From: a virus
Virus record (IMG/VR): IMGVR_UViG_3300044591_002313
Location: 1 to 51,801 of that record
DNA length: 51,801 nt
Reading direction: 5' to 3' (one strand)
In this document: piece after piece, positions 1 to 51,801 of the stretch
Layout of the letters: each line of letters opens with the position of its first letter
Position numbering within the stretch: the stretch's first letter is position 1
Made by a program: the position numbers and the translations under genes
Notes under the pieces: model-generated
Databases searched by the model: none
Seen by the model: only the letters and a program-made list of their open reading frames with translations
What the model was told of the DNA's origin: nothing

Positions 1-1582
1 TCGTTTTATTTTTTTTGTATTGTATTAATTTTGGATATTGTTTTTGATATTTTTTAATGAGTTTTTTGGTTTGCTGATCAGAGCTATTGTCTGTAATAAA
101 AATAGTATAGTTAATATATTTTGTTTTATTGATTATACTATCTAAACATTGTTGTAATTTTTTAGGTTGATTATAAGTAACTATACTCAGTAAAATATGT
201 TTATCTTCTAGACAGTGTTTTAAACAATCTTCTGCTGCTGTAATAGACGCTATTTTTTTAACTTGTTCTTTTCCTTTTTTACCTAATGATATTTTTTGTC
301 TATGATTAAATTCAAAAAAATTAATTAACTTTTTGACAAACTCTTTATTCGTATTTGCTATCAATCCAGATTCTTGATCTATTAGATTAATACCTTCATT
401 ACCAATATCTGATGTCAAAATAGGTAAACCGCACATAGCAGCATCGCATATTTTACATTTTATACCAGCACCCCAGGTAATAGGAGCTATTAACAATGAG
501 CTTTTGCTGTATACCTTACGAAGATCATTGACCTGTCCTAAATACACAATAGAATCATTTCCATCAATCTCTTTTATAATGTTTTCTGGCAATCCTGAAC
601 CCACAAGCAATAATTTGGGTTTTATTTTTAGTTGTTTATAAGTTGGTGTTCCAATAAATTGTTTGTATATTTTGATACAATTTTGAACACATTGTATATT
701 AGGTTGATGTTGATAATTACCAACAAATAATATGTCCGTTCCTATTTTTATAGAATAATTTTTATGTATACTACTTAGTATTTTAACATTAATTCCGTAA
801 CCAAGCTCTTTATGTATTTCTCTTTTGTCATTTTCTGTGACCGCAAGAACAACATTAGCAGAGACATACACTGATTTTTCCATAGTCTTTTTCGTTGTTA
901 ATAAGTCACTTTTAATTGGATAAGCGCCAAGCTGCCTACCTCTTTCTTCTCTAAGCCAATGAACATCAACGCTATCAACAATAATTTTGATATCAGGATA
1001 ATATGATTTTACAATATCAATGTATTGTCTACCCATATCATACCAAGAGAAAATAGCATTATTAAATATAATGTTTTGTTGAATTGCTTCTTTAAGATAT
1101 TGATCTAAATATACATCGTTTTTTGCGTCTGCCAAAAAAATAGGGATATCTAGTTGTTTAACAGCATCTATGTGGTGTTTCTTGAGATATCCATTACATA
1201 AAAACCAAACATTGTATTTAAATTTCTTTTTAAGTATGGTCAATATTTGTAACAATCTATTTCCTCCTCCACTCATATCAAAATCAGGAGCATTTGGAGA
1301 AAAATACAATAAATTTTTATTTTTGTTGTTCCATATTTCTGGGATAGAACCGTTTATAAAATCTGCCTTGATTGGTAATACTAAATGATCTTTTTTGTAT
1401 ATCCTGTTTTCGTTGTGTCCAAAAAATAAATAATGCTCCATGGCTTTCTGTTCACTGTCTATTTCAGCAGATATTAGATCTGGATAAAAGGAGATATACG
1501 TCTGGAAGTCAAAATCCTTTGGGATCAAATATTTATACTCATGAAGGAGAGCTTGAGTATATTGATTAGACTGCCATTTCAT
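1..1582 (-). CDS. Multidomain glycosyltransferase (GT4 + GT2), C-terminus cut by window edge
   Basis: I see an open minus-strand frame of at least 527 codons, starting at the ATG at 1580-1582 and running off base 1. Residues about 24-60 carry the FD-x-x-x-Y-x-x-x-x-PDL ... HYLFFG...NR module often found before bacterial polysaccharide glycosyltransferases. A GT4 (GT-B) domain follows, with a VYLGQVNDL stretch and an IAPITWGAGIK...C motif near the donor site. From about residue 460 a GT2 (GT-A) domain begins (LLSIVTYNQP). The likely role is sugar transfer to a surface glycan. Acceptor and sugar are unknown. It lies just downstream of the small gene at 1601. Confidence 0.8.
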   Translation of the reverse strand, partial: MKWQSNQYTQALLHEYKYLIPKDFDFQTYISFYPDLISAEIDSEQKAMEHYLFFGHNENRIYKKDHLVLPIKADFINGSIPEIWNNKNKNLLYFSPNAPDFDMSGGGNRLLQILTILKKKFKYNVWFLCNGYLKKHHIDAVKQLDIPIFLADAKNDVYLDQYLKEAIQQNIIFNNAIFSWYDMGRQYIDIVKSYYPDIKIIVDSVDVHWLREERGRQLGAYPIKSDLLTTKKTMEKSVYVSANVVLAVTENDKREIHKELGYGINVKILSSIHKNYSIKIGTDILFVGNYQHQPNIQCVQNCIKIYKQFIGTPTYKQLKIKPKLLLVGSGLPENIIKEIDGNDSIVYLGQVNDLRKVYSKSSLLIAPITWGAGIKCKICDAAMCGLPILTSDIGNEGINLIDQESGLIANTNKEFVKKLINFFEFNHRQKISLGKKGKEQVKKIASITAAEDCLKHCLEDKHILLSIVTYNQPKKLQQCLDSIINKTKYINYTIFITDNSSDQQTKKLIKKYQKQYPKLIQYKKNKT

Positions 1583-1600
1583 AGATTGCGAGCTAATTTA

Positions 1601-1831
1601 CTAGATCTGCTCTTTTAGAATTGGTTTAATGGGAACAACATTGGATTCTTTATCTAGAAAATATAAAGGGAGACTATTAACAATAGCATCGGGTTTGAGA
1701 TATCTGCAAAACCCTGTTTTTAGAGATACACACATTTTACTTCCATCATTTTTAAAATCAGAAGTAACAATGTAATATTCATTATTTAATTCCATAGAAT
1801 CCCCTGGATTCAATTCCTCTAAGTATTTCAT
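1601..1831 (-). CDS. Hypothetical protein, 76 aa
   Basis: I do not recognise this small acidic protein. It has alternating hydrophobic stretches that suggest a small beta-rich fold, and no signal peptide or membrane segment. It sits 18 bases before the glycosyltransferase start and 20 bases after the end of the GlsB-like gene, on the same strand, so it is probably cotranscribed with both. Confidence 0.5.
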   Translation of the reverse strand: MKYLEELNPGDSMELNNEYYIVTSDFKNDGSKMCVSLKTGFCRYLKPDAIVNSLPLYFLDKESNVVPIKPILKEQI

Positions 1832-1851
1832 ATAGTCCTATTGAATAAAAT

Positions 1852-2103
1852 TTAAGCTTCTTTAGTTAGCTTGTTATATAGTACAATTGATAAAACCGAT
1901 CCAGCAACACCCATGAATATACCAGCTGGCTCAAGAGTATTATATTGTCCCAACATATAACATACCGCACCACCCATATAAGACCCAACAACACCAAGAG
2001 CTACAGTTTTTAAGAATCCAAAGTTTTCTTCGCCGGGAACTAAGCTTTTGGCTATACTTCCAACGAAAATACCATAAACACACCATATTAGAATATTAAA
2101 CAT
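1852..2103 (-). CDS. GlsB/YeaQ/YmgE-family membrane protein
   Basis: This 83-residue protein has about three hydrophobic segments and the glycine-rich pattern of the transglycosylase-associated (GlsB/YeaQ/YmgE) family: an N-terminal GIFVGSIAKSLVPG stretch, a central VALGVVGSYMGG segment and a C-terminal GxxGS segment. Family members are small inner-membrane stress proteins of unknown mechanism. Its start overlaps the end of the upstream membrane protein by 8 bases, indicating coupled translation. Being in a phage envelope module, it may affect the host membrane; that is inference. Confidence 0.75.
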   Translation of the reverse strand: MFNILIWCVYGIFVGSIAKSLVPGEENFGFLKTVALGVVGSYMGGAVCYMLGQYNTLEPAGIFMGVAGSVLSIVLYNKLTKEA

Positions 2104-2494
2104 TTGCTGCCTCCACTAGTGTTAATGCCTCATCATCCGTGAGAACTTCTCCTGAGTCTAACAGAATCTCTGTGAGTTTGATGCCATATTTATTATAATC
2201 ATCTTTACTCATATTTTGTTTGATAATACGCTTTATGCGGAGCCTAGTAAACCAACCCCTTTTTTTACTATAGCCTCTAATTTCTGCACCATAAATATTA
2301 CTCTTGTCTTGAGCTGTCATGTTTTCAGTTTTATTTTTATTACATTCTTGTATAACTCTAATAATAGTTAAAGTAATACTAATAACCATTAATATAGCAA
2401 TCACAGAGCCAAATTTTTTATCTTCTGGAATACTAGCTTGCTTGAGAATTTTTTTAGCAATGGCTTCTAATTTTTTATCATTTGATTTTGACAT
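2096..2494 (-). CDS. Membrane protein of unknown function, 132 aa
   Basis: A lysine-rich N-terminus (residues 1-27) is followed by one clear transmembrane segment (about 28-47, IAILMVISITLTIIRVI) and then a charged, mostly helical domain. I recognise no family. It overlaps the downstream GlsB-like gene and starts 10 bases after the exported zinc-ribbon gene, within a run of membrane-associated genes. Confidence 0.6.
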   Translation of the reverse strand: MSKSNDKKLEAIAKKILKQASIPEDKKFGSVIAILMVISITLTIIRVIQECNKNKTENMTAQDKSNIYGAEIRGYSKKRGWFTRLRIKRIIKQNMSKDDYNKYGIKLTEILLDSGEVLTDDEALTLVEAANV

Positions 2495-2504
2495 AGGATA
2501 CCTT

Positions 2505-2777
2505 TCAACGACGAATTATAGATGATGTAGGTGCGGCTGTTTTTGTAGGCTCACAATATCCACAATCTACTTTAGTAATTTTATCACCACTCATGTACCA
2601 ACCCTTACCTAAACAAACAGGACAATCTTTTCTCTTGTACTTGTGGACAATATCGACATTCTGCGCTTTAATAATGCCTCCGGCTAATGTTACCGCAGAA
2701 ACAGTAGACCCATTGTATCCATAGGATCCGAATAATGCCGTTGAGCATATTAATATACAAGGTATTATTTTATTCAT
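2505..2777 (-). CDS. Exported small protein with DnaJ-like zinc knuckle
   Basis: The 90-residue product begins with a signal-peptide-like stretch (MNKIIPCILICSTALFGSYG). Further on it carries CPVCLGKGWY and CGYC, matching the CxxCxGxG pattern of a DnaJ-type zinc site, so a periplasmic or membrane-attached metal-binding protein is likely. Its start overlaps the stop of the 52-residue gene upstream by 8 bases. Function is not recognisable. Confidence 0.6.
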   Translation of the reverse strand: MNKIIPCILICSTALFGSYGYNGSTVSAVTLAGGIIKAQNVDIVHKYKRKDCPVCLGKGWYMSGDKITKVDCGYCEPTKTAAPTSSIIRR

Positions 2778-2928
2778 TTTTATTTCTCCATGGCAATATT
2801 TTAGGTCTGGGTTTTGGCGAGATTGGTTCTGATTTTTTAAAAGATAATAGGACTTTAGCCAATCTCTCTATAACATTAACAAAAAGCCTAATAATAGCTC
2901 TTAATTCTAGCTTGTCTCTAAGATTCAT
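2770..2928 (-). CDS. Hypothetical small protein, 52 aa
   Basis: A short frame with an ATG at 2926-2928 that forms an ATGA overlap with the stop of the papain-fold gene, and a TAA that overlaps the start of the next gene. This tight nesting argues that it is translated. The product has an amphipathic N-terminal helix (MNLRDKLELRAIIRLF) and a basic, proline-rich tail. No family is recognised. Confidence 0.55.
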   Translation of the reverse strand: MNLRDKLELRAIIRLFVNVIERLAKVLLSFKKSEPISPKPRPKILPWRNKNE

Positions 2929-3854
2929 AAATAATCCTCAAAACCATACGAAGGAAGTTTTTGTAAAGGAAAGCCATCAAAATTACTGAATGCATAACTA
3001 CCATTAGCAGCTAACATTCCAGCAGCTACCTCTGCTCGTATCAAAAAAGATCCATCAGGGATTGGACCCCATTCTGGATGACCACCATCATTCCACTTAC
3101 CCCAACTATTTTGCACCAAGAATAATGGCTCACTACCAGTATCATCACAGGCTATCCAAGCCATAGCATGAGCCCAATTGCCGCTAGTATTGGCAATTCC
3201 CTTTTTATCTCTCTTATTACTAAAACCATAGTTAGAACATACCGCCAAGCCATAACCATTAGCTATAGCGTCTCTAGCTTCTTCTATTGTTCTAACTAAG
3301 CTTACAGTCTTAATTTGATGATCATTAGCTAAATCAATAACAGGATCTGGTAATCCCCTACCTCCCCAACCGGCACCTAGATTTCCATTATATTTAGTAA
3401 AATCAGCTACGCCTTTATAGTTTTTTCTGAGTACTATCCCGCCATTCTTACTAACAAACTCAGCCGCCCTTGCGCAACTCATTCCTTGTCCACCATGACC
3501 TCTGGCTCCATAGATTGCTTCTGTTGCGCCCCTTGCTATCCAAGCTTCTCTTTCTCCATGCACATCTATTTCTACAGCTCGGGAAACATCACAAGCATTA
3601 CGTGTTGCGTGACTAACACAATCTCCAGTCGTTTGTCTTTCTTCATAAGCTTTTTTATCAAATTTTAATACACTTTTATATGGTGTGGATAATTTACCTT
3701 TTCCACTGCTCTTAATTTTTTTATTAGCATCTCCAAATAATGGATATTTACTAACTTCTATAAGATGATCATATACATGCTGTTCCCAAAGACATCCGCT
3801 AAATCCTTTGCGATAATTATTGTATAATTCATTAGGAGTATAACGAGGCATCAT
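2925..3854 (-). CDS. Papain-fold (C1-type) cysteine peptidase
   Basis: The 309-residue protein shows the papain triad in order: Cys79 in GDCVSHATRNA, His229 in NWAHAMAW and Asn249 in QNSWGKW. The spacing between Cys and His is normal for the family. There is no N-terminal signal peptide or recognisable propeptide, and the usual CGSCWAF motif is replaced by GDCVSHA. It is flanked by membrane or exported proteins, so it may act on virion proteins during assembly or on host envelope proteins. The substrate is unknown. The stop overlaps the next start (ATGA). Confidence 0.85.
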   Translation of the reverse strand: MMPRYTPNELYNNYRKGFSGCLWEQHVYDHLIEVSKYPLFGDANKKIKSSGKGKLSTPYKSVLKFDKKAYEERQTTGDCVSHATRNACDVSRAVEIDVHGEREAWIARGATEAIYGARGHGGQGMSCARAAEFVSKNGGIVLRKNYKGVADFTKYNGNLGAGWGGRGLPDPVIDLANDHQIKTVSLVRTIEEARDAIANGYGLAVCSNYGFSNKRDKKGIANTSGNWAHAMAWIACDDTGSEPLFLVQNSWGKWNDGGHPEWGPIPDGSFLIRAEVAAGMLAANGSYAFSNFDGFPLQKLPSYGFEDYL

Positions 3855-4342
3855 TTGCTCCCTTCATTACAGGCCCACGCCAAAGCCTTGAATCCTTCTA
3901 CAGCTTTTGCTCTTAGATCACTGTTTAATAATACTTGATCATCTCCTATAGCTTTGACTACTAGTTTTTGAGCAGCACTCGCAAGTTCTGGATATTTCCC
4001 TTTGATGTCTAAATGAAGCATTAGTCCAGATAATCTATTTGCCTGTCTAATTTCTTCTGTATTTGTTATCACCTGATCTTCACCATCAAGAGAAACCAAA
4101 GTAGCCATATCGATATATAATTGTGCTAAATTTTTACCATCAATTTTTCTGTCACTGTCAGCAGAAAGAGCCTGGATAACATTGTCTGCTTCTGCTCTTA
4201 AATTTGCTGACGGTTCAGATAAATTGGCTGGCTCTATAACTACTGATTTATTTGGAAATATATTTGAGATATTAGGCTTTAATAAGCCAACACCAAGCAA
4301 AAGTGCTCCAGCTAATAATAGAACTAAATTTAAATTTTTCAT
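3851..4342 (-). CDS. Membrane-anchored or exported protein, 163 aa
   Basis: The N-terminus is a classic signal peptide or signal anchor (about residues 5-22, LVLLLAGALLLGVGLL). The rest is helical and acidic with no recognisable motif, and probably lies outside the cytoplasm. The gene overlaps the peptidase start by 4 bases and the upstream gene by 4 bases, so all three are coupled. Confidence 0.6.
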   Translation of the reverse strand: MKNLNLVLLLAGALLLGVGLLKPNISNIFPNKSVVIEPANLSEPSANLRAEADNVIQALSADSDRKIDGKNLAQLYIDMATLVSLDGEDQVITNTEEIRQANRLSGLMLHLDIKGKYPELASAAQKLVVKAIGDDQVLLNSDLRAKAVEGFKALAWACNEGSK

Positions 4343-4728
4343 GCCTGCACCTTTTCTTTAGAACAAACATTTGGAGATAAAAATGGAAACATTTGATCAG
4401 CAACTTTTACGGCTTCTTGGCAGCCGCTTGCAACTGCTAGATCTCGTGTTTGTTTCCAAGATACTACTAGTTTGAAAAACGTATCTTCTTTGTCATTTTT
4501 ATTCACTGCTACTGGAGAAACCTCTGGAACAACTACTGGACTGATATTGACAGTATTATTAGTATTTTTAAATTTAGCTAGTAATGATGAAATGTATGAG
4601 CTTACTGGGCTTAGCTTTTCTTTGAATAAAACCCAGATGATAATGCCCGCACCAGCGTACAAAGCTAAGTCTGTGGTCGATAATCTGCTGGCAAATTGAT
4701 CAAAAGTTTCTGTATAATTGAGATTCAT
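4339..4728 (-). CDS. Membrane protein, 129 aa
   Basis: One hydrophobic segment at about residues 21-38 (LALYAGAGIIIWVLF) is followed by a serine-rich linker, a valine/proline-rich stretch and a soluble C-terminal region containing two cysteines. No family is recognised. It overlaps both neighbours by 4 bases and belongs to the same coupled set. Confidence 0.6.
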   Translation of the reverse strand: MNLNYTETFDQFASRLSTTDLALYAGAGIIIWVLFKEKLSPVSSYISSLLAKFKNTNNTVNISPVVVPEVSPVAVNKNDKEDTFFKLVVSWKQTRDLAVASGCQEAVKVADQMFPFLSPNVCSKEKVQA

Positions 4729-5168
4729 TTCTTTTTCCTTTTGCTATTTTTTTTGTTAACGGATAATTGTTTAGGAGAACTAGGGTCTTCGAAAATACCA
4801 ATTTGTCTGAATGTAGTTACCAAGGCATCTATACTTGCTCCAACCATAACCATCAAAATACCTTTGATAGCACCCTTTATAATAGGAGTCAGGACAGAAG
4901 GAACAAATGGGATATCAATAACAACAAAAACACTATCATAGAATTGTGATAATAATGTCAAAGCTATAGTTTTTTTATCTTTTCCAGCTAAATTTGTATT
5001 GCTATTTTCTATAGTTTGGACTACATTAGCTGTTGCCAACTGCAATAATTTCCAAGCCTGATCTAAGGCTACTTTTTTAACTTGACCCAAAGATTCTTTA
5101 CTTTGGCTGATTAGTTTTTCTATTTCTGGTTTTAGAAGTTCTTGTAGATTTAGGTTTTGGTTTAACAT
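4725..5168 (-). CDS. Hypothetical protein with hydrophobic segment, 147 aa
   Basis: I place the start at the ATG at 5166-5168, with an AAAGG upstream; a frame open to 5300 would run far into the holin-like gene. The protein has a helical N-terminal half, a hydrophobic stretch (SVLTPIIKGAIKGILMVMVG) in the second half and a very basic C-terminus (NKKNSKRKKK). This resembles a membrane-active helper protein. The family is unknown. It overlaps the holin-like gene by 71 bases in another frame. Confidence 0.5.
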   Translation of the reverse strand: MLNQNLNLQELLKPEIEKLISQSKESLGQVKKVALDQAWKLLQLATANVVQTIENSNTNLAGKDKKTIALTLLSQFYDSVFVVIDIPFVPSVLTPIIKGAIKGILMVMVGASIDALVTTFRQIGIFEDPSSPKQLSVNKKNSKRKKK

Positions 5169-5454
5169 TTTTGGTATTACCTTTATCGTTGATTTGATCT
5201 GCCATGACTCGCTCTTCTGCACTAGCTGTATCCCACCAAGTTTTTTTAATTTCTTTTCTACTATTAATATATTTCCATAAGATAGCCAATTGACCACCAA
5301 TTAAAATAACACTCTCTACTCCATGACTAACATCTCGTATAAGATCTTCTTTTTGGCTATTATCTCCTATTGCTCCAATGAGATATAAACCACTAAAAAT
5401 AAAGCTTACAACAGTAAACCAGAATTCACTGGTTCTATAACCTGGCTTAACCAT
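5098..5454 (-). CDS. Holin-like small membrane protein
   Basis: The 118-residue protein has two transmembrane segments (about residues 11-30 and 47-63) followed by a highly charged, basic C-terminal tail. Size, topology and tail are those of many phage holins, but there is no family signature visible. It is the first gene of the envelope module and has a GGAG ribosome site and a GGTGTATTTAT element just upstream. Confidence 0.5.
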   Translation of the reverse strand: MVKPGYRTSEFWFTVVSFIFSGLYLIGAIGDNSQKEDLIRDVSHGVESVILIGGQLAILWKYINSRKEIKKTWWDTASAEERVMADQINDKGNTKNVKPKPKSTRTSKTRNRKTNQPK

Positions 5455-5474
5455 ATATAATGCTCCTCAAAATA

Positions 5475-5485
5475 ATAAATACACC
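5475..5485 (-). promoter_or_regulatory. GGTGTAT element upstream of holin-like gene
   Basis: The minus strand reads GGTGTATTTAT, ending about 20 bases before the start at 5454. It is one of at least seven similar intergenic copies on this strand and is a candidate phage promoter -10-like element. Confidence 0.4.
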
Positions 5486-6156
5486 TAATTATTGTTAGGG
5501 TTATAAATAAGAGAAGATCCTCTATATATTTTAGGGTTTTTAACACCTAATCTTAAAATAGCTCGCTTATTGCCGATATTTGGCTGTTTATCAAAATTTG
5601 ATGTATTAGACGGTGTTGGTGTTGGTGTGGACGTGGGACTAGTAGGCAAAGCATTGGTTGACGTAGGTGTTGGTGTTGGTCCGACAACATTTAAGTTAGA
5701 TGATAGTGTACTAACGCTAGACACGTTACTAGAAATACCATATCCAGTATTTAATAATAGTCCTGTTTCTGAATTTAGTACTTGGAAATTACCACTCTTC
5801 ATCGAGTACGGATCACTACCAGTACAGGATGTAGTAGATGACAAAACTAAAGAATAAGAAATATTGGGAAACAAAAGAACATTATTAAATTGAAAAATAA
5901 TAGTTTCGTATGATTGAGTAATGCTGCTGGCATCAACAGAACACAATGCTACTAAGTTGCCACCTCCATTACTTTGATCATAAATAGATACAGATATATT
6001 ATCAGAAGTAGAACTTCCCTTTTTTATTACTATGTCTGCGGACACTAGATTAGACTGAGTAGTTAAAGAAAAATTAAATATAACACCAGTACCAAAACAA
6101 ATATTTTTATTTGCTCCGCTTTGATCTGTTTGAAATTTAATATTAGGATATGACAT
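5485..6156 (-). CDS. Adhesin/tail-fibre-like protein with Pro-Thr linker
   Basis: The 223-residue protein has a beta-rich N-terminal domain (about 1-155, many Ser/Thr/Asn), then a proline/threonine-rich linker of PTPTPTS-type repeats (about 156-185), then a short C-terminal segment ending in a LRLGVKNPKIYRGSSLIY stretch. This architecture fits a virion surface or receptor-contact protein. It sits next to two small tail proteins. No signal peptide is seen, consistent with virion assembly in the cytoplasm. Confidence 0.55.
   Translation of the reverse strand: MSYPNIKFQTDQSGANKNICFGTGVIFNFSLTTQSNLVSADIVIKKGSSTSDNISVSIYDQSNGGGNLVALCSVDASSITQSYETIIFQFNNVLLFPNISYSLVLSSTTSCTGSDPYSMKSGNFQVLNSETGLLLNTGYGISSNVSSVSTLSSNLNVVGPTPTPTSTNALPTSPTSTPTPTPSNTSNFDKQPNIGNKRAILRLGVKNPKIYRGSSLIYNPNNN
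5596..5690. repeat. Low-complexity PT-repeat coding tract
   Basis: Short GTTGGTGTTGGTGT-type units on the plus strand encode the Pro-Thr linker of the adhesin-like gene on the minus strand. The tract is likely prone to slippage and length change. Confidence 0.5.
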
Positions 6157-6157
6157 A

Positions 6158-6601
6158 TTAATTATCTATTTGTATATTAATGGTATTTATTCCAAAACTT
6201 ACTGAATCTCCAGATGCGATAGTTTTAGCAGAATCTAGAGATCCAAAAAATAAAACATTTCCACCTGTCATGGCGTCACATATTGCCATATGCGTTACTG
6301 TGCCACTCCATGAAACATTTGTCCATGTTATGGATAATGCATTATTAGTTGTAGTCCCTCCTGTTCCACTACTAACAGAAGAATTATCAGCATTTGTTGT
6401 AGACCAATTAGAAGAATTTGAGGCAATAGATTGTCGTGTATAATTTCCTCCGGCGACTTCTGGAATATTTGATCCTGTTGAAGCATCGCTTACAGAGGAA
6501 GTACACAAAGCAATATATAGATTTGTAGGAGGAGTAAAAGAGACTCCCCTCAATAAGAAATCTATCAATTTGTTTTCAAGATAGTTACTCATATTTGCCA
6601 T
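6158..6601 (-). CDS. Phage tail-fibre family protein
   Basis: The N-terminus (MSNYLENKLIDFLLRG..F..P..LYIALCTS) and later GGNYTRQ, W-x-G-x-V-T-H-x-A-I-C-D and GGNVLFFGSL motifs match a widespread small phage tail/baseplate-associated fibre family. At 147 residues it is normal length for that family. It lies between a probable fibre-tip protein and an adhesin-like gene. Confidence 0.7.
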   Translation of the reverse strand: MANMSNYLENKLIDFLLRGVSFTPPTNLYIALCTSSVSDASTGSNIPEVAGGNYTRQSIASNSSNWSTTNADNSSVSSGTGGTTTNNALSITWTNVSWSGTVTHMAICDAMTGGNVLFFGSLDSAKTIASGDSVSFGINTINIQIDN

Positions 6602-6611
6602 AACGTATTCC

Positions 6612-6962
6612 TTAATTAATAATATATAAAGTATTAGGATCTACAGTTGATAGATTGTTATAATCGTTTTGACTAATCTGCACTATGTTTGTTACAGCTG
6701 TTGCCCCTGGGATGCCAGAAGGATTACTAATCAACGCTAAACTATTAATAGTATAATTATTAGGATTATTCTGAATCAATATGCCGGTACCAGATATTAA
6801 AGATATCCCTACTCCACTGGATGTAATAAATTCGCTTAATTCACTTAGTGATGCAGTTTTTGTTACTCCTGACCCGGATGGACTATCCATAAACAAGAGT
6901 ATATCGTCTCCGGTCAGATTATTGTTTCCATCAGGAAATTGATTTATTCTTTTTATAGACAC
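6612..6962 (-). CDS. Short tail/baseplate fibre protein
   Basis: The 116-residue protein starts with KRINQFP and ends with a YNNLSTVDPNTLYII segment, the Y-x-x-L-x-x-x-x-x-NTLY-I motif often seen at the ends of phage fibre and baseplate proteins. The central region is glycine- and serine-rich. A structural role is likely; exact position in the virion is unknown. Confidence 0.6.
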   Translation of the reverse strand: MSIKRINQFPDGNNNLTGDDILLFMDSPSGSGVTKTASLSELSEFITSSGVGISLISGTGILIQNNPNNYTINSLALISNPSGIPGATAVTNIVQISQNDYNNLSTVDPNTLYIIN

Positions 6963-6975
6963 TGAGATCTCCTTG

Positions 6976-8205
6976 TTAAAAAGCTATAAAGTTTGACAGG
7001 TCTACCGTTGTAAGTTGGTATCCTCCACCAAGTTGATTCATAGCATTATTAATGGTGGAAAGATAGGCAGAAACATAACTGCCACCGATTGACGTGGTAA
7101 GTACAGATAATATTACCAATTGATTGTTTATCATAACAAAAACTGGGTTGCCACTATCAAATCTGATAGCGGTCTCAAATAATTCTCTATGACTAGGAAT
7201 AGCCGGTTCTACCGCTTGTAGATTTGGATTACTTCCTGCAACTCTCAACCAATGAGCCAAAAGACATTTTTCTTCTTGATCAGTATACATAACGGGAAGG
7301 CTATCTGTTATAGTATATGTTCCGGAGGTGTTGGCTGCTAATGAAGGTAAGTATGAGTACCAATTAGCAGGAAGAACCTTGGCAAACGATACTCCTGTAG
7401 AGGTTTGGTTTTGTGTTGTAGCATCGGAATCCAGTAGACCTATTGTAAAATCAGGATAAAAATTAGTACTATCTATTGGTAAAATATTTGTTAGTGTTCT
7501 AGTAATAACCTGATTATTAAGATTTACAAATCGTATAGTAGAATTGACAGCAGGATAAAAAGAAACGTGCTTACAAAATAAAACGTGTCTTGGAGATATA
7601 AGAGTACCAGACATCATATATCCAGCATCAGAATTCCATGGGCTTATTGCACTAAGATCGTAACCATATGCCCAGCAGTCAGAATTTCTAATATAGATAT
7701 TATTTGTATGATCTTGAATTAAAAAAATATTTTTTTTAGTAGTAGCATTTTTACCTGATACCATTGAGTCAATATTAGTTTTTAAGTATTTAGCAAGGCT
7801 GTTCGTTACATAGTCAGAAAAGGTATAATTAGATGTAATATATTGTGAAAAAAAATTTAATGATATAGACTTAACTTGTTCATTAAAAACACAACTTATT
7901 GAACATGACCCATCTGAAACATATGACACGTACCCTGTGGAATCAACAGTGGCAACGGAAGTATCGCTTGATGACCAGACTGCTTGTTTATTGGTAAAAT
8001 CACCAACAGTCACTAATGACAATTGATAATCATTTACCATTAATCCTAATGGATAAGCAATAAAATTCTTATCCTGTATAGTTGCATAACTTAAATTTGT
8101 ATTAGATGCTAAACTCCTAGGGACCGGAGTAGCCTTTATAGAAAGAAAAGAAAAAGGTCTACGAATTTTACTTTTGACATTATTAATACTAGCTGTTATT
8201 TTCAT
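6976..8205 (-). CDS. Structural protein with Big_2 Ig-like domain and trypsin-like domain
   Basis: Residues about 50-118 form a Big_2-type Ig domain, recognisable from VWSSSDTSVATVDSTGYVS. From about residue 197 a chymotrypsin-fold region follows: His213 in LISPRHVLFCKHV, Asp252 in DFTIGLLDSD and Ser351 in FDSGNPVF, in the correct order for a serine protease triad. The usual GDSGGP is FDSGNP, so activity is plausible but not certain. No signal peptide is present and the neighbours are fibre genes, so it is probably a virion protein that could cleave surface proteins. Confidence 0.7.
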   Translation of the reverse strand: MKITASINNVKSKIRRPFSFLSIKATPVPRSLASNTNLSYATIQDKNFIAYPLGLMVNDYQLSLVTVGDFTNKQAVWSSSDTSVATVDSTGYVSYVSDGSCSISCVFNEQVKSISLNFFSQYITSNYTFSDYVTNSLAKYLKTNIDSMVSGKNATTKKNIFLIQDHTNNIYIRNSDCWAYGYDLSAISPWNSDAGYMMSGTLISPRHVLFCKHVSFYPAVNSTIRFVNLNNQVITRTLTNILPIDSTNFYPDFTIGLLDSDATTQNQTSTGVSFAKVLPANWYSYLPSLAANTSGTYTITDSLPVMYTDQEEKCLLAHWLRVAGSNPNLQAVEPAIPSHRELFETAIRFDSGNPVFVMINNQLVILSVLTTSIGGSYVSAYLSTINNAMNQLGGGYQLTTVDLSNFIAF

Positions 8206-8389
8206 TGGATTCTTCTGTATTAAATATTAAATTTAAAGACTGTATATGATTAAGACAATCTTGATAGCTAGTAGATGTGAAAAGATTATATATGGTTGAT
8301 GTGACACCTTCTGATTCAAATAATTCTAATACCAAATTATTTGTATAAATTAATCTCCAACTTTTAGTTGCGTCACTATTGTTAAACAT
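8189..8389 (-). CDS. Hypothetical protein, 66 aa
   Basis: A small acidic protein with no recognised domain. It overlaps the start of the Big_2/trypsin gene by 17 bases and follows the leucine-rich adhesin gene by 10 bases, so it is cotranscribed with virion genes. It could be a small chaperone or fibre accessory; that is a guess from position. Confidence 0.5.
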   Translation of the reverse strand: MFNNSDATKSWRLIYTNNLVLELFESEGVTSTIYNLFTSTSYQDCLNHIQSLNLIFNTEESNENNS

Positions 8390-8399
8390 AATAGATCCT

Positions 8400-9653
8400 T
8401 TATGAGTTAAGTGTAATGGTTACTCCCCTACCCAACAATGCTGTTCTAGCAGCACTAGCTAATGATGTTAAGCTAGATATTCCAGCGCTGGTTCCTCCAG
8501 AAAGATTAATAGATCTACCTCCACTGTAAGCTATCGTATCATTCAATCCATTTAGTCCAGACAATCTAACAAAAATATTTTCTATCGAATTTGTTGACAA
8601 TCTTTGACCAGTCATTGTTATATTACCATTTAAATTTAATAATCCTGAACCCATATTAAAGTCAATGATTCCTGTAGAAAAAGGAGCGCTGCAACTTATA
8701 CTTCCATTTATAACTTTGATAGATGGCATATATAGGCCAGAGAAATTTGTTGCATAGCCCATAGATATTGAGCCAACGTATTCTAAAGATGAAAAATTAA
8801 TTTGTTTCATAGAGTTAAGATTTGAACTACTAACAAAAGAACTACCCAAAGAAAATCCTCCAGATATATTTTTTATAGATGAAAGATCTATAGACTGTAT
8901 TCCTGTAGCATGTGTAATTGCTAAACTTCCGCCAACTGTTATTAATTTATTAATATTTAGCGTAGATAAATTATTACCACCAAACGTTACATTTCCTCCA
9001 GTAACTTCTAACTCTGGCATACTCAAGGTATTTATATTGTTAGGCAATCCTGCTCCCGCCCCTATGATACTAGTTACTATTTTTAGTGCCGGAAATATTA
9101 TTGCTGTACAACTAGTGAGTCCTCCCCAAGCAACAGATGCTGCGCCAACCACATGGTTGACTGTAAAAGATCCTGTGATGGAACTATTATTTTCAGTAAA
9201 AGACAATGAATTGCACCATAATCCAGGATAATCAAATACTTGTCCACTCTGATTGATAAAAGTATATAGTTTTTGACTAGGAATAATAGTAATATGAGAA
9301 AAAGCTGGAATTCCACTATTTGAAGCATTAGAATAGCTTAATAACGGAGGAGAAGACGGAACCGATGGTTCGATATAACTATTGCCGCCTCCAACTATTG
9401 TTCCTCCTAATGTTGTGCCATCTCCACGACGCAAATAATTCTTATCAGATGGCGCGGCTATCTCTCCAGCATCTAGCACCACTTGAGATAAAACAGCATC
9501 TGTCTCATGTAGTACGGACAATCTAACCTGCATAGTGTCAGGCAATTGGGCGCTAGTTAATTTACCGTCACTACTTAAAGTAGCTACCGTAAATTCATTA
9601 TTAACTATATATCCTTCACTGTTTGTTTGTTTACATATAATAATATTATTCAT
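8400..9653 (-). CDS. Tail fibre/adhesin with repeat domain
   Basis: The 417-residue protein has an N-terminal phage fibre motif (about residues 55-85: VVLDAGEIAAPSDKNYLRRGDGTTLGG split over two strands), the AGEIA...GDG pattern found at the base of many fibres. The rest is a long repeat region of leucine/isoleucine-rich units separated by Gly, Ser and Asn (about 120-390), like L-domain or beta-solenoid repeats. Receptor binding is the most likely role. Confidence 0.65.
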   Translation of the reverse strand: MNNIIICKQTNSEGYIVNNEFTVATLSSDGKLTSAQLPDTMQVRLSVLHETDAVLSQVVLDAGEIAAPSDKNYLRRGDGTTLGGTIVGGGNSYIEPSVPSSPPLLSYSNASNSGIPAFSHITIIPSQKLYTFINQSGQVFDYPGLWCNSLSFTENNSSITGSFTVNHVVGAASVAWGGLTSCTAIIFPALKIVTSIIGAGAGLPNNINTLSMPELEVTGGNVTFGGNNLSTLNINKLITVGGSLAITHATGIQSIDLSSIKNISGGFSLGSSFVSSSNLNSMKQINFSSLEYVGSISMGYATNFSGLYMPSIKVINGSISCSAPFSTGIIDFNMGSGLLNLNGNITMTGQRLSTNSIENIFVRLSGLNGLNDTIAYSGGRSINLSGGTSAGISSLTSLASAARTALLGRGVTITLNS

Positions 9654-9657
9654 TTAA

Positions 9658-9876
9658 TTATCCACCTATTACGGTGCTGTTACCTATGCCATAATAATAA
9701 CTAGGATCATCAAATCTATTATCAAATTTTGATTCAATATTATTGATAGTTAAATTTACTGGATAATTACTTCTTACTAATCTTTTGGCAGTTTCTCCAG
9801 TAGGCATAGTTGAACACACTGCTCTCTTATCATTTATAGCAATATTTTGTTTAATTAAAGCAATATCATTAGCCAT
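9658..9876 (-). CDS. Hypothetical protein, 72 aa
   Basis: A small protein beginning MANDIALIKQNIAINDKR with a helical start and a Tyr/Gly-rich end. No family is recognised. It is placed 4 bases before the fibre gene and probably belongs to the virion set. Confidence 0.5.
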   Translation of the reverse strand: MANDIALIKQNIAINDKRAVCSTMPTGETAKRLVRSNYPVNLTINNIESKFDNRFDDPSYYYGIGNSTVIGG

Positions 9877-9898
9877 GATTTAACCTCGTATGTGATGT

Positions 9899-10216
9899 TT
9901 AATGTTCTATTCTGTTTTCTAAAGCTTCTAAAGTTTTACCCAATGTGGCAATCTGAACTTTTAATTCATTCATTACTTCTGTATTTCTTTGTAAGGCATT
10001 GGCAAAAGCAGCTTGGCTTTCTTTATTACTAGCTAATCTTTCCATAATAAATTGTCTATCATGAATGTATGGAGATTGTATTTCTATCATATGGGCAACT
10101 TCTGCTTTAGTTGCCATATTTCTCCCTATAGCCACCCAGAAGCCCATCATGGTAAAAATAATTCCCATGCTGGTGGTGGCTAAACTTTCCCAGAAGTGGA
10201 TAATAGTTTCAGACAT
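9899..10216 (-). CDS. Membrane-anchored coiled-coil protein
   Basis: One transmembrane segment (about residues 12-29, TTSMGIIFTMMGFWVAIG) is followed by a long helical region with heptad-like spacing to the C-terminus (ELKVQIATLGKTLEALENRI). Phage proteins of this shape include spanin-like or lysis accessory proteins, but nothing is diagnostic. It has its own GGTGTAT element directly downstream of the terminator at 10264-10300. Confidence 0.55.
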   Translation of the reverse strand: MSETIIHFWESLATTSMGIIFTMMGFWVAIGRNMATKAEVAHMIEIQSPYIHDRQFIMERLASNKESQAAFANALQRNTEVMNELKVQIATLGKTLEALENRIEH

Positions 10217-10255
10217 AGATGTGCCCTTAATTAGATAAAACCAGAGATATAACCG

Positions 10256-10266
10256 TATAATACACC
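10256..10266 (-). promoter_or_regulatory. GGTGTAT element upstream of the coiled-coil gene
   Basis: The minus strand reads GGTGTATTATA, about 40 bases before the start at 10216 and directly after the terminator U-tract, exactly where a new transcript would be expected to start. Confidence 0.45.
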
Positions 10267-10300
10267 AAAAAAATAAGCTGGTATTCCGAAGAGTACCAGC
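10264..10300 (-). terminator. Rho-independent terminator
   Basis: On the minus strand a perfect 7-base-pair stem (GCTGGTA with TACCAGC, arms 10294-10300 and 10277-10283, 10-base loop) is followed by TTATTTTTTT. It lies 30 bases beyond the stop of the 186-residue gene and ends that transcript. Confidence 0.8.
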
Positions 10301-10330
10301 CTATTCATTGGTTTAATTTTTAAAAAACTA

Positions 10331-10891
10331 TCAGGCGGTTTTACTAGCATAGGATACCGAAGTTGGAACTTTAGCTCCAGCTTTGTAAACTAGCTTGCCT
10401 GTATTACTTCTGGAAACATTGGCTGCATTGTCAGAGGCAAATGTATCTGCGGCCACTGTTGGAGCAGAAGAGAATTGACCTGTATAGATATTAAAGCTTC
10501 CGGAACGAATAGCTGTAGTAAATCTACGTGTTCTAACTCCGTCAACGATATTACCACTGCCATTTTTTACAGATGATTTATGAACGCTTTTGACTAGTCC
10601 GGGTTGAGCAGCACCGCTTTCTAGCACAGTATTGGTTACTCCAGCAACTTTACTAGAAACCTTCTTGCCTACTGGTCTTTGATTACTATAAGCAAAAGAA
10701 CCGGCTGTTAGAGCTTTATTGGTATTTGTTCCATCGATGACGGTCGAGCCAAATACTCCAACTCCCTTGTAGCCTAAAGTTGAATTAGATAATACTGATG
10801 ATGTTGAGCCGATATTGACGGCCGAACCACCATTATTTACAGTACTAGTTTTAGTAACGTCTGTTACTCCGTCTATTTGTTTTGTGGCCAT
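10331..10891 (-). CDS. Ser/Thr/Gly-rich probable virion protein, 186 aa
   Basis: The protein is almost free of acidic residues in its middle and rich in Ser, Thr, Gly, Val and Asn, with recurring VxxTxTVxN and GSxNIxxG-like phrases and a basic C-terminus. It has no signal peptide or membrane segment. A dedicated upstream GGTGTAT element with a palindrome and a strong terminator downstream suggest a single, highly expressed transcript, as for a decoration or head-fibre protein. The family is unknown. Confidence 0.6.
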   Translation of the reverse strand: MATKQIDGVTDVTKTSTVNNGGSAVNIGSTSSVLSNSTLGYKGVGVFGSTVIDGTNTNKALTAGSFAYSNQRPVGKKVSSKVAGVTNTVLESGAAQPGLVKSVHKSSVKNGSGNIVDGVRTRRFTTAIRSGSFNIYTGQFSSAPTVAADTFASDNAANVSRSNTGKLVYKAGAKVPTSVSYASKTA

Positions 10892-10923
10892 TATAATTCT
10901 CCGAATATATTGTTAGAAGAAAG

Positions 10924-10935
10924 TGATACGTATCA
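10924..10935. promoter_or_regulatory. 12-bp perfect palindrome (possible operator)
   Basis: TGATACGTATCA is a perfect palindrome lying between the GGTGTAT element at 10939-10949 and the start of the 186-residue gene at 10891. The position suits an operator or a 5' leader hairpin. Confidence 0.4.
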
Positions 10936-10938
10936 TTA

Positions 10939-10949
10939 CGGTATACACC
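10939..10949 (-). promoter_or_regulatory. GGTGTAT element upstream of 186-residue gene
   Basis: The minus strand reads GGTGTATACCG, about 48 bases before the start codon at 10891. It abuts the stop of the DeoC-like gene. Confidence 0.45.
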
Positions 10950-11614
10950 TATTCGGTTATATTCTTATATTTTTCTTTCAATAAGGAGACGGCATTGACC
11001 GAATTAACTCGTATTCCATATACTGAACTTTTACAAATAGTTTCAGCCTGTTTTTGATTCCAGATGTTCCCATTAATGATAATGTTGATCTTTTCAGTTT
11101 TTTTATTGATCATTGCAGCAGCTATCATGTTGTCGTTGATGTCGTCTAATAAATAGCCTGTTGAGGGGAAACATTCTGATATTCCGAACTCTAGTAAAAT
11201 TTGAGCCATTTTATATAACAAATCATAAGAATAAGTTCTATACTCTAAGAAATATCTAATTTTTTTATTATTTTCTATAGCTAAATTTGTAGTAGATCTA
11301 ATGTCTTCTCTAAATTTATCATATTTTCTATGACATAAATAATAAGAAGGAGCAACAAGATCAACTATATCTGCACCATTTTTAAAAGCATACTCTACAG
11401 CATAGACCCTACTTTTAAGATCAAGAACACCCAATGGATAGTCCACAGGAGAAGCTACCTTAGCATGTGCAGCATCACATTCTGGACGAATATTTTTAAT
11501 ACAATGAGGAAGTACAGAGATATACTTTACTCCAAGCTTCAAGGCTTGTGTAACATTTTCTTTGGTTTCATTGTCATTAGACGATATATCAAAATATGAA
11601 TACTCTATATGCAT
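10949..11614 (-). CDS. DeoC-like aldolase-fold protein lacking the catalytic lysine
   Basis: The 221-residue protein has the DeoC/TIM-barrel pattern: DYPLG (about 58-62), an A-x-K-x-GAD-I-VDLV segment with Asp85, and FPSTGY (149-154) where DeoC has KTSTG. The Schiff-base lysine is therefore replaced by Phe, and the second lysine position (about 180, before NGN) is also hydrophobic. DeoC cleaves 2-deoxyribose-5-phosphate; this version probably cannot use that chemistry and may bind a sugar phosphate or act as a structural or regulatory protein. The start overlaps the ClpP-like stop (TAATG). Confidence 0.65.
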   Translation of the reverse strand: MHIEYSYFDISSNDNETKENVTQALKLGVKYISVLPHCIKNIRPECDAAHAKVASPVDYPLGVLDLKSRVYAVEYAFKNGADIVDLVAPSYYLCHRKYDKFREDIRSTTNLAIENNKKIRYFLEYRTYSYDLLYKMAQILLEFGISECFPSTGYLLDDINDNMIAAAMINKKTEKINIIINGNIWNQKQAETICKSSVYGIRVNSVNAVSLLKEKYKNITE

Positions 11615-12279
11615 TATTTTTTTAAACTTTGTATATTAGGATATTTAGCGCTGCCCAAAATAGCATCCGCAAATCCATAATACACCGCTTCTTCTGCTGT
11701 GAGTATCCAGTCACACCTATTAGCTAATTGAGAAGTGATGTGTTTTTTGACCATAACTTTTTTCCAGTTTTTTTCTTTCGCTAATGGGCTGTCAACACAT
11801 CTATCTACAAAAATATTTACCATTTTGTCACATTCTCTTTCATTCCATTGAATATGATTGGTGGCAGCCTTGCTGTGTTCACTGTCTAAACTAATTGATC
11901 CATAATGTATTAGAACATTAGTATTGGGCATCAATATTCTGTGAGTAGGGGCTTGAAGAATAACGCTACTTGCTGATTGTACTTTTCCATATGCCAAGAT
12001 CGTGGTTTTTATTTTACAGGTTTGTATTGTGTCATAGATTGCCATGCAGTCTTCCCAGTCTCCTCCAGGAAGATGCATATGAATTATAATAGGATCTTTT
12101 GATATGGTGGATAAGTGTCTTAAATTTTTTTCAAATTCTATTGCTGATCTATAATCCACTCCGCCTTCTTCGCTGCCATCTATTGCAGAGTGCAAATAAA
12201 TTTCTCTATTAGGAATGTCTATTCCATGATTGTGGATATAGTATAAGTCATCGTGGGTTAGATTTTTTTGGATAGTCAT
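11614..12279 (-). CDS. ClpP-like serine protease
   Basis: ClpP-fold motifs are in order: HLPGG (69-73), the nucleophile Ser102 in GKVQSAS, His125 in NVLIHYGS and Asp190 before TAEEAVYYGFADAIL. Length (221 aa) is close to bacterial ClpP. In phages such proteins often process the prohead, and here it sits beside the DUF5872-like and other small structural-region proteins. No ClpX or ClpA partner is in the window. It overlaps the upstream gene by ATGA. Confidence 0.85.
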   Translation of the reverse strand: MTIQKNLTHDDLYYIHNHGIDIPNREIYLHSAIDGSEEGGVDYRSAIEFEKNLRHLSTISKDPIIIHMHLPGGDWEDCMAIYDTIQTCKIKTTILAYGKVQSASSVILQAPTHRILMPNTNVLIHYGSISLDSEHSKAATNHIQWNERECDKMVNIFVDRCVDSPLAKEKNWKKVMVKKHITSQLANRCDWILTAEEAVYYGFADAILGSAKYPNIQSLKK

Positions 12280-12731
12280 GACAAGTACTCATAAACTTTT
12301 GAATTAATTTCTCTCATTATCTCGCCATCTTCAAATAACTTACCAAATCCAACACGAAATCTGTATCGAGTATAAATATCTAAAGTTTCTACACCGTCTG
12401 TTTTCTCTATAATATAAGCAATAGGTTTGGTAATATTAAAATTTGTATGACCCATCCAAAAATTAAAAATTTTCCCCGCAGGCATGGTTTGATCCATAGG
12501 GATAAAACCCATGGGCGTAGAGACCACCCTGATGCTCTTGGGTGGCTTTTTAGACTCATCAAACTCATTCATATGATGATCAGAATCTGGCGAATCTATG
12601 TCTTCTTCTTCCTCGTCGTAGAAATTTTCTTCGTATTGATTTTCTTGTTCTAAGCCCAGTGGATCGACCCATTTTTCCCACACAATTAATGGTGCTTTGT
12701 TCATAAGATTATACTGTTCAATTTGGTGCAT
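12276..12731 (-). CDS. Conserved phage-type hypothetical protein, 151 aa
   Basis: The protein has an acidic low-complexity stretch (about residues 31-60, DEEEEDIDSPDSD) and a C-terminal globular domain with FNFWMGHTNF and YRFRVGFGKLF. I do not know the function. It overlaps both neighbours (4 and 14 bases) in the operon with the ClpP-like protease and the sigma factor. Confidence 0.6.
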   Translation of the reverse strand: MHQIEQYNLMNKAPLIVWEKWVDPLGLEQENQYEENFYDEEEEDIDSPDSDHHMNEFDESKKPPKSIRVVSTPMGFIPMDQTMPAGKIFNFWMGHTNFNITKPIAYIIEKTDGVETLDIYTRYRFRVGFGKLFEDGEIMREINSKVYEYLS

Positions 12732-13134
12732 TAAACACCGATAGTGGTCTGATAACCGGCTCTTTATCTTTGTCTTTTTTAGATTCTTGATTATTATGAT
12801 ACATTTCTAACATAGCTATATTGAAAACAATATTTTGATAAAATAAAGCATCATCAGGTGTCTTTGAATGTTCTTTTATATTATCCAATACTTTTTGTCT
12901 AAAAGTTGGCTCTGTTGTATAGTATAAGAATTGTGCAAATTTTTCTGATTGTTGTAGTTGATTATCGTCAGTATTATCCGCTAAAACAATTTCTATACTT
13001 ACTGTTTTGTTTGTATGATAAGTGTATGAAACACCGCACTCAATATCCTTATATTGTTGAGGCTCTTCGGGTTTTGCAAGGGTTTCTTTTTGTTTAAACC
13101 AAGAGGTAATCCAGTAAAGTAATTGTTGAATCAT
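12718..13134 (-). CDS. Hypothetical protein, 138 aa
   Basis: The protein starts with a hydrophobic, tryptophan-containing segment (MIQQLLYWITSWF), followed by a beta-rich middle and a helical C-terminus. No family is recognised. It is coupled by overlap to its neighbours on both sides. Confidence 0.55.
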   Translation of the reverse strand: MIQQLLYWITSWFKQKETLAKPEEPQQYKDIECGVSYTYHTNKTVSIEIVLADNTDDNQLQQSEKFAQFLYYTTEPTFRQKVLDNIKEHSKTPDDALFYQNIVFNIAMLEMYHNNQESKKDKDKEPVIRPLSVFNAPN

Positions 13135-13475
13135 ATTAAATATTTCATTCTCAATATATTATTATTGTCAGTTATGGATAGTTTTACCATATGATAATCT
13201 GAAGAAAGCATATATTTATATTCATACGGAATTCTTGCAAAAAACCAAAGCTCTGTACATTCATCAGTATTGATAACATCCACTATTTTGAATTTTAGCC
13301 AATCTGGATTGGCTTTGACAACTGTCTTTGCAAAAGTATTAATATTATCTTTTATTGTGTTTGTAATATCATTATTAATAGATGGTAGTTTAAGTTCCAC
13401 CATACTTTTTGATACTATATACTCTATGCCTTCTTTAATATCTATAGAAAGTAAGAATAAAACTATTTTAGTCAT
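13131..13475 (-). CDS. Hypothetical protein, 114 aa
   Basis: A soluble alpha/beta protein without recognisable motif, beginning MTKIVLFLLSIDIKEG. It lies directly after the sigma factor, sharing an ATGA overlap with it, so its level is tied to the sigma factor; a role as a sigma partner is possible but unsupported by motif. Confidence 0.5.
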   Translation of the reverse strand: MTKIVLFLLSIDIKEGIEYIVSKSMVELKLPSINNDITNTIKDNINTFAKTVVKANPDWLKFKIVDVINTDECTELWFFARIPYEYKYMLSSDYHMVKLSITDNNNILRMKYLI

Positions 13476-14056
13476 GCTATAGCCTGGATTAAAGAAATTG
13501 CTTTCTTAATATTTTGCCTAACGGCTTCCCTAGTCACATTAAATTTTTTACCAATTTCATTGAGAGTCATATCGTCAAAATAATACATTTTTAGTTGATC
13601 TCTTTGCTTGTCTGTTAAAATATCGCTATTAATAATCTCATGTATGTGACTATTGACAAGTTCGGAATTTTCTTTTTCTATAAGATTCTCCAAAGGGTCT
13701 TTTTCTGATTTTGCTTCAAGAATAGAAGCATGAGTTGTATCATTGTCACTCATGCTTTCGTCGATAGACAATTTTTTATTTTTGACTTTGTATTTTTTAC
13801 TAATATAAGTTTGAATAGCCCATATAGCACACTGATTTCTATAGGCATACTTACTTTTGACCATGCCAGTTTTGCCAACACGATCTTTATCCCATTTCCA
13901 ATCAGCATACATAATCGCGGATGCAACATCGGATATTGCATCTTCGTTCTTCAACATCTCATTACGCAACGAGGAGTGGTACTTTGCTGAAAATTTTGAA
14001 ATTGTTTTTTTAGCTAAATTAATATATGTAGGCAGATCGTCAAATTGTTGTTCCAT
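13472..14056 (-). CDS. Phage sigma-70-like RNA polymerase sigma factor
   Basis: The 194-residue protein ends in a clear region-4 helix-turn-helix (about 140-192: LTDKQRDQLKMYYFDDM, then LNEIGKKFNVTREAVRQ). The N-terminal half has a region-2-like pattern of acidic and aromatic residues (AISDVASAIMYADWKWD, YAYRNQCAIWAI). It would redirect host RNA polymerase to phage promoters. Candidate targets are the GGTGTAT elements described here. No GGTGTAT copy lies before the sigma gene itself. Confidence 0.8.
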   Translation of the reverse strand: MEQQFDDLPTYINLAKKTISKFSAKYHSSLRNEMLKNEDAISDVASAIMYADWKWDKDRVGKTGMVKSKYAYRNQCAIWAIQTYISKKYKVKNKKLSIDESMSDNDTTHASILEAKSEKDPLENLIEKENSELVNSHIHEIINSDILTDKQRDQLKMYYFDDMTLNEIGKKFNVTREAVRQNIKKAISLIQAIA

Positions 14057-14113
14057 AAAAAATCCTTAAAAGAAGTAGTCTTAAATCCAAATCTGATCAA
14101 CGAAGTAAATTAT

Positions 14114-14584
14114 TTACTCGGTTAATTTTTTCCATTGTTCCGGGTCAGGTCTATCTTTATCTCCACGCTTGGCCGGTTTATATTTTTTACCTTCTCTCTG
14201 CTTTTTCTTGCGAATATTTTCCCACAAGCCGGGCCTCTTTTCCTTGCCGATGCCCTGTTCATCATCGGTATCTTCCGATACGAACATGACAAAATCGTGG
14301 ATCGTTCTCATATAGTCCTCAGTAATGGCAATTCTACCCTGTAGCCAGCTCTCTGTCAAGTTCTCTGCTACGGATGGATTCTCCAAAGAGTTCAGAATAT
14401 TTTGAGCATGTGTCATTATTGCTCTTATTGATCCTACACTCATATCATAAAAATCTTTTTTGTATTCATTCATTTCTTGGTCTACTGTTTCAACTTCCGA
14501 ATCTTCTATGTTTAGAAACTCAGCATCGTCTGCCTTGCTTAAATTTTTTTGAACATCGTTCATTATATCGGTATATCTTGCCAT
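14114..14584 (-). CDS. Conserved phage structural-region protein with PGLWENIRKK motif
   Basis: The C-terminus carries PGLWENIRKKKQREGKKY followed by a basic, Asp/Pro-rich tail ending EQWKKL. This motif recurs in many uncharacterised phage proteins near capsid genes. The N-terminal two thirds are helical and acidic. A role in DNA packaging or capsid assembly is often assumed but is not shown by the sequence. Confidence 0.6.
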   Translation of the reverse strand: MARYTDIMNDVQKNLSKADDAEFLNIEDSEVETVDQEMNEYKKDFYDMSVGSIRAIMTHAQNILNSLENPSVAENLTESWLQGRIAITEDYMRTIHDFVMFVSEDTDDEQGIGKEKRPGLWENIRKKKQREGKKYKPAKRGDKDRPDPEQWKKLTE

Positions 14585-14594
14585 GATTAAAACC

Positions 14595-15143
14595 TTATAC
14601 TTGTAGAGTTAAGAAATTGTCAATGCCCATCTGCTCGATTAGTTTAAGATAGCTTTCATAAAGCTCAATTCCATTTTCACTTCCCTGTAAAAGAGGAATC
14701 ATAGTATTTGCAGTTAATTCATCTCCAACAGATCTTGCGGCTGTGATAGTAGCTTTTTCTGTAGCGGCAGCCTCTCTGACAGAATCTAGATTATATTTGA
14801 TCATAGCGACCATATCATGTCTTGTCCAAACTGGAGGATTAATAATTAATGGTTGATAATCAACATCAAAAAATTCTAACCTTTTTAAGTTAATAATAGA
14901 GTGTTGATGTTCTTCTTCGGCGTCAGCTTTTAAAACAGCCGCTAATTTTTTATATCCCCATCTTTCTAGATGAACAGCTTGTGCCGATAGTGCGGTTGTT
15001 TGTTGCCAGTGAATATTTAGAGATTTTTTTAAAAGTTCAACAACTGTTTGATTTGAATAGTTGTCAACAGTTTGAGCTTCTGTATTATTTTCTGTCACCT
15101 CTGTCACCTCTTGTTCTTTCAGTAGTTCTGAGATAGATTTCAT
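14595..15143 (-). CDS. Bacterioferritin/ferritin-like four-helix protein
   Basis: After an acidic N-terminal extension (1-30), a four-helix bundle resembling bacterioferritin is seen: ALSAQAVHLERWGYKKLA, EEEHQHSIINLKRLEFF (Glu78 and His81 fit the ExxH iron ligands) and a C-terminal LYESYLKLIEQMG. By eye alignment, other di-iron ligands are changed (position of Glu18 is His45, Glu94 is Asn, Glu127 is Ser, His130 is Gly), so iron oxidation is doubtful. It sits 10 bases upstream of the PGLWENIRKK gene. Confidence 0.7.
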   Translation of the reverse strand: MKSISELLKEQEVTEVTENNTEAQTVDNYSNQTVVELLKKSLNIHWQQTTALSAQAVHLERWGYKKLAAVLKADAEEEHQHSIINLKRLEFFDVDYQPLIINPPVWTRHDMVAMIKYNLDSVREAAATEKATITAARSVGDELTANTMIPLLQGSENGIELYESYLKLIEQMGIDNFLTLQV

Positions 15144-15146
15144 AAT

Positions 15147-15767
15147 TCACCATGCTTTACATGACCAGTAACGAGCTTTCCATTTTGGGCCAGGATTATC
15201 ACAATTATGTCTTGCTCTAAAACTTTTACGACGCCCAGGAATGTTTTTCTTAATTTTCATATTTGGATCGCCAAAATTAACTTTGACAACATTACCTTTG
15301 TCGTTTTTAACATAAACGCTAAATTTTTTTGGACCATCTGGAGTTCTAAATGGTTTATTTAGTGTTACTTTACGACCTTGATACTCAGAAGCCTCACTGA
15401 CTAAGACCAATTTACGATCATTTTTCTTATGAACGCCAGGATAATTAAATAAGAAAATTTCCTGTGTAACAGGATCTTTATATCGGTAAACAGCTACTTG
15501 CAGTTCAATATCTTCTGTTGCTTCATTAAAATCAACATAGTCTTCTTCATCTGGAATGACCATATTTAAAGCGCATAATTCTTCTGTAAAACCGTCTGAA
15601 GTTTCTATATTGTCACAAACTTGTTGTAATAGTGATTTACTTTGATTCATACAAATAGCCACCCTTTGGGTACTGTCGGGAAATTCTTTTTGCATTTTTT
15701 CATTTTTCATACAGCGAGCAACAAAATCTTTATTGTCTTCGCTTGGATTTTGATTAGGTAAAGGCAT
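15147..15767 (-). CDS. DUF5872-like conserved phage protein
   Basis: Two recognisable parts: an N-terminal segment with FVARCMKNEKM ... FPDSTQRVAICMNQ, found at the start of phage prohead/scaffold-type proteins, and a C-terminal domain with KKFSVYVKNDKGNVVKV, NFGDPNM, RRKSFRARHNCD and ARYWSCKAW, which I recognise as the DUF5872 pattern. It probably acts in the head. Cys and Trp residues of the last motif suggest metal binding. Confidence 0.7.
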   Translation of the reverse strand: MPLPNQNPSEDNKDFVARCMKNEKMQKEFPDSTQRVAICMNQSKSLLQQVCDNIETSDGFTEELCALNMVIPDEEDYVDFNEATEDIELQVAVYRYKDPVTQEIFLFNYPGVHKKNDRKLVLVSEASEYQGRKVTLNKPFRTPDGPKKFSVYVKNDKGNVVKVNFGDPNMKIKKNIPGRRKSFRARHNCDNPGPKWKARYWSCKAW

Positions 15768-15776
15768 ATTATCTCC

Positions 15777-16847
15777 TTACTTAGATATACACTCCAATAA
15801 CTTAGAAGTAGCATTTTCCCAACTTAATTTTGCGGCTGTTTTTAGTCCTTCTGGGTTACTATTGATCTTATTATCGTATACATATCTCATATAATCCTTG
15901 AATTGTTGGGCCTGTTTATCTCCTATCTTGGCCCATTTACCAAATCCATGGAAATATTTATTATCATTAGCATCTTCTAACTCATCAATATCTACCAACA
16001 TAGCATTGTCTTTTGTGCAAAATTCTGTGTGTGCCGAATAATTGGTGGTTATTACTGGTTTGTTCATAGCCATCATTTCTAAAAGTTCCAGATTCCAACC
16101 TTCCGCCCTTGTAGGGAATATGCCACAATCAGCATAACTCATTAATTGAGCTATTTCTACTTGAGTATTAAGTCTAGGGAAAATCCTAATTTTACTATGC
16201 AGTTTACAATCAGAGTATAGCTTATGCCATTTATCTAACTCTTGTTGAGTAAAAGCATATTCGCTAGAAGAAGCCTCTATCCATAACTCTACATTATCTT
16301 TTTCTGTGAATATTTCATTAAACCAATGAACTAATAGGTCGTGTCCTTTTCGGACCTCCCATTTACCAACATTCATAAAAATAAATTTATCTTCTTGCTT
16401 TAATGAAGACTTGATTGTAGAATCAAATATTTTGGCATCAACACCTAGAGGAACAATATTTATTTTCCTCTTAATTCCATTCTGTTCTAAAATAGTTTTG
16501 GCCCATTCGCAAGTAACTATAATTTCATCAACACTGTTTAGATGATGTATTTCTTTTTTATTCAGAAGAGTTAACTCAAAAAATGGAAAAGCAAAAAATT
16601 TGCCCCGACCAATTCTTGATGCTAAATCAAATTGATGCCATATTTTTATACAAGGAGCATCCGGATCGTAGGTTTCTTGTTTTTCAAAAGCCTTTAGACA
16701 AATAGCAGAATCGTCTTGAGACTCTGGATGCATTTGTCCTATAGGGAACAAGGTCACAGACTGCTCCTTGCTCAAGCATTTGACAAAATTAACACCTGCT
16801 ACACCGTATCCTGTATATCCGATAGGACTATAAAAATTGATATTCAT
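15777..16847 (-). CDS. GT4 family glycosyltransferase
   Basis: The 356-residue protein has GT-B architecture: an N-terminal Rossmann half beginning MNINFYSPIGYTGYG, PLGVD (about 132-136), FIFMNVGKWEVRKGHD, and the donor-site motif PTRAEGWNLELLEMMAMNKPV with the E-x7-E pattern. It should transfer a nucleotide sugar with retention. The acceptor is unknown. It is placed between guaC and the DUF5872-like gene in a mixed operon. Confidence 0.85.
   Translation of the reverse strand: MNINFYSPIGYTGYGVAGVNFVKCLSKEQSVTLFPIGQMHPESQDDSAICLKAFEKQETYDPDAPCIKIWHQFDLASRIGRGKFFAFPFFELTLLNKKEIHHLNSVDEIIVTCEWAKTILEQNGIKRKINIVPLGVDAKIFDSTIKSSLKQEDKFIFMNVGKWEVRKGHDLLVHWFNEIFTEKDNVELWIEASSSEYAFTQQELDKWHKLYSDCKLHSKIRIFPRLNTQVEIAQLMSYADCGIFPTRAEGWNLELLEMMAMNKPVITTNYSAHTEFCTKDNAMLVDIDELEDANDNKYFHGFGKWAKIGDKQAQQFKDYMRYVYDNKINSNPEGLKTAAKLSWENATSKLLECISK
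15783..15793 (-). promoter_or_regulatory. AGTGTAT element before the DUF5872-like gene
   Basis: The minus strand reads AGTGTATATCT, about 15 bases before the ATG at 15767 and overlapping the end of the glycosyltransferase gene. It is the weakest of the GGTGTAT set because of its short distance. Confidence 0.25.
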
Positions 16848-16848
16848 A

Positions 16849-17970
16849 TTATTTCTCGTATATTTTATTGTGGGTATTGTTTACTTGTAAAAATGTTGTT
16901 TTCTTACCAAAGTCTTTTATTTTATTGGCTCCTATATAGGTACATGCGCTACGAATACCTCCATAAATATCTTGTAGGATTTCTTCGGCAGTGCCTTTGT
17001 ATGGGACAGTAACGCATTTACCTTCTGCTGTTCGATATTGAGCTACTCCATTATGGTGTTTATCCATCGCATTTTTGCTGCTCATTCCGTAATATTTAAG
17101 TGATATTTTACGTTTAATATTATTACTACCAGGATTTAGAGATTGCCAAAATCCAGGAGCTGATGATCCAGCTTCTATATAGTATTCATACTCCCATTCT
17201 CCTTCACATTCGTCAGTACCAGCGAACATACTTCCCAACATTACAAAATCGGTATTGCCTCCAAAAGCCTTGCAAATATCTCCGACTACTTTGCAGCCTC
17301 CATCGCTACAGATATGTCCACCAAGACCATGTGCCGCATCAGCACACTCCATCACAGCACTAAGTTGAGGATAGCCAACTCCTGTTTTTAAACGAGTTGT
17401 ACAAACACTTCCTGATCCGATACCGACCTTAACAATATCGGCTTTTCCATGAATAATCAATTCCTCTACCATTTCGGGAGTTACTACATTTCCAGCCATT
17501 AGAATAATTTCTGGGAATAATTTACGAATATGAGCTGATATTTTTACAAATTGTTCAGTATATCCATTTGCTACATCTAGGCATATATTTGGTAATGTTC
17601 CTCCACTGGCTTTGATAGCGTTGAATATGTTTTCTAATTTATGTATGTCTTTGTTTGAGGTGCCTGTCGAATACCAAATTAGCTCGCTATTAATATTTGA
17701 TACAAATAGATTTACTAGCGTATCTGGATCATAATGTTTATGTAGGCATGTGATAGCCTTGTGTGGCTGGATAGCTTGTGCTATTTTTATGGTTCCAACA
17801 GTGTCCATGTTTGCAACCATTATAGGAACACAGGTCAACTCTCTTGGAGAGTGTGCAAATCGAAAAGTCCTTAATAAGTCAACTTCTGATCTACTATTTA
17901 GTGTGGATCTTTTGGGACGAATTAATACATCATCAAAATCTAGTTTAATCTCATTAATTATTTTTTGCAT
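16849..17970 (-). CDS. guaC: GMP reductase
   Basis: The sequence follows bacterial GuaC closely from end to end: LDFDDVLIRPKRSTL, VPIMVANMDTVGT, DVANGYTEQFV, the active-site loop VGIGSGSVCTTRLKTGVG with Cys190, SDGGC, FGGNTDFVMLGSMFAG and YYGMSS. At 373 residues it is slightly longer than E. coli GuaC, with an insert around 270-285. It converts GMP to IMP using NADPH and would shift host purine pools during infection. Its start overlaps the downstream end of the GT13-like gene by 17 bases. Confidence 0.92.
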   Translation of the reverse strand: MQKIINEIKLDFDDVLIRPKRSTLNSRSEVDLLRTFRFAHSPRELTCVPIMVANMDTVGTIKIAQAIQPHKAITCLHKHYDPDTLVNLFVSNINSELIWYSTGTSNKDIHKLENIFNAIKASGGTLPNICLDVANGYTEQFVKISAHIRKLFPEIILMAGNVVTPEMVEELIIHGKADIVKVGIGSGSVCTTRLKTGVGYPQLSAVMECADAAHGLGGHICSDGGCKVVGDICKAFGGNTDFVMLGSMFAGTDECEGEWEYEYYIEAGSSAPGFWQSLNPGSNNIKRKISLKYYGMSSKNAMDKHHNGVAQYRTAEGKCVTVPYKGTAEEILQDIYGGIRSACTYIGANKIKDFGKKTTFLQVNNTHNKIYEK

Positions 17971-18691
17971 AATTATTCCAGTCTATATTTCCTTCAAAAT
18001 CGTTTGACAAATACGGAGACCTATGATTGTAGTAATGCCACATAGGATCAGCAACCCATGTTCCTTTTTCAGCACCTATGTTCTGAATTCTAGATATGAT
18101 AGGTCTGACTTGTGTGTACTGTTTTTCTTCAAATAACACATGAGATAGATAGGAATCCCATGACATTCCGTGATTAGAATTAGATTTAGTCCAATGGTTG
18201 AATATTATATCTAATTTTTCGACCCAAAATCCACATCCCCACGCGCTAAAAAAGGGTTCACTAAATGTATCATATATTAATTCATTATCTATTTCTTCAG
18301 TTTTATTATAGCCACCAACGCTAATAATTTTGCTATCGTTACGATATTTATTAAAAGCATACATAAAAAATTGTAAACAGTCTTTAGTTGGAACAGTATC
18401 GTCTTCTAAATGAAGAATAAAAGGAGAATGTTCACATACTTTTGCCAGACTAATAGCTTGTAAAGTATTTTGATTGCATCCTAATTTTGGATCATTAACT
18501 ACAATGCTACGTACTGGTAATGAAGTAAAAGATTTGACAATCTCTACAACTAAAGGATCCTGCTTGTCCACAGAAAAAATGGTTTGTATATCTATATTTG
18601 TTTTATCTGCATCGCTCAATGCGTTCAGAACTTGTAATAGATAATCTGGCCTGTTACAGCACGTTAGACTTATTGTAAGCTTATTAGACAT
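17954..18691 (-). CDS. GT13-like/GT2-like glycosyltransferase
   Basis: A GT-A fold protein of 245 residues: LTISLTCCNRPDYL at the N-terminus, the metal-binding HLEDDTVP, then FFSAWGCGFW, SWDSYL and RPIISRIQNIG, which resemble the N-acetylglucosaminyltransferase I (GT13) pattern. It probably adds a single sugar. It lies between guaC and the deoxyribosyltransferase-like gene. Confidence 0.75.
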   Translation of the reverse strand: MSNKLTISLTCCNRPDYLLQVLNALSDADKTNIDIQTIFSVDKQDPLVVEIVKSFTSLPVRSIVVNDPKLGCNQNTLQAISLAKVCEHSPFILHLEDDTVPTKDCLQFFMYAFNKYRNDSKIISVGGYNKTEEIDNELIYDTFSEPFFSAWGCGFWVEKLDIIFNHWTKSNSNHGMSWDSYLSHVLFEEKQYTQVRPIISRIQNIGAEKGTWVADPMWHYYNHRSPYLSNDFEGNIDWNNYAKNN

Positions 18692-19214
18692 TGAAAAAGT
18701 ACCATCTGTTATGATGATTAATATTAGGTTTAGAATTAATTTGTTCTAAATAGTATTGAATAGAATCCCAAGAAGAAAAAATCATTTCATGTGGAATAGT
18801 ACCAAATAGCCAGTCTGGAGCATTTTGTTTGCCCTGTACCATATGTATTATGATTGGTTTCTTTTGTCTATTTGCCCAAAATATCTCTTCATAAGTTCCA
18901 CAAGGATGAATATCTAAATCTAGATTTACTACCAAAAAATCACTTATATCTACTAAACGTAAATCTACCGCTCGAATAGTTTTCATCAATGATGATAATT
19001 CATCATATCTTCGTTCACTCTTTAGTTTGCGTTTAAATAATTGAGTTTCATCATCTTCCATGCCTACAGAAGAAGGCTTTTTGATAGGATTGAATACAAC
19101 AACACCTAAAGACTCCAAAAATGGAGTGATATTATTTCTCCATCCATGTCCTCTGTCTGCTACTCTGTCCATAGCACCAGCAAGGTATACTCTTTGATTT
19201 CTGAGTCTATTCAT
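18684..19214 (-). CDS. Nucleoside 2-deoxyribosyltransferase-like protein
   Basis: The 176-residue protein has the family pattern VYLAGAMD (9-16), GWRNNI, FNPIKKPS, then a later VDLRLVDISDFLVVNLD and GTYEEIFWANRQKKPIIIH. In this superfamily the Glu of GTxEE is the likely nucleophile and is present. Such enzymes exchange bases on deoxynucleosides or hydrolyse nucleotides. With guaC and the macro-domain gene nearby, a role in nucleotide remodelling is likely. Confidence 0.75.
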   Translation of the reverse strand: MNRLRNQRVYLAGAMDRVADRGHGWRNNITPFLESLGVVVFNPIKKPSSVGMEDDETQLFKRKLKSERRYDELSSLMKTIRAVDLRLVDISDFLVVNLDLDIHPCGTYEEIFWANRQKKPIIIHMVQGKQNAPDWLFGTIPHEMIFSSWDSIQYYLEQINSKPNINHHNRWYFFNV

Positions 19215-19353
19215 TGTCTCCCAGCATGTAATCTAGCATATTTTTAGAAGGTTTAACTCCTGGCATTCTACCAGCGTGAATTTCTTTTCTAGTATAAATA
19301 CTGTCACAAACGCCAATTAAAATTGCAATTATAAAAGCCAATGTAAGAATCAT
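19207..19353 (-). CDS. Small single-span membrane protein, 48 aa
   Basis: A short frame with an ATGA overlap at its start (stop of the gene at 19350) and a stop that overlaps the deoxyribosyltransferase-like start by 8 bases. The product has one membrane segment (LTLAFIIAILIGVC) and a basic tail. Its placement argues that it is a real gene. Function is unknown. Confidence 0.55.
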   Translation of the reverse strand: MILTLAFIIAILIGVCDSIYTRKEIHAGRMPGVKPSKNMLDYMLGDNE

Positions 19354-19661
19354 GATGTATATATCTCCAATAAGTCTTTTCCAATGTTTTGTATAAATGT
19401 TTTTATCTTTTCTCTTTCAGATTCGCTATATCCTATAGCGAATGTTGTATCTCCTTCTTCTTTATCAAACTCAAAATCTTGATAGTATTTTTTACAAATA
19501 GGGGTTAAGTCTTTATCTTTAATTAACTGGTTTAATACAAAATAATGGTTATTGATAAGAATATTTAAGGCTGTTATGACAGTCGGATCGGTTTCGCCAT
19601 ATTTGTAAACCAATCTATTTCTTATCCATTCCAAAAATTTTTTAAATTCTTTGTTTGTCAT
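19350..19661 (-). CDS. Hypothetical protein, 103 aa
   Basis: I start this gene at the ATG at 19659-19661, which overlaps the macro-domain stop (ATGA); a longer frame to 19784 would lie inside that gene. The product is soluble and helical with FKKFLEWIRNRL near the N-terminus and a charged C-terminal half. No family is recognised. Confidence 0.55.
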   Translation of the reverse strand: MTNKEFKKFLEWIRNRLVYKYGETDPTVITALNILINNHYFVLNQLIKDKDLTPICKKYYQDFEFDKEEGDTTFAIGYSESEREKIKTFIQNIGKDLLEIYTS

Positions 19662-20224
19662 TTGTTTTGATGTTGATAAACATAAACAGGAGTATCTCTC
19701 CAAGCATCTGCTATCATGTCTGAAATAAAATTCCAATTTCCTCCAGCTAATCCTGATCCAAATTTTGGACAATGAATAGTCCATTTAGATGCATAGTCTT
19801 TATTCGATGCGGCCATACCCTTTATGTAGATTGCTACACTATGCATAGACTTTGCTAAGGCAATATAGTTTAGTGGTCTAAAATTAGACTTGTTTCTTAC
19901 TCCATTTTGTGCTATCATATTTGCAAAAACTAACTTATGTCCATATTTTTTATTGTGCATAACCTCAATGAACTGGACATGACCCAAGTTATTCCTTAAA
20001 AATGACTGTCCTAATAAGTGGTAGTTTGCCTTTACTTCTGGATATCTATTAGCAACAGCCTCGGCAAATCCAGCACCAAACAAATCAATGTTATTACAAA
20101 CGTGGGGAACAACTATAGATGATCCCATTTGATCCATACGTACTAGTTCTGAAGTAGTAGCAAAAATATCTTTGTTGTGATAGACAGTATAGGGCTGGTA
20201 ATGATTTTGTTTTAAAGATGTCAT
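19658..20224 (-). CDS. Macro-domain protein (ADP-ribose-binding fold)
   Basis: The 188-residue protein matches the macro-domain pattern: IVVPHVCNNIDLFGAGFAEA (about 37-56) with the Asn and Gly residues that bind ADP-ribose, YPEVKANYH, FANMIAQNG, and CPKFGSGLAGGNWNFI for the pyrophosphate-binding loop. Members remove or bind ADP-ribose, or act on ADP-ribose 1''-phosphate. It could reverse a host ADP-ribosylation defence or clear NAD by-products; that is inference. Confidence 0.85.
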   Translation of the reverse strand: MTSLKQNHYQPYTVYHNKDIFATTSELVRMDQMGSSIVVPHVCNNIDLFGAGFAEAVANRYPEVKANYHLLGQSFLRNNLGHVQFIEVMHNKKYGHKLVFANMIAQNGVRNKSNFRPLNYIALAKSMHSVAIYIKGMAASNKDYASKWTIHCPKFGSGLAGGNWNFISDMIADAWRDTPVYVYQHQNK

Positions 20225-20234
20225 TTGTAATTCC

Positions 20235-20489
20235 TTATATTAATTTTGACCACTTCCCTAATGGACACTCTTGATCTGCCCAAGCCAATTTATTAAGAAA
20301 AATTTTTTTTGTATTTATATTACATCCACATACATAACATTCAGATTTATCTTTGTTAAACTGATCGCAGGCAATACATATCTCATATCTTTGATAGATT
20401 TGGTCTTGCGTACTTTTAGGTAAACCAGCACCAATATGAAAATACAAAGACTTAATAAATGTAACAAGTCTGATAAAAAAGAGTTTCAT
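20235..20489 (-). CDS. Zinc-ribbon protein of glycosyltransferase neighbourhoods
   Basis: The 84-residue protein has four paired cysteines, CIACDQF and CYVCGCN, followed by LNKLAWADQECPLGKW. I associate this C-x2-C ... C-x2-CGC ... CPLGKW pattern with small proteins found beside glycosyltransferase genes in viruses and bacteria. The start overlaps the GT2 stop by 4 bases. Likely zinc-binding; role unknown. Confidence 0.6.
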   Translation of the reverse strand: MKLFFIRLVTFIKSLYFHIGAGLPKSTQDQIYQRYEICIACDQFNKDKSECYVCGCNINTKKIFLNKLAWADQECPLGKWSKLI

Positions 20490-21247
20490 TTTATTCTTTC
20501 AACTATCTCATACTTTATTAGGTCTTTTTCTATAATCTTTGATTTGGTTTTATACTGTGATCTTTCTGGTTCTGGCAGGAGCGACAGCGACCTATTCTTT
20601 CTTTCATTCTCTACGATTGAGATGTCTTTGTCAATATGGTTTTCATTGCGTCTCTCGTCTGTGTGCGGCAGATGATAAATAAACTTATGTAGATTATTGA
20701 TAACAAATGGCTGCGCTACTTTGCCTAATTTTTGATACATATGAAGATCTTCGTATCCCCAGCCCCTAAAAATTTCATTATACCCGTTTACTAATTCAAA
20801 ATGTTTTTTGTTCAATAAAACAAAACCTGTCATTGAAATATTATTTCTATCTTCGCTGTCTTCTAGAAAATTAGAGTCAAAAATAAAATAGCAATCTTCT
20901 AATTTTGATATAGCCTTTTGAAGATAGTTTGTAAAATCTTTATTAATTAATTGATAATCAATATCAAGTTTGAGTATATTGTTATGTGTTGCTCTTTCTA
21001 TGGCTAGATTAATAGAAAAAGCCGGATTAAGGAAGTATCTTTCACCATCCACCCTTACTACTCTGACTCTGCGATCAGACATAATATTTTGAGTCAATGG
21101 ATCTTCAAAGATGGGAATATTAGATGACCAATCTACTATCACGATTTCGTCTATGTGATCAGCATCTAGCCACGTAGGAACTGTTTTCAACAGAACATCG
21201 GTTCTGTTCATCAGAGGAAAAACTACAGATAAAGGATAGTGATTCAT
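20486..21247 (-). CDS. GT2-like (galactosyltransferase-type) glycosyltransferase
   Basis: The GT-A protein of 253 residues starts with YPLSVVFPLMNRTDVL, has IVIVDWSS, LKLDIDYQL as the DxD site, and a C-terminal FRGWGYEDLHMYQKL, the GWGxED motif that closes over the donor in chondroitin- and galactosyltransferase-type GTs. Its start is joined by TAATG to the small basic gene upstream. Confidence 0.85.
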   Translation of the reverse strand: MNHYPLSVVFPLMNRTDVLLKTVPTWLDADHIDEIVIVDWSSNIPIFEDPLTQNIMSDRRVRVVRVDGERYFLNPAFSINLAIERATHNNILKLDIDYQLINKDFTNYLQKAISKLEDCYFIFDSNFLEDSEDRNNISMTGFVLLNKKHFELVNGYNEIFRGWGYEDLHMYQKLGKVAQPFVINNLHKFIYHLPHTDERRNENHIDKDISIVENERKNRSLSLLPEPERSQYKTKSKIIEKDLIKYEIVERIK

Positions 21248-21444
21248 TAGTCTTCAGAATTTGATCGATTTTGCCATTCTTCCCATAATTCTTCGGCTCT
21301 AGTATCTCTTAGAGAATTTTTTGAACCTCTTTTTTTGGGTACAAAATCGTCTTCGTCCTCATATCTATGATTCTTCTTAAAAGAATCTTTTCTTTTGCTG
21401 TTGTGTAAGTTTTTTCTTCTGTTTTCTTTTTTATCGTCAAACAT
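21247..21444 (-). CDS. Basic, charged small protein, 65 aa
   Basis: Nearly all residues are charged or polar (Lys, Arg, Asp, Glu, Asn), starting MFDDKKENRRKNLHNSKRKD, so it is probably disordered. It is the first gene of the minus-strand operon that starts at the divergent promoter region. No function recognised. Confidence 0.55.
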   Translation of the reverse strand: MFDDKKENRRKNLHNSKRKDSFKKNHRYEDEDDFVPKKRGSKNSLRDTRAEELWEEWQNRSNSED

Positions 21445-21462
21445 ACTTATATCGCCAAAGCG

Positions 21463-21472
21463 GTGTATACAC
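21463..21472. promoter_or_regulatory. GTGTATACAC palindrome in the divergent region
   Basis: A perfect 10-base palindrome that reads as the GTGTAT element on both strands, between the minus-strand gene at 21444 and the plus-strand gene at 21611. It could serve both directions or be an operator over the adjacent sigma-70-like site. Confidence 0.35.
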
Positions 21473-21476
21473 AGGT

Positions 21477-21504
21477 ATTATGCTGCGTCGAACGAATTTG
21501 TCAA
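21477..21504 (-). promoter_or_regulatory. Sigma-70-like promoter for the minus operon
   Basis: On the minus strand TTGACA (21499-21504), a 16-base spacer and CATAAT (21477-21482) lie 33 bases before the start of the gene at 21444. The -35 is perfect and the -10 has five of six consensus bases. Confidence 0.6.
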
Positions 21505-21527
21505 GTTCCAAACTAAAATTTTTGCTC

Positions 21528-21556
21528 TTGACAGAACTAGGAAAAGGACTTATCTA
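21528..21556 (+). promoter_or_regulatory. Possible promoter for the plus-strand glycosyltransferase island
   Basis: A perfect TTGACA is followed after 17 bases by TATCTA, which matches the -10 consensus poorly. It is the best plus-strand candidate in the 165-base gap between divergent genes, 55 bases before the ATG at 21611. Confidence 0.3.
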
Positions 21557-21610
21557 TTATGCAGGTCCGCGAGTAATACATTCTAATATACTTCTAACTA
21601 CCTATCTCTC

Positions 21611-23251
21611 ATGCATGATGTAACTTTAGTGACTGGCATATGGGATCTTAATCGAGATTCCGCCGCAGAGGGATGGTCCAGATCTTTCGATCATTATATT
21701 AGCAATTTTAAGCAGCTACTTGAGGCTGCAAAAGATGTTAATATGTGTATTTTCATAGACCCAAGTTTAGAAGAACTGGTTTGGAGTATTAGAGATAAAG
21801 AAAATACTCGCATTTACTACCATTCAAAAGAGTCTTTTTCTGGCTCATTTTTTCCATTTTTCGAAGAAGTTCAAAGAATCAGGCAAAATGATGAATGGTT
21901 AAATCAAGTTGGTTGGTTAAAAGATAGTACTCAGGCAGCATTAGAGTATTATAATCCAATGGTAATGAGCAAAATGTTCATGCTGCATAATGTCAAATGC
22001 TATAATCCTTTTAATAGTTCTCATTTATTCTGGATAGATGGAGGTATTACAAATACAATCCATCCTGGATATTTTAGTCATGATAAAGTCATACAAAAAT
22101 TACCTAATATTACTGAAAAATTTCTATTTGTATGTTTTCCATATGAAACTAATACAGAAATTCATGGCTTCAAAATTTCTGAGATGAACAGAATAGCTAA
22201 AGATAATGTGAATCGAGTAGCAAGAGGAGGATTATTTGGAGGTCATATAGATCATATTTCATATGCTAATGATATGTATTATGGTTTATTAAAAAATACA
22301 TTAAATGAGGGTCTAATGGGTACTGAAGAAAGTATCTTTACCCTTATGACATACCTGGATCCTGAAATTTTTCAAATAAAAATGATAGAAGATAATGGTT
22401 TACTGAGTACTTTCTTTGAGTATCTGAAAAACTATACTATAGACACCAAATTAAAAGAAAAAGCATATACTAATACCGACATTATGCTTTATATCAATAC
22501 ATTTAATACTCCAGAGCAACTAAAATTATTAATTGATTCATTTCATAAATATGATAATAGATTTTTATCAAAAACTAAAATAGTACTGATCAATAATACC
22601 ACAGAACCGACTTTGATGCCGCAGTACGAATTATTAGCTGACAAATATAATTTTAAGCATATATCTCGTGGTAATATGGGGGTTTGCAGGGCTAGACAGT
22701 TTGCGGCAGAACACTTTGATGACTGCAAAGCAAAGTATATGTTATTTTTTGAAGACGATATGTTGTTAGACTTATCAGATACTAAATGTAACTTTGGCTT
22801 TAATAAATATATTCCTAATTTTTTTGATAACATAATAAAATTAATGGATAAAGAATACTACGATATTCTGAAATTGACTTTTAGTGAGTTTTACGGCCAC
22901 AATGGCGAACAGTGGAGTTGGCATAATGTGCCTAGCCCAGCAAAGGAAGAATACTTCGGAAGACTTAATAAGAAACCTCTCACAAAGTTTACTTGCATCA
23001 AGTCATTTGAAAAAATACCATACACAGAGGGTGAAATTTATTACTCTAATTGGCCTCAAATCGTTACTCAAGAGGGTAACAGGAAAATGTTTCTAGATAC
23101 AAAATGGGAATATCCATATGAACAAACATGGATGAGTCATATTTATACATTAACTAGACAAAATATTGTTAGGCCAGGATTGCTTCTTTGTAGTCCAATT
23201 ACTCATAATAGAGTGTACTTTTATGGCTCTAACGAAAGAAAGGAAAACTAA
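21611..23251 (+). CDS. HtrL/YibB-type domain fused to a GT2-like domain
   Basis: The 546-residue protein has an N-terminal HtrL/YibB/WlaTC-type domain (about 1-275; LVTGIWDLNRDS, NPMVMSKMFML, LFWIDGGI, RGGLFGG), a predicted sugar transferase family. From about residue 285 a second GT-A domain follows (DIMLYINTFNTPEQL, GNMGVCRARQF, MLFFEDDMLL). It starts the plus-strand island and its TAA overlaps the methyltransferase ATG (TAATG). Confidence 0.75.
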   Translation: MHDVTLVTGIWDLNRDSAAEGWSRSFDHYISNFKQLLEAAKDVNMCIFIDPSLEELVWSIRDKENTRIYYHSKESFSGSFFPFFEEVQRIRQNDEWLNQVGWLKDSTQAALEYYNPMVMSKMFMLHNVKCYNPFNSSHLFWIDGGITNTIHPGYFSHDKVIQKLPNITEKFLFVCFPYETNTEIHGFKISEMNRIAKDNVNRVARGGLFGGHIDHISYANDMYYGLLKNTLNEGLMGTEESIFTLMTYLDPEIFQIKMIEDNGLLSTFFEYLKNYTIDTKLKEKAYTNTDIMLYINTFNTPEQLKLLIDSFHKYDNRFLSKTKIVLINNTTEPTLMPQYELLADKYNFKHISRGNMGVCRARQFAAEHFDDCKAKYMLFFEDDMLLDLSDTKCNFGFNKYIPNFFDNIIKLMDKEYYDILKLTFSEFYGHNGEQWSWHNVPSPAKEEYFGRLNKKPLTKFTCIKSFEKIPYTEGEIYYSNWPQIVTQEGNRKMFLDTKWEYPYEQTWMSHIYTLTRQNIVRPGLLLCSPITHNRVYFYGSNERKEN

Positions 23252-23877
23252 TGCCTACCAGCACGTCGATTTTTAAAAGAGAAACTATTAACTATATAAC
23301 TAAACACATATCTAAATCAACTAATATATTAGACGTTGGTGCTGGTATAGGAACATATGCTGATCTATTAAAGCCTTTAGGATATAACAATATAGATGCA
23401 ATAGAAGTTTTTCAACCATACATAGATGCATATGGACTCAATACAAAATATAGATCTGTATTTTGTCACAATATAATAGATACAGAGGTATATTTACAAG
23501 ACTATAATTTAGTTATACTTGGAGATGTTATAGAACACATGACGTACAGAGGTTCTCTTTCTGTACTAAATAAAATTCAACATGTTACAGATGTAATAAT
23601 TGCTGTTCCTTTTATGGCTAAACAGGATGTTGTTGGTGGAAATACTTATGAAAAACATATTCAAAATGATTTGACTAATGAAAAATTTCTTTCTATATAT
23701 CCTGATTTTGAATTATATTGTTTAAGATATGACTATGGCATTTACTTGAAAAAAAATGAACATAGTATTAAAGAAGTAATTTATGCAATGAGTATTACTG
23801 ATAACGATAAAATCTTTTTGAATACTCGTTATCCTAATAAAGAAATTGTTTATTTAAATGAGGATAATAATGGCTAA
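23251..23877 (+). CDS. SAM-dependent methyltransferase (class I)
   Basis: The 208-residue protein carries the SAM-binding motif ILDVGAGIGTYADLL (about 25-39), IDAIEVFQPY and NLVILGDVIEHM, the class I Rossmann order. In this setting it may O-methylate or C-methylate a sugar to cap a glycan. It overlaps the next gene's chosen start by 8 bases. Confidence 0.8.
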   Translation: MPTSTSIFKRETINYITKHISKSTNILDVGAGIGTYADLLKPLGYNNIDAIEVFQPYIDAYGLNTKYRSVFCHNIIDTEVYLQDYNLVILGDVIEHMTYRGSLSVLNKIQHVTDVIIAVPFMAKQDVVGGNTYEKHIQNDLTNEKFLSIYPDFELYCLRYDYGIYLKKNEHSIKEVIYAMSITDNDKIFLNTRYPNKEIVYLNEDNNG

Positions 23878-25144
23878 AAAGAAAAAAAATTCCATCAATG
23901 ATAATACTATTTTTGTTCAGATAGCTTCGTATAGGGATCCAGAATTAGTTAAAACCTTGGATGACATGATAGATAAGGCTGATCATCCAGAAAATCTTAG
24001 AATAGGTATAGCATGGCAACACTCAAATAAAGACGATTGGGACAATCTAGATAAATACAAAAATGATCATAGATTTAAAATCATAGATATCGACTATAGA
24101 GACTCTAAAGGAGTTTGTTGGGCTAGAAATGCTGTTCAACAGTTATATGACAATGAAAAATATACATTGCAATTAGACAGTCACCACAGATTTGCAAAAC
24201 ATTGGGATACAGACCTAATAGAAATGCTTGTTGGTTTACAAAAAGAAGGCAGTCCAAAACCTTTGATTACAGGATATATTCCTAGTTTTAATCCCGAAAA
24301 TGATCCTGAAGGTAGAGTACAAGAGCCTTGGAAAATGAATTTTGATAGATTTATTCCAGAGGGTGCAGTTTTCTTTTTGCCTGCTGCTTTTGATTCTTTT
24401 AATGACAAAAATAGACCTGTAAGAGCTAGATTTTATAGTGCTCATTTTGCATTTACATTAGGAGAGTTCTCCAAAGAAGTTCAACACAATCCTGAATATT
24501 ATTTTCATGGAGAAGAAATTAGCATTGCTGTTAGGGCGTATACTCATGGATATGACTTATTCCATCCTCATAAAATCGTTTGTTGGCATGAATATACTCG
24601 CAAAGGCAGAACAAAACAATGGGATGATGACAAAAAATGGGTGGATCGAAATAATATATCTCATAAATTAAATAGACAATTATTTGGCATGGATGGGGAA
24701 TCAATGAAAGACATGGGGATATATGGATTTGGTAATGAGAGAACACTACATGACTACGAAAAATATGCTGGAATTAGTTTCGATCAAAGATCTGTACAAC
24801 AATATACCATTGATCATAAAGAGCCGCCCAATCCATCAGTACCAGACGATGAATGGAATGATTCTTTATTAAATATTTTTAAACACTGTATTGATATATC
24901 ATATGATTCTGTACCAGAAACCGATTATGATTTTTGGTGTGTCGTTTTCAAAGACGAACAAGAGAATGATTTGTATCGAAAAGATGCAACTCCAGAAGAA
25001 ATTCAACGCATGAAAAATGATCCAGACGGTTATTGCAAAGTATGGAGAGAATTTCAAACTAAAAAACTTCCAAAGAAATGGGTTGTGTGGCCGCACAGCG
25101 CCAGCAAGGGTTGGTGTCAGATTATAGAAGGCTATCTAAACTGA
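23870..25144 (+). CDS. GT60-like (GlcNAc-transferase family) glycosyltransferase
   Basis: I choose the ATG at 23870 because GAGG lies 6 bases before it; an ATG at 23858 is also in frame. The 424-residue protein matches the hydroxyproline GlcNAc-transferase-like family: IFVQIASYRDPELVKTL, GVCWARNAVQQLY, LQLDSHHRF as the DxH metal site, SAHFAFTLGEF and YYFHGEEISIAVRAYTHGYD. It adds a sugar, probably GlcNAc, to an unknown acceptor. Confidence 0.85.
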   Translation: MAKKKKNSINDNTIFVQIASYRDPELVKTLDDMIDKADHPENLRIGIAWQHSNKDDWDNLDKYKNDHRFKIIDIDYRDSKGVCWARNAVQQLYDNEKYTLQLDSHHRFAKHWDTDLIEMLVGLQKEGSPKPLITGYIPSFNPENDPEGRVQEPWKMNFDRFIPEGAVFFLPAAFDSFNDKNRPVRARFYSAHFAFTLGEFSKEVQHNPEYYFHGEEISIAVRAYTHGYDLFHPHKIVCWHEYTRKGRTKQWDDDKKWVDRNNISHKLNRQLFGMDGESMKDMGIYGFGNERTLHDYEKYAGISFDQRSVQQYTIDHKEPPNPSVPDDEWNDSLLNIFKHCIDISYDSVPETDYDFWCVVFKDEQENDLYRKDATPEEIQRMKNDPDGYCKVWREFQTKKLPKKWVVWPHSASKGWCQIIEGYLN

Positions 25145-25145
25145 A

Positions 25146-26024
25146 ATGACTACTATAGTTACTGCTGTCTATAATAATTTATACGGTACTAATTATGGCG
25201 GCAGACAGAGAGATATTCATTATTTTAATAGCCTAAAAACTATCATGAGAATGTCTGATGCTAAATTTATTATTTATACAAATGATCATGAAAAATTAGA
25301 TACATATTTAAAAAATAATCTTGATGATAAAAATGTTAACTATGTTCTCATCTTAGAATCATTAGATGCTGTACCAAATAAAATACGTATAGATCAATTA
25401 AAAAATTTAGAAGAAGTTCAAAAATCTTTTAGGTGTTTTGAATTACAGTATTTCAAAATATTCTGGCTACTACAAAATCTACAAGAATCTAATAATGAAT
25501 ATATTTATTGGATAGATGCCGGACTATCTTATTCTGGATTGATTCCTGATAAATATCTAAATATTGATGGTCATACTTATTATGATAAATATTTTAATTC
25601 CAAACTTTTTAACAATCAATTCTTACATAATCTAATACAATTTACAGAAGATAAATTTTTTGCTATTTCTAAAGATAATGATCTATTTTTTTATGATCAT
25701 ACTATACCAGAAAATTTTTATAATCAATATTGCAATAAAAGACACATCATTGGAGGATTATTTGGAGGTAAGTCATCTGTTGTAAAAAAAATAGGTGATC
25801 AATTTGTTTCTTTACTTGATAGACTTCTTAAAGAATGTAATATATTATATAGCGAAGAACAGGTACTATCTGCTATTTACTATAATAATATAGAAATGTT
25901 TAAACCTAAACTATTTGATCTATGGTGGCACGAAGACAATATTAAAAATTTGTATGATGGTAAAGAACAAGAGATATTAAGTAAAAATAAAAGCTTTTAT
26001 AAAGTACTAGAAGAATTAAACTAA
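25146..26024 (+). CDS. HtrL/YibB-like glycosyltransferase-fold protein
   Basis: The 292-residue protein resembles the N-terminal half of the gene at 21611: TIVTAVYNNLYG, FRCFELQYFKIFWL, YIYWIDAGLSYSG with the WIDAG site, RHIIGGLFGGK and EEQVLSAIYY. It is one base beyond the GT60-like stop and is very AT-rich. Its 3' end overlaps the convergent trypsin gene by 9 bases. Probably a sugar transferase. Confidence 0.75.
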   Translation: MTTIVTAVYNNLYGTNYGGRQRDIHYFNSLKTIMRMSDAKFIIYTNDHEKLDTYLKNNLDDKNVNYVLILESLDAVPNKIRIDQLKNLEEVQKSFRCFELQYFKIFWLLQNLQESNNEYIYWIDAGLSYSGLIPDKYLNIDGHTYYDKYFNSKLFNNQFLHNLIQFTEDKFFAISKDNDLFFYDHTIPENFYNQYCNKRHIIGGLFGGKSSVVKKIGDQFVSLLDRLLKECNILYSEEQVLSAIYYNNIEMFKPKLFDLWWHEDNIKNLYDGKEQEILSKNKSFYKVLEELN

Positions 26025-26660
26025 ATATTTATTAATCCATCCTTTATACATTTGTATTTTGATGTGTCCTGAAATATCTCCAAAACCGCTGTCACTCTTA
26101 CCATCTGATGACTTGACATATTTATTAATTCCAACAAGTTTATTGTCGATATAAACTGGACCACCACTATCTCCTATTGTCGGTATAAATTCTAGTTCTA
26201 CTCCAGCAGAATCCATCAAGCATTCAAAATAGTAATCTGTTTCCCAGACTATAACATTTTTACCAGCTCTTTTTATTAGATCTACATTGCCTCTTTTTTT
26301 AGATGCTGGATCATACTTTACTCCGTATCCTCCTATGGAACATATCTTGCCAATCAATGCAGCATTTTCATAAAATTCTATAACAGGAACATCTATGCTA
26401 TTTTTAATTTTTATTAAAGCTAAATCTTCTTTTTTGTGAAATATAACATTATCAATATTTAATAATTGATTATTATAGAATATATTAAATTTTTCATACT
26501 CTATAGCATGTTTAATAGTTAAAATAGTGTTATTGTTAATAATAGTTCCACTACAAAATTTTTTGCCTACAATGATTTTTGCAATTTGCATATTTTCGGC
26601 ATAAGCTATGTATCTACTATCATCAAAACTTGGATGCATAGATCCGCCAAAATTTGTCAT
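26016..26660 (-). CDS. Trypsin-like serine protease, no signal peptide
   Basis: I start at the ATG at 26658-26660 (ATGA overlap with the actin-like stop). The 214-residue protein has the chymotrypsin triad His51 (CSGTIINNNTILTIKHA), Asp79 (KKEDLALIKI) and Ser165 (IGDSGGPVY). No signal peptide is seen, unlike its relative at 28922, so it may act in the cytoplasm. Both share an IDPDIDDSKY-like N-terminal phrase (SFDDSRYIAYAEN), so they are probably paralogues. Confidence 0.85.
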   Translation of the reverse strand: MTNFGGSMHPSFDDSRYIAYAENMQIAKIIVGKKFCSGTIINNNTILTIKHAIEYEKFNIFYNNQLLNIDNVIFHKKEDLALIKIKNSIDVPVIEFYENAALIGKICSIGGYGVKYDPASKKRGNVDLIKRAGKNVIVWETDYYFECLMDSAGVELEFIPTIGDSGGPVYIDNKLVGINKYVKSSDGKSDSGFGDISGHIKIQMYKGWINKYLV

Positions 26661-27676
26661 AGTATTTTTGCTGCGATATAGCAACCACGAGCAACTGCAT
26701 GTAGTGGATCTTTAGCTCTTGAAACACTATTAATTTTAACTGGGAAATTATTTTCTAAAAGTTTTTGAGCAAAGACTTCTTGAAAACCCTCTGCTTTAGA
26801 GGTTCCTCCCCCAAAAACAATATCTAATGGTTTTTTAAATTTAGGTAATAATTTATGCTCACTGATAGCCACAGCAAGATATTTAGTTGTATAATCTATT
26901 AATCTCTCATAATAAGCGGAAACCGCAGAAAGAATAGGATTATCATTAGGTTTTCCTATAGTAAAATTACCAGCTTCTTTTTCTGCTTGAACTACAGCAT
27001 CGGTCTCTCCGGTAGCAGCAGCTGCCATTCTATCAACCCAATCTCCAGACTTAGTAGTTGAGAATGTTGAAATTGGCTCACCATTTAACATGATACACGT
27101 ATTGACCATACCAGCTCCCCATGATAATCCGATACCAGTATATCCGCTATCTCCTAATTCAGAATAGCATAAAGCCTCAGCTTCATTAATAGCTCTAACA
27201 TGTTTATATCCTAAATTTTTTAAGATAGTATTAATTACATCTTCATGGTATCCTACATCGAAATCTTCATCATTTTGATCTATTGGTTGGGAAGGTATGC
27301 AATACACTATTTTTTCATCATTATATGATTCCCTACCCACAACCTGTTTAATAATAAATGCTAATATTTTTTTAGCATCTTTTTCTTTGGCCGAGATGAT
27401 ACCTTTATGCATTGGTCTATTCGCAGATTCATTCTTTTCTAACGCTTTATCTATAGCGTCTTGTCCTAACAGAATGAAAGACCCGTCGGAGTCTTTTACA
27501 AATGTTTTTCCGGCAAGGCCTTTTTCCATCATATTTTGCATGATGATGTTTGTTGGTTTCACTATATAAAAAGCGTCTCTAAAATCTACATAAGTCATAA
27601 AAGTATAATTATCATCATTAACTGGCTGCGTAGCCATTACAATAAATGATGTTCCGACATCTAAACCTTTAGCCAT
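26657..27676 (-). CDS. Actin/ParM-like ATPase
   Basis: From the ATG at 27674-27676 the 339-residue protein starts MAKGLDVGTSFIVMA, the phosphate-1 loop of actin-fold ATPases; the phosphate-2 region is IGLSWGAGMVNTCIM and the adenosine motif is IVFGGGTSKAEGF. The Asp that normally begins phosphate-2 (DxGxGT) is absent. ParM-like filaments segregate DNA and phage actins position DNA. Its place inside a protease operon is unusual. Confidence 0.75.
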   Translation of the reverse strand: MAKGLDVGTSFIVMATQPVNDDNYTFMTYVDFRDAFYIVKPTNIIMQNMMEKGLAGKTFVKDSDGSFILLGQDAIDKALEKNESANRPMHKGIISAKEKDAKKILAFIIKQVVGRESYNDEKIVYCIPSQPIDQNDEDFDVGYHEDVINTILKNLGYKHVRAINEAEALCYSELGDSGYTGIGLSWGAGMVNTCIMLNGEPISTFSTTKSGDWVDRMAAAATGETDAVVQAEKEAGNFTIGKPNDNPILSAVSAYYERLIDYTTKYLAVAISEHKLLPKFKKPLDIVFGGGTSKAEGFQEVFAQKLLENNFPVKINSVSRAKDPLHAVARGCYIAAKIL

Positions 27677-28007
27677 TACTGCCTCCATTATTTTTAAGTT
27701 GAGAAAGCTTATCTACAGCTTCCATAATATTGTCTTTATTAATGCTATTTGAACCCAAAGAATCAAACATTTTAGTAAAATCATTATTTATATCATTAAC
27801 TACAATTGTTCTAGAGTCTATTTCTATTTTTTTTATTTTTTCTTTAGTGTTATTAGACAACTCGCTAACCTTATGTTTCTCTTGACTATCATTATTATAT
27901 ATTGCTACAGTTTTATTATTATTAGCAAAAATTAGCCATGCTAATAAAAAACCAATAGCTACACAAAACATATGTGTCAAAACAATAATGCTAGTTTCAA
28001 TATTCAT
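27669..28007 (-). CDS. Membrane-anchored coiled-coil protein, 112 aa
   Basis: An N-terminal transmembrane segment (about residues 7-26, IVLTHMFCVAIGFLLAWLIF) is followed by a charged, helical region with a coiled-coil appearance. It overlaps the actin-like gene by 8 bases and the subtilisin by 4, so it could anchor the actin-like protein to the membrane. That is inference from gene order. Confidence 0.6.
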   Translation of the reverse strand: MNIETSIIVLTHMFCVAIGFLLAWLIFANNNKTVAIYNNDSQEKHKVSELSNNTKEKIKKIEIDSRTIVVNDINNDFTKMFDSLGSNSINKDNIMEAVDKLSQLKNNGGSNG

Positions 28008-28921
28008 AGTACGCTTGATATATTAATAATGCCATAGCCTTGATATTTTTTAGCAGCATATGACTGATTTGTTAATTTAATAGAATGATCTTTAAAAATA
28101 TTTATATAGTCGTCTATTGTTTCTGGAACTTTTTTATTCATCTTTCTACTATACGATAAAACTAAAGCAGCACAACCGACAGCAAATGGATTACTCATGC
28201 TTGTGCCACTCATTAATGCATACCTGTTACCAGGAATACATCCCAAAATATTATTGCCCGGAGCGAGAAAGTCTAGAGAGTCACCACTGCATGTAAAATC
28301 TGTTCGATTTAAATCCTCATCTATTGCTCCAATAGCAATTGTATTATCGTATTTAGCAGGATACATTATATCTGTTCCTGGGCCAGAATTTCCGGCAGCA
28401 CAAAAAATTATGCTTCCTTTACCTGTCGCATAATTAATAGCATCTTCTATTGGTCTGGATTGGTATGGAGAACCAAGACTCATCGTTATAAAGTCAGCTT
28501 TTTGATCTGCTGCCCATCGTATCCCATCAGCAACATCTCTCATATCTCCGCTTCCATCGTCTCCCAAACTCTTAATTGGTAAAATTTTTGCTTTTGGCGC
28601 TACACCAACCATGCCAGTTCCATTATTACACGCTGCTATAGTAGACGATACGTGCGTTCCGTGACCAGCAACGTCGATAGGAATTGAATTACCGTCAACA
28701 AAATTTTTGCCAACTAGAACGTTGCTTTTTAGATCTTCATGATTAACATCACACCCAGTGTCTACTACCGCTACAACAACTCCGTCCCCTTCGCTTTTAG
28801 ACCACAGATTAGGAATGGAAAATTTTTGCAATTCCCATCCATAAATTTGTGGAGAATGAGTACTCATTGAGTTAAGATCTTCTTGTATATATGGCAATAA
28901 TTTTATTTTGCGTTTAAACAT
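28004..28921 (-). CDS. Subtilisin-like serine protease (intracellular subtilisin type)
   Basis: The subtilase triad is complete: Asp54 (AVVDTGCD), His87 (GHGTHV) and Ser241 (SGTSMSNP), with oxyanion Asn178 (AAGNSG). There is no signal peptide or large prodomain. The N-terminus has KLLPYIQ, like the short LIPY inhibitory extension of Bacillus intracellular subtilisins. The 305-residue length fits that class. It probably degrades host or phage proteins in the cytoplasm after self-activation. Confidence 0.9.
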   Translation of the reverse strand: MFKRKIKLLPYIQEDLNSMSTHSPQIYGWELQKFSIPNLWSKSEGDGVVVAVVDTGCDVNHEDLKSNVLVGKNFVDGNSIPIDVAGHGTHVSSTIAACNNGTGMVGVAPKAKILPIKSLGDDGSGDMRDVADGIRWAADQKADFITMSLGSPYQSRPIEDAINYATGKGSIIFCAAGNSGPGTDIMYPAKYDNTIAIGAIDEDLNRTDFTCSGDSLDFLAPGNNILGCIPGNRYALMSGTSMSNPFAVGCAALVLSYSRKMNKKVPETIDDYINIFKDHSIKLTNQSYAAKKYQGYGIINISSVL

Positions 28922-29677
28922 CTATTTTCTTTCTGTTTGTAAAAATTTTTTGTTAGTATTTATCCATTCTATATGATCGCTAATTCTAGTATGTGCGCTC
29001 GTTTGATTTAGCCCAGATTTGGTTGCTGATATGTATGAATGTATACCAGCTAATTTGTTTCCTATAAATAAACCGCCACCACTGTCTCCAGGAGATATAA
29101 AAAATTCTAGTTCTGTTTTATTAATTGATCTAGAAGGAGTGCAGACTAATACTCCTAATTCTATTTCGTCAATCTTATTAGAACCGGCTCTCATAATTCC
29201 ATCAAGCTTGATTGGACCCGTATCGAATGTGCCAGTTTTACCAAAACCAGCCATACAGCAAATCTTACTGTTTTCATCTTTTTGATTGTAAAGTTCAGGA
29301 TACCACTTTAATCCTATAGAATTTTCAGTTTTACATATTGCTATATCATTATATCCTAAAGTTGAAGATTCAAATAGTTTATGTATTACCATATCAGAAA
29401 TATGTAATTTTTTATTGTTTATATGAATATGCGCTGATTTAGAAACAGATGCCACATGAGCAGCAGTTAGAATTATATTATCGTCTATTGCTACACACGA
29501 TGCTGAATATGGTTCTTGGTCTGTTGTTGTTCCAATAATTTTACCTATATAAACAAAATCTTTGGCATATTCTACGTATTTAGAATCGTCAATATCTGGA
29601 TCAATAGTCCCAGACACAAGATTTTGATTACAATGTAATAATAACACAAGTATTAAAAAATATTTGATATATTTCAT
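28922..29677 (-). CDS. Exported trypsin-like serine protease
   Basis: I choose the ATG at 29675-29677, which has GGAG upstream and gives a proper signal peptide (MKYIKYFLILVLLLHC). The 251-residue protein has the triad His74 (ILTAAHV), Asp111 (LGYNDIAIC) and Ser199 (SPGDSGGGLF). It should work in the periplasm or outside the cell. It is the secreted counterpart of the protease at 26016. Confidence 0.88.
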   Translation of the reverse strand: MKYIKYFLILVLLLHCNQNLVSGTIDPDIDDSKYVEYAKDFVYIGKIIGTTTDQEPYSASCVAIDDNIILTAAHVASVSKSAHIHINNKKLHISDMVIHKLFESSTLGYNDIAICKTENSIGLKWYPELYNQKDENSKICCMAGFGKTGTFDTGPIKLDGIMRAGSNKIDEIELGVLVCTPSRSINKTELEFFISPGDSGGGLFIGNKLAGIHSYISATKSGLNQTSAHTRISDHIEWINTNKKFLQTERK

Positions 29678-29718
29678 ATTTTGTTCTCCACAATATAATT
29701 GTACCCCATTTAAATATA

Positions 29719-30576
29719 TCAATCTACAAAAATACCTTCAAATTCATCCATTAAAAATCTTCTTAGATCGCTAGTATCCGAATGATTTCTTAAATGCATT
29801 AATAATTCGTCTTGAGCTTTAGAAGGGAAAGTCTCATGTCCTTCAAAAAAAATTTTTTCAGATTTGATCAAAAAATATTTAATAGCATGTTTAAACTGTG
29901 CATTTTTCATCCAATAATCAACATCATGATCCTTAACAGCCATAGCCAATGCTGTGCAATATATACTAAACTCCAACGCTCCTGAAACACTATCGGCTTT
30001 TTGCGTTTCTATTTTTCCATTAATATGATCATCAACTGCGCATTCAGCACCAGCAATATATGCCGACCACTCATCGATAGGATAAGTAGGGGTATCATTC
30101 CAATCTGCTAACTGTTTCTCAAAATATAATTCAAATCTATATCCTCTTACTGTCTTTGGTATATATGAAATAATATGTTTCATTGTTATATTTGGTTCTT
30201 CTATCAGAATACCTTTACCAGAGCCAGCATAAAAACCATTAAATTTCTTTTTAGAAGTTTTAGTATAATGATTCCTTAATACATTATTAATACCATGAAC
30301 TGTCTCATGGGCATTTGTACTTCTTCCGTGATGATCTCCAAATGGCTCTGTAATAGAATGTGATAAAATTTCATCATATATCAATAATTGTTTTTGTTCT
30401 CTATATTTTGGAATATCTATTAATTTTAACCCTACAGATATTACTCTTTCTCCTGGGCCAGAGAACTCTTTGACTACTACGTACCTATATGGTAACCTAT
30501 GATGTATACCATAAGCATATGCTGTAGAAAAATTTATAAGAGTAAAAAATATAAGAAGATATTTATTTATTTTCAT
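29719..30576 (-). CDS. Exported zinc metalloprotease candidate (HExxH)
   Basis: A signal peptide (LLIFFTLINFSTAYA) precedes a 260-residue domain with NAHETVHGINN: His90, Glu91 and His94 form HExxH. A later PIDEWSAYIAGAECA could supply the third zinc ligand (Glu169 or Glu178). I do not recognise the family, so this is a prediction from the motif and secretion signal. It overlaps the thioredoxin gene by 14 bases. Confidence 0.65.
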   Translation of the reverse strand: MKINKYLLIFFTLINFSTAYAYGIHHRLPYRYVVVKEFSGPGERVISVGLKLIDIPKYREQKQLLIYDEILSHSITEPFGDHHGRSTNAHETVHGINNVLRNHYTKTSKKKFNGFYAGSGKGILIEEPNITMKHIISYIPKTVRGYRFELYFEKQLADWNDTPTYPIDEWSAYIAGAECAVDDHINGKIETQKADSVSGALEFSIYCTALAMAVKDHDVDYWMKNAQFKHAIKYFLIKSEKIFFEGHETFPSKAQDELLMHLRNHSDTSDLRRFLMDEFEGIFVD

Positions 30577-31015
30577 TTAGCCATTTTTCATATGTCTTAG
30601 GATTATATCCAGCTTTTCTAATGATTTCTTTAGCGTTTTTGTCTAATATAACTGATGTTGGTAAGCCAGAAATATCATACTTTTTAACTAAATTTGAGTT
30701 ATGATCTGTTGGAATTAAACATACAATGAAAGATTTCAGAGCATTGATCTTAAAAATATTTTTCTTCAAATCTTTGCAATGAGGGCACCAGTCTGCACCA
30801 AAAATTAAAACTATTTTTTTGTTATGTAATTTGGCTAATTCAATAACTTTGTTATACTCATCGTCGTAGATATAATCTTCTAAGGGAGCAACTACGGGTA
30901 CAACTGGCTTATTGGGAGCAGGAATAACTGGCTTTTCTACTTCTTGAGAACGCATCCCTATAACTATGAGTATTCCTGCCAATATTAAAAGCATATAATC
31001 AAACATTTTTTTCAT
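30563..31015 (-). CDS. Membrane-anchored thioredoxin-fold protein
   Basis: An N-terminal anchor (about residues 7-21) and a proline-rich linker lead into a thioredoxin domain with IFGADWCPHC (Cys77, Cys80) and the cis-proline loop GLPTS (Pro119). The orientation places the domain in the periplasm. CPHC is DsbA-like and suits disulfide chemistry on exported proteins, such as the exported proteases downstream that contain cysteines. Confidence 0.85.
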   Translation of the reverse strand: MKKMFDYMLLILAGILIVIGMRSQEVEKPVIPAPNKPVVPVVAPLEDYIYDDEYNKVIELAKLHNKKIVLIFGADWCPHCKDLKKNIFKINALKSFIVCLIPTDHNSNLVKKYDISGLPTSVILDKNAKEIIRKAGYNPKTYEKWLNENK

Positions 31016-31062
31016 GACTAATCTCCTATATTGTTAGTCATTAATAAATTATACTGATCTAT

Positions 31063-31073
31063 AATAATACACC
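31063..31073 (-). promoter_or_regulatory. GGTGTAT element upstream of the protease operon
   Basis: The minus strand reads GGTGTATTATT, 48 bases before the thioredoxin start at 31015 and just after the structured stretch at 31076-31203. It would drive the thioredoxin-metalloprotease-trypsin-subtilisin-actin operon. Confidence 0.45.
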
Positions 31074-31075
31074 AG

Positions 31076-31203
31076 TAGCCCAAAGAAAAGGCCAATACTG
31101 GGCTAAACCGCCAGACGCCATAAAAAGATACGTGGCGTTTTAAACAGAGCCTCACGCTCTACGCAAAGAGCCGTATGAAGGGTTTAGCAGGACATCAGTC
31201 CTG
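31076..31203. ncRNA. Candidate structured non-coding RNA, strand uncertain
   Basis: This 128-base stretch, more GC-rich than its surroundings, has several perfect stems: 31076-31082 with 31099-31105 (7 bp), 31102-31109 with 31181-31188 (8 bp, closing), 31115-31120 with 31133-31138 (6 bp), 31146-31150 with 31156-31160 (5 bp), and 31188-31193 with 31198-31203 (6 bp). The first two share bases and exclude each other, as in a switch. It may be a leader, terminator or free RNA. I match it to no known family. Confidence 0.4.
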
Positions 31204-31383
31204 ATCGGATGGCATGATCACTGCCAACAAGAGATAAATCCAAAATAAAAGACTGCCAGTAAACAAAGTGCCAATCACAGTGGCGAATCTAACAAAAGTT
31301 ATATCTATGCCTGTTGAGTTGGATATTCCACAACAAACACCAAAAATCATTTTATTTTTGCTACATTTTTTAAGCGATGTCAT
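31195..31383 (-). CDS. PspC-domain membrane protein
   Basis: The 62-residue protein is nearly a bare PspC domain: KKCSKNKMIFGVCCGISNSTG, DITFVRFATVIGTLF and a C-terminal YLLLAVIMPSD. PspC proteins sit in the inner membrane and sense or support membrane integrity. The stop lies within the hairpin 31188-31203. Overlaps the upstream coiled-coil gene by one base. Confidence 0.8.
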   Translation of the reverse strand: MTSLKKCSKNKMIFGVCCGISNSTGIDITFVRFATVIGTLFTGSLLFWIYLLLAVIMPSDQD

Positions 31384-31598
31384 TATAGACCCACCGTTTC
31401 AGATACATTATTTTCCGATGCATATGAGTTCCAAGATTCTTCATGACATAATTCAGAAAAGGCTTCTGCTAGTCTATTATTTTCTTGTTCTAAAGATATG
31501 ATAATATCCCTTGCCTTATCCAATGCCTGACTAAGATGTTTTACCTTGTTGACCAGTTCATCACCAATGTACTCATACATTTTATTTTTTACGTGCAT
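31383..31598 (-). CDS. Coiled-coil small protein, 71 aa
   Basis: A helical protein with heptad pattern in VKHLSQALDKARDIIISLEQENNRLAEAF and an acidic C-terminus. Overlaps the PspC start by one base and has a GTGTAT element 45 bases before its start. Function unknown. Confidence 0.55.
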   Translation of the reverse strand: MHVKNKMYEYIGDELVNKVKHLSQALDKARDIIISLEQENNRLAEAFSELCHEESWNSYASENNVSETVGL

Positions 31599-31642
31599 TT
31601 TTTGCTCCCTTAGTAAGAGACAATATTATCACATCAGCAATA

Positions 31643-31653
31643 TATTATACACT
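31643..31653 (-). promoter_or_regulatory. AGTGTAT element before the coiled-coil gene
   Basis: The minus strand reads AGTGTATAATA, 45 bases before the start at 31598 and touching the stop of the gene at 31652. It belongs to the GGTGTAT set. Confidence 0.35.
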
Positions 31654-31942
31654 ATAAATCTATATGATCTAAGAATTTCTTAAGATCTCTTAACTGCTTA
31701 TTCTCCATCATCATCTGGTCGCTAAATGCCTTACCTGTCATAATGACTCTCCAGCAATATCTAAGTCTCTGATAAACTGACATTTTTGCACCAAGACTTG
31801 TTGGACAATAGTAATATATGCATAGATCTGCTATCTCTACGGATTTGTCATATTCGATATATAAAACCTCTGACTGACAACTACATGATAAAAAACAATG
31901 CAATACATCACCGTCTTTGCCGAATCTGGTCATATCACTCAT
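31652..31942 (-). CDS. Conserved phage protein, 96 aa
   Basis: The C-terminal half, RLRYCWRVIMTGKAFSDQ and then LKKFLDHI, is a pattern I recall from many small uncharacterised phage proteins. The N-terminal half has CFLSCSCQSE, so cysteine-mediated metal binding is possible. Function is unknown. Confidence 0.6.
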   Translation of the reverse strand: MSDMTRFGKDGDVLHCFLSCSCQSEVLYIEYDKSVEIADLCIYYYCPTSLGAKMSVYQRLRYCWRVIMTGKAFSDQMMMENKQLRDLKKFLDHIDL

Positions 31943-32002
31943 TTATATTGCCTTTAAGGGTTTTCATTTTAAGCTGTTGATCATATTAAAATACTAAGTC
32001 TT

Positions 32003-32899
32003 TTAAAGATCCCCTATAATCCTTCCCTTCGGAGTTCTAACAACGTATCCCATTCTTAGCAGAAATGGCTCGATACTATTTTCTATAGTTTCAACAGCAA
32101 TGCCTGTTAGTGATGATATACTCTTAAGACCTAGTGGGGACATTTTATGCTTTTTCAGTACTTCTAAATACATTCTATCATACATATCCAATCCCTTACC
32201 GTCGATTCCCTGGTTCATAAAAACCTCATTAACAGAGATGTCCTCTGCATTATTGTGGTAAGAGACAAAACTTTTATACCATTGTAGCCTAGCGTTTAGG
32301 ATTCTGGGAGTACCTTTGCTTCTTTGTGCAATTTCTAATAGCTCTTGCTCAGAAAGATTTAGTCCGAGCTTTTTTGCGTTCGACTCTGCCAGTTTAGCTA
32401 AGTCTTTAGTAGAGTAAAACGACAGATGCTCTTTAATTGAGAACCTATCATAGAATGGTTGGCTAAGGCTTCCTCCACTAGTTGTTGCTCCAATTAAAGT
32501 AAATACAGGAATATCTATTTGTTCTGGTTTGCTTTCTAGCACCAGATTCAGAACAAAATCTTCCATAACAGGATACAAAAATTCTTCTACCAATTTAGGC
32601 AGTCTATGGATTTCGTCTATAAATAGTACTGCTCTTGGAGCTATTCCCATCAGATACGGTAAAATATTTTTGACACTGCGAATGTTAGCGGCATTTAAAG
32701 TATGTAAATTAACACCTAGTTCATTTGCAATGGCACTTGCAATGGTAGTTTTTCCAAGACCGGGAGGCCCATCAATGAGAATATGTGGCATAGCAGTTTC
32801 GCTTGCTTTACATCCACTAACTACAATATTGAGTCTTGTTACAACATCTTGTTGTCCAATAATATCTCCAAATGATGTTGGTCTAATTGCATTACTCAT
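32003..32899 (-). CDS. ruvB: RuvB-like Holliday-junction branch-migration ATPase
   Basis: I start at the ATG at 32897-32899; an in-frame ATG nine bases earlier lies too close to the GGAG site. The 298-residue protein has all RuvB marks: RPTSFGDIIGQ, Walker A GPPGLGKTT (44-52), Walker B FIDEIH (93-98), GATTSGGSLSQPFYDRF and KGTPRILNARL, then the winged-helix region with MSPLGLKSIS and RTPKGRIIGDL. The usual final Arg of KGTPRIANR is altered. No RuvC is in the window. Confidence 0.9.
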   Translation of the reverse strand: MSNAIRPTSFGDIIGQQDVVTRLNIVVSGCKASETAMPHILIDGPPGLGKTTIASAIANELGVNLHTLNAANIRSVKNILPYLMGIAPRAVLFIDEIHRLPKLVEEFLYPVMEDFVLNLVLESKPEQIDIPVFTLIGATTSGGSLSQPFYDRFSIKEHLSFYSTKDLAKLAESNAKKLGLNLSEQELLEIAQRSKGTPRILNARLQWYKSFVSYHNNAEDISVNEVFMNQGIDGKGLDMYDRMYLEVLKKHKMSPLGLKSISSLTGIAVETIENSIEPFLLRMGYVVRTPKGRIIGDL

Positions 32900-33401
32900 T
32901 ATTTTCATTCTCCAAAGGTATATTACTCAAACAATGCTTAATAAAATCTGCATAGGTTGAATATGTTTTTTGTTTTTGATATGTATCGTAAATTAACTGT
33001 TTCGCTTCTGAGGAAGTAAATCCATAGCCCGTTAAAGCAGGCACACAGGCATTGAACAAATCTTGCGGCGGGTCTGCCATTATAACCGATGGCTCAGTAC
33101 TTGCAACCTCTTGATTAAATTCTGTTTTGGCTGACTCCATAGGCTCTGAGACTACCAGATTGATATCCGTAGAAATAGGCGTCTGCACTTTAATTTTTTG
33201 TTTGTATTTAAATTTTATATCATCTATTAATTTGGGCTTTAAAATACTGTTACATTCACAAACAATAATGAACCCTCTTGTACTTGCCTCTCTAAGAGAT
33301 ATCCAGTGATTGATATCGCAAGTCGGACACTTATATTGTAGATGTATATCTGTGTTTATCGGTTTAAGATTTTTTATCAGGCGAGTCTGTTTGGTTATCA
33401 T
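32892..33401 (-). CDS. Zinc-ribbon protein with RuvA-domain-III-like C-terminus
   Basis: I take the ATG at 33399-33401 as the start. Cys25, Cys28, Cys48 and Cys50 form an N-terminal zinc ribbon. A disordered middle follows, and residues about 113-161 (FNACVPALTGYGFTSSEAK ... DFIKHCLSNI) resemble RuvA domain III, the small helical domain that contacts RuvB. It lies immediately upstream of ruvB and overlaps it, so it probably recruits RuvB to DNA or to another partner. RuvA domains I and II are absent. Confidence 0.6.
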   Translation of the reverse strand: MITKQTRLIKNLKPINTDIHLQYKCPTCDINHWISLREASTRGFIIVCECNSILKPKLIDDIKFKYKQKIKVQTPISTDINLVVSEPMESAKTEFNQEVASTEPSVIMADPPQDLFNACVPALTGYGFTSSEAKQLIYDTYQKQKTYSTYADFIKHCLSNIPLENENNE

Positions 33402-33792
33402 TTTTTGTCCAAAAAATAAAGTCATCGGAATCTGAATCGTAAGCCGTCTCTAACACTCCTTTATTAACCAAATTATTAAGCATATTACTAACCATTCTAC
33501 TATTAAATGTTTCAATCATTTTCATATAGTTATTAGTAGAAACAAGATATCTAATTTTTTTGTTTTGTTTATGTTTCTGTTCCTTAATAAAGTCTTTAGA
33601 CATAAGTATACATTCTGCCTGGGATAAAACAGAGTCTAGTTCTTCTCTTTCTTCTTGTTGCAATAAAGAAATATCGTATTCGGTATCCAGTATGTCTTTT
33701 TTTGTTTCTGATCCAAAACTTTGGAATATTAATACTCTAGTATTTTCTATAAATTTATCTAAGTCATCTATAATAAATGTTTGATTAGCCAT
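33364..33792 (-). CDS. Hypothetical protein, 142 aa
   Basis: A helical acidic protein (IDDLDKFIENTRVLIF at the start). The C-terminal part has MVSNMLNNLVNKGVLETAYD, which resembles a winged-helix segment. It overlaps the zinc-ribbon gene by 38 bases. No clear family. It might work with RuvB. Confidence 0.55.
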   Translation of the reverse strand: MANQTFIIDDLDKFIENTRVLIFQSFGSETKKDILDTEYDISLLQQEEREELDSVLSQAECILMSKDFIKEQKHKQNKKIRYLVSTNNYMKMIETFNSRMVSNMLNNLVNKGVLETAYDSDSDDFIFWTKNDNQTDSPDKKS

Positions 33793-33798
33793 TTTGGG

Positions 33799-34197
33799 TT
33801 AGTTCATTATGTCGAACATTCCTTTGTAATAATGAGGTTGCTTCAAAAAATGTTCTGTGTACTGAGACAAATGAGCAATATACTCGCTATGATGTTTGTC
33901 GTGTAAAAAGTATTTCTTTTTCCATATAGGATTACCTTGATAGTTATTCCCCAAATACTGGAAGGTTTTATCCTTGCCAGTATTGGAGAAGTAACTACTC
34001 ACAGGAAACTTTTTAATAGGAAAGCCAGGGATATTAGTAATACTAAAGTTTAAATCGTTCAACACATCCTGTATCCACTTGGAAAAGGGGGTATCTGAAC
34101 CAACATCAAACTTATAATACCACTGATATGGATTTAGGGAAGGGTGATCTTTGTCAAAATCATCCTCATCGTATTCTTCATCAAAATCCTCGTACAT
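33799..34197 (-). CDS. Hypothetical protein with acidic N-terminus, 132 aa
   Basis: The first 17 residues are almost all Asp, Glu, Tyr and Phe (MYEDFDEEYDEDDFDKD). The remainder is a tryptophan- and tyrosine-rich globular domain (YQWYYKFDVGSDTPFSKWI, FFLHDKHHSEYIAHL-like segment). No family recognised. It has a possible promoter directly upstream. Confidence 0.55.
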   Translation of the reverse strand: MYEDFDEEYDEDDFDKDHPSLNPYQWYYKFDVGSDTPFSKWIQDVLNDLNFSITNIPGFPIKKFPVSSYFSNTGKDKTFQYLGNNYQGNPIWKKKYFLHDKHHSEYIAHLSQYTEHFLKQPHYYKGMFDIMN

Positions 34198-34204
34198 TAT
34201 ATCC

Positions 34205-34231
34205 CTTATACCTATTTATTGTTAGTGTCAA
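34205..34231 (-). promoter_or_regulatory. Possible sigma-70-like promoter
   Basis: On the minus strand TTGACA (34226-34231) and TATAAG (34205-34210) are separated by 15 bases, shorter than ideal. The -10 box ends 8 bases before the start codon at 34197, so the transcript would be nearly leaderless. Confidence 0.3.
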
Positions 34232-34263
34232 AGTGGGTGACAACCACACCTTACACACAAATC

Positions 34264-35439
34264 TTAGCCAATACAAAATTGATCACTAATCTGGTTTGCC
34301 AGATCGCGGGCAGCACCAGAAAGGAATCGGTTGTTGCTGAAATACAATGCTGTAGACGCTTGATTGAGGTACTCGACCACCGTTTTTAAAAGTTTGGCCT
34401 GGGACTCACTCAAATCTAAACCGTTGTCACCAGAATGAGATGGCAATACTGGCGACGGATCACCATAAACCTTTTCGTAGTTATTGCCGTAAGACTTATT
34501 GCACTTATATTCTCCATATTTGGTGGTGTTGTCGAGCTGCTTATTAAAGTCTCCCCACACACTATCTTTAGTATTCTTTTGACCACAATAATCAGCAGTG
34601 CTGTTAGTGTAAACAGCCTTCTGGTTATTTAGTTCGTTCAAAATGTTCTGAGCAGCCTCTACTGTTACAGGAATTCCTGTGATATCAGACTGCTTATATG
34701 TTTTACGCCACTGTTCAAACCAAGCATCAGACGTTGCATTAGGAACAATAGTTACTGTTGCTGGTTGACCAGTTAACGCTTCAATCAAATCCTTAACATT
34801 AACTGTTTGACCAGTTGAGCCTTGAAGAATAGTAGAGTAATAAGGGGCTTTCTTTTCCCAACACTTACGCCACCAAGTATAAGGAACACGATAAATCTGA
34901 TTAATCTTGATGGCTCTTGCATCTCCGCCAAAGTAATTTACAAGTTTCTTTTGGATACCATTCCAACGAGTCTTGTTAAGAGACTGTCTGCTCATTTTAT
35001 CAAGAACCCAGTAAACTTGATAACCATTACGAGTATCAACAACCCAACTAGGTTGAACAGGGAAACCGTTGATCTTCTGAAGAAACTCTGTCTTTTTAGC
35101 CATTACTTCCTTAGAAGAAAGATAATTACCATTAGCATCTCGACCAGCATCAATATCAACAAAACAGGCTCGTACTTCGTTAATAGCATACTGCTTTCGT
35201 CCACCGTTTACATAAAAGTAAACATCTGAATCATTATTAAGGTTAGCGTGGACTGCTGTTGTTAGGTGGTCAGTATGAGCCATACTACTAATCTTCTTGC
35301 GAGGATTACCGTTATAGCAATAAATTTGCTGACTACCAAAAGACTCAATAAACTGTCCTCTCATCTTACAATGATTGGTATCAAAAGCGTTGTTTGTGTT
35401 CTTATCGTAAGGATTAAAGCCAAGGTTTCCATTAAACAT
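34264..35439 (-). CDS. Primase-like (AEP/RepB-primase-type) protein
   Basis: I start at the ATG at 35437-35439 (AGGAA upstream); codons further upstream run into a tRNA-like element. The 391-residue protein shows three motifs in the order of archaeo-eukaryotic primase-like proteins: FVDIDAG (94-99, DxD), VVDTRNGYQVYWVL (133-146) and INQIYRVPYTWW (179-190, the RxP motif). The remaining 200 residues hold a low-complexity Asn/Thr region and a helical C-terminus. Priming or polymerase activity is inferred. Confidence 0.6.
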   Translation of the reverse strand: MFNGNLGFNPYDKNTNNAFDTNHCKMRGQFIESFGSQQIYCYNGNPRKKISSMAHTDHLTTAVHANLNNDSDVYFYVNGGRKQYAINEVRACFVDIDAGRDANGNYLSSKEVMAKKTEFLQKINGFPVQPSWVVDTRNGYQVYWVLDKMSRQSLNKTRWNGIQKKLVNYFGGDARAIKINQIYRVPYTWWRKCWEKKAPYYSTILQGSTGQTVNVKDLIEALTGQPATVTIVPNATSDAWFEQWRKTYKQSDITGIPVTVEAAQNILNELNNQKAVYTNSTADYCGQKNTKDSVWGDFNKQLDNTTKYGEYKCNKSYGNNYEKVYGDPSPVLPSHSGDNGLDLSESQAKLLKTVVEYLNQASTALYFSNNRFLSGAARDLANQISDQFCIG

Positions 35440-35508
35440 AATCTTATTCCTGTAATTAATTAACCATGCCGGGATAGCAAACCCATTACTATCATTATCA
35501 GCAAAAAA

Positions 35509-35564
35509 AGATAGGATTGGAATCGAACCAATCAATAACTAGTATCCGCACCAGCGGCCCATCT
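35509..35564 (-). other. tRNA-like element lacking a full set of arms
   Basis: The minus strand folds as a 7-bp acceptor stem (35558-35564 with 35509-35515, one G-U) and a perfect T-arm (stem 35528-35532 with 35516-35520, loop TTCGATT), but only 25 bases lie between them instead of about 39. They can form one stem (CTGGT with ACTAG, or CCGC with GCGG), so either the D-arm or the anticodon arm is missing. A T-run follows. It lies between rIIB and the primase-like gene. Confidence 0.45.
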
Positions 35565-35576
35565 TCATTTCAACGA

Positions 35577-36455
35577 TTAGTTATAATCGTCGTAATCTTC
35601 ATCATCACCATAGTCTTCTGCGTAAGCCTCATCATCTTCATCGTCCTCATCATTCCATCCCCAATCATAATCATTATCATATTCTTCTTCATCATCATAG
35701 TCATAATCAACGCCACTGTCTAGACTAGCCGAATAAAGTGGCTTGAGAAGTTCGCCTTGATACTCTCCGACAACTTCATATCGGCAAGTGCGAAGTTTCT
35801 CAAAATTACAATCACTGGGAACGCTGACAACATCACGGGGATTAATCTTGACAATAACAATCTTGTCGCCAGCCTCAAGACTACCATAGCCGGCCACATA
35901 ATTCAATGCACCAGCATGAAGTCCATTAGAACAGCCCCTAGCACGATCATCGTCAACCTTTGATCTTGTCATTTGGCAAACCTTACCAACATGATTATCA
36001 AAAGTTCCACGATACTTATCCATGTAGTCGCTCCTGACTGCCTTATAGGCAAGGAAATGACCATCATCGGTAATCGGCAGATGCTCATGCTCAAGGAAAT
36101 CGTATAGTTCCTTTTGGCTCTGCATACTAGGATTTTCCATCAGATTATTCAGGAACGTAACAAGGGGCTGGAAAGGTAGACCCTTGCTCATAAACTCCAG
36201 AATACGCTTGCTGATGCTACCATGAACAACCTCACCCTCATAAGTAACTTGTCCGTTTTTAATCTCAACGAGACCGTCACTAAATGCGGCGACTGCCTTT
36301 TCTACATCAACAATTGATAGCAACTCATCAGCAGTTGCAGTAGGTAGTGCCTCAAGAATCATCTTATAGTTAATATGATCTGGCAAAACCTGATAACTCT
36401 TATTATTAAGAACAACCGTGAGGTTGCCATCAACAAACATAAACGGAACGGACAT
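35577..36455 (-). CDS. rIIB: rIIB-like protein with acidic C-terminal tail
   Basis: The core matches phage rIIB-like proteins: LYDFLEHEHLPITDDGHFLAYK, YRGTFDNHVGKV, CSNGLHAGALNY and VVSVPSDCNFEKLRTCRYEV. A 45-residue tail of Asp, Glu and Tyr follows. In T4, rIIA and rIIB affect lysis inhibition and exclusion, but their biochemistry is unclear. It lies 28 bases downstream of rIIA with AAGGAG before its start. Confidence 0.8.
   Translation of the reverse strand: MSVPFMFVDGNLTVVLNNKSYQVLPDHINYKMILEALPTATADELLSIVDVEKAVAAFSDGLVEIKNGQVTYEGEVVHGSISKRILEFMSKGLPFQPLVTFLNNLMENPSMQSQKELYDFLEHEHLPITDDGHFLAYKAVRSDYMDKYRGTFDNHVGKVCQMTRSKVDDDRARGCSNGLHAGALNYVAGYGSLEAGDKIVIVKINPRDVVSVPSDCNFEKLRTCRYEVVGEYQGELLKPLYSASLDSGVDYDYDDEEEYDNDYDWGWNDEDDEDDEAYAEDYGDDEDYDDYN
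35583..35712. repeat. Low-complexity acidic-tail coding tract
   Basis: ATC, TTC and ATA triplets (plus strand) repeat here and encode the Asp/Glu/Tyr tail of rIIB on the minus strand. The tract is likely to vary by slippage. Confidence 0.5.
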
Positions 36456-36483
36456 AATTAAAACTCCTTGTTACCTGTGAAAT

Positions 36484-39147
36484 TTACTTAATTAGACTAC
36501 TCAACTGAATCTTGAACAACTCAACCTTATCACTGTCCATACTCTCAATCCAAGCACTATTTCTCTTACCGTAGTAAGAATCAGCAAATTGAGAGATAGG
36601 ATTATTCTTACTGTCCAAATCTCTAAGATTGCCGTTATGCTGGTTGCTTCCCATAATATACTTCAACATCGGGTTCTTGTCAACCTCGACTTTAAGAATT
36701 TTCTTCAAATCAGCCGCTTTGGTCAACTTATGCTTGATTGCTTTAGTCTCAGACTTAAACAATTTAATATAAGACTCAGCATCGTCAGACTGTCCAAACA
36801 TCTCATGTTCAATCTTATTTACTAAAGTATTATACTGTACATTTTTCTTCTTGAGTTCTTTGCTGTCAAGATTATCAATACCTCGATCCTTTAGCAAGGA
36901 GTTAATGTGATCAAAATATTCAGTTTGAGAGAATCGTTTCAGATCAAAAGTTGCTCTGTGCATAGTATCAGCAAAGAATTCCATAACAAGAAAATTATCA
37001 ATCACATTGGATAGTTCAGTATTCTTGATATATTTCTTATAGTCAAGACCAAAAATACTCAACATATGACAAGAGAACTGACTAACCAATGTTCCATGAT
37101 TCCAGTAATAATTATTACCGTTATCTTCGTCCTTAGTGATGAATTCCTTTTTGTAGAATTCAACAATAGAGTTGTATTCATTGGCACTGTTAAAGTAGTC
37201 CTTAACATAAGTTGAAAGAATATTCTTTAGCCAAGTGTTAAAGTCAGTAAGGTTATATCCTTCATTTTGCAGTTTTGACACAAAATTACTCTTGATAGCA
37301 TAAACCTTAATATTACCAAACAGACTCTTAATATTTTCGTTACTAAACAATCCCACAATATTGCTAATCTTAGGAAATTCTGGTGTGCTTTGATAACGCA
37401 AAATAGGAACATAAATAATACTATCTTGGTCGATGAGTTCATCTAGTTCGTCGCTAGTAAGAGTTTTAAGATTAAGAGCATCATTGTATTCTACACTGAG
37501 ACTACCAGCATCCTTTGATGCTCCATGAATGAAGAATACATCTTGATCACTGACACTACCCTTAGAACCTCTAACTCCAGGCTTTCGTGGAGAGTTACTC
37601 TTAATCAAGTCCTTATAGTCGCTGACCTTAAGAATATTATGACTACCAACATCTTCAATAAGTTTATCAAAACCCTCATTGGACTTTGAAATATCCTTAC
37701 TGTCGATCATCAGATACGCAAAACAATCCTTCTCGTTACAATAACGAGTCACGATCTTCTTGGCTGTTTCTTCACTCTTAACGTCGCATACGAAGAAACT
37801 AAGTGGCCCAGTTTTACGCTGACTACTATAGTAGTATTCACCCTTACCCGTAAGAGTATTATGATGGAGATGATTTGTCATATAGACCATGCGGCGAGAA
37901 CGATATCCAGAGGTTCTGTAATTAAAAACATACAGAGCCTTTCCAGCACCAATCTTATATTCAATATCTTCGCCACTATTGATATTATGAACCTTACCAT
38001 TACTATCAGTCCATGAAGCACCAACGCCCCATCCACCAGCAAGATCATTCAACTGATAATATGTGCTGATTGCTTCAATTCTGGTTTTAGCAGCAGCAAT
38101 TTTCTTACTAAATTCTTCCTTCATCTCAAGATAAATACCCTGAGTCTTTTCACGAAGGGCTTTAATGACAGCCTTGGTATACTGCAATCCTTCGCGGGAA
38201 ACATCCATTTCAAGTTCCCCGATACCAAAGTCCAGTTCAAGATAAAGATTTTGGTTAAGAATTTCTGTTACGAAACTCTTCCAACTATCAATGTCGGCCT
38301 TACCAAAAGCCCTATTCCACTTGGCAATATGCTCAGGTTGATCTGCTTTTTGTTCGCCCACAAGTTGAGATGCAACAACAGGATATGCAATATTACCCAT
38401 AAGAGCAACAATACCACTGTCAATATGATGATATGTGCTGGGATAATGAGTATTATCATTAGAAAGTCGGCATACCCTCCAACCTTCACCACTAATCACA
38501 ATATTCTTATTGCTATAAGCATGATCCTTGAGAGAAGTGATAACACCACCCTCAATAATAGGCTTCATCTTAAAGTAATGGAAGATACGAATAGACTTCT
38601 GACTAAACTCAGTAAAGTCATACTGCTTAACAGCGAAACTAATTTCAAGACCATTAGGTTCGTCAGTATCGCTTACATTAAACAGATTAAGGGTAGGCAC
38701 ACCATTATCGTCAATAGCGGCGATATAAGTGTACTTTTGACCATTATAATAAGAACTGGTAGTAAAACTCTTAGTATAAGCAAAAGGACTCTTAGAACCT
38801 AGACCAAGACAGCCCACAAAATCATTGCTATCATTCTTATTGGATGCACCATAAGTAGTATACAGGTTCTCCATATCTGCCTGACTAAGACCAGTACCAT
38901 AGTCACGCACAATAAAATTAGGATTAGCAGCAGTAGGCAACGTCACCTTAAAAGGATTTTTATTGCCAGCACTAACATGACTATCATAAGCATTGGTAGA
39001 CAGTTCACGAATAACCGCCATTACCTTATCGGAATATAGAGAGTCCGACAAAATCTTAAACATTTTACTGGTTTGGGCAATCGTAAAACCCGATGCACTC
39101 TGAACACCAGTACTATGAGTCTCAATAACGCGATCAGCCAACTTCAT
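36484..39147 (-). CDS. rIIA: rIIA-like GHKL-ATPase protein
   Basis: I start at the ATG at 39145-39147 (GGAG 8 bases before); the frame continues upstream only through the promoter. The 887-residue protein has GHKL ATP-binding motifs: IRELSTNAYDSH (N box), VRDYGTGLS (G1) and GCLGLGSKSPFAY (G2), all in the first 120 residues. The rest has no recognised domain. It is the rIIA partner of the next gene and the two share a strong promoter. Confidence 0.85.
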   Translation of the reverse strand: MKLADRVIETHSTGVQSASGFTIAQTSKMFKILSDSLYSDKVMAVIRELSTNAYDSHVSAGNKNPFKVTLPTAANPNFIVRDYGTGLSQADMENLYTTYGASNKNDSNDFVGCLGLGSKSPFAYTKSFTTSSYYNGQKYTYIAAIDDNGVPTLNLFNVSDTDEPNGLEISFAVKQYDFTEFSQKSIRIFHYFKMKPIIEGGVITSLKDHAYSNKNIVISGEGWRVCRLSNDNTHYPSTYHHIDSGIVALMGNIAYPVVASQLVGEQKADQPEHIAKWNRAFGKADIDSWKSFVTEILNQNLYLELDFGIGELEMDVSREGLQYTKAVIKALREKTQGIYLEMKEEFSKKIAAAKTRIEAISTYYQLNDLAGGWGVGASWTDSNGKVHNINSGEDIEYKIGAGKALYVFNYRTSGYRSRRMVYMTNHLHHNTLTGKGEYYYSSQRKTGPLSFFVCDVKSEETAKKIVTRYCNEKDCFAYLMIDSKDISKSNEGFDKLIEDVGSHNILKVSDYKDLIKSNSPRKPGVRGSKGSVSDQDVFFIHGASKDAGSLSVEYNDALNLKTLTSDELDELIDQDSIIYVPILRYQSTPEFPKISNIVGLFSNENIKSLFGNIKVYAIKSNFVSKLQNEGYNLTDFNTWLKNILSTYVKDYFNSANEYNSIVEFYKKEFITKDEDNGNNYYWNHGTLVSQFSCHMLSIFGLDYKKYIKNTELSNVIDNFLVMEFFADTMHRATFDLKRFSQTEYFDHINSLLKDRGIDNLDSKELKKKNVQYNTLVNKIEHEMFGQSDDAESYIKLFKSETKAIKHKLTKAADLKKILKVEVDKNPMLKYIMGSNQHNGNLRDLDSKNNPISQFADSYYGKRNSAWIESMDSDKVELFKIQLSSLIK

Positions 39148-39191
39148 TGTTTTTCTCCAAATATCCTGTGAATCGTTCCCGTGATACGCCA

Positions 39192-39219
39192 ATCATACCA
39201 TAGGTTATCGGCTTGTCAA
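39192..39219 (-). promoter_or_regulatory. Sigma-70 promoter for rIIA-rIIB
   Basis: TTGACA (39214-39219) and TATGAT (39192-39197) are separated by 16 bases on the minus strand, 45 bases before the rIIA start. This is near consensus. Confidence 0.85.
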
Positions 39220-39220
39220 G

Positions 39221-39457
39221 TCACCTTTCTTTAGATTGTATCGCCAGCCATCCTAAATATGCTGTAAGCAATCCAAAAAACTTAAGAAAATTAACCGGCA
39301 AGAAAAACCAATAAAATCCAACACCTACACTCAACAGGCCCAAAATCCATATAATAAATCTTGGAATATAAACCGATTTGCTTAAAAGAAATGTTGCTGG
39401 TCCCAATAAAACAACAAATAAAAACATTAGAGTAACTAACAAGGCTAAACTAGCCAT
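39221..39457 (-). CDS. Small membrane protein, 78 aa
   Basis: Three hydrophobic segments (about 3-25, 32-50, 55-70) and a basic end (QSKER). It could be a holin-like or inner-membrane protein. No family recognised. Its stop lies right at the rIIA promoter and its start overlaps the coiled-coil gene upstream by one base. Confidence 0.55.
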   Translation of the reverse strand: MASLALLVTLMFLFVVLLGPATFLLSKSVYIPRFIIWILGLLSVGVGFYWFFLPVNFLKFFGLLTAYLGWLAIQSKER

Positions 39458-39768
39458 CAGTATTCCTCGTCAGAATCCGAATCATAGTTGTCGTATTCTT
39501 CACCACCATAGTCCTCATCATCATAAGGACTCCATTCGGTATTATATTTCTCCTCTTCTTCTTCCATCTGTTCTTCAATTAACTCAGCAGCATCCATTAT
39601 TACTTCAAATTCTTGAATTTTATTTAGAATCAGGCTAATTTTTTTATCAAGCCCTTTAAATGATTTCTTAATATCTGTTAAATCCTGAGAAAACTCATTT
39701 TTTGTACTGTTGATTTCTTTATTTAGTCTGCTGAGTTCTTTATAAAGATCATCTATATCTTTAGACAT
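39457..39768 (-). CDS. Coiled-coil protein with acidic C-terminal tail, 103 aa
   Basis: Residues 1-70 are a heptad-rich helix (IDDLYKELSRLNKEINS, LKKISLILNKI); residues 70-103 are Glu, then Asp, Tyr and Gly-rich. The layout suggests a dimer with a disordered acidic tail. It shares the acidic-tail style with rIIB. A GGTGTAT element lies 31 bases before its start. Confidence 0.55.
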   Translation of the reverse strand: MSKDIDDLYKELSRLNKEINSTKNEFSQDLTDIKKSFKGLDKKISLILNKIQEFEVIMDAAELIEEQMEEEEEKYNTEWSPYDDEDYGGEEYDNYDSDSDEEY

Positions 39769-39798
39769 TGTGTAAACTCCATTGAAAATAGCCTAAAA

Positions 39799-39809
39799 TT
39801 TAATACACC
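39799..39809 (-). promoter_or_regulatory. GGTGTAT element before the coiled-coil gene
   Basis: The minus strand reads GGTGTATTAAA, 31 bases before the start at 39768, in a 51-base gap between genes. Confidence 0.45.
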
Positions 39810-39819
39810 ATTATGACCA

Positions 39820-40350
39820 TTAATAAATGGAGCATTTACATTGATATTTTTTACAATAATTGCACTTAGGGCCGGGTTCTGAAAATCCCCAAGCATTACA
39901 TTCCCTATCAAAACTTTCTTTTCCGGTATCTATACAAACTAGTTTAGATTTTTTATTTCTGGTTACATAACCAATATTATAGTAATGACAATCCCAAAAT
40001 TTCAGTCCAGTTTTATCATGTATAATGTTTACTAAATTTTGTATTTCGCTTAATCTCTTTCTCATTGATTTTTCATCTACTGTTTTCGCTCGTTCTGTAA
40101 TAAAGCCCCAGCCAGTAATATGATCTTTCAATAGAGGATCATCAAAAGTTAGTCTGCAAATTTCTCCATAAACTTTAGGGGCCAACCCAAGTTTGCTTAG
40201 TAATTTTTGTTTTGTATAAGCGTCTATTGCCCAATTTTTGTTTTTAAACTGCTTGAAACCAAGTGTACTAGAATGTTTAATAGAATAGAACTCAGCAGAA
40301 CCGCCCTCTTCAAAAGATTCATGAATATCAATTTTGTATTTCATTTTCAA
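39820..40350 (-). CDS. Kinase-fold protein with C-terminal cysteine cluster
   Basis: The 176-residue protein carries compact kinase motifs: GGSAEFYSIK (glycine-rich), LGFKQF (Lys33), GWGFITE (hinge), FWDCHYYNIGYV (Asp120 and Asn125, catalytic loop of the aminoglycoside-phosphotransferase kind) and LVCIDTGK (Asp141, DFG-like). A CNYCKKYQCKC cluster (163-173) ends the chain and may bind zinc. It is small for a kinase. Substrate and activity are unknown. Confidence 0.6.
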   Translation of the reverse strand: MKMKYKIDIHESFEEGGSAEFYSIKHSSTLGFKQFKNKNWAIDAYTKQKLLSKLGLAPKVYGEICRLTFDDPLLKDHITGWGFITERAKTVDEKSMRKRLSEIQNLVNIIHDKTGLKFWDCHYYNIGYVTRNKKSKLVCIDTGKESFDRECNAWGFSEPGPKCNYCKKYQCKCSIY

Positions 40351-40660
40351 TAACTTTATTGCCAGTTAATTGTTCAATAATAAATATTGCAGAACGTAAT
40401 TCTTCAGTTTCAAAAATTTTAATTGGGCCTCTAGGGATATTCATCTTAAATGTTGCATAAACGGCATAATACGGTTCGCTTTTTGCCAAACCATCAATGT
40501 TAAAATATTCTTCTAAAGCATTTACTTCTTCTGGAATAACGCCGCCATTATAGTCAGTGATGTCTCTAATAGTATAAATATGATAGTGAAGAATATTAGA
40601 TCGTTGATTACCTTCATTAGAACACCATCCTCTAAACATTTTATTCGGGTGACTTACCAT
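40328..40660 (-). CDS. Hypothetical protein, 110 aa
   Basis: A soluble beta-rich protein with no recognised motif (YYAVYATFKMNIPRGPIKIF). The ATG at 40658-40660 has AAGGGA upstream, so I prefer it to the in-frame ATG at 40639. It overlaps genes on both sides by 20 to 23 bases. Confidence 0.5.
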   Translation of the reverse strand: MVSHPNKMFRGWCSNEGNQRSNILHYHIYTIRDITDYNGGVIPEEVNALEEYFNIDGLAKSEPYYAVYATFKMNIPRGPIKIFETEELRSAIFIIEQLTGNKVIENEIQN

Positions 40661-40949
40661 AGTGGCATCCCTTCCAATCTCCTTTCAAAAACTCTTCTCT
40701 ATTAGAATAGAGTGGAACAACCGTACTTTGATCATTAAATGGGTTATTTTGAATATTCAAATCGTATAGATCTAATCTATCGTTTATCCTAGCAAATGCA
40801 ATAGGATGTTCAAAAAACCTTTTCAGTTTTTCATTTTCTGCCCTGAGTTTCTTTAATTCGTCCTTAGCATTGTTTATCCAAAATCTGTCAGCACCAGATG
40901 CCCAAGCAAAATCAATAATAGTTTCAATTGGATGAGAATTAGTATTCAT
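40641..40949 (-). CDS. Hypothetical protein, 102 aa
   Basis: The N-terminal half contains a short coiled-coil (AKDELKKLRAENEKLKRFF); the rest is polar. Nothing identifies the family. It is the first gene after the tRNA on this strand, 19 bases away. Confidence 0.5.
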   Translation of the reverse strand: MNTNSHPIETIIDFAWASGADRFWINNAKDELKKLRAENEKLKRFFEHPIAFARINDRLDLYDLNIQNNPFNDQSTVVPLYSNREEFLKGDWKGCHYGKSPE

Positions 40950-40968
40950 GTTACATTCCTTTTAATAG

Positions 40969-41041
40969 TAGGAGCGATGGGATTCGAACCCATACTGGAC
41001 GGATTTTAAGTCCGATGTCTCTGCCGTTGGACTACGCTCCC
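40969..41041 (-). tRNA. tRNA-Leu (anticodon TAA)
   Basis: A full cloverleaf is visible on the minus strand: acceptor GGGAGCG at 41035-41041 pairs with 40970-40976 (the first pair is G-U), a D-arm GTC/GAC, an anticodon loop CTTAAAA (anticodon TAA) and a perfect T-arm (ATGGG, TTCGAAT, CCCAT). The variable region is only five bases, whereas leucine tRNAs normally have a long variable arm. No CCA is encoded. It would read UUA codons, which are common in this AT-rich sequence. Confidence 0.85.
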
Positions 41042-41046
41042 ATATA

Positions 41047-41128
41047 AACAATCAACTACAACAATCAAAGCGATATCGAGGTTTATTATATTTGTGCCTC
41101 ATCACCGAAATCATTGTAGAAGATTGTT
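41047..41128. repeat. Imperfect inverted repeat upstream of the tRNA
   Basis: Arms 41047-41061 and 41114-41128 match in 13 of 15 bases as inverted repeats around a 52-base loop. The loop contains TATAAT on the minus strand (41085-41090), a possible -10 for the tRNA transcript. Confidence 0.4.
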
Positions 41129-41155
41129 TACTGTTTGGATTAACAAACGATATCA

Positions 41156-41437
41156 TCAGCCGTTGGTATGAGCCTTGAGGCGACGAACAACTTCGGCCAT
41201 AGCCTCAACATTGTCTACCGTCTTAACAGGCTTCGCTCGTTCCATAGCGGGGAGTTCAATACCCTTCTTGGTCAAAGCGGCCTTAGTACGGGCATAACGA
41301 GCCATAGTACTAGCAACCTTCTGACCCGTCTTTGCAGCAATCTCAGCATAAGTCTTGCTAGAGAAAACTGCCTCAAGGAACTGCTCATCGCTGCAACGAA
41401 CACGCTTCTGCTTCTCAGTTGTAATTACATCAGCCAT
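41156..41437 (-). CDS. Small helix-turn-helix-like protein, 93 aa
   Basis: Residues about 15-45 (DEQFLEAVFSSKTYAEIAAKTGQKVASTMARYART) read as a helix-turn-helix: AEIAAKTG is the recognition turn. The C-terminal part is basic and helical. It probably binds DNA as a regulator. It has a consensus promoter 83 bases upstream, and so may be expressed early. Confidence 0.6.
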   Translation of the reverse strand: MADVITTEKQKRVRCSDEQFLEAVFSSKTYAEIAAKTGQKVASTMARYARTKAALTKKGIELPAMERAKPVKTVDNVEAMAEVVRRLKAHTNG

Positions 41438-41519
41438 AATAAACCTCCAAAATAACTAACCAATTAACTCAACGCTTGGCTCAATCGCATGATTGACACA
41501 ACCTCGCGTTGTTTTCCTT

Positions 41520-41548
41520 AGTATACCTCATATCATCGGCGTTGTCAA
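41520..41548 (-). promoter_or_regulatory. Sigma-70 promoter for the HTH gene
   Basis: TTGACA (41543-41548), a 17-base spacer and TATACT (41520-41525) on the minus strand. The -35 overlaps the stop codon of the small conserved gene at 41545. Confidence 0.85.
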
Positions 41549-41676
41549 CTGCCAGACTTGAATTTTTTTTTCGTCTTGCCGTCCTTTTTGCCGAAAATTT
41601 TGTTGTAATTTTTCTCCCAAGTTTTGTAATCAACACTCTTAGGTCGAGTACGAGAACCCTTTCCATTTTCGCTCAT
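41545..41676 (-). CDS. Small conserved phage protein (SENGKGxxxRP...IFGKK), 43 aa
   Basis: A short frame starting directly after the TAA of the DNA glycosylase gene (TAAATG). The protein begins MSENGKGSRTRP and has a YKTWEKNYNKIFGKKDGK stretch and a basic tail; I recognise this NGKG...W..I.FGKK type from many phages. A longer, unrelated frame on the same strand (41481-41666) overlaps it and is rejected. Function unknown. Confidence 0.75.
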   Translation of the reverse strand: MSENGKGSRTRPKSVDYKTWEKNYNKIFGKKDGKTKKKFKSGS

Positions 41677-42381
41677 TTAATCCTCCAGAACAAAACTCCA
41701 GTACCTGCTATCTTCCTTCTTTTGCAATGCATCCCAATAAATAGAACGAGCAATATATGAAGGAATTTTATTTTTACCACAATTAACCATCCAGTGACGC
41801 TCCATCTTCTTATACGAATTAGTGCCAGATCGACTCTTATTATATTTCAGATGTTCCATATCGTAAAGGCGAAGTTGATGAACGTCACCACACAATACTC
41901 TAGCCTCATTAGGATGAATCATTTCTAGAGCAAAACTAACCTTCGCCAAACCAATGCCATTAATTTTTTCTACAATAGCATCACGTTTCTTAACATGACC
42001 CTTTTTGGAAGTAAAATAGAAATCTTTAGGATTGGCCCAAAACTTAGTAGCAAAATCCCAAATATAAGTTGTACGATTATTGTGTAGTCCTACTCCGCTC
42101 TTGTGAAGTTTTTCTCGCAAGACTTCTTTGTCATCTACCCATTCATTAAAGTTTTTAATAGCGCTGTATCCTGAACAATTGCCCTTCCAAGTTGTATGAA
42201 CAGAGCAATACGCAAACAGATAACGGCGGAAAATATCTTCCACATTTTGTGGACGAACGCTTTCCCAATATTCCTTGTATGCTACAACCTTATCGCGTGG
42301 AAAAGTAGCAAAGAATGTATCAGCCTTAGTCTTATCCATCGTAGTGTTCTGAACAGGAATTACGGTATTCTCAACAATCAT
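41677..42381 (-). CDS. HhH-GPD-like DNA glycosylase
   Basis: I start at the ATG at 42379-42381 (GGAG before it). The 234-residue protein has a helix-hairpin-helix KINGIGLAKVSFALEMI (139-155) followed by Asp166 in LCGDVHQLRLY, the catalytic Asp position of the HhH-GPD glycosylases. It would remove damaged or modified bases. The N-terminal domain is unusual and the Lys of bifunctional enzymes is uncertain, so the substrate cannot be named. Confidence 0.75.
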   Translation of the reverse strand: MIVENTVIPVQNTTMDKTKADTFFATFPRDKVVAYKEYWESVRPQNVEDIFRRYLFAYCSVHTTWKGNCSGYSAIKNFNEWVDDKEVLREKLHKSGVGLHNNRTTYIWDFATKFWANPKDFYFTSKKGHVKKRDAIVEKINGIGLAKVSFALEMIHPNEARVLCGDVHQLRLYDMEHLKYNKSRSGTNSYKKMERHWMVNCGKNKIPSYIARSIYWDALQKKEDSRYWSFVLED

Positions 42382-42408
42382 GGTTTTCTCCAAAAGTGTG
42401 TGCTAGCG

Positions 42409-42437
42409 ATTCTACACTATCGTATATCGCTTGTCAA
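42409..42437 (-). promoter_or_regulatory. Sigma-70 promoter for the DNA glycosylase
   Basis: TTGACA (42432-42437), a 17-base spacer and TAGAAT (42409-42414) on the minus strand, 28 bases before the glycosylase ATG. The -35 lies at the end of the sulfotransferase gene. Confidence 0.85.
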
Positions 42438-43057
42438 GGCTCGTATCCAAAAAACTCAAAATCTCTCCTATAGATTTCGCATATTCTGCTTATCTGCGAA
42501 TTATTTAGCATATCCTTGGTGAACATTGGTTTGGATTGATTTAGTTTAGGTAGAGGCTCATGTTCGATAAATATTTTTTGACATAAATTTTTGTATTCCT
42601 TATCAAGATTTTCTAGTCTGAAGATATAGTCAATATTGAGTTGATCATTTTTTATGATACGATAATGATTATGACTCATAGGCAATGTATGTCTTTTGAT
42701 AAAAGAGTGATGACCACCATATAAATCATAATCATATTGATCGTTAGAAATAATATTCAGAACATAATCAACTGATGATTTCTCATTGTTTATCAAACAA
42801 AAATCACAAAAAAAGTTGATAGAAGATATAAATCTGTCTATTGGATTCCTAATCACAGTAAACTTAAAACATGAATTCCATATAGGTAATTCACAAATAT
42901 AATGTAAATTGTATGTGAGATTCTCATTCTTTAAGTTATTATGTGGAATAATAATATGACTATATTTAGTCAATATCTTTTTGAAAGATGTGTTTGCACA
43001 CTTATTTATGGCTATATATATTACAGATATGTTTTTATACAGATCTGGTTGTCCCAT
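42434..43057 (-). CDS. Sulfotransferase-family protein
   Basis: The 207-residue protein has the PAPS-binding elements of the sulfotransferase family: YIAINKCANTSFKKIL (14-29, the 5'-phosphosulfate loop) and FTVIRNPIDRFISS (3'-phosphate binding, Arg and Ser). It ends with the family pattern RRDFEFFGY. It would transfer sulfate to a sugar or lipid. It overlaps the ligase gene by 23 bases and lies near glycan genes. Confidence 0.8.
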   Translation of the reverse strand: MGQPDLYKNISVIYIAINKCANTSFKKILTKYSHIIIPHNNLKNENLTYNLHYICELPIWNSCFKFTVIRNPIDRFISSINFFCDFCLINNEKSSVDYVLNIISNDQYDYDLYGGHHSFIKRHTLPMSHNHYRIIKNDQLNIDYIFRLENLDKEYKNLCQKIFIEHEPLPKLNQSKPMFTKDMLNNSQISRICEIYRRDFEFFGYEP

Positions 43058-44351
43058 GTAACACTTTGAATGTCGGAAATCTTAAACTAATACCGCCATC
43101 TTGATTTTTTGTTTCTTCAAAATATTGTACAGTAATGATTTTCCCAAGAATTTTAGATGGATTGCAATAAAACTCCTGTCTTTGATCAATAGAGAAGCCA
43201 CTACCAACACGAACAATATGGTCTTTGTGTTTAATCATCACGCAAGAAAGCATAGTTTCCTCATGCTCTTTGCCATTCAATACATAGCGAAATGGTCCCA
43301 TTTCAACATCAACTACTGCATATTCATCGTCGAAGAAGTTTTTAAACTTGAGAAGGTCTTTGGATCGCTTGCCTTTATATGGCTCATCAGCACGAAGCAT
43401 TAGACCCTCCCATCCATCGTTTTTTGCCGTAACAGACCATTCAGCAAAATGTTCGTCATCTTTAATTAGTTCTTGATACAGAACAGTGAGGCACGGACAC
43501 TCGTTCTTTTTCATAACTTCATTCAGATTAGCAAAACGAATAGAATATGGCTTATTTTTTTCGCCCTTCTTGCTATAAAATTCATCGTGAGAGATCATAT
43601 CAAAAATTTTATATGACGGATTAGGAATGGTATGATCCTTCTTTTTCAGTTGTTTCATAACCCCCTGAAAATCTTCATTACCTTCATCATCCACAAGACA
43701 AAGTTCTCCATCAAATACTACATCCTTAACACCAAGAGCCTTAATGCCATCAGCGACAACGCCAAGAGTATCAAACTCTTTTCCTGTGCGGGAATAGAAG
43801 GTAACATTACTATCAGTATCGACAATAGCGATACATCTAGCACCGTCAATCTTTCTAGAAACATACCACCCGTCCTTCCAACTTACAAGTTTAGGTTCGT
43901 ATTTATCTGCCAGAGCAACACTAAATTCTGGAATATGGTCAGCAATAGCCTTGTTGATAATCTTGTCACCAGCACGGGTTTTCAAATCTTTATCAATAAT
44001 ACAGTAAATGAGTTCTTCGATATTGTTTTTATTTGAATGACTGTCAATAAAAGTGTGAACTGCCCCAATAGCATCGTGACCAGTAATTTTGCGACTCTTT
44101 AGGTCATCTAGCAGATCAAAAAAATTCTTATAGGACTTTCCTCTCAAAGAGTTTTTCTTCTTGAGATTATCACTTGTGACATTATATTGCCAAAGAGGAT
44201 GATAGGTATAGAGTAGAATTTTCTTAGCAAAACTTGCAGCCTCAGAATTATGATTACAATAATCATCAATAATTTCTTGCTTATCAATAGTGCTGCTCGT
44301 AGCACGAAGATCACTAACCATATTCCAAACATAATTAAAATCGTGAATCAT
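43035..44351 (-). CDS. ATP-dependent DNA ligase
   Basis: The 438-residue protein has the nucleotidyltransferase motifs: RKIDGAR (Lys167 as the adenylated residue), YSRTGKEF, FDGELCLV (Glu216), EGLMLRADEPYKGKRS and LLKFKNFFDDEYAVV. A helical N-terminal domain and a C-terminal OB fold are both present. It seals nicks during phage replication or repair. It has the strongest promoter in the window and an AGGAGG site before the start. Confidence 0.9.
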   Translation of the reverse strand: MIHDFNYVWNMVSDLRATSSTIDKQEIIDDYCNHNSEAASFAKKILLYTYHPLWQYNVTSDNLKKKNSLRGKSYKNFFDLLDDLKSRKITGHDAIGAVHTFIDSHSNKNNIEELIYCIIDKDLKTRAGDKIINKAIADHIPEFSVALADKYEPKLVSWKDGWYVSRKIDGARCIAIVDTDSNVTFYSRTGKEFDTLGVVADGIKALGVKDVVFDGELCLVDDEGNEDFQGVMKQLKKKDHTIPNPSYKIFDMISHDEFYSKKGEKNKPYSIRFANLNEVMKKNECPCLTVLYQELIKDDEHFAEWSVTAKNDGWEGLMLRADEPYKGKRSKDLLKFKNFFDDEYAVVDVEMGPFRYVLNGKEHEETMLSCVMIKHKDHIVRVGSGFSIDQRQEFYCNPSKILGKIITVQYFEETKNQDGGISLRFPTFKVLHGTTRSV

Positions 44352-44376
44352 CCAAATAGCCTCCTGTGTTCAGCGT

Positions 44377-44405
44377 AGTATAACATACGCTGGTCCCGTT
44401 GTCAA
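44377..44405 (-). promoter_or_regulatory. Sigma-70 promoter for DNA ligase
   Basis: TTGACA (44400-44405), a 17-base spacer and TATACT (44377-44382) on the minus strand, 25 bases before the ligase start. Confidence 0.88.
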
Positions 44406-44430
44406 GTATCGTCATTCCGTATTCGATTCT

Positions 44431-44628
44431 TTAACCAATCGCTGTTGGGGTTTTATCTATATTATCAATACTAACTGATAATTGATTTATTACTTGATTA
44501 ACAGTATTGTAAAGTTGTTCATATTTCTGTTCCGCTACGCTCGCACGGTGTAATTCGTATTGAACATCCAATTCTAACTGTTTAACTCTATTTACTAAAA
44601 ACTCTATGGTTTTTTGTTCTTCTAACAT
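44431..44628 (-). CDS. Small coiled-coil protein, 65 aa
   Basis: Mostly one heptad-rich helix (EFLVNRVKQLELDVQYELHRASVAEQKYEQLY). Its AGGAG ribosome site overlaps the start codon of the divergent deacetylase gene. Function unknown. Confidence 0.55.
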   Translation of the reverse strand: MLEEQKTIEFLVNRVKQLELDVQYELHRASVAEQKYEQLYNTVNQVINQLSVSIDNIDKTPTAIG

Positions 44629-44639
44629 ATAAATCTCCT

Positions 44640-45392
44640 ATGAAAAGTTTGCCGGTTTTAATGTACCATGATATTCATAATCAAATATATAATCAATATA
44701 TGGTTGTGCATCCAAACAAATTTTATCATGATATGCAATACATTAAAAATAATTTTACTACAATATGTATCAATGATCTTCTAAATTATATTTATCATGG
44801 TGTTCCGTTACCGCCCAAATGTATTATGATCACTTTTGATGACGCATATAGCGGGGTATACCGCCATGCATACAATATATTAACAGATCTAAAAATGAAA
44901 GCAACGGTCTCCGTCATTGTAAAAAGAATAAATAATCCAACCGTCTACGAAATTAAAAAATTAAATTGGTTACAAATGAAAGAAATGTATGATTCTGGAT
45001 ATATTGATTTTCAAAGTCACTCATATGATATGCATGAACCACAATCTATAAACGTAAACCAAAGAGTTGGCTGTTTAATTAAAGATGGTGAGGACATAGA
45101 TCAATATGCTAAAAAATTTATAGAAGATTATCTTTGATCTAAACAAGAGATAGAAAATAATATTCATAATAATGTTTTGGCATATTTTTATCCTTATGGT
45201 AAATATAATATATTATCGGAAGAAATATTAAAACATATACCTTCTTGTTCTATGTCTTTTTCTTGCGATAGTACAATATATAAACAACCTAATGTTATTA
45301 TTCCTAATGATTCTTCAACATTATGGGCTATAGATAGACTATCAGTATCTTATGATACCGTATTATCTAAACTTAAATATCTTAAATATTAA
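44640..45392 (+). pseudogene. Polysaccharide deacetylase (NodB) interrupted by an in-frame TGA
   Basis: One frame runs from the ATG at 44640 to TAA at 45390-45392, broken only by TGA at 45135-45137. Before it lie NodB motifs LPVLMYHDI, MITFDDAYSG (metal Asp) and FQSHSYDMH (SHxxxH). After it, without a frame change, come AYFYPYGKYN and the normal C-terminal part. Full length would be about 250 residues. TGA is used as a genuine stop elsewhere here, so this is a nonsense mutation, readthrough or a base error. There is no Shine-Dalgarno site before the ATG. Confidence 0.7.
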
Positions 45393-45631
45393 ATAACAAT
45401 ATTATTATAACGAGCATTTTCCTCTTCTGTCCAAGCACGAGGAGTAAATACTCCTGTCGTTTTATTCAATACTCCAGTAACATCATTTAGTTTTGCTAAA
45501 ACTACTTCTTCATATGTCACAATATTTCCGTATCTAATTTCTTCTTCTGGTGTCCATTCCCTAGGGGTAAAAACATCAGTTTCTGTGTCTAATGTTCCCG
45601 TTATACCTTTTAATCTAGCTAGTACTATCAT
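45389..45631 (-). CDS. Two-repeat small protein, 80 aa
   Basis: The protein consists of two copies of one unit of about 35 residues, about 3-38 and 44-79, each with A[RK]LxxxTGxL, VFTPRxWTxEE, and ends in RYxNIV. The origin is an internal duplication. Its stop shares TTAA with the end of the deacetylase frame. I know no function; a fibre or tail-tip role is possible given the similar size of phage repeat modules. Confidence 0.6.
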   Translation of the reverse strand: MIVLARLKGITGTLDTETDVFTPREWTPEEEIRYGNIVTYEEVVLAKLNDVTGVLNKTTGVFTPRAWTEEENARYNNIVI

Positions 45632-45643
45632 TAATTTGTCTCC

Positions 45644-47947
45644 TTATTTAGATATTAATTCTATTTTAGCCATATTTTTCTTTATGTCAAGATTATGATC
45701 GTCAAAATATCGATTTAATGGTGGATTAATTGTTTCATTATTATTATTTCTCCACCAGCTACTTTCATGTAAATGTATAAAATGACAATCATGAATACCG
45801 TTACCCAACTGTATTCCATACCCTAAAATCTCTTCTGCTGTCAATTTTTTGTCATAATCTGATCCATAATAGTATGTATTGGGTAAAAGATTAATCATTG
45901 ATTGAAATTGATATTTTAGGTACACATCCGTTATACAAAGCGGACCTGCGGATTTTAAAATTTTAGTATATGCTGGGTTAAACGTGCAATATTCTTTATA
46001 ATCAACTGGGTCATGATAGTCTATAATATGTAATAATATTTGTTTAATAAAATTGTTTTGTTTTTCAGCAGCAATAAATGCATTATTGATTATTAATGGA
46101 TAATATTTATCAACAAATGCTTCATGCTTTTTTGTATTTATAAAAGAACATGGGTAATTTAATATATCGTTTACTGGTTTTAGACATATCGAATCTAAGT
46201 CTATGTATATACCGCCATAATGGTATATTAATAATAAACGTATAAAATCTATTTGTTGGATGATATGCTCTATTCCTGAATTATAATAATGAAACATTTC
46301 CGGATAAAACTCTTCAATAAACTTTAATATGTCGCTATCTTTCCATAATTTATATTCGTAGTCTGGATGATTATCTATCACGCTTTGCTGCATTAGCTTA
46401 AGATGATCTGGAATATTTTCATCTCTCCATAACTGATGAATGATTTTTGGAACGCATATAGATTGATAATCTTCACTTATTTCAAAAGCATCTGATCTAG
46501 AAGTTATGCCATGCTCGCCCTTATGTTGTATTACTGATGACAGAGGTGACAAAATAGTAATCTGATTCTTAACACACAATGAGTTAAGACCCCAATCCCA
46601 GCCGTTGAAAAATGGTCTAGGATCTAATTTGGGGTTGGTCCCATAATTATTAGATGTCTCTATTACTTGATCCACAGACCCAGGCATAGACTCATAATCT
46701 GTAACAGATTTGCGAACTAATTCTTTGTAAATACTCTTATGAAAAAATATGTTAATACCACCAATGGACTTTTTGATGTTATATCTTTTATTTGTTGAAA
46801 TGATAGGGTGTCCAACACGTCCATTGTTAAATTTGCCATTGAAGCCTGTCACAATACAAAGAGAAGAAGAATATTCTTGATAAACATTTAACAATGATGA
46901 CAGCCAGTTTGGAGAAATTTCCGTATCCGCATCCAGATTTAATAAATACTCTACATTTAGCAAATATAATATGTCCCAACCAATAGCTAAACTGTTTGCT
47001 ATACCCTTATTAATAGACTTATGTACAATAATATGATCATAATTAAGATCGATTTGTATTTTTTCTCTGCTGGCATCATCGATTATGATAAAAATCATAT
47101 CTTTTGGAATAAAGCTTTTATTGATTTGTTGGATTGTTTCATTAAGTAATTTTGTTCTACCATAACATCCTATTACGCATCCAAACTTATACTGTTTATT
47201 GAAATCCCCATGGAGTTCTATTGTTAGATTTTGGCTAGGAACTCTAATATTATTGCCAATATAACTAGGAATTTTTTTTCCTTCCCAATCATGTTTACAA
47301 ATTGGTTTATTTAATATACATACCAAGCCTTCAGGACAAAGATAAAAAGAAGAAAAATAATCAGCGGGGTGCCAAATTTCTATATTTTTATTTTGAGTGA
47401 GCAAGCGATTATAAATTAACTGTATTGCTTTTTTAGTAATATAGAAACATTGATTCCCCCATGGAGCCCTTTTACATAACGATGCTGTCTTTTTTTTGAT
47501 GTAATATATTTCTTTTAAAGTTGCACCATAGGAATGTTTTGAATTATTCTTTTGTTTGTTTGATATTTCATGCATTAATAGCATTTGTAAATTGGGAAAC
47601 TCTTGCTTTGCTTGATGGATTTTAGTTAAAATTTCTTCTTTGTTTTTTGCTATATTCTCTATATCGTCTTCCATAATTATACATTCTTCAATGTTATTAT
47701 TTAATATATACTTAAACAATTGGTAAAAAGATATAGCACAAGCAATTTCTCCATTACTTAATGACCTATTAAAAAATTTATGACATTTTTTATCATTGTA
47801 TTGGAATTCTAATAAATTATGATTAACAAAATTTTTATCATATGCCGACCAAAAATCAATGTCTAGACCAAGGCCATTGCACCATTGATCAATCATATAA
47901 TTTTTACGGTCACTGGCTCTTTCAAGATTAATGCAAAATATTTTCAT
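45644..47947 (-). CDS. Three-domain glycosyltransferase (GT25 + GT2 + GT32-like)
   Basis: In 767 residues three sugar transferase domains follow each other: GT25-like (1-230; MKIFCINLERASDRKNY, IIMEDDIE, APWGNQCFYITKKA), GT2 (about 250-480; FGCVIGCYGRTKLL, IIIDDASR, LLNLDADTEISPNW) and a glycosyltransferase-sugar-binding DXD domain (about 500-720; IHQLWRDENIP, DFIRLLLIYHYGG, IYIDLDSICL). Each has its acidic metal motif. It could add three sugars in sequence to one acceptor. It overlaps wecB by 20 bases. Confidence 0.85.
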   Translation of the reverse strand: MKIFCINLERASDRKNYMIDQWCNGLGLDIDFWSAYDKNFVNHNLLEFQYNDKKCHKFFNRSLSNGEIACAISFYQLFKYILNNNIEECIIMEDDIENIAKNKEEILTKIHQAKQEFPNLQMLLMHEISNKQKNNSKHSYGATLKEIYYIKKKTASLCKRAPWGNQCFYITKKAIQLIYNRLLTQNKNIEIWHPADYFSSFYLCPEGLVCILNKPICKHDWEGKKIPSYIGNNIRVPSQNLTIELHGDFNKQYKFGCVIGCYGRTKLLNETIQQINKSFIPKDMIFIIIDDASREKIQIDLNYDHIIVHKSINKGIANSLAIGWDILYLLNVEYLLNLDADTEISPNWLSSLLNVYQEYSSSLCIVTGFNGKFNNGRVGHPIISTNKRYNIKKSIGGINIFFHKSIYKELVRKSVTDYESMPGSVDQVIETSNNYGTNPKLDPRPFFNGWDWGLNSLCVKNQITILSPLSSVIQHKGEHGITSRSDAFEISEDYQSICVPKIIHQLWRDENIPDHLKLMQQSVIDNHPDYEYKLWKDSDILKFIEEFYPEMFHYYNSGIEHIIQQIDFIRLLLIYHYGGIYIDLDSICLKPVNDILNYPCSFINTKKHEAFVDKYYPLIINNAFIAAEKQNNFIKQILLHIIDYHDPVDYKEYCTFNPAYTKILKSAGPLCITDVYLKYQFQSMINLLPNTYYYGSDYDKKLTAEEILGYGIQLGNGIHDCHFIHLHESSWWRNNNNETINPPLNRYFDDHNLDIKKNMAKIELISK

Positions 47948-48986
47948 ATAGTATCTCTACTATCTTTTGTGACACATTATTCTGTCCATACATATAAGGA
48001 CAATAGTTAAATTTAATATTATGTGTTATAATTTCTATTAAGTGATTGTAAACACTAGAAGGACTTACGAGAAAACCGCAGTTATTTGCTATTATCTCTT
48101 GTCTTTCAGTATATTCTCTCATGATTAATAAGGGTTTGCCGAAACAAACCGCTTCTTCTTGAACGCCACCACTGTCTGTTATTACAAATTGACAATATTT
48201 TAACGCATTATGAAATACAATATTATCTACAAATGATATAGGATATATATATTTGTTAATCTTTGATATATTCTGTATTTTATTTTGTAGGACTGGATTG
48301 TTATTCAATGCAAAAATAATAGGATATTGAAATGTTTTTGCAAATCTTCCTATTTCTTTGAGCGCATCTTCTATAACATTATTCCAATTTTCTCTTCTAT
48401 GTAGAGTTACTAGTCCATATTTACCAACTATAAAAGGTTTATTAATTAGTTCATTATTTTTGTTGATGACATCAACTATTGAATTACCTACCATAAAAAC
48501 ATTATCTATTATTCCTTCTCTTTTTAAATTAGATTCAGCATACACAGTTGGAACAAATCGATATTCCGCGAGATAGTCAATGATATACCTGTTGGCTTCT
48601 TCTGGAAATGGAGATAGTTTTTGATGAGTTCGTAATCCTGATTCTATATGACATAATTTTATTTGTTTATGAAAAGCATACAATGCTCCAGATAATGCTG
48701 AAGAAGTATCTCCATGCACTATGATTAAATCAGGATGCCAACTATTGATATCTTGATTATCCGATAGATTTTGCAGGATCAACCCTGTTGTTTTAGGTAA
48801 GTCTATTTTGTGTGGGATATTAGGCAGCTCAACTATACCGCTATTGTCTTGTAAAAAATAATTTATATTAGGGTGTTGATTCGTTAAACAAATTTTGGTG
48901 TCAAAATATTTTGAAGCACATGCTATTATTGGATTTAATTTTATTGCTTCTGGTCTTGTTCCTAGAATAAAAAGAATCTTTTTCAT
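47928..48986 (-). CDS. wecB: UDP-N-acetylglucosamine 2-epimerase
   Basis: The 352-residue protein has the GT-B-like epimerase marks: ILGTRPEAIKLNPII, VHGDTSSALSGAL, HIESGLRTH, FPEEANRYIID, VTLHRRENW, FVITDSGGVQEEA and CGFLVSP. It makes UDP-ManNAc from UDP-GlcNAc, a precursor of ManNAc-containing glycans. It is coupled to the three-domain transferase and to the GT2 fusion upstream, so it supplies a substrate for them. Confidence 0.9.
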   Translation of the reverse strand: MKKILFILGTRPEAIKLNPIIACASKYFDTKICLTNQHPNINYFLQDNSGIVELPNIPHKIDLPKTTGLILQNLSDNQDINSWHPDLIIVHGDTSSALSGALYAFHKQIKLCHIESGLRTHQKLSPFPEEANRYIIDYLAEYRFVPTVYAESNLKREGIIDNVFMVGNSIVDVINKNNELINKPFIVGKYGLVTLHRRENWNNVIEDALKEIGRFAKTFQYPIIFALNNNPVLQNKIQNISKINKYIYPISFVDNIVFHNALKYCQFVITDSGGVQEEAVCFGKPLLIMREYTERQEIIANNCGFLVSPSSVYNHLIEIITHNIKFNYCPYMYGQNNVSQKIVEILYENILH

Positions 48987-50527
48987 TTAAATGCCTTGAT
49001 ATATTTGAAAAAACTCATAGCAAATGGAACAATATTTTTTTGTGCATCTAATCTTAGTTTTGTTGCATCGTATGGGGTCATATCTAACTTAAAATTAGTG
49101 AACCATTTGAGATCTTCTGCTCTCCAATCTTTCTGATGTAGCATACATGGTTTGCCTAGTAGGGCAGATATAAATATTGGATGGATTTGCGAAGAATATA
49201 CTTTACTAACCTGATTAATCAAATGTAAAAATTGAGTTAGTCCAAAAAAAGGAATTTCTGTAAAAACATTATTGTCTGCTACTCTAACTGAGATATATTC
49301 AGTACTATTAGGCTTAATCAGATCTGGATGCCAAATATCGTGTACCAATAATTCTGTTTTTAAAGAATCGTGTTGTGCTTTGGGCATAGCAGCAAATAGT
49401 TGCAAAACATCTCCGCAAGGTCTTTCGCATGAAAATCCGTTCCTGAAAAATTCTTCATGACTTTTTGCTCCCCTAGGAACTATACACAGAGACATGTTTT
49501 TGTTTTTTATCATAGTATTAGCATGATTAATCTCCGACTGTTTCGATAAACCCACACCAAAATATAGAATATTTCTAAAATCTGCATTATATTTTTGATT
49601 AGCATTTTCTATATGATTAAAAGTAGTTCCTCCAAATATTAATAAGTTATTTTTTTCTTTAGGATCAAAAGATAAAAATGGAAAATAATTTTGTAATAAA
49701 TAGTCTGTGGCTACATCTCCTAGATTATTTTGAATATCCCAATAATATTTATTACATTTTAAGTGCGTACTAGGTAGAACCGAATACTTTAAAGCATAAG
49801 CCTGCTCAGACTGAGACAAGATTTCTGTAAAATAGAATAATGCAATAACTCTTTCGATATGACTTCTGTGAAATAAATCCATACCCAAGTGAAATTGACT
49901 GCTAGTTTTTTGATGATAATAAACCCTATTTCTAATACATCCACCCATACCAAGACCACTATTGTGTATAGCATGACCCAGAATATCGTCCTCTGCTCCC
50001 CATCCAGGCTTATCAAATGGATAAAATTCTGGAAAAGGAAGATTATCAAGAATATATTTTCTAAAAATACCATATTGAGAAAATGCCACTTTATTACGCC
50101 AATTCAAAATGTCATTGTGACTTATCCCATATTCTCTGTTAGATATATTCTCCATGTTATCAGAATATGAATAACAATCATATCCAATAAATGCATAGTT
50201 TGGGTTATTCTCCATAAAGTTTATCATACTATAAATAGAATTTCTTATAGGAATAATATCGCAATCTAATAGCAAAATATATGGATATTGTGCTTTTCGA
50301 ATCATCTGATTTCTAGCAATGGAATTACCGCTGTTTTTTTGATCAAATATTACATGTATATTATTTGTTTGAATATTTTGAAGATATTCTACAGATCCAT
50401 CCGACGATGCTTGATCATAGATAATAATTTCATATGGAAGTATTCCCTCTAAATCATTTATAATTAGAGGTATTGTTTGTTCGATAATATCTTTACAATT
50501 CCAGTTTAATATACATATACTAATCAT
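48983..50527 (-). CDS. GT2 glycosyltransferase fused to a polysaccharide pyruvyltransferase-like domain
   Basis: Residues 1-245 are a GT2 domain (ISICILNWNCKDIIE, IIIYDQASSDGS, LLLDCDIIP, GWGAEDDILGHAI). From about 265, NKYYWDIQNNLGDVATDYLL, NLLIFGGTTF, GVGLSKQ and FISALLGKPC read as a polysaccharide pyruvyltransferase-like region, with its NxGD start. Ketal pyruvylation caps sugars in capsules. The second call is weaker than the first. Overlaps both neighbours. Confidence 0.7.
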   Translation of the reverse strand: MISICILNWNCKDIIEQTIPLIINDLEGILPYEIIIYDQASSDGSVEYLQNIQTNNIHVIFDQKNSGNSIARNQMIRKAQYPYILLLDCDIIPIRNSIYSMINFMENNPNYAFIGYDCYSYSDNMENISNREYGISHNDILNWRNKVAFSQYGIFRKYILDNLPFPEFYPFDKPGWGAEDDILGHAIHNSGLGMGGCIRNRVYYHQKTSSQFHLGMDLFHRSHIERVIALFYFTEILSQSEQAYALKYSVLPSTHLKCNKYYWDIQNNLGDVATDYLLQNYFPFLSFDPKEKNNLLIFGGTTFNHIENANQKYNADFRNILYFGVGLSKQSEINHANTMIKNKNMSLCIVPRGAKSHEEFFRNGFSCERPCGDVLQLFAAMPKAQHDSLKTELLVHDIWHPDLIKPNSTEYISVRVADNNVFTEIPFFGLTQFLHLINQVSKVYSSQIHPIFISALLGKPCMLHQKDWRAEDLKWFTNFKLDMTPYDATKLRLDAQKNIVPFAMSFFKYIKAFK

Positions 50528-51228
50528 TATGCTATAAACTTTCTATTTGATTGCCTAAAATCATTACCAATATATGTTTTGGTTTCTTCATTATTCGGTT
50601 CATAATGTTGGCAAATCGGCTTATTTGCAATAATAACTCTATTTTGTATAGCCAATTTCCTTTGAGGGTAATCTGCTACATAATTCAAAGTTTTTAAGAT
50701 TTCATATATATCTTTTGCTGCTCTTATATTAACATATAAACATAAATTACCCCAAGGAGCAGCATGACATAAAGAAAAGTGTGTTTTTTTATGATAATAA
50801 ATACTGGTAGGATGATTCATCGTGTCAATAAATGCTGGCTGATGAAGTATCATAACATCTGCTGATTCAAATTCTTCCTTGCCTCGTTTGATTGATTCTA
50901 TTATTTCGTCCTTATTGTTTACCAATGGAATAACATCGTCTTCCATTACAATACATTCTTCTATATTATTTGCTAATATGTGTTGATACAACATACAAAA
51001 ACTTATAGCACAAGCAATTTCTCCTTCATTTAAAGCCCTGCCCATACAGGACACTGCTCTACCCTCACTATAATTAAAAGGATAAAGAAGCGAACCATCT
51101 GCAATATTTCTTCTATCATAAGCGGGCCAAAAATTAATATCTAAATCTAGTCCTTCGATCCATCTCTGTTTTATCAAACTTTTTCTTTCGGTTGCTCTAT
51201 CTAAATGTATACAAAAAATAGGGATCAT
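50527..51228 (-). CDS. GT25-like glycosyltransferase
   Basis: The 233-residue protein is a close paralogue of the first domain of the three-domain gene at 45644: IFCIHLDRATERKSLI, LDINFWPAYDRR, ALNEGEIACAISFCMLY, CIVMEDDVIPL and APWGNLCLYVN. It is a GT-A transferase of lipooligosaccharide type. It is joined to the GT2 fusion by a one-base overlap. Confidence 0.82.
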   Translation of the reverse strand: MIPIFCIHLDRATERKSLIKQRWIEGLDLDINFWPAYDRRNIADGSLLYPFNYSEGRAVSCMGRALNEGEIACAISFCMLYQHILANNIEECIVMEDDVIPLVNNKDEIIESIKRGKEEFESADVMILHQPAFIDTMNHPTSIYYHKKTHFSLCHAAPWGNLCLYVNIRAAKDIYEILKTLNYVADYPQRKLAIQNRVIIANKPICQHYEPNNEETKTYIGNDFRQSNRKFIA

Positions 51229-51801
51229 ATATGTAACATCATATTTTGGTTAGATAACACTATATCTTCAACAGTATTACAGTTAATAATATTATATATT
51301 TTAGATTTGTTAATAGTTAATTTAGTATTATTATTGCATGAGCCCCTAGTTACCTTATTGTTCATGTAGTATTTATAAGATCCTAAATAGTGATTAATAA
51401 ACATGATTTTTTTGTTTGATAAATTTATGCTAAATGTTGAATTTTTACCTAATGAAATATAGTCTTTTTTATCATATGCATTAAATTTATTATAATGATG
51501 ACGTATATGTGATACTAAATTAGTTTTAGCAAAACTCTTACAACACCATTCATAGTGGTATCCAATCGTATCAAGTCTGTCTATTAAAAAATGCTGATAT
51601 GCTATGTCTTTTGACAATTGTTTACATCTTTTTGTAAAGGAATGTACAATTTCCTTTGGTTGTTCTATCAAATTGTTTGAACCAAACCAGTACCAATCAA
51701 TTATAATTTCTTGATATCGTGTATTTTGATACTCTCTCAAAATCTGTTTAATATCTATTTCTTGTGGAGAATAGCAAAACTCATCTAAATCAAACACACC
51801 C
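51225..51801 (-). CDS. GT92-like glycosyltransferase, N-terminus beyond the window
   Basis: The frame is open at base 51801 and reads G-V-FDLDEFCYSP at the edge; FDLDEF is the metal-binding motif (F-x-D-x-DEF) of GT92/DUF23-like enzymes. About 190 further residues follow: IIIDWYWFGSNNL, and SKIYNIINC near the end. The GTG at 51795-51797 is probably an internal valine, not a start. Stop overlaps the GT25 start (ATGA). Confidence 0.7.
   Translation of the reverse strand, partial: GVFDLDEFCYSPQEIDIKQILREYQNTRYQEIIIDWYWFGSNNLIEQPKEIVHSFTKRCKQLSKDIAYQHFLIDRLDTIGYHYEWCCKSFAKTNLVSHIRHHYNKFNAYDKKDYISLGKNSTFSINLSNKKIMFINHYLGSYKYYMNNKVTRGSCNNNTKLTINKSKIYNIINCNTVEDIVLSNQNMMLHI

Follow-up and report, generated by a model that had tools for sequence, protein, structure and literature searches.

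A candidate zinc-ribbon adaptor with a RuvA domain III, encoded beside ruvB in uncultured aquatic phages

The RuvAB complex is a textbook molecular motor, in which RuvA supplies both a core that holds the junction and a domain that tethers and operates RuvB. Domain III of RuvA binds the RuvB large domain at helix alpha3 and the presensor-1 hairpin, and acts both as a tether for the motor and as a nucleotide exchange factor (PMC9477746). In E. coli the hairpin that contacts domain III spans RuvB residues L135-L152, and alanine mutants of RuvA L167 and L170 abolish RuvB activity in vivo while junction binding is unaffected (PMC2628435). RuvA and RuvB from different species are able to complement each other (PMC9477746). 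Among phages, the recombination sets of jumbo phages include RuvC-like or endonuclease VII resolvases, and in a large survey RuvC was uncoupled from any RuvB-like ATPase (PMC7824862). In the open-licence literature we found no paper describing the arrangement reported here, a phage ruvB paired with a gene that joins a zinc ribbon to domain III (ZnR-D3).

We identified this pair in a 51.8 kb virus fragment (IMG/VR record IMGVR_UViG_3300044591_002313; the window, 51,801 nucleotides in all), where the genes in question lie on the minus strand (Table 1). Both ORFs are found where an earlier note on this DNA had placed them, with ruvB overlapped by the gene on its 5' side. The overlap is 17 nt, or 8 nt if ruvB starts at its second ATG, at 32899. 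This ATG lies 10 nt after a GGAG and would give a protein of 298 aa. Because of the GGAG spacing and the better fit to the way in which the proteins of relatives begin ('M(S/A)N.IRP'), it is probably the true start and the first ATG is not. The adaptor gene is less likely to start at its alternative ATG, at 33425. Further upstream, the acidic 132-aa ORF (33799-34197, minus strand) recurs in almost every related locus. Its C-terminus around YYKGMFDILN is common to them, and it matches no known family. The ORF at 34264-35535 (minus strand) has weak similarity to primases (PHROG 10514, E 5.5e-8) and occurs in many, but not all, relatives.

Table 1. Features of the ruvB locus, in window coordinates.
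Feature	Position	Strand	Description or basis
Gene order		-	RIIA, RIIB, primase-like ORF, 132-aa ORF, winged-helix-like ORF, ZnR-D3 gene, ruvB
Phage ruvB	32003..32908	-	301 aa; AAA+ core, lid, winged-helix C-terminus
ZnR-D3 adaptor gene (putative)	32892..33401	-	169 aa; directly 5' of ruvB
Adaptor basic N-terminus and zinc ribbon, residues 1-66	33204..33401	-	Cys conservation, AlphaFold pLDDT, charge
Adaptor flexible linker, residues 67-110	33072..33203	-	Low pLDDT, variable length
Adaptor RuvA domain III-like three-helix domain, residues 111-161	32919..33071	-	Profile and fold comparisons
RuvB presensor-1 hairpin (counterpart of E. coli L135-L152)	32507..32554	-	Alignment; role from PMC2628435, PMC9477746
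Winged-helix-like gene	33364..33792	-	142 aa; more constant ruvB neighbour

The identity of the adaptor C-terminal domain (D3) as RuvA domain III is firm, because sequence-profile, profile-profile, reverse-profile and predicted-fold comparisons all select it and shuffled controls fail. The earlier note had read the upstream gene as a four-cysteine zinc ribbon with a tail resembling domain III; profile searches, hhalign and Foldseek agree with that reading, and neither the profiles nor the AlphaFold model point to another fold for the C-terminal part. A single adaptor sequence has no Pfam match, and a PHROG scan returned nothing useful. As such scans were empty, homologues were gathered via ruvB and 39 diverse adaptors were made into a profile. 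Against 177,635 distinct PDB sequences, the best natural chain for this profile is Thermus RuvA domain III (1ixs_A, E 0.0016). Further RuvA chains are listed, and no non-RuvA natural protein falls below E 0.1. The first rank is taken by a designed repeat protein, as the sum of three weak copies with E-values of 18-34 each. For comparison, the E-value with which E. coli domain III retrieves 1ixs_A is 0.0062. Alignment of D3 with seven bacterial domain IIIs by hhalign gives a probability of 94.9% (E 4.4e-8, 50 columns), against 3.2% for the best of 100 column shuffles and 0.23% for the UBA-like N-domain of EF-Ts. In the reverse direction, a bacterial domain III profile searched against the ORFs of approximately 200 viral loci returns ZnR-D3 proteins in all of the top 25 places (best E 4e-5).

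The AlphaFold model of the adaptor is confident for residues 11-60 and 111-160, with pLDDT block means mostly of 90-98. The top Foldseek matches for D3 are RuvA structures (7oa5, 2ztd; probability 0.99), most with an rmsd of 1.3-1.9 over 45-47 columns, and the comparison with 1ixs_A gives a TM-score of 0.69 by target length (rmsd 1.9 over 46 columns). All Foldseek E-values are 0.3 or higher, which is to be expected of a domain of 47 residues. The positions of E. coli RuvA L167 (L or M) and L170 (Y, L or F), needed for RuvB activity, are conserved in 88 of 88 distinct homologues. That of G171 (G) also holds in 88 of 88, and those of Y172 (F or Y) and E176 (E) in 86 of 88. The resulting motif, L..(Y/L)G(F/Y)...E, has identical spacing in RuvA domain III and D3. 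Across ten pairs of adaptors dN/dS is 0.08-0.36, and the gene is therefore under purifying selection.

The adaptor resembles bacterial RuvA in having a C-terminal domain III on a flexible linker, in the position of its gene just before ruvB and in the key hydrophobic positions of the domain. However, the OB-fold domain I is missing, and there is no sign in the 169-aa model or the alignment of domain II with its helix-hairpin-helix, tetramer and acidic pin. By membership the protein is thus not a RuvA, yet on sequence grounds it appears to carry the part of RuvA that operates RuvB. In place of domains I and II stands a basic four-cysteine zinc ribbon. The four cysteines (25, 28, 48 and 50) are invariant in all 88 distinct homologues, and H32 and W33 are kept in 81 and 87 of them. 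Block means of pLDDT reach 93-98 over residues 11-60. The N-terminal segment is basic, with a family mean net charge of +6.7, and D3 is slightly acidic; the linker between them varies from 10 to 59 aa across the family and has low pLDDT. Structural matches to the ribbon are generic (zinc ribbons, ribosomal S27e, ZitP), and a Foldseek search of viral models found no homologue of the architecture that combines zinc ribbon and D3.

The RuvB of the window is complete. The Pfam domains RuvB_N (1.9e-46), RuvB_C (6e-19) and the lid AAA_lid_4 (4.7e-9) all score above the Pfam cut-offs, and the match to solved RuvB in the PDB has E 6e-68. Like bacterial RuvB, to which it is approximately 35-41% identical, it has the AAA+ core, lid, winged helix and DNA-binding wing. 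Walker A and B, the arginine finger and the sensor-2 arginine are invariant in an alignment of 97 phage RuvBs, and the basic positions of the DNA-contacting wing (R/K..K..R) are retained in nearly all of these. Unlike in bacterial RuvB, the N- and C-terminal ends are shorter, and in all 97 the presensor-1 hairpin is four residues shorter in alignment than in E. coli, some relatives having a few extra residues elsewhere in this hairpin. The hydrophobic positions of I150 and L152 and the helix after Walker B are retained. The hairpins of RuvBs with and without an adaptor show no clear difference among the 97, so that the hairpin gives no evidence for co-adaptation. RuvBs of named phages are 35-40% identical. 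Two matches in records filed as phages, Acinetobacter phage MD-2021a and Wolbachia phage WO (CAKLQF020000007.1 and MN180249.1), were rejected as phage relatives, since they are arranged as ruvA-ruvB with host-type neighbours and are probably host DNA. A defence-system scan gave only generic AAA matches for RuvB.

The arrangement belongs to large phages, uncultured and aquatic, in which ruvB usually shares an operon with the adaptor gene. The adaptor gene lies directly before ruvB, adjacent or overlapping, in 73 of the 80 viral contigs that carry a close RuvB. In a wider set of 100 loci with distinct RuvBs it is present in 77. The pair, which the earlier note had proposed to look for in related phages, is thus present at most loci, but 23 have no adaptor, and on three long adaptor-less contigs (229, 192 and 95 kb) there is no copy elsewhere. 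The pair is therefore not obligate, and ZnR-D3 is not a universal partner of phage RuvB. The adaptor is missing from the deepest phage branches of the RuvB tree, and its other absences are scattered, suggesting one gain followed by several losses, with a root left uncertain by long branches; in the first tree the absences need four changes, three of them forced by supported branches. In all but one (L156) of the adaptor-less loci the winged-helix-like gene adjoins ruvB, and RuvB may have its true core partner in the protein that this gene encodes. This protein has no sequence-level relative in the PDB and weak MarR-like structural matches only (E 0.19 or worse).

Genes for the remainder of the resolvasome were sought in sets of 22 records (for RuvA_N, the window and 21 relatives), the relatives being of up to 238 kb, with bacterial positive controls detected for the RuvA, RuvC and DnaN families. 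The OB-fold domain I (RuvA_N) is not found in any of them, in agreement with the earlier note, which had seen no intact RuvA. RuvA_C is likewise not found above the cut-off in the 22 records, the one weak match being the adaptor itself; of 19 known adaptors this Pfam model recovers only one, and a very divergent second copy could therefore escape it. Unlike bacterial RuvB, the phage protein is encoded without a detectable RuvA or RuvC. RuvC is not found in the 22 records and, unlike in the RuvABC resolvasome, endonuclease VII is present instead in 13 of the 22. One relative (G008) encodes a UvsX-like recombinase, a DnaB helicase, a primase and endonuclease VII, and in their endonuclease VII-type resolvase and UvsX-like recombinase these phages resemble the jumbo-phage sets (PMC7824862). 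An N-terminal segment of Pol III alpha occurs in 15 of the 22 records. In G008 (L098:1066-2943, minus strand) it is a 625-aa protein limited to PHP and NTPase domains. As the related records yielded neither PolB nor PolA, replication in these phages may depend on a Pol III alpha that is split.

Most likely, a RuvA-type tether and exchange domain has been transplanted onto a basic zinc ribbon, where it would link the phage RuvB to DNA or nucleoprotein other than a junction held by RuvA. Specifically, we propose, with a probability of about 0.5, that ZnR-D3, with its two domains, is an adaptor for the RuvB that the phage itself encodes, and that the zinc ribbon binds the substrate in place of RuvA domains I and II. 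D3 would dock on helix alpha3 and the presensor-1 hairpin of the RuvB large domain, tether the hexamer and aid nucleotide exchange. The earlier note had placed the contact on the RuvB small domain; this disagrees with RuvAB, in which the large domain is used (PMC9477746), and the corresponding surface is retained here, with the hairpin shortened by four residues. The substrate picked by the basic ribbon on its flexible linker would most likely be DNA at recombination intermediates, either branched or duplex, or else a replication or recombination protein on such DNA. The RuvB ring would then pump duplex DNA, and cleavage of the junctions may fall to the phage endonuclease VII. The D3 matches, the L167 and L170 positions, the intact motor, the gene order in 73 of 80 contigs, UvsX and endonuclease VII, and the lack of RuvA_N and RuvC support this proposal. 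The adaptor-less loci, and a hairpin that is shorter whether or not an adaptor is present, count against it. The minimal replacement suggested in the earlier note is supported in part only, since phage RuvB is evidently not strictly dependent on the adaptor, and the role of a loader is hypothetical.

Alternatively, the phage RuvB could use host RuvA, as adaptor-less lineages would need to, and ZnR-D3 could be an accessory regulator that competes for the same site on RuvB and redirects or throttles the motor. Many lineages, the deepest branches included, retain RuvB although they have no adaptor, and RuvA and RuvB are known to complement each other across species (PMC9477746). However, the use of host RuvA is not assured, given a hairpin shorter than that of bacterial RuvBs, and the adaptor, where present, directly precedes ruvB. 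We regard this reading as unlikely.

It is improbable that the pair serves another process, for example the loading of DnaB helicase or of a clamp, or transcription, in which the zinc ribbon and the winged-helix neighbour would do the targeting. In its favour, the 22 records contain no complete clamp-loader-like AAA+ match (phrog_168) other than RuvB, and just one further match, weak and partial, in G022. The Pol III alpha of these phages is minimal, and the winged-helix-like protein is nearly constant beside ruvB. Similarly, the T4 gp44/gp62 clamp loader is an AAA+ ATPase with a small partner gene adjoining, and there is weak profile similarity. However, the domain order is that of RuvB, and the C-terminal winged-helix domain and the DNA-pumping wing are retained. 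No clamp with a gp45 C-domain or DnaN N-domain was found in the 22 records, where a divergent clamp could escape. This weakens the clamp-loader reading, and the clamp-like adaptor suggested in the earlier note finds no support.

More doubtful still is a decoy, in which D3 would bind host RuvB, bar host RuvA and so disable RuvABC at phage forks and junctions. An isolated domain III, lacking the junction-binding core, would be expected to be dominant-negative on RuvAB. However, the gene adjoins or overlaps the phage ruvB in nearly all homologues, and a decoy has no need of a zinc ribbon with such conserved cysteines. Finally, although RuvA domain III itself has a UBA-like fold and, taken singly, 8 of 39 adaptors give weak scores with Pfam RuvA_C (best E 0.0043), it is very improbable that D3 is an unrelated UBA-like three-helix bundle of convergent resemblance, given that RuvA stands alone among natural PDB chains below E 0.1, that the EF-Ts control scores so low, that the reverse search selects ZnR-D3, that the spacing of the motif is shared and that the gene adjoins a RuvB gene.

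The arrangement adds RuvB to the phage recombination repertoire and, if the adaptor proposal is correct, is a new variant of the RuvAB motor. Evolution would have separated the two roles of RuvA, keeping domain III on a different targeting module, while some phages do without. More tentatively, the motor may have been freed from the RuvA tetramer, with the zinc ribbon bringing the functions of D3 to another DNA structure or protein and some lineages working free of the adaptor; this would be a new kind of DNA-pumping machine in phages. Such a separation makes it possible to test what domain III does alone, and whether RuvB acts away from Holliday junctions.

Other genes on the minus strand of the window were also recognized. 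Downstream of ruvB, sequence motifs mark a subtilisin-like and a trypsin-like protease gene (28004-28921 and 28922-29722), a pair that is kept in many relatives. The gene at 16849-17970 encodes an IMP dehydrogenase / GMP reductase domain (Pfam 2e-60).
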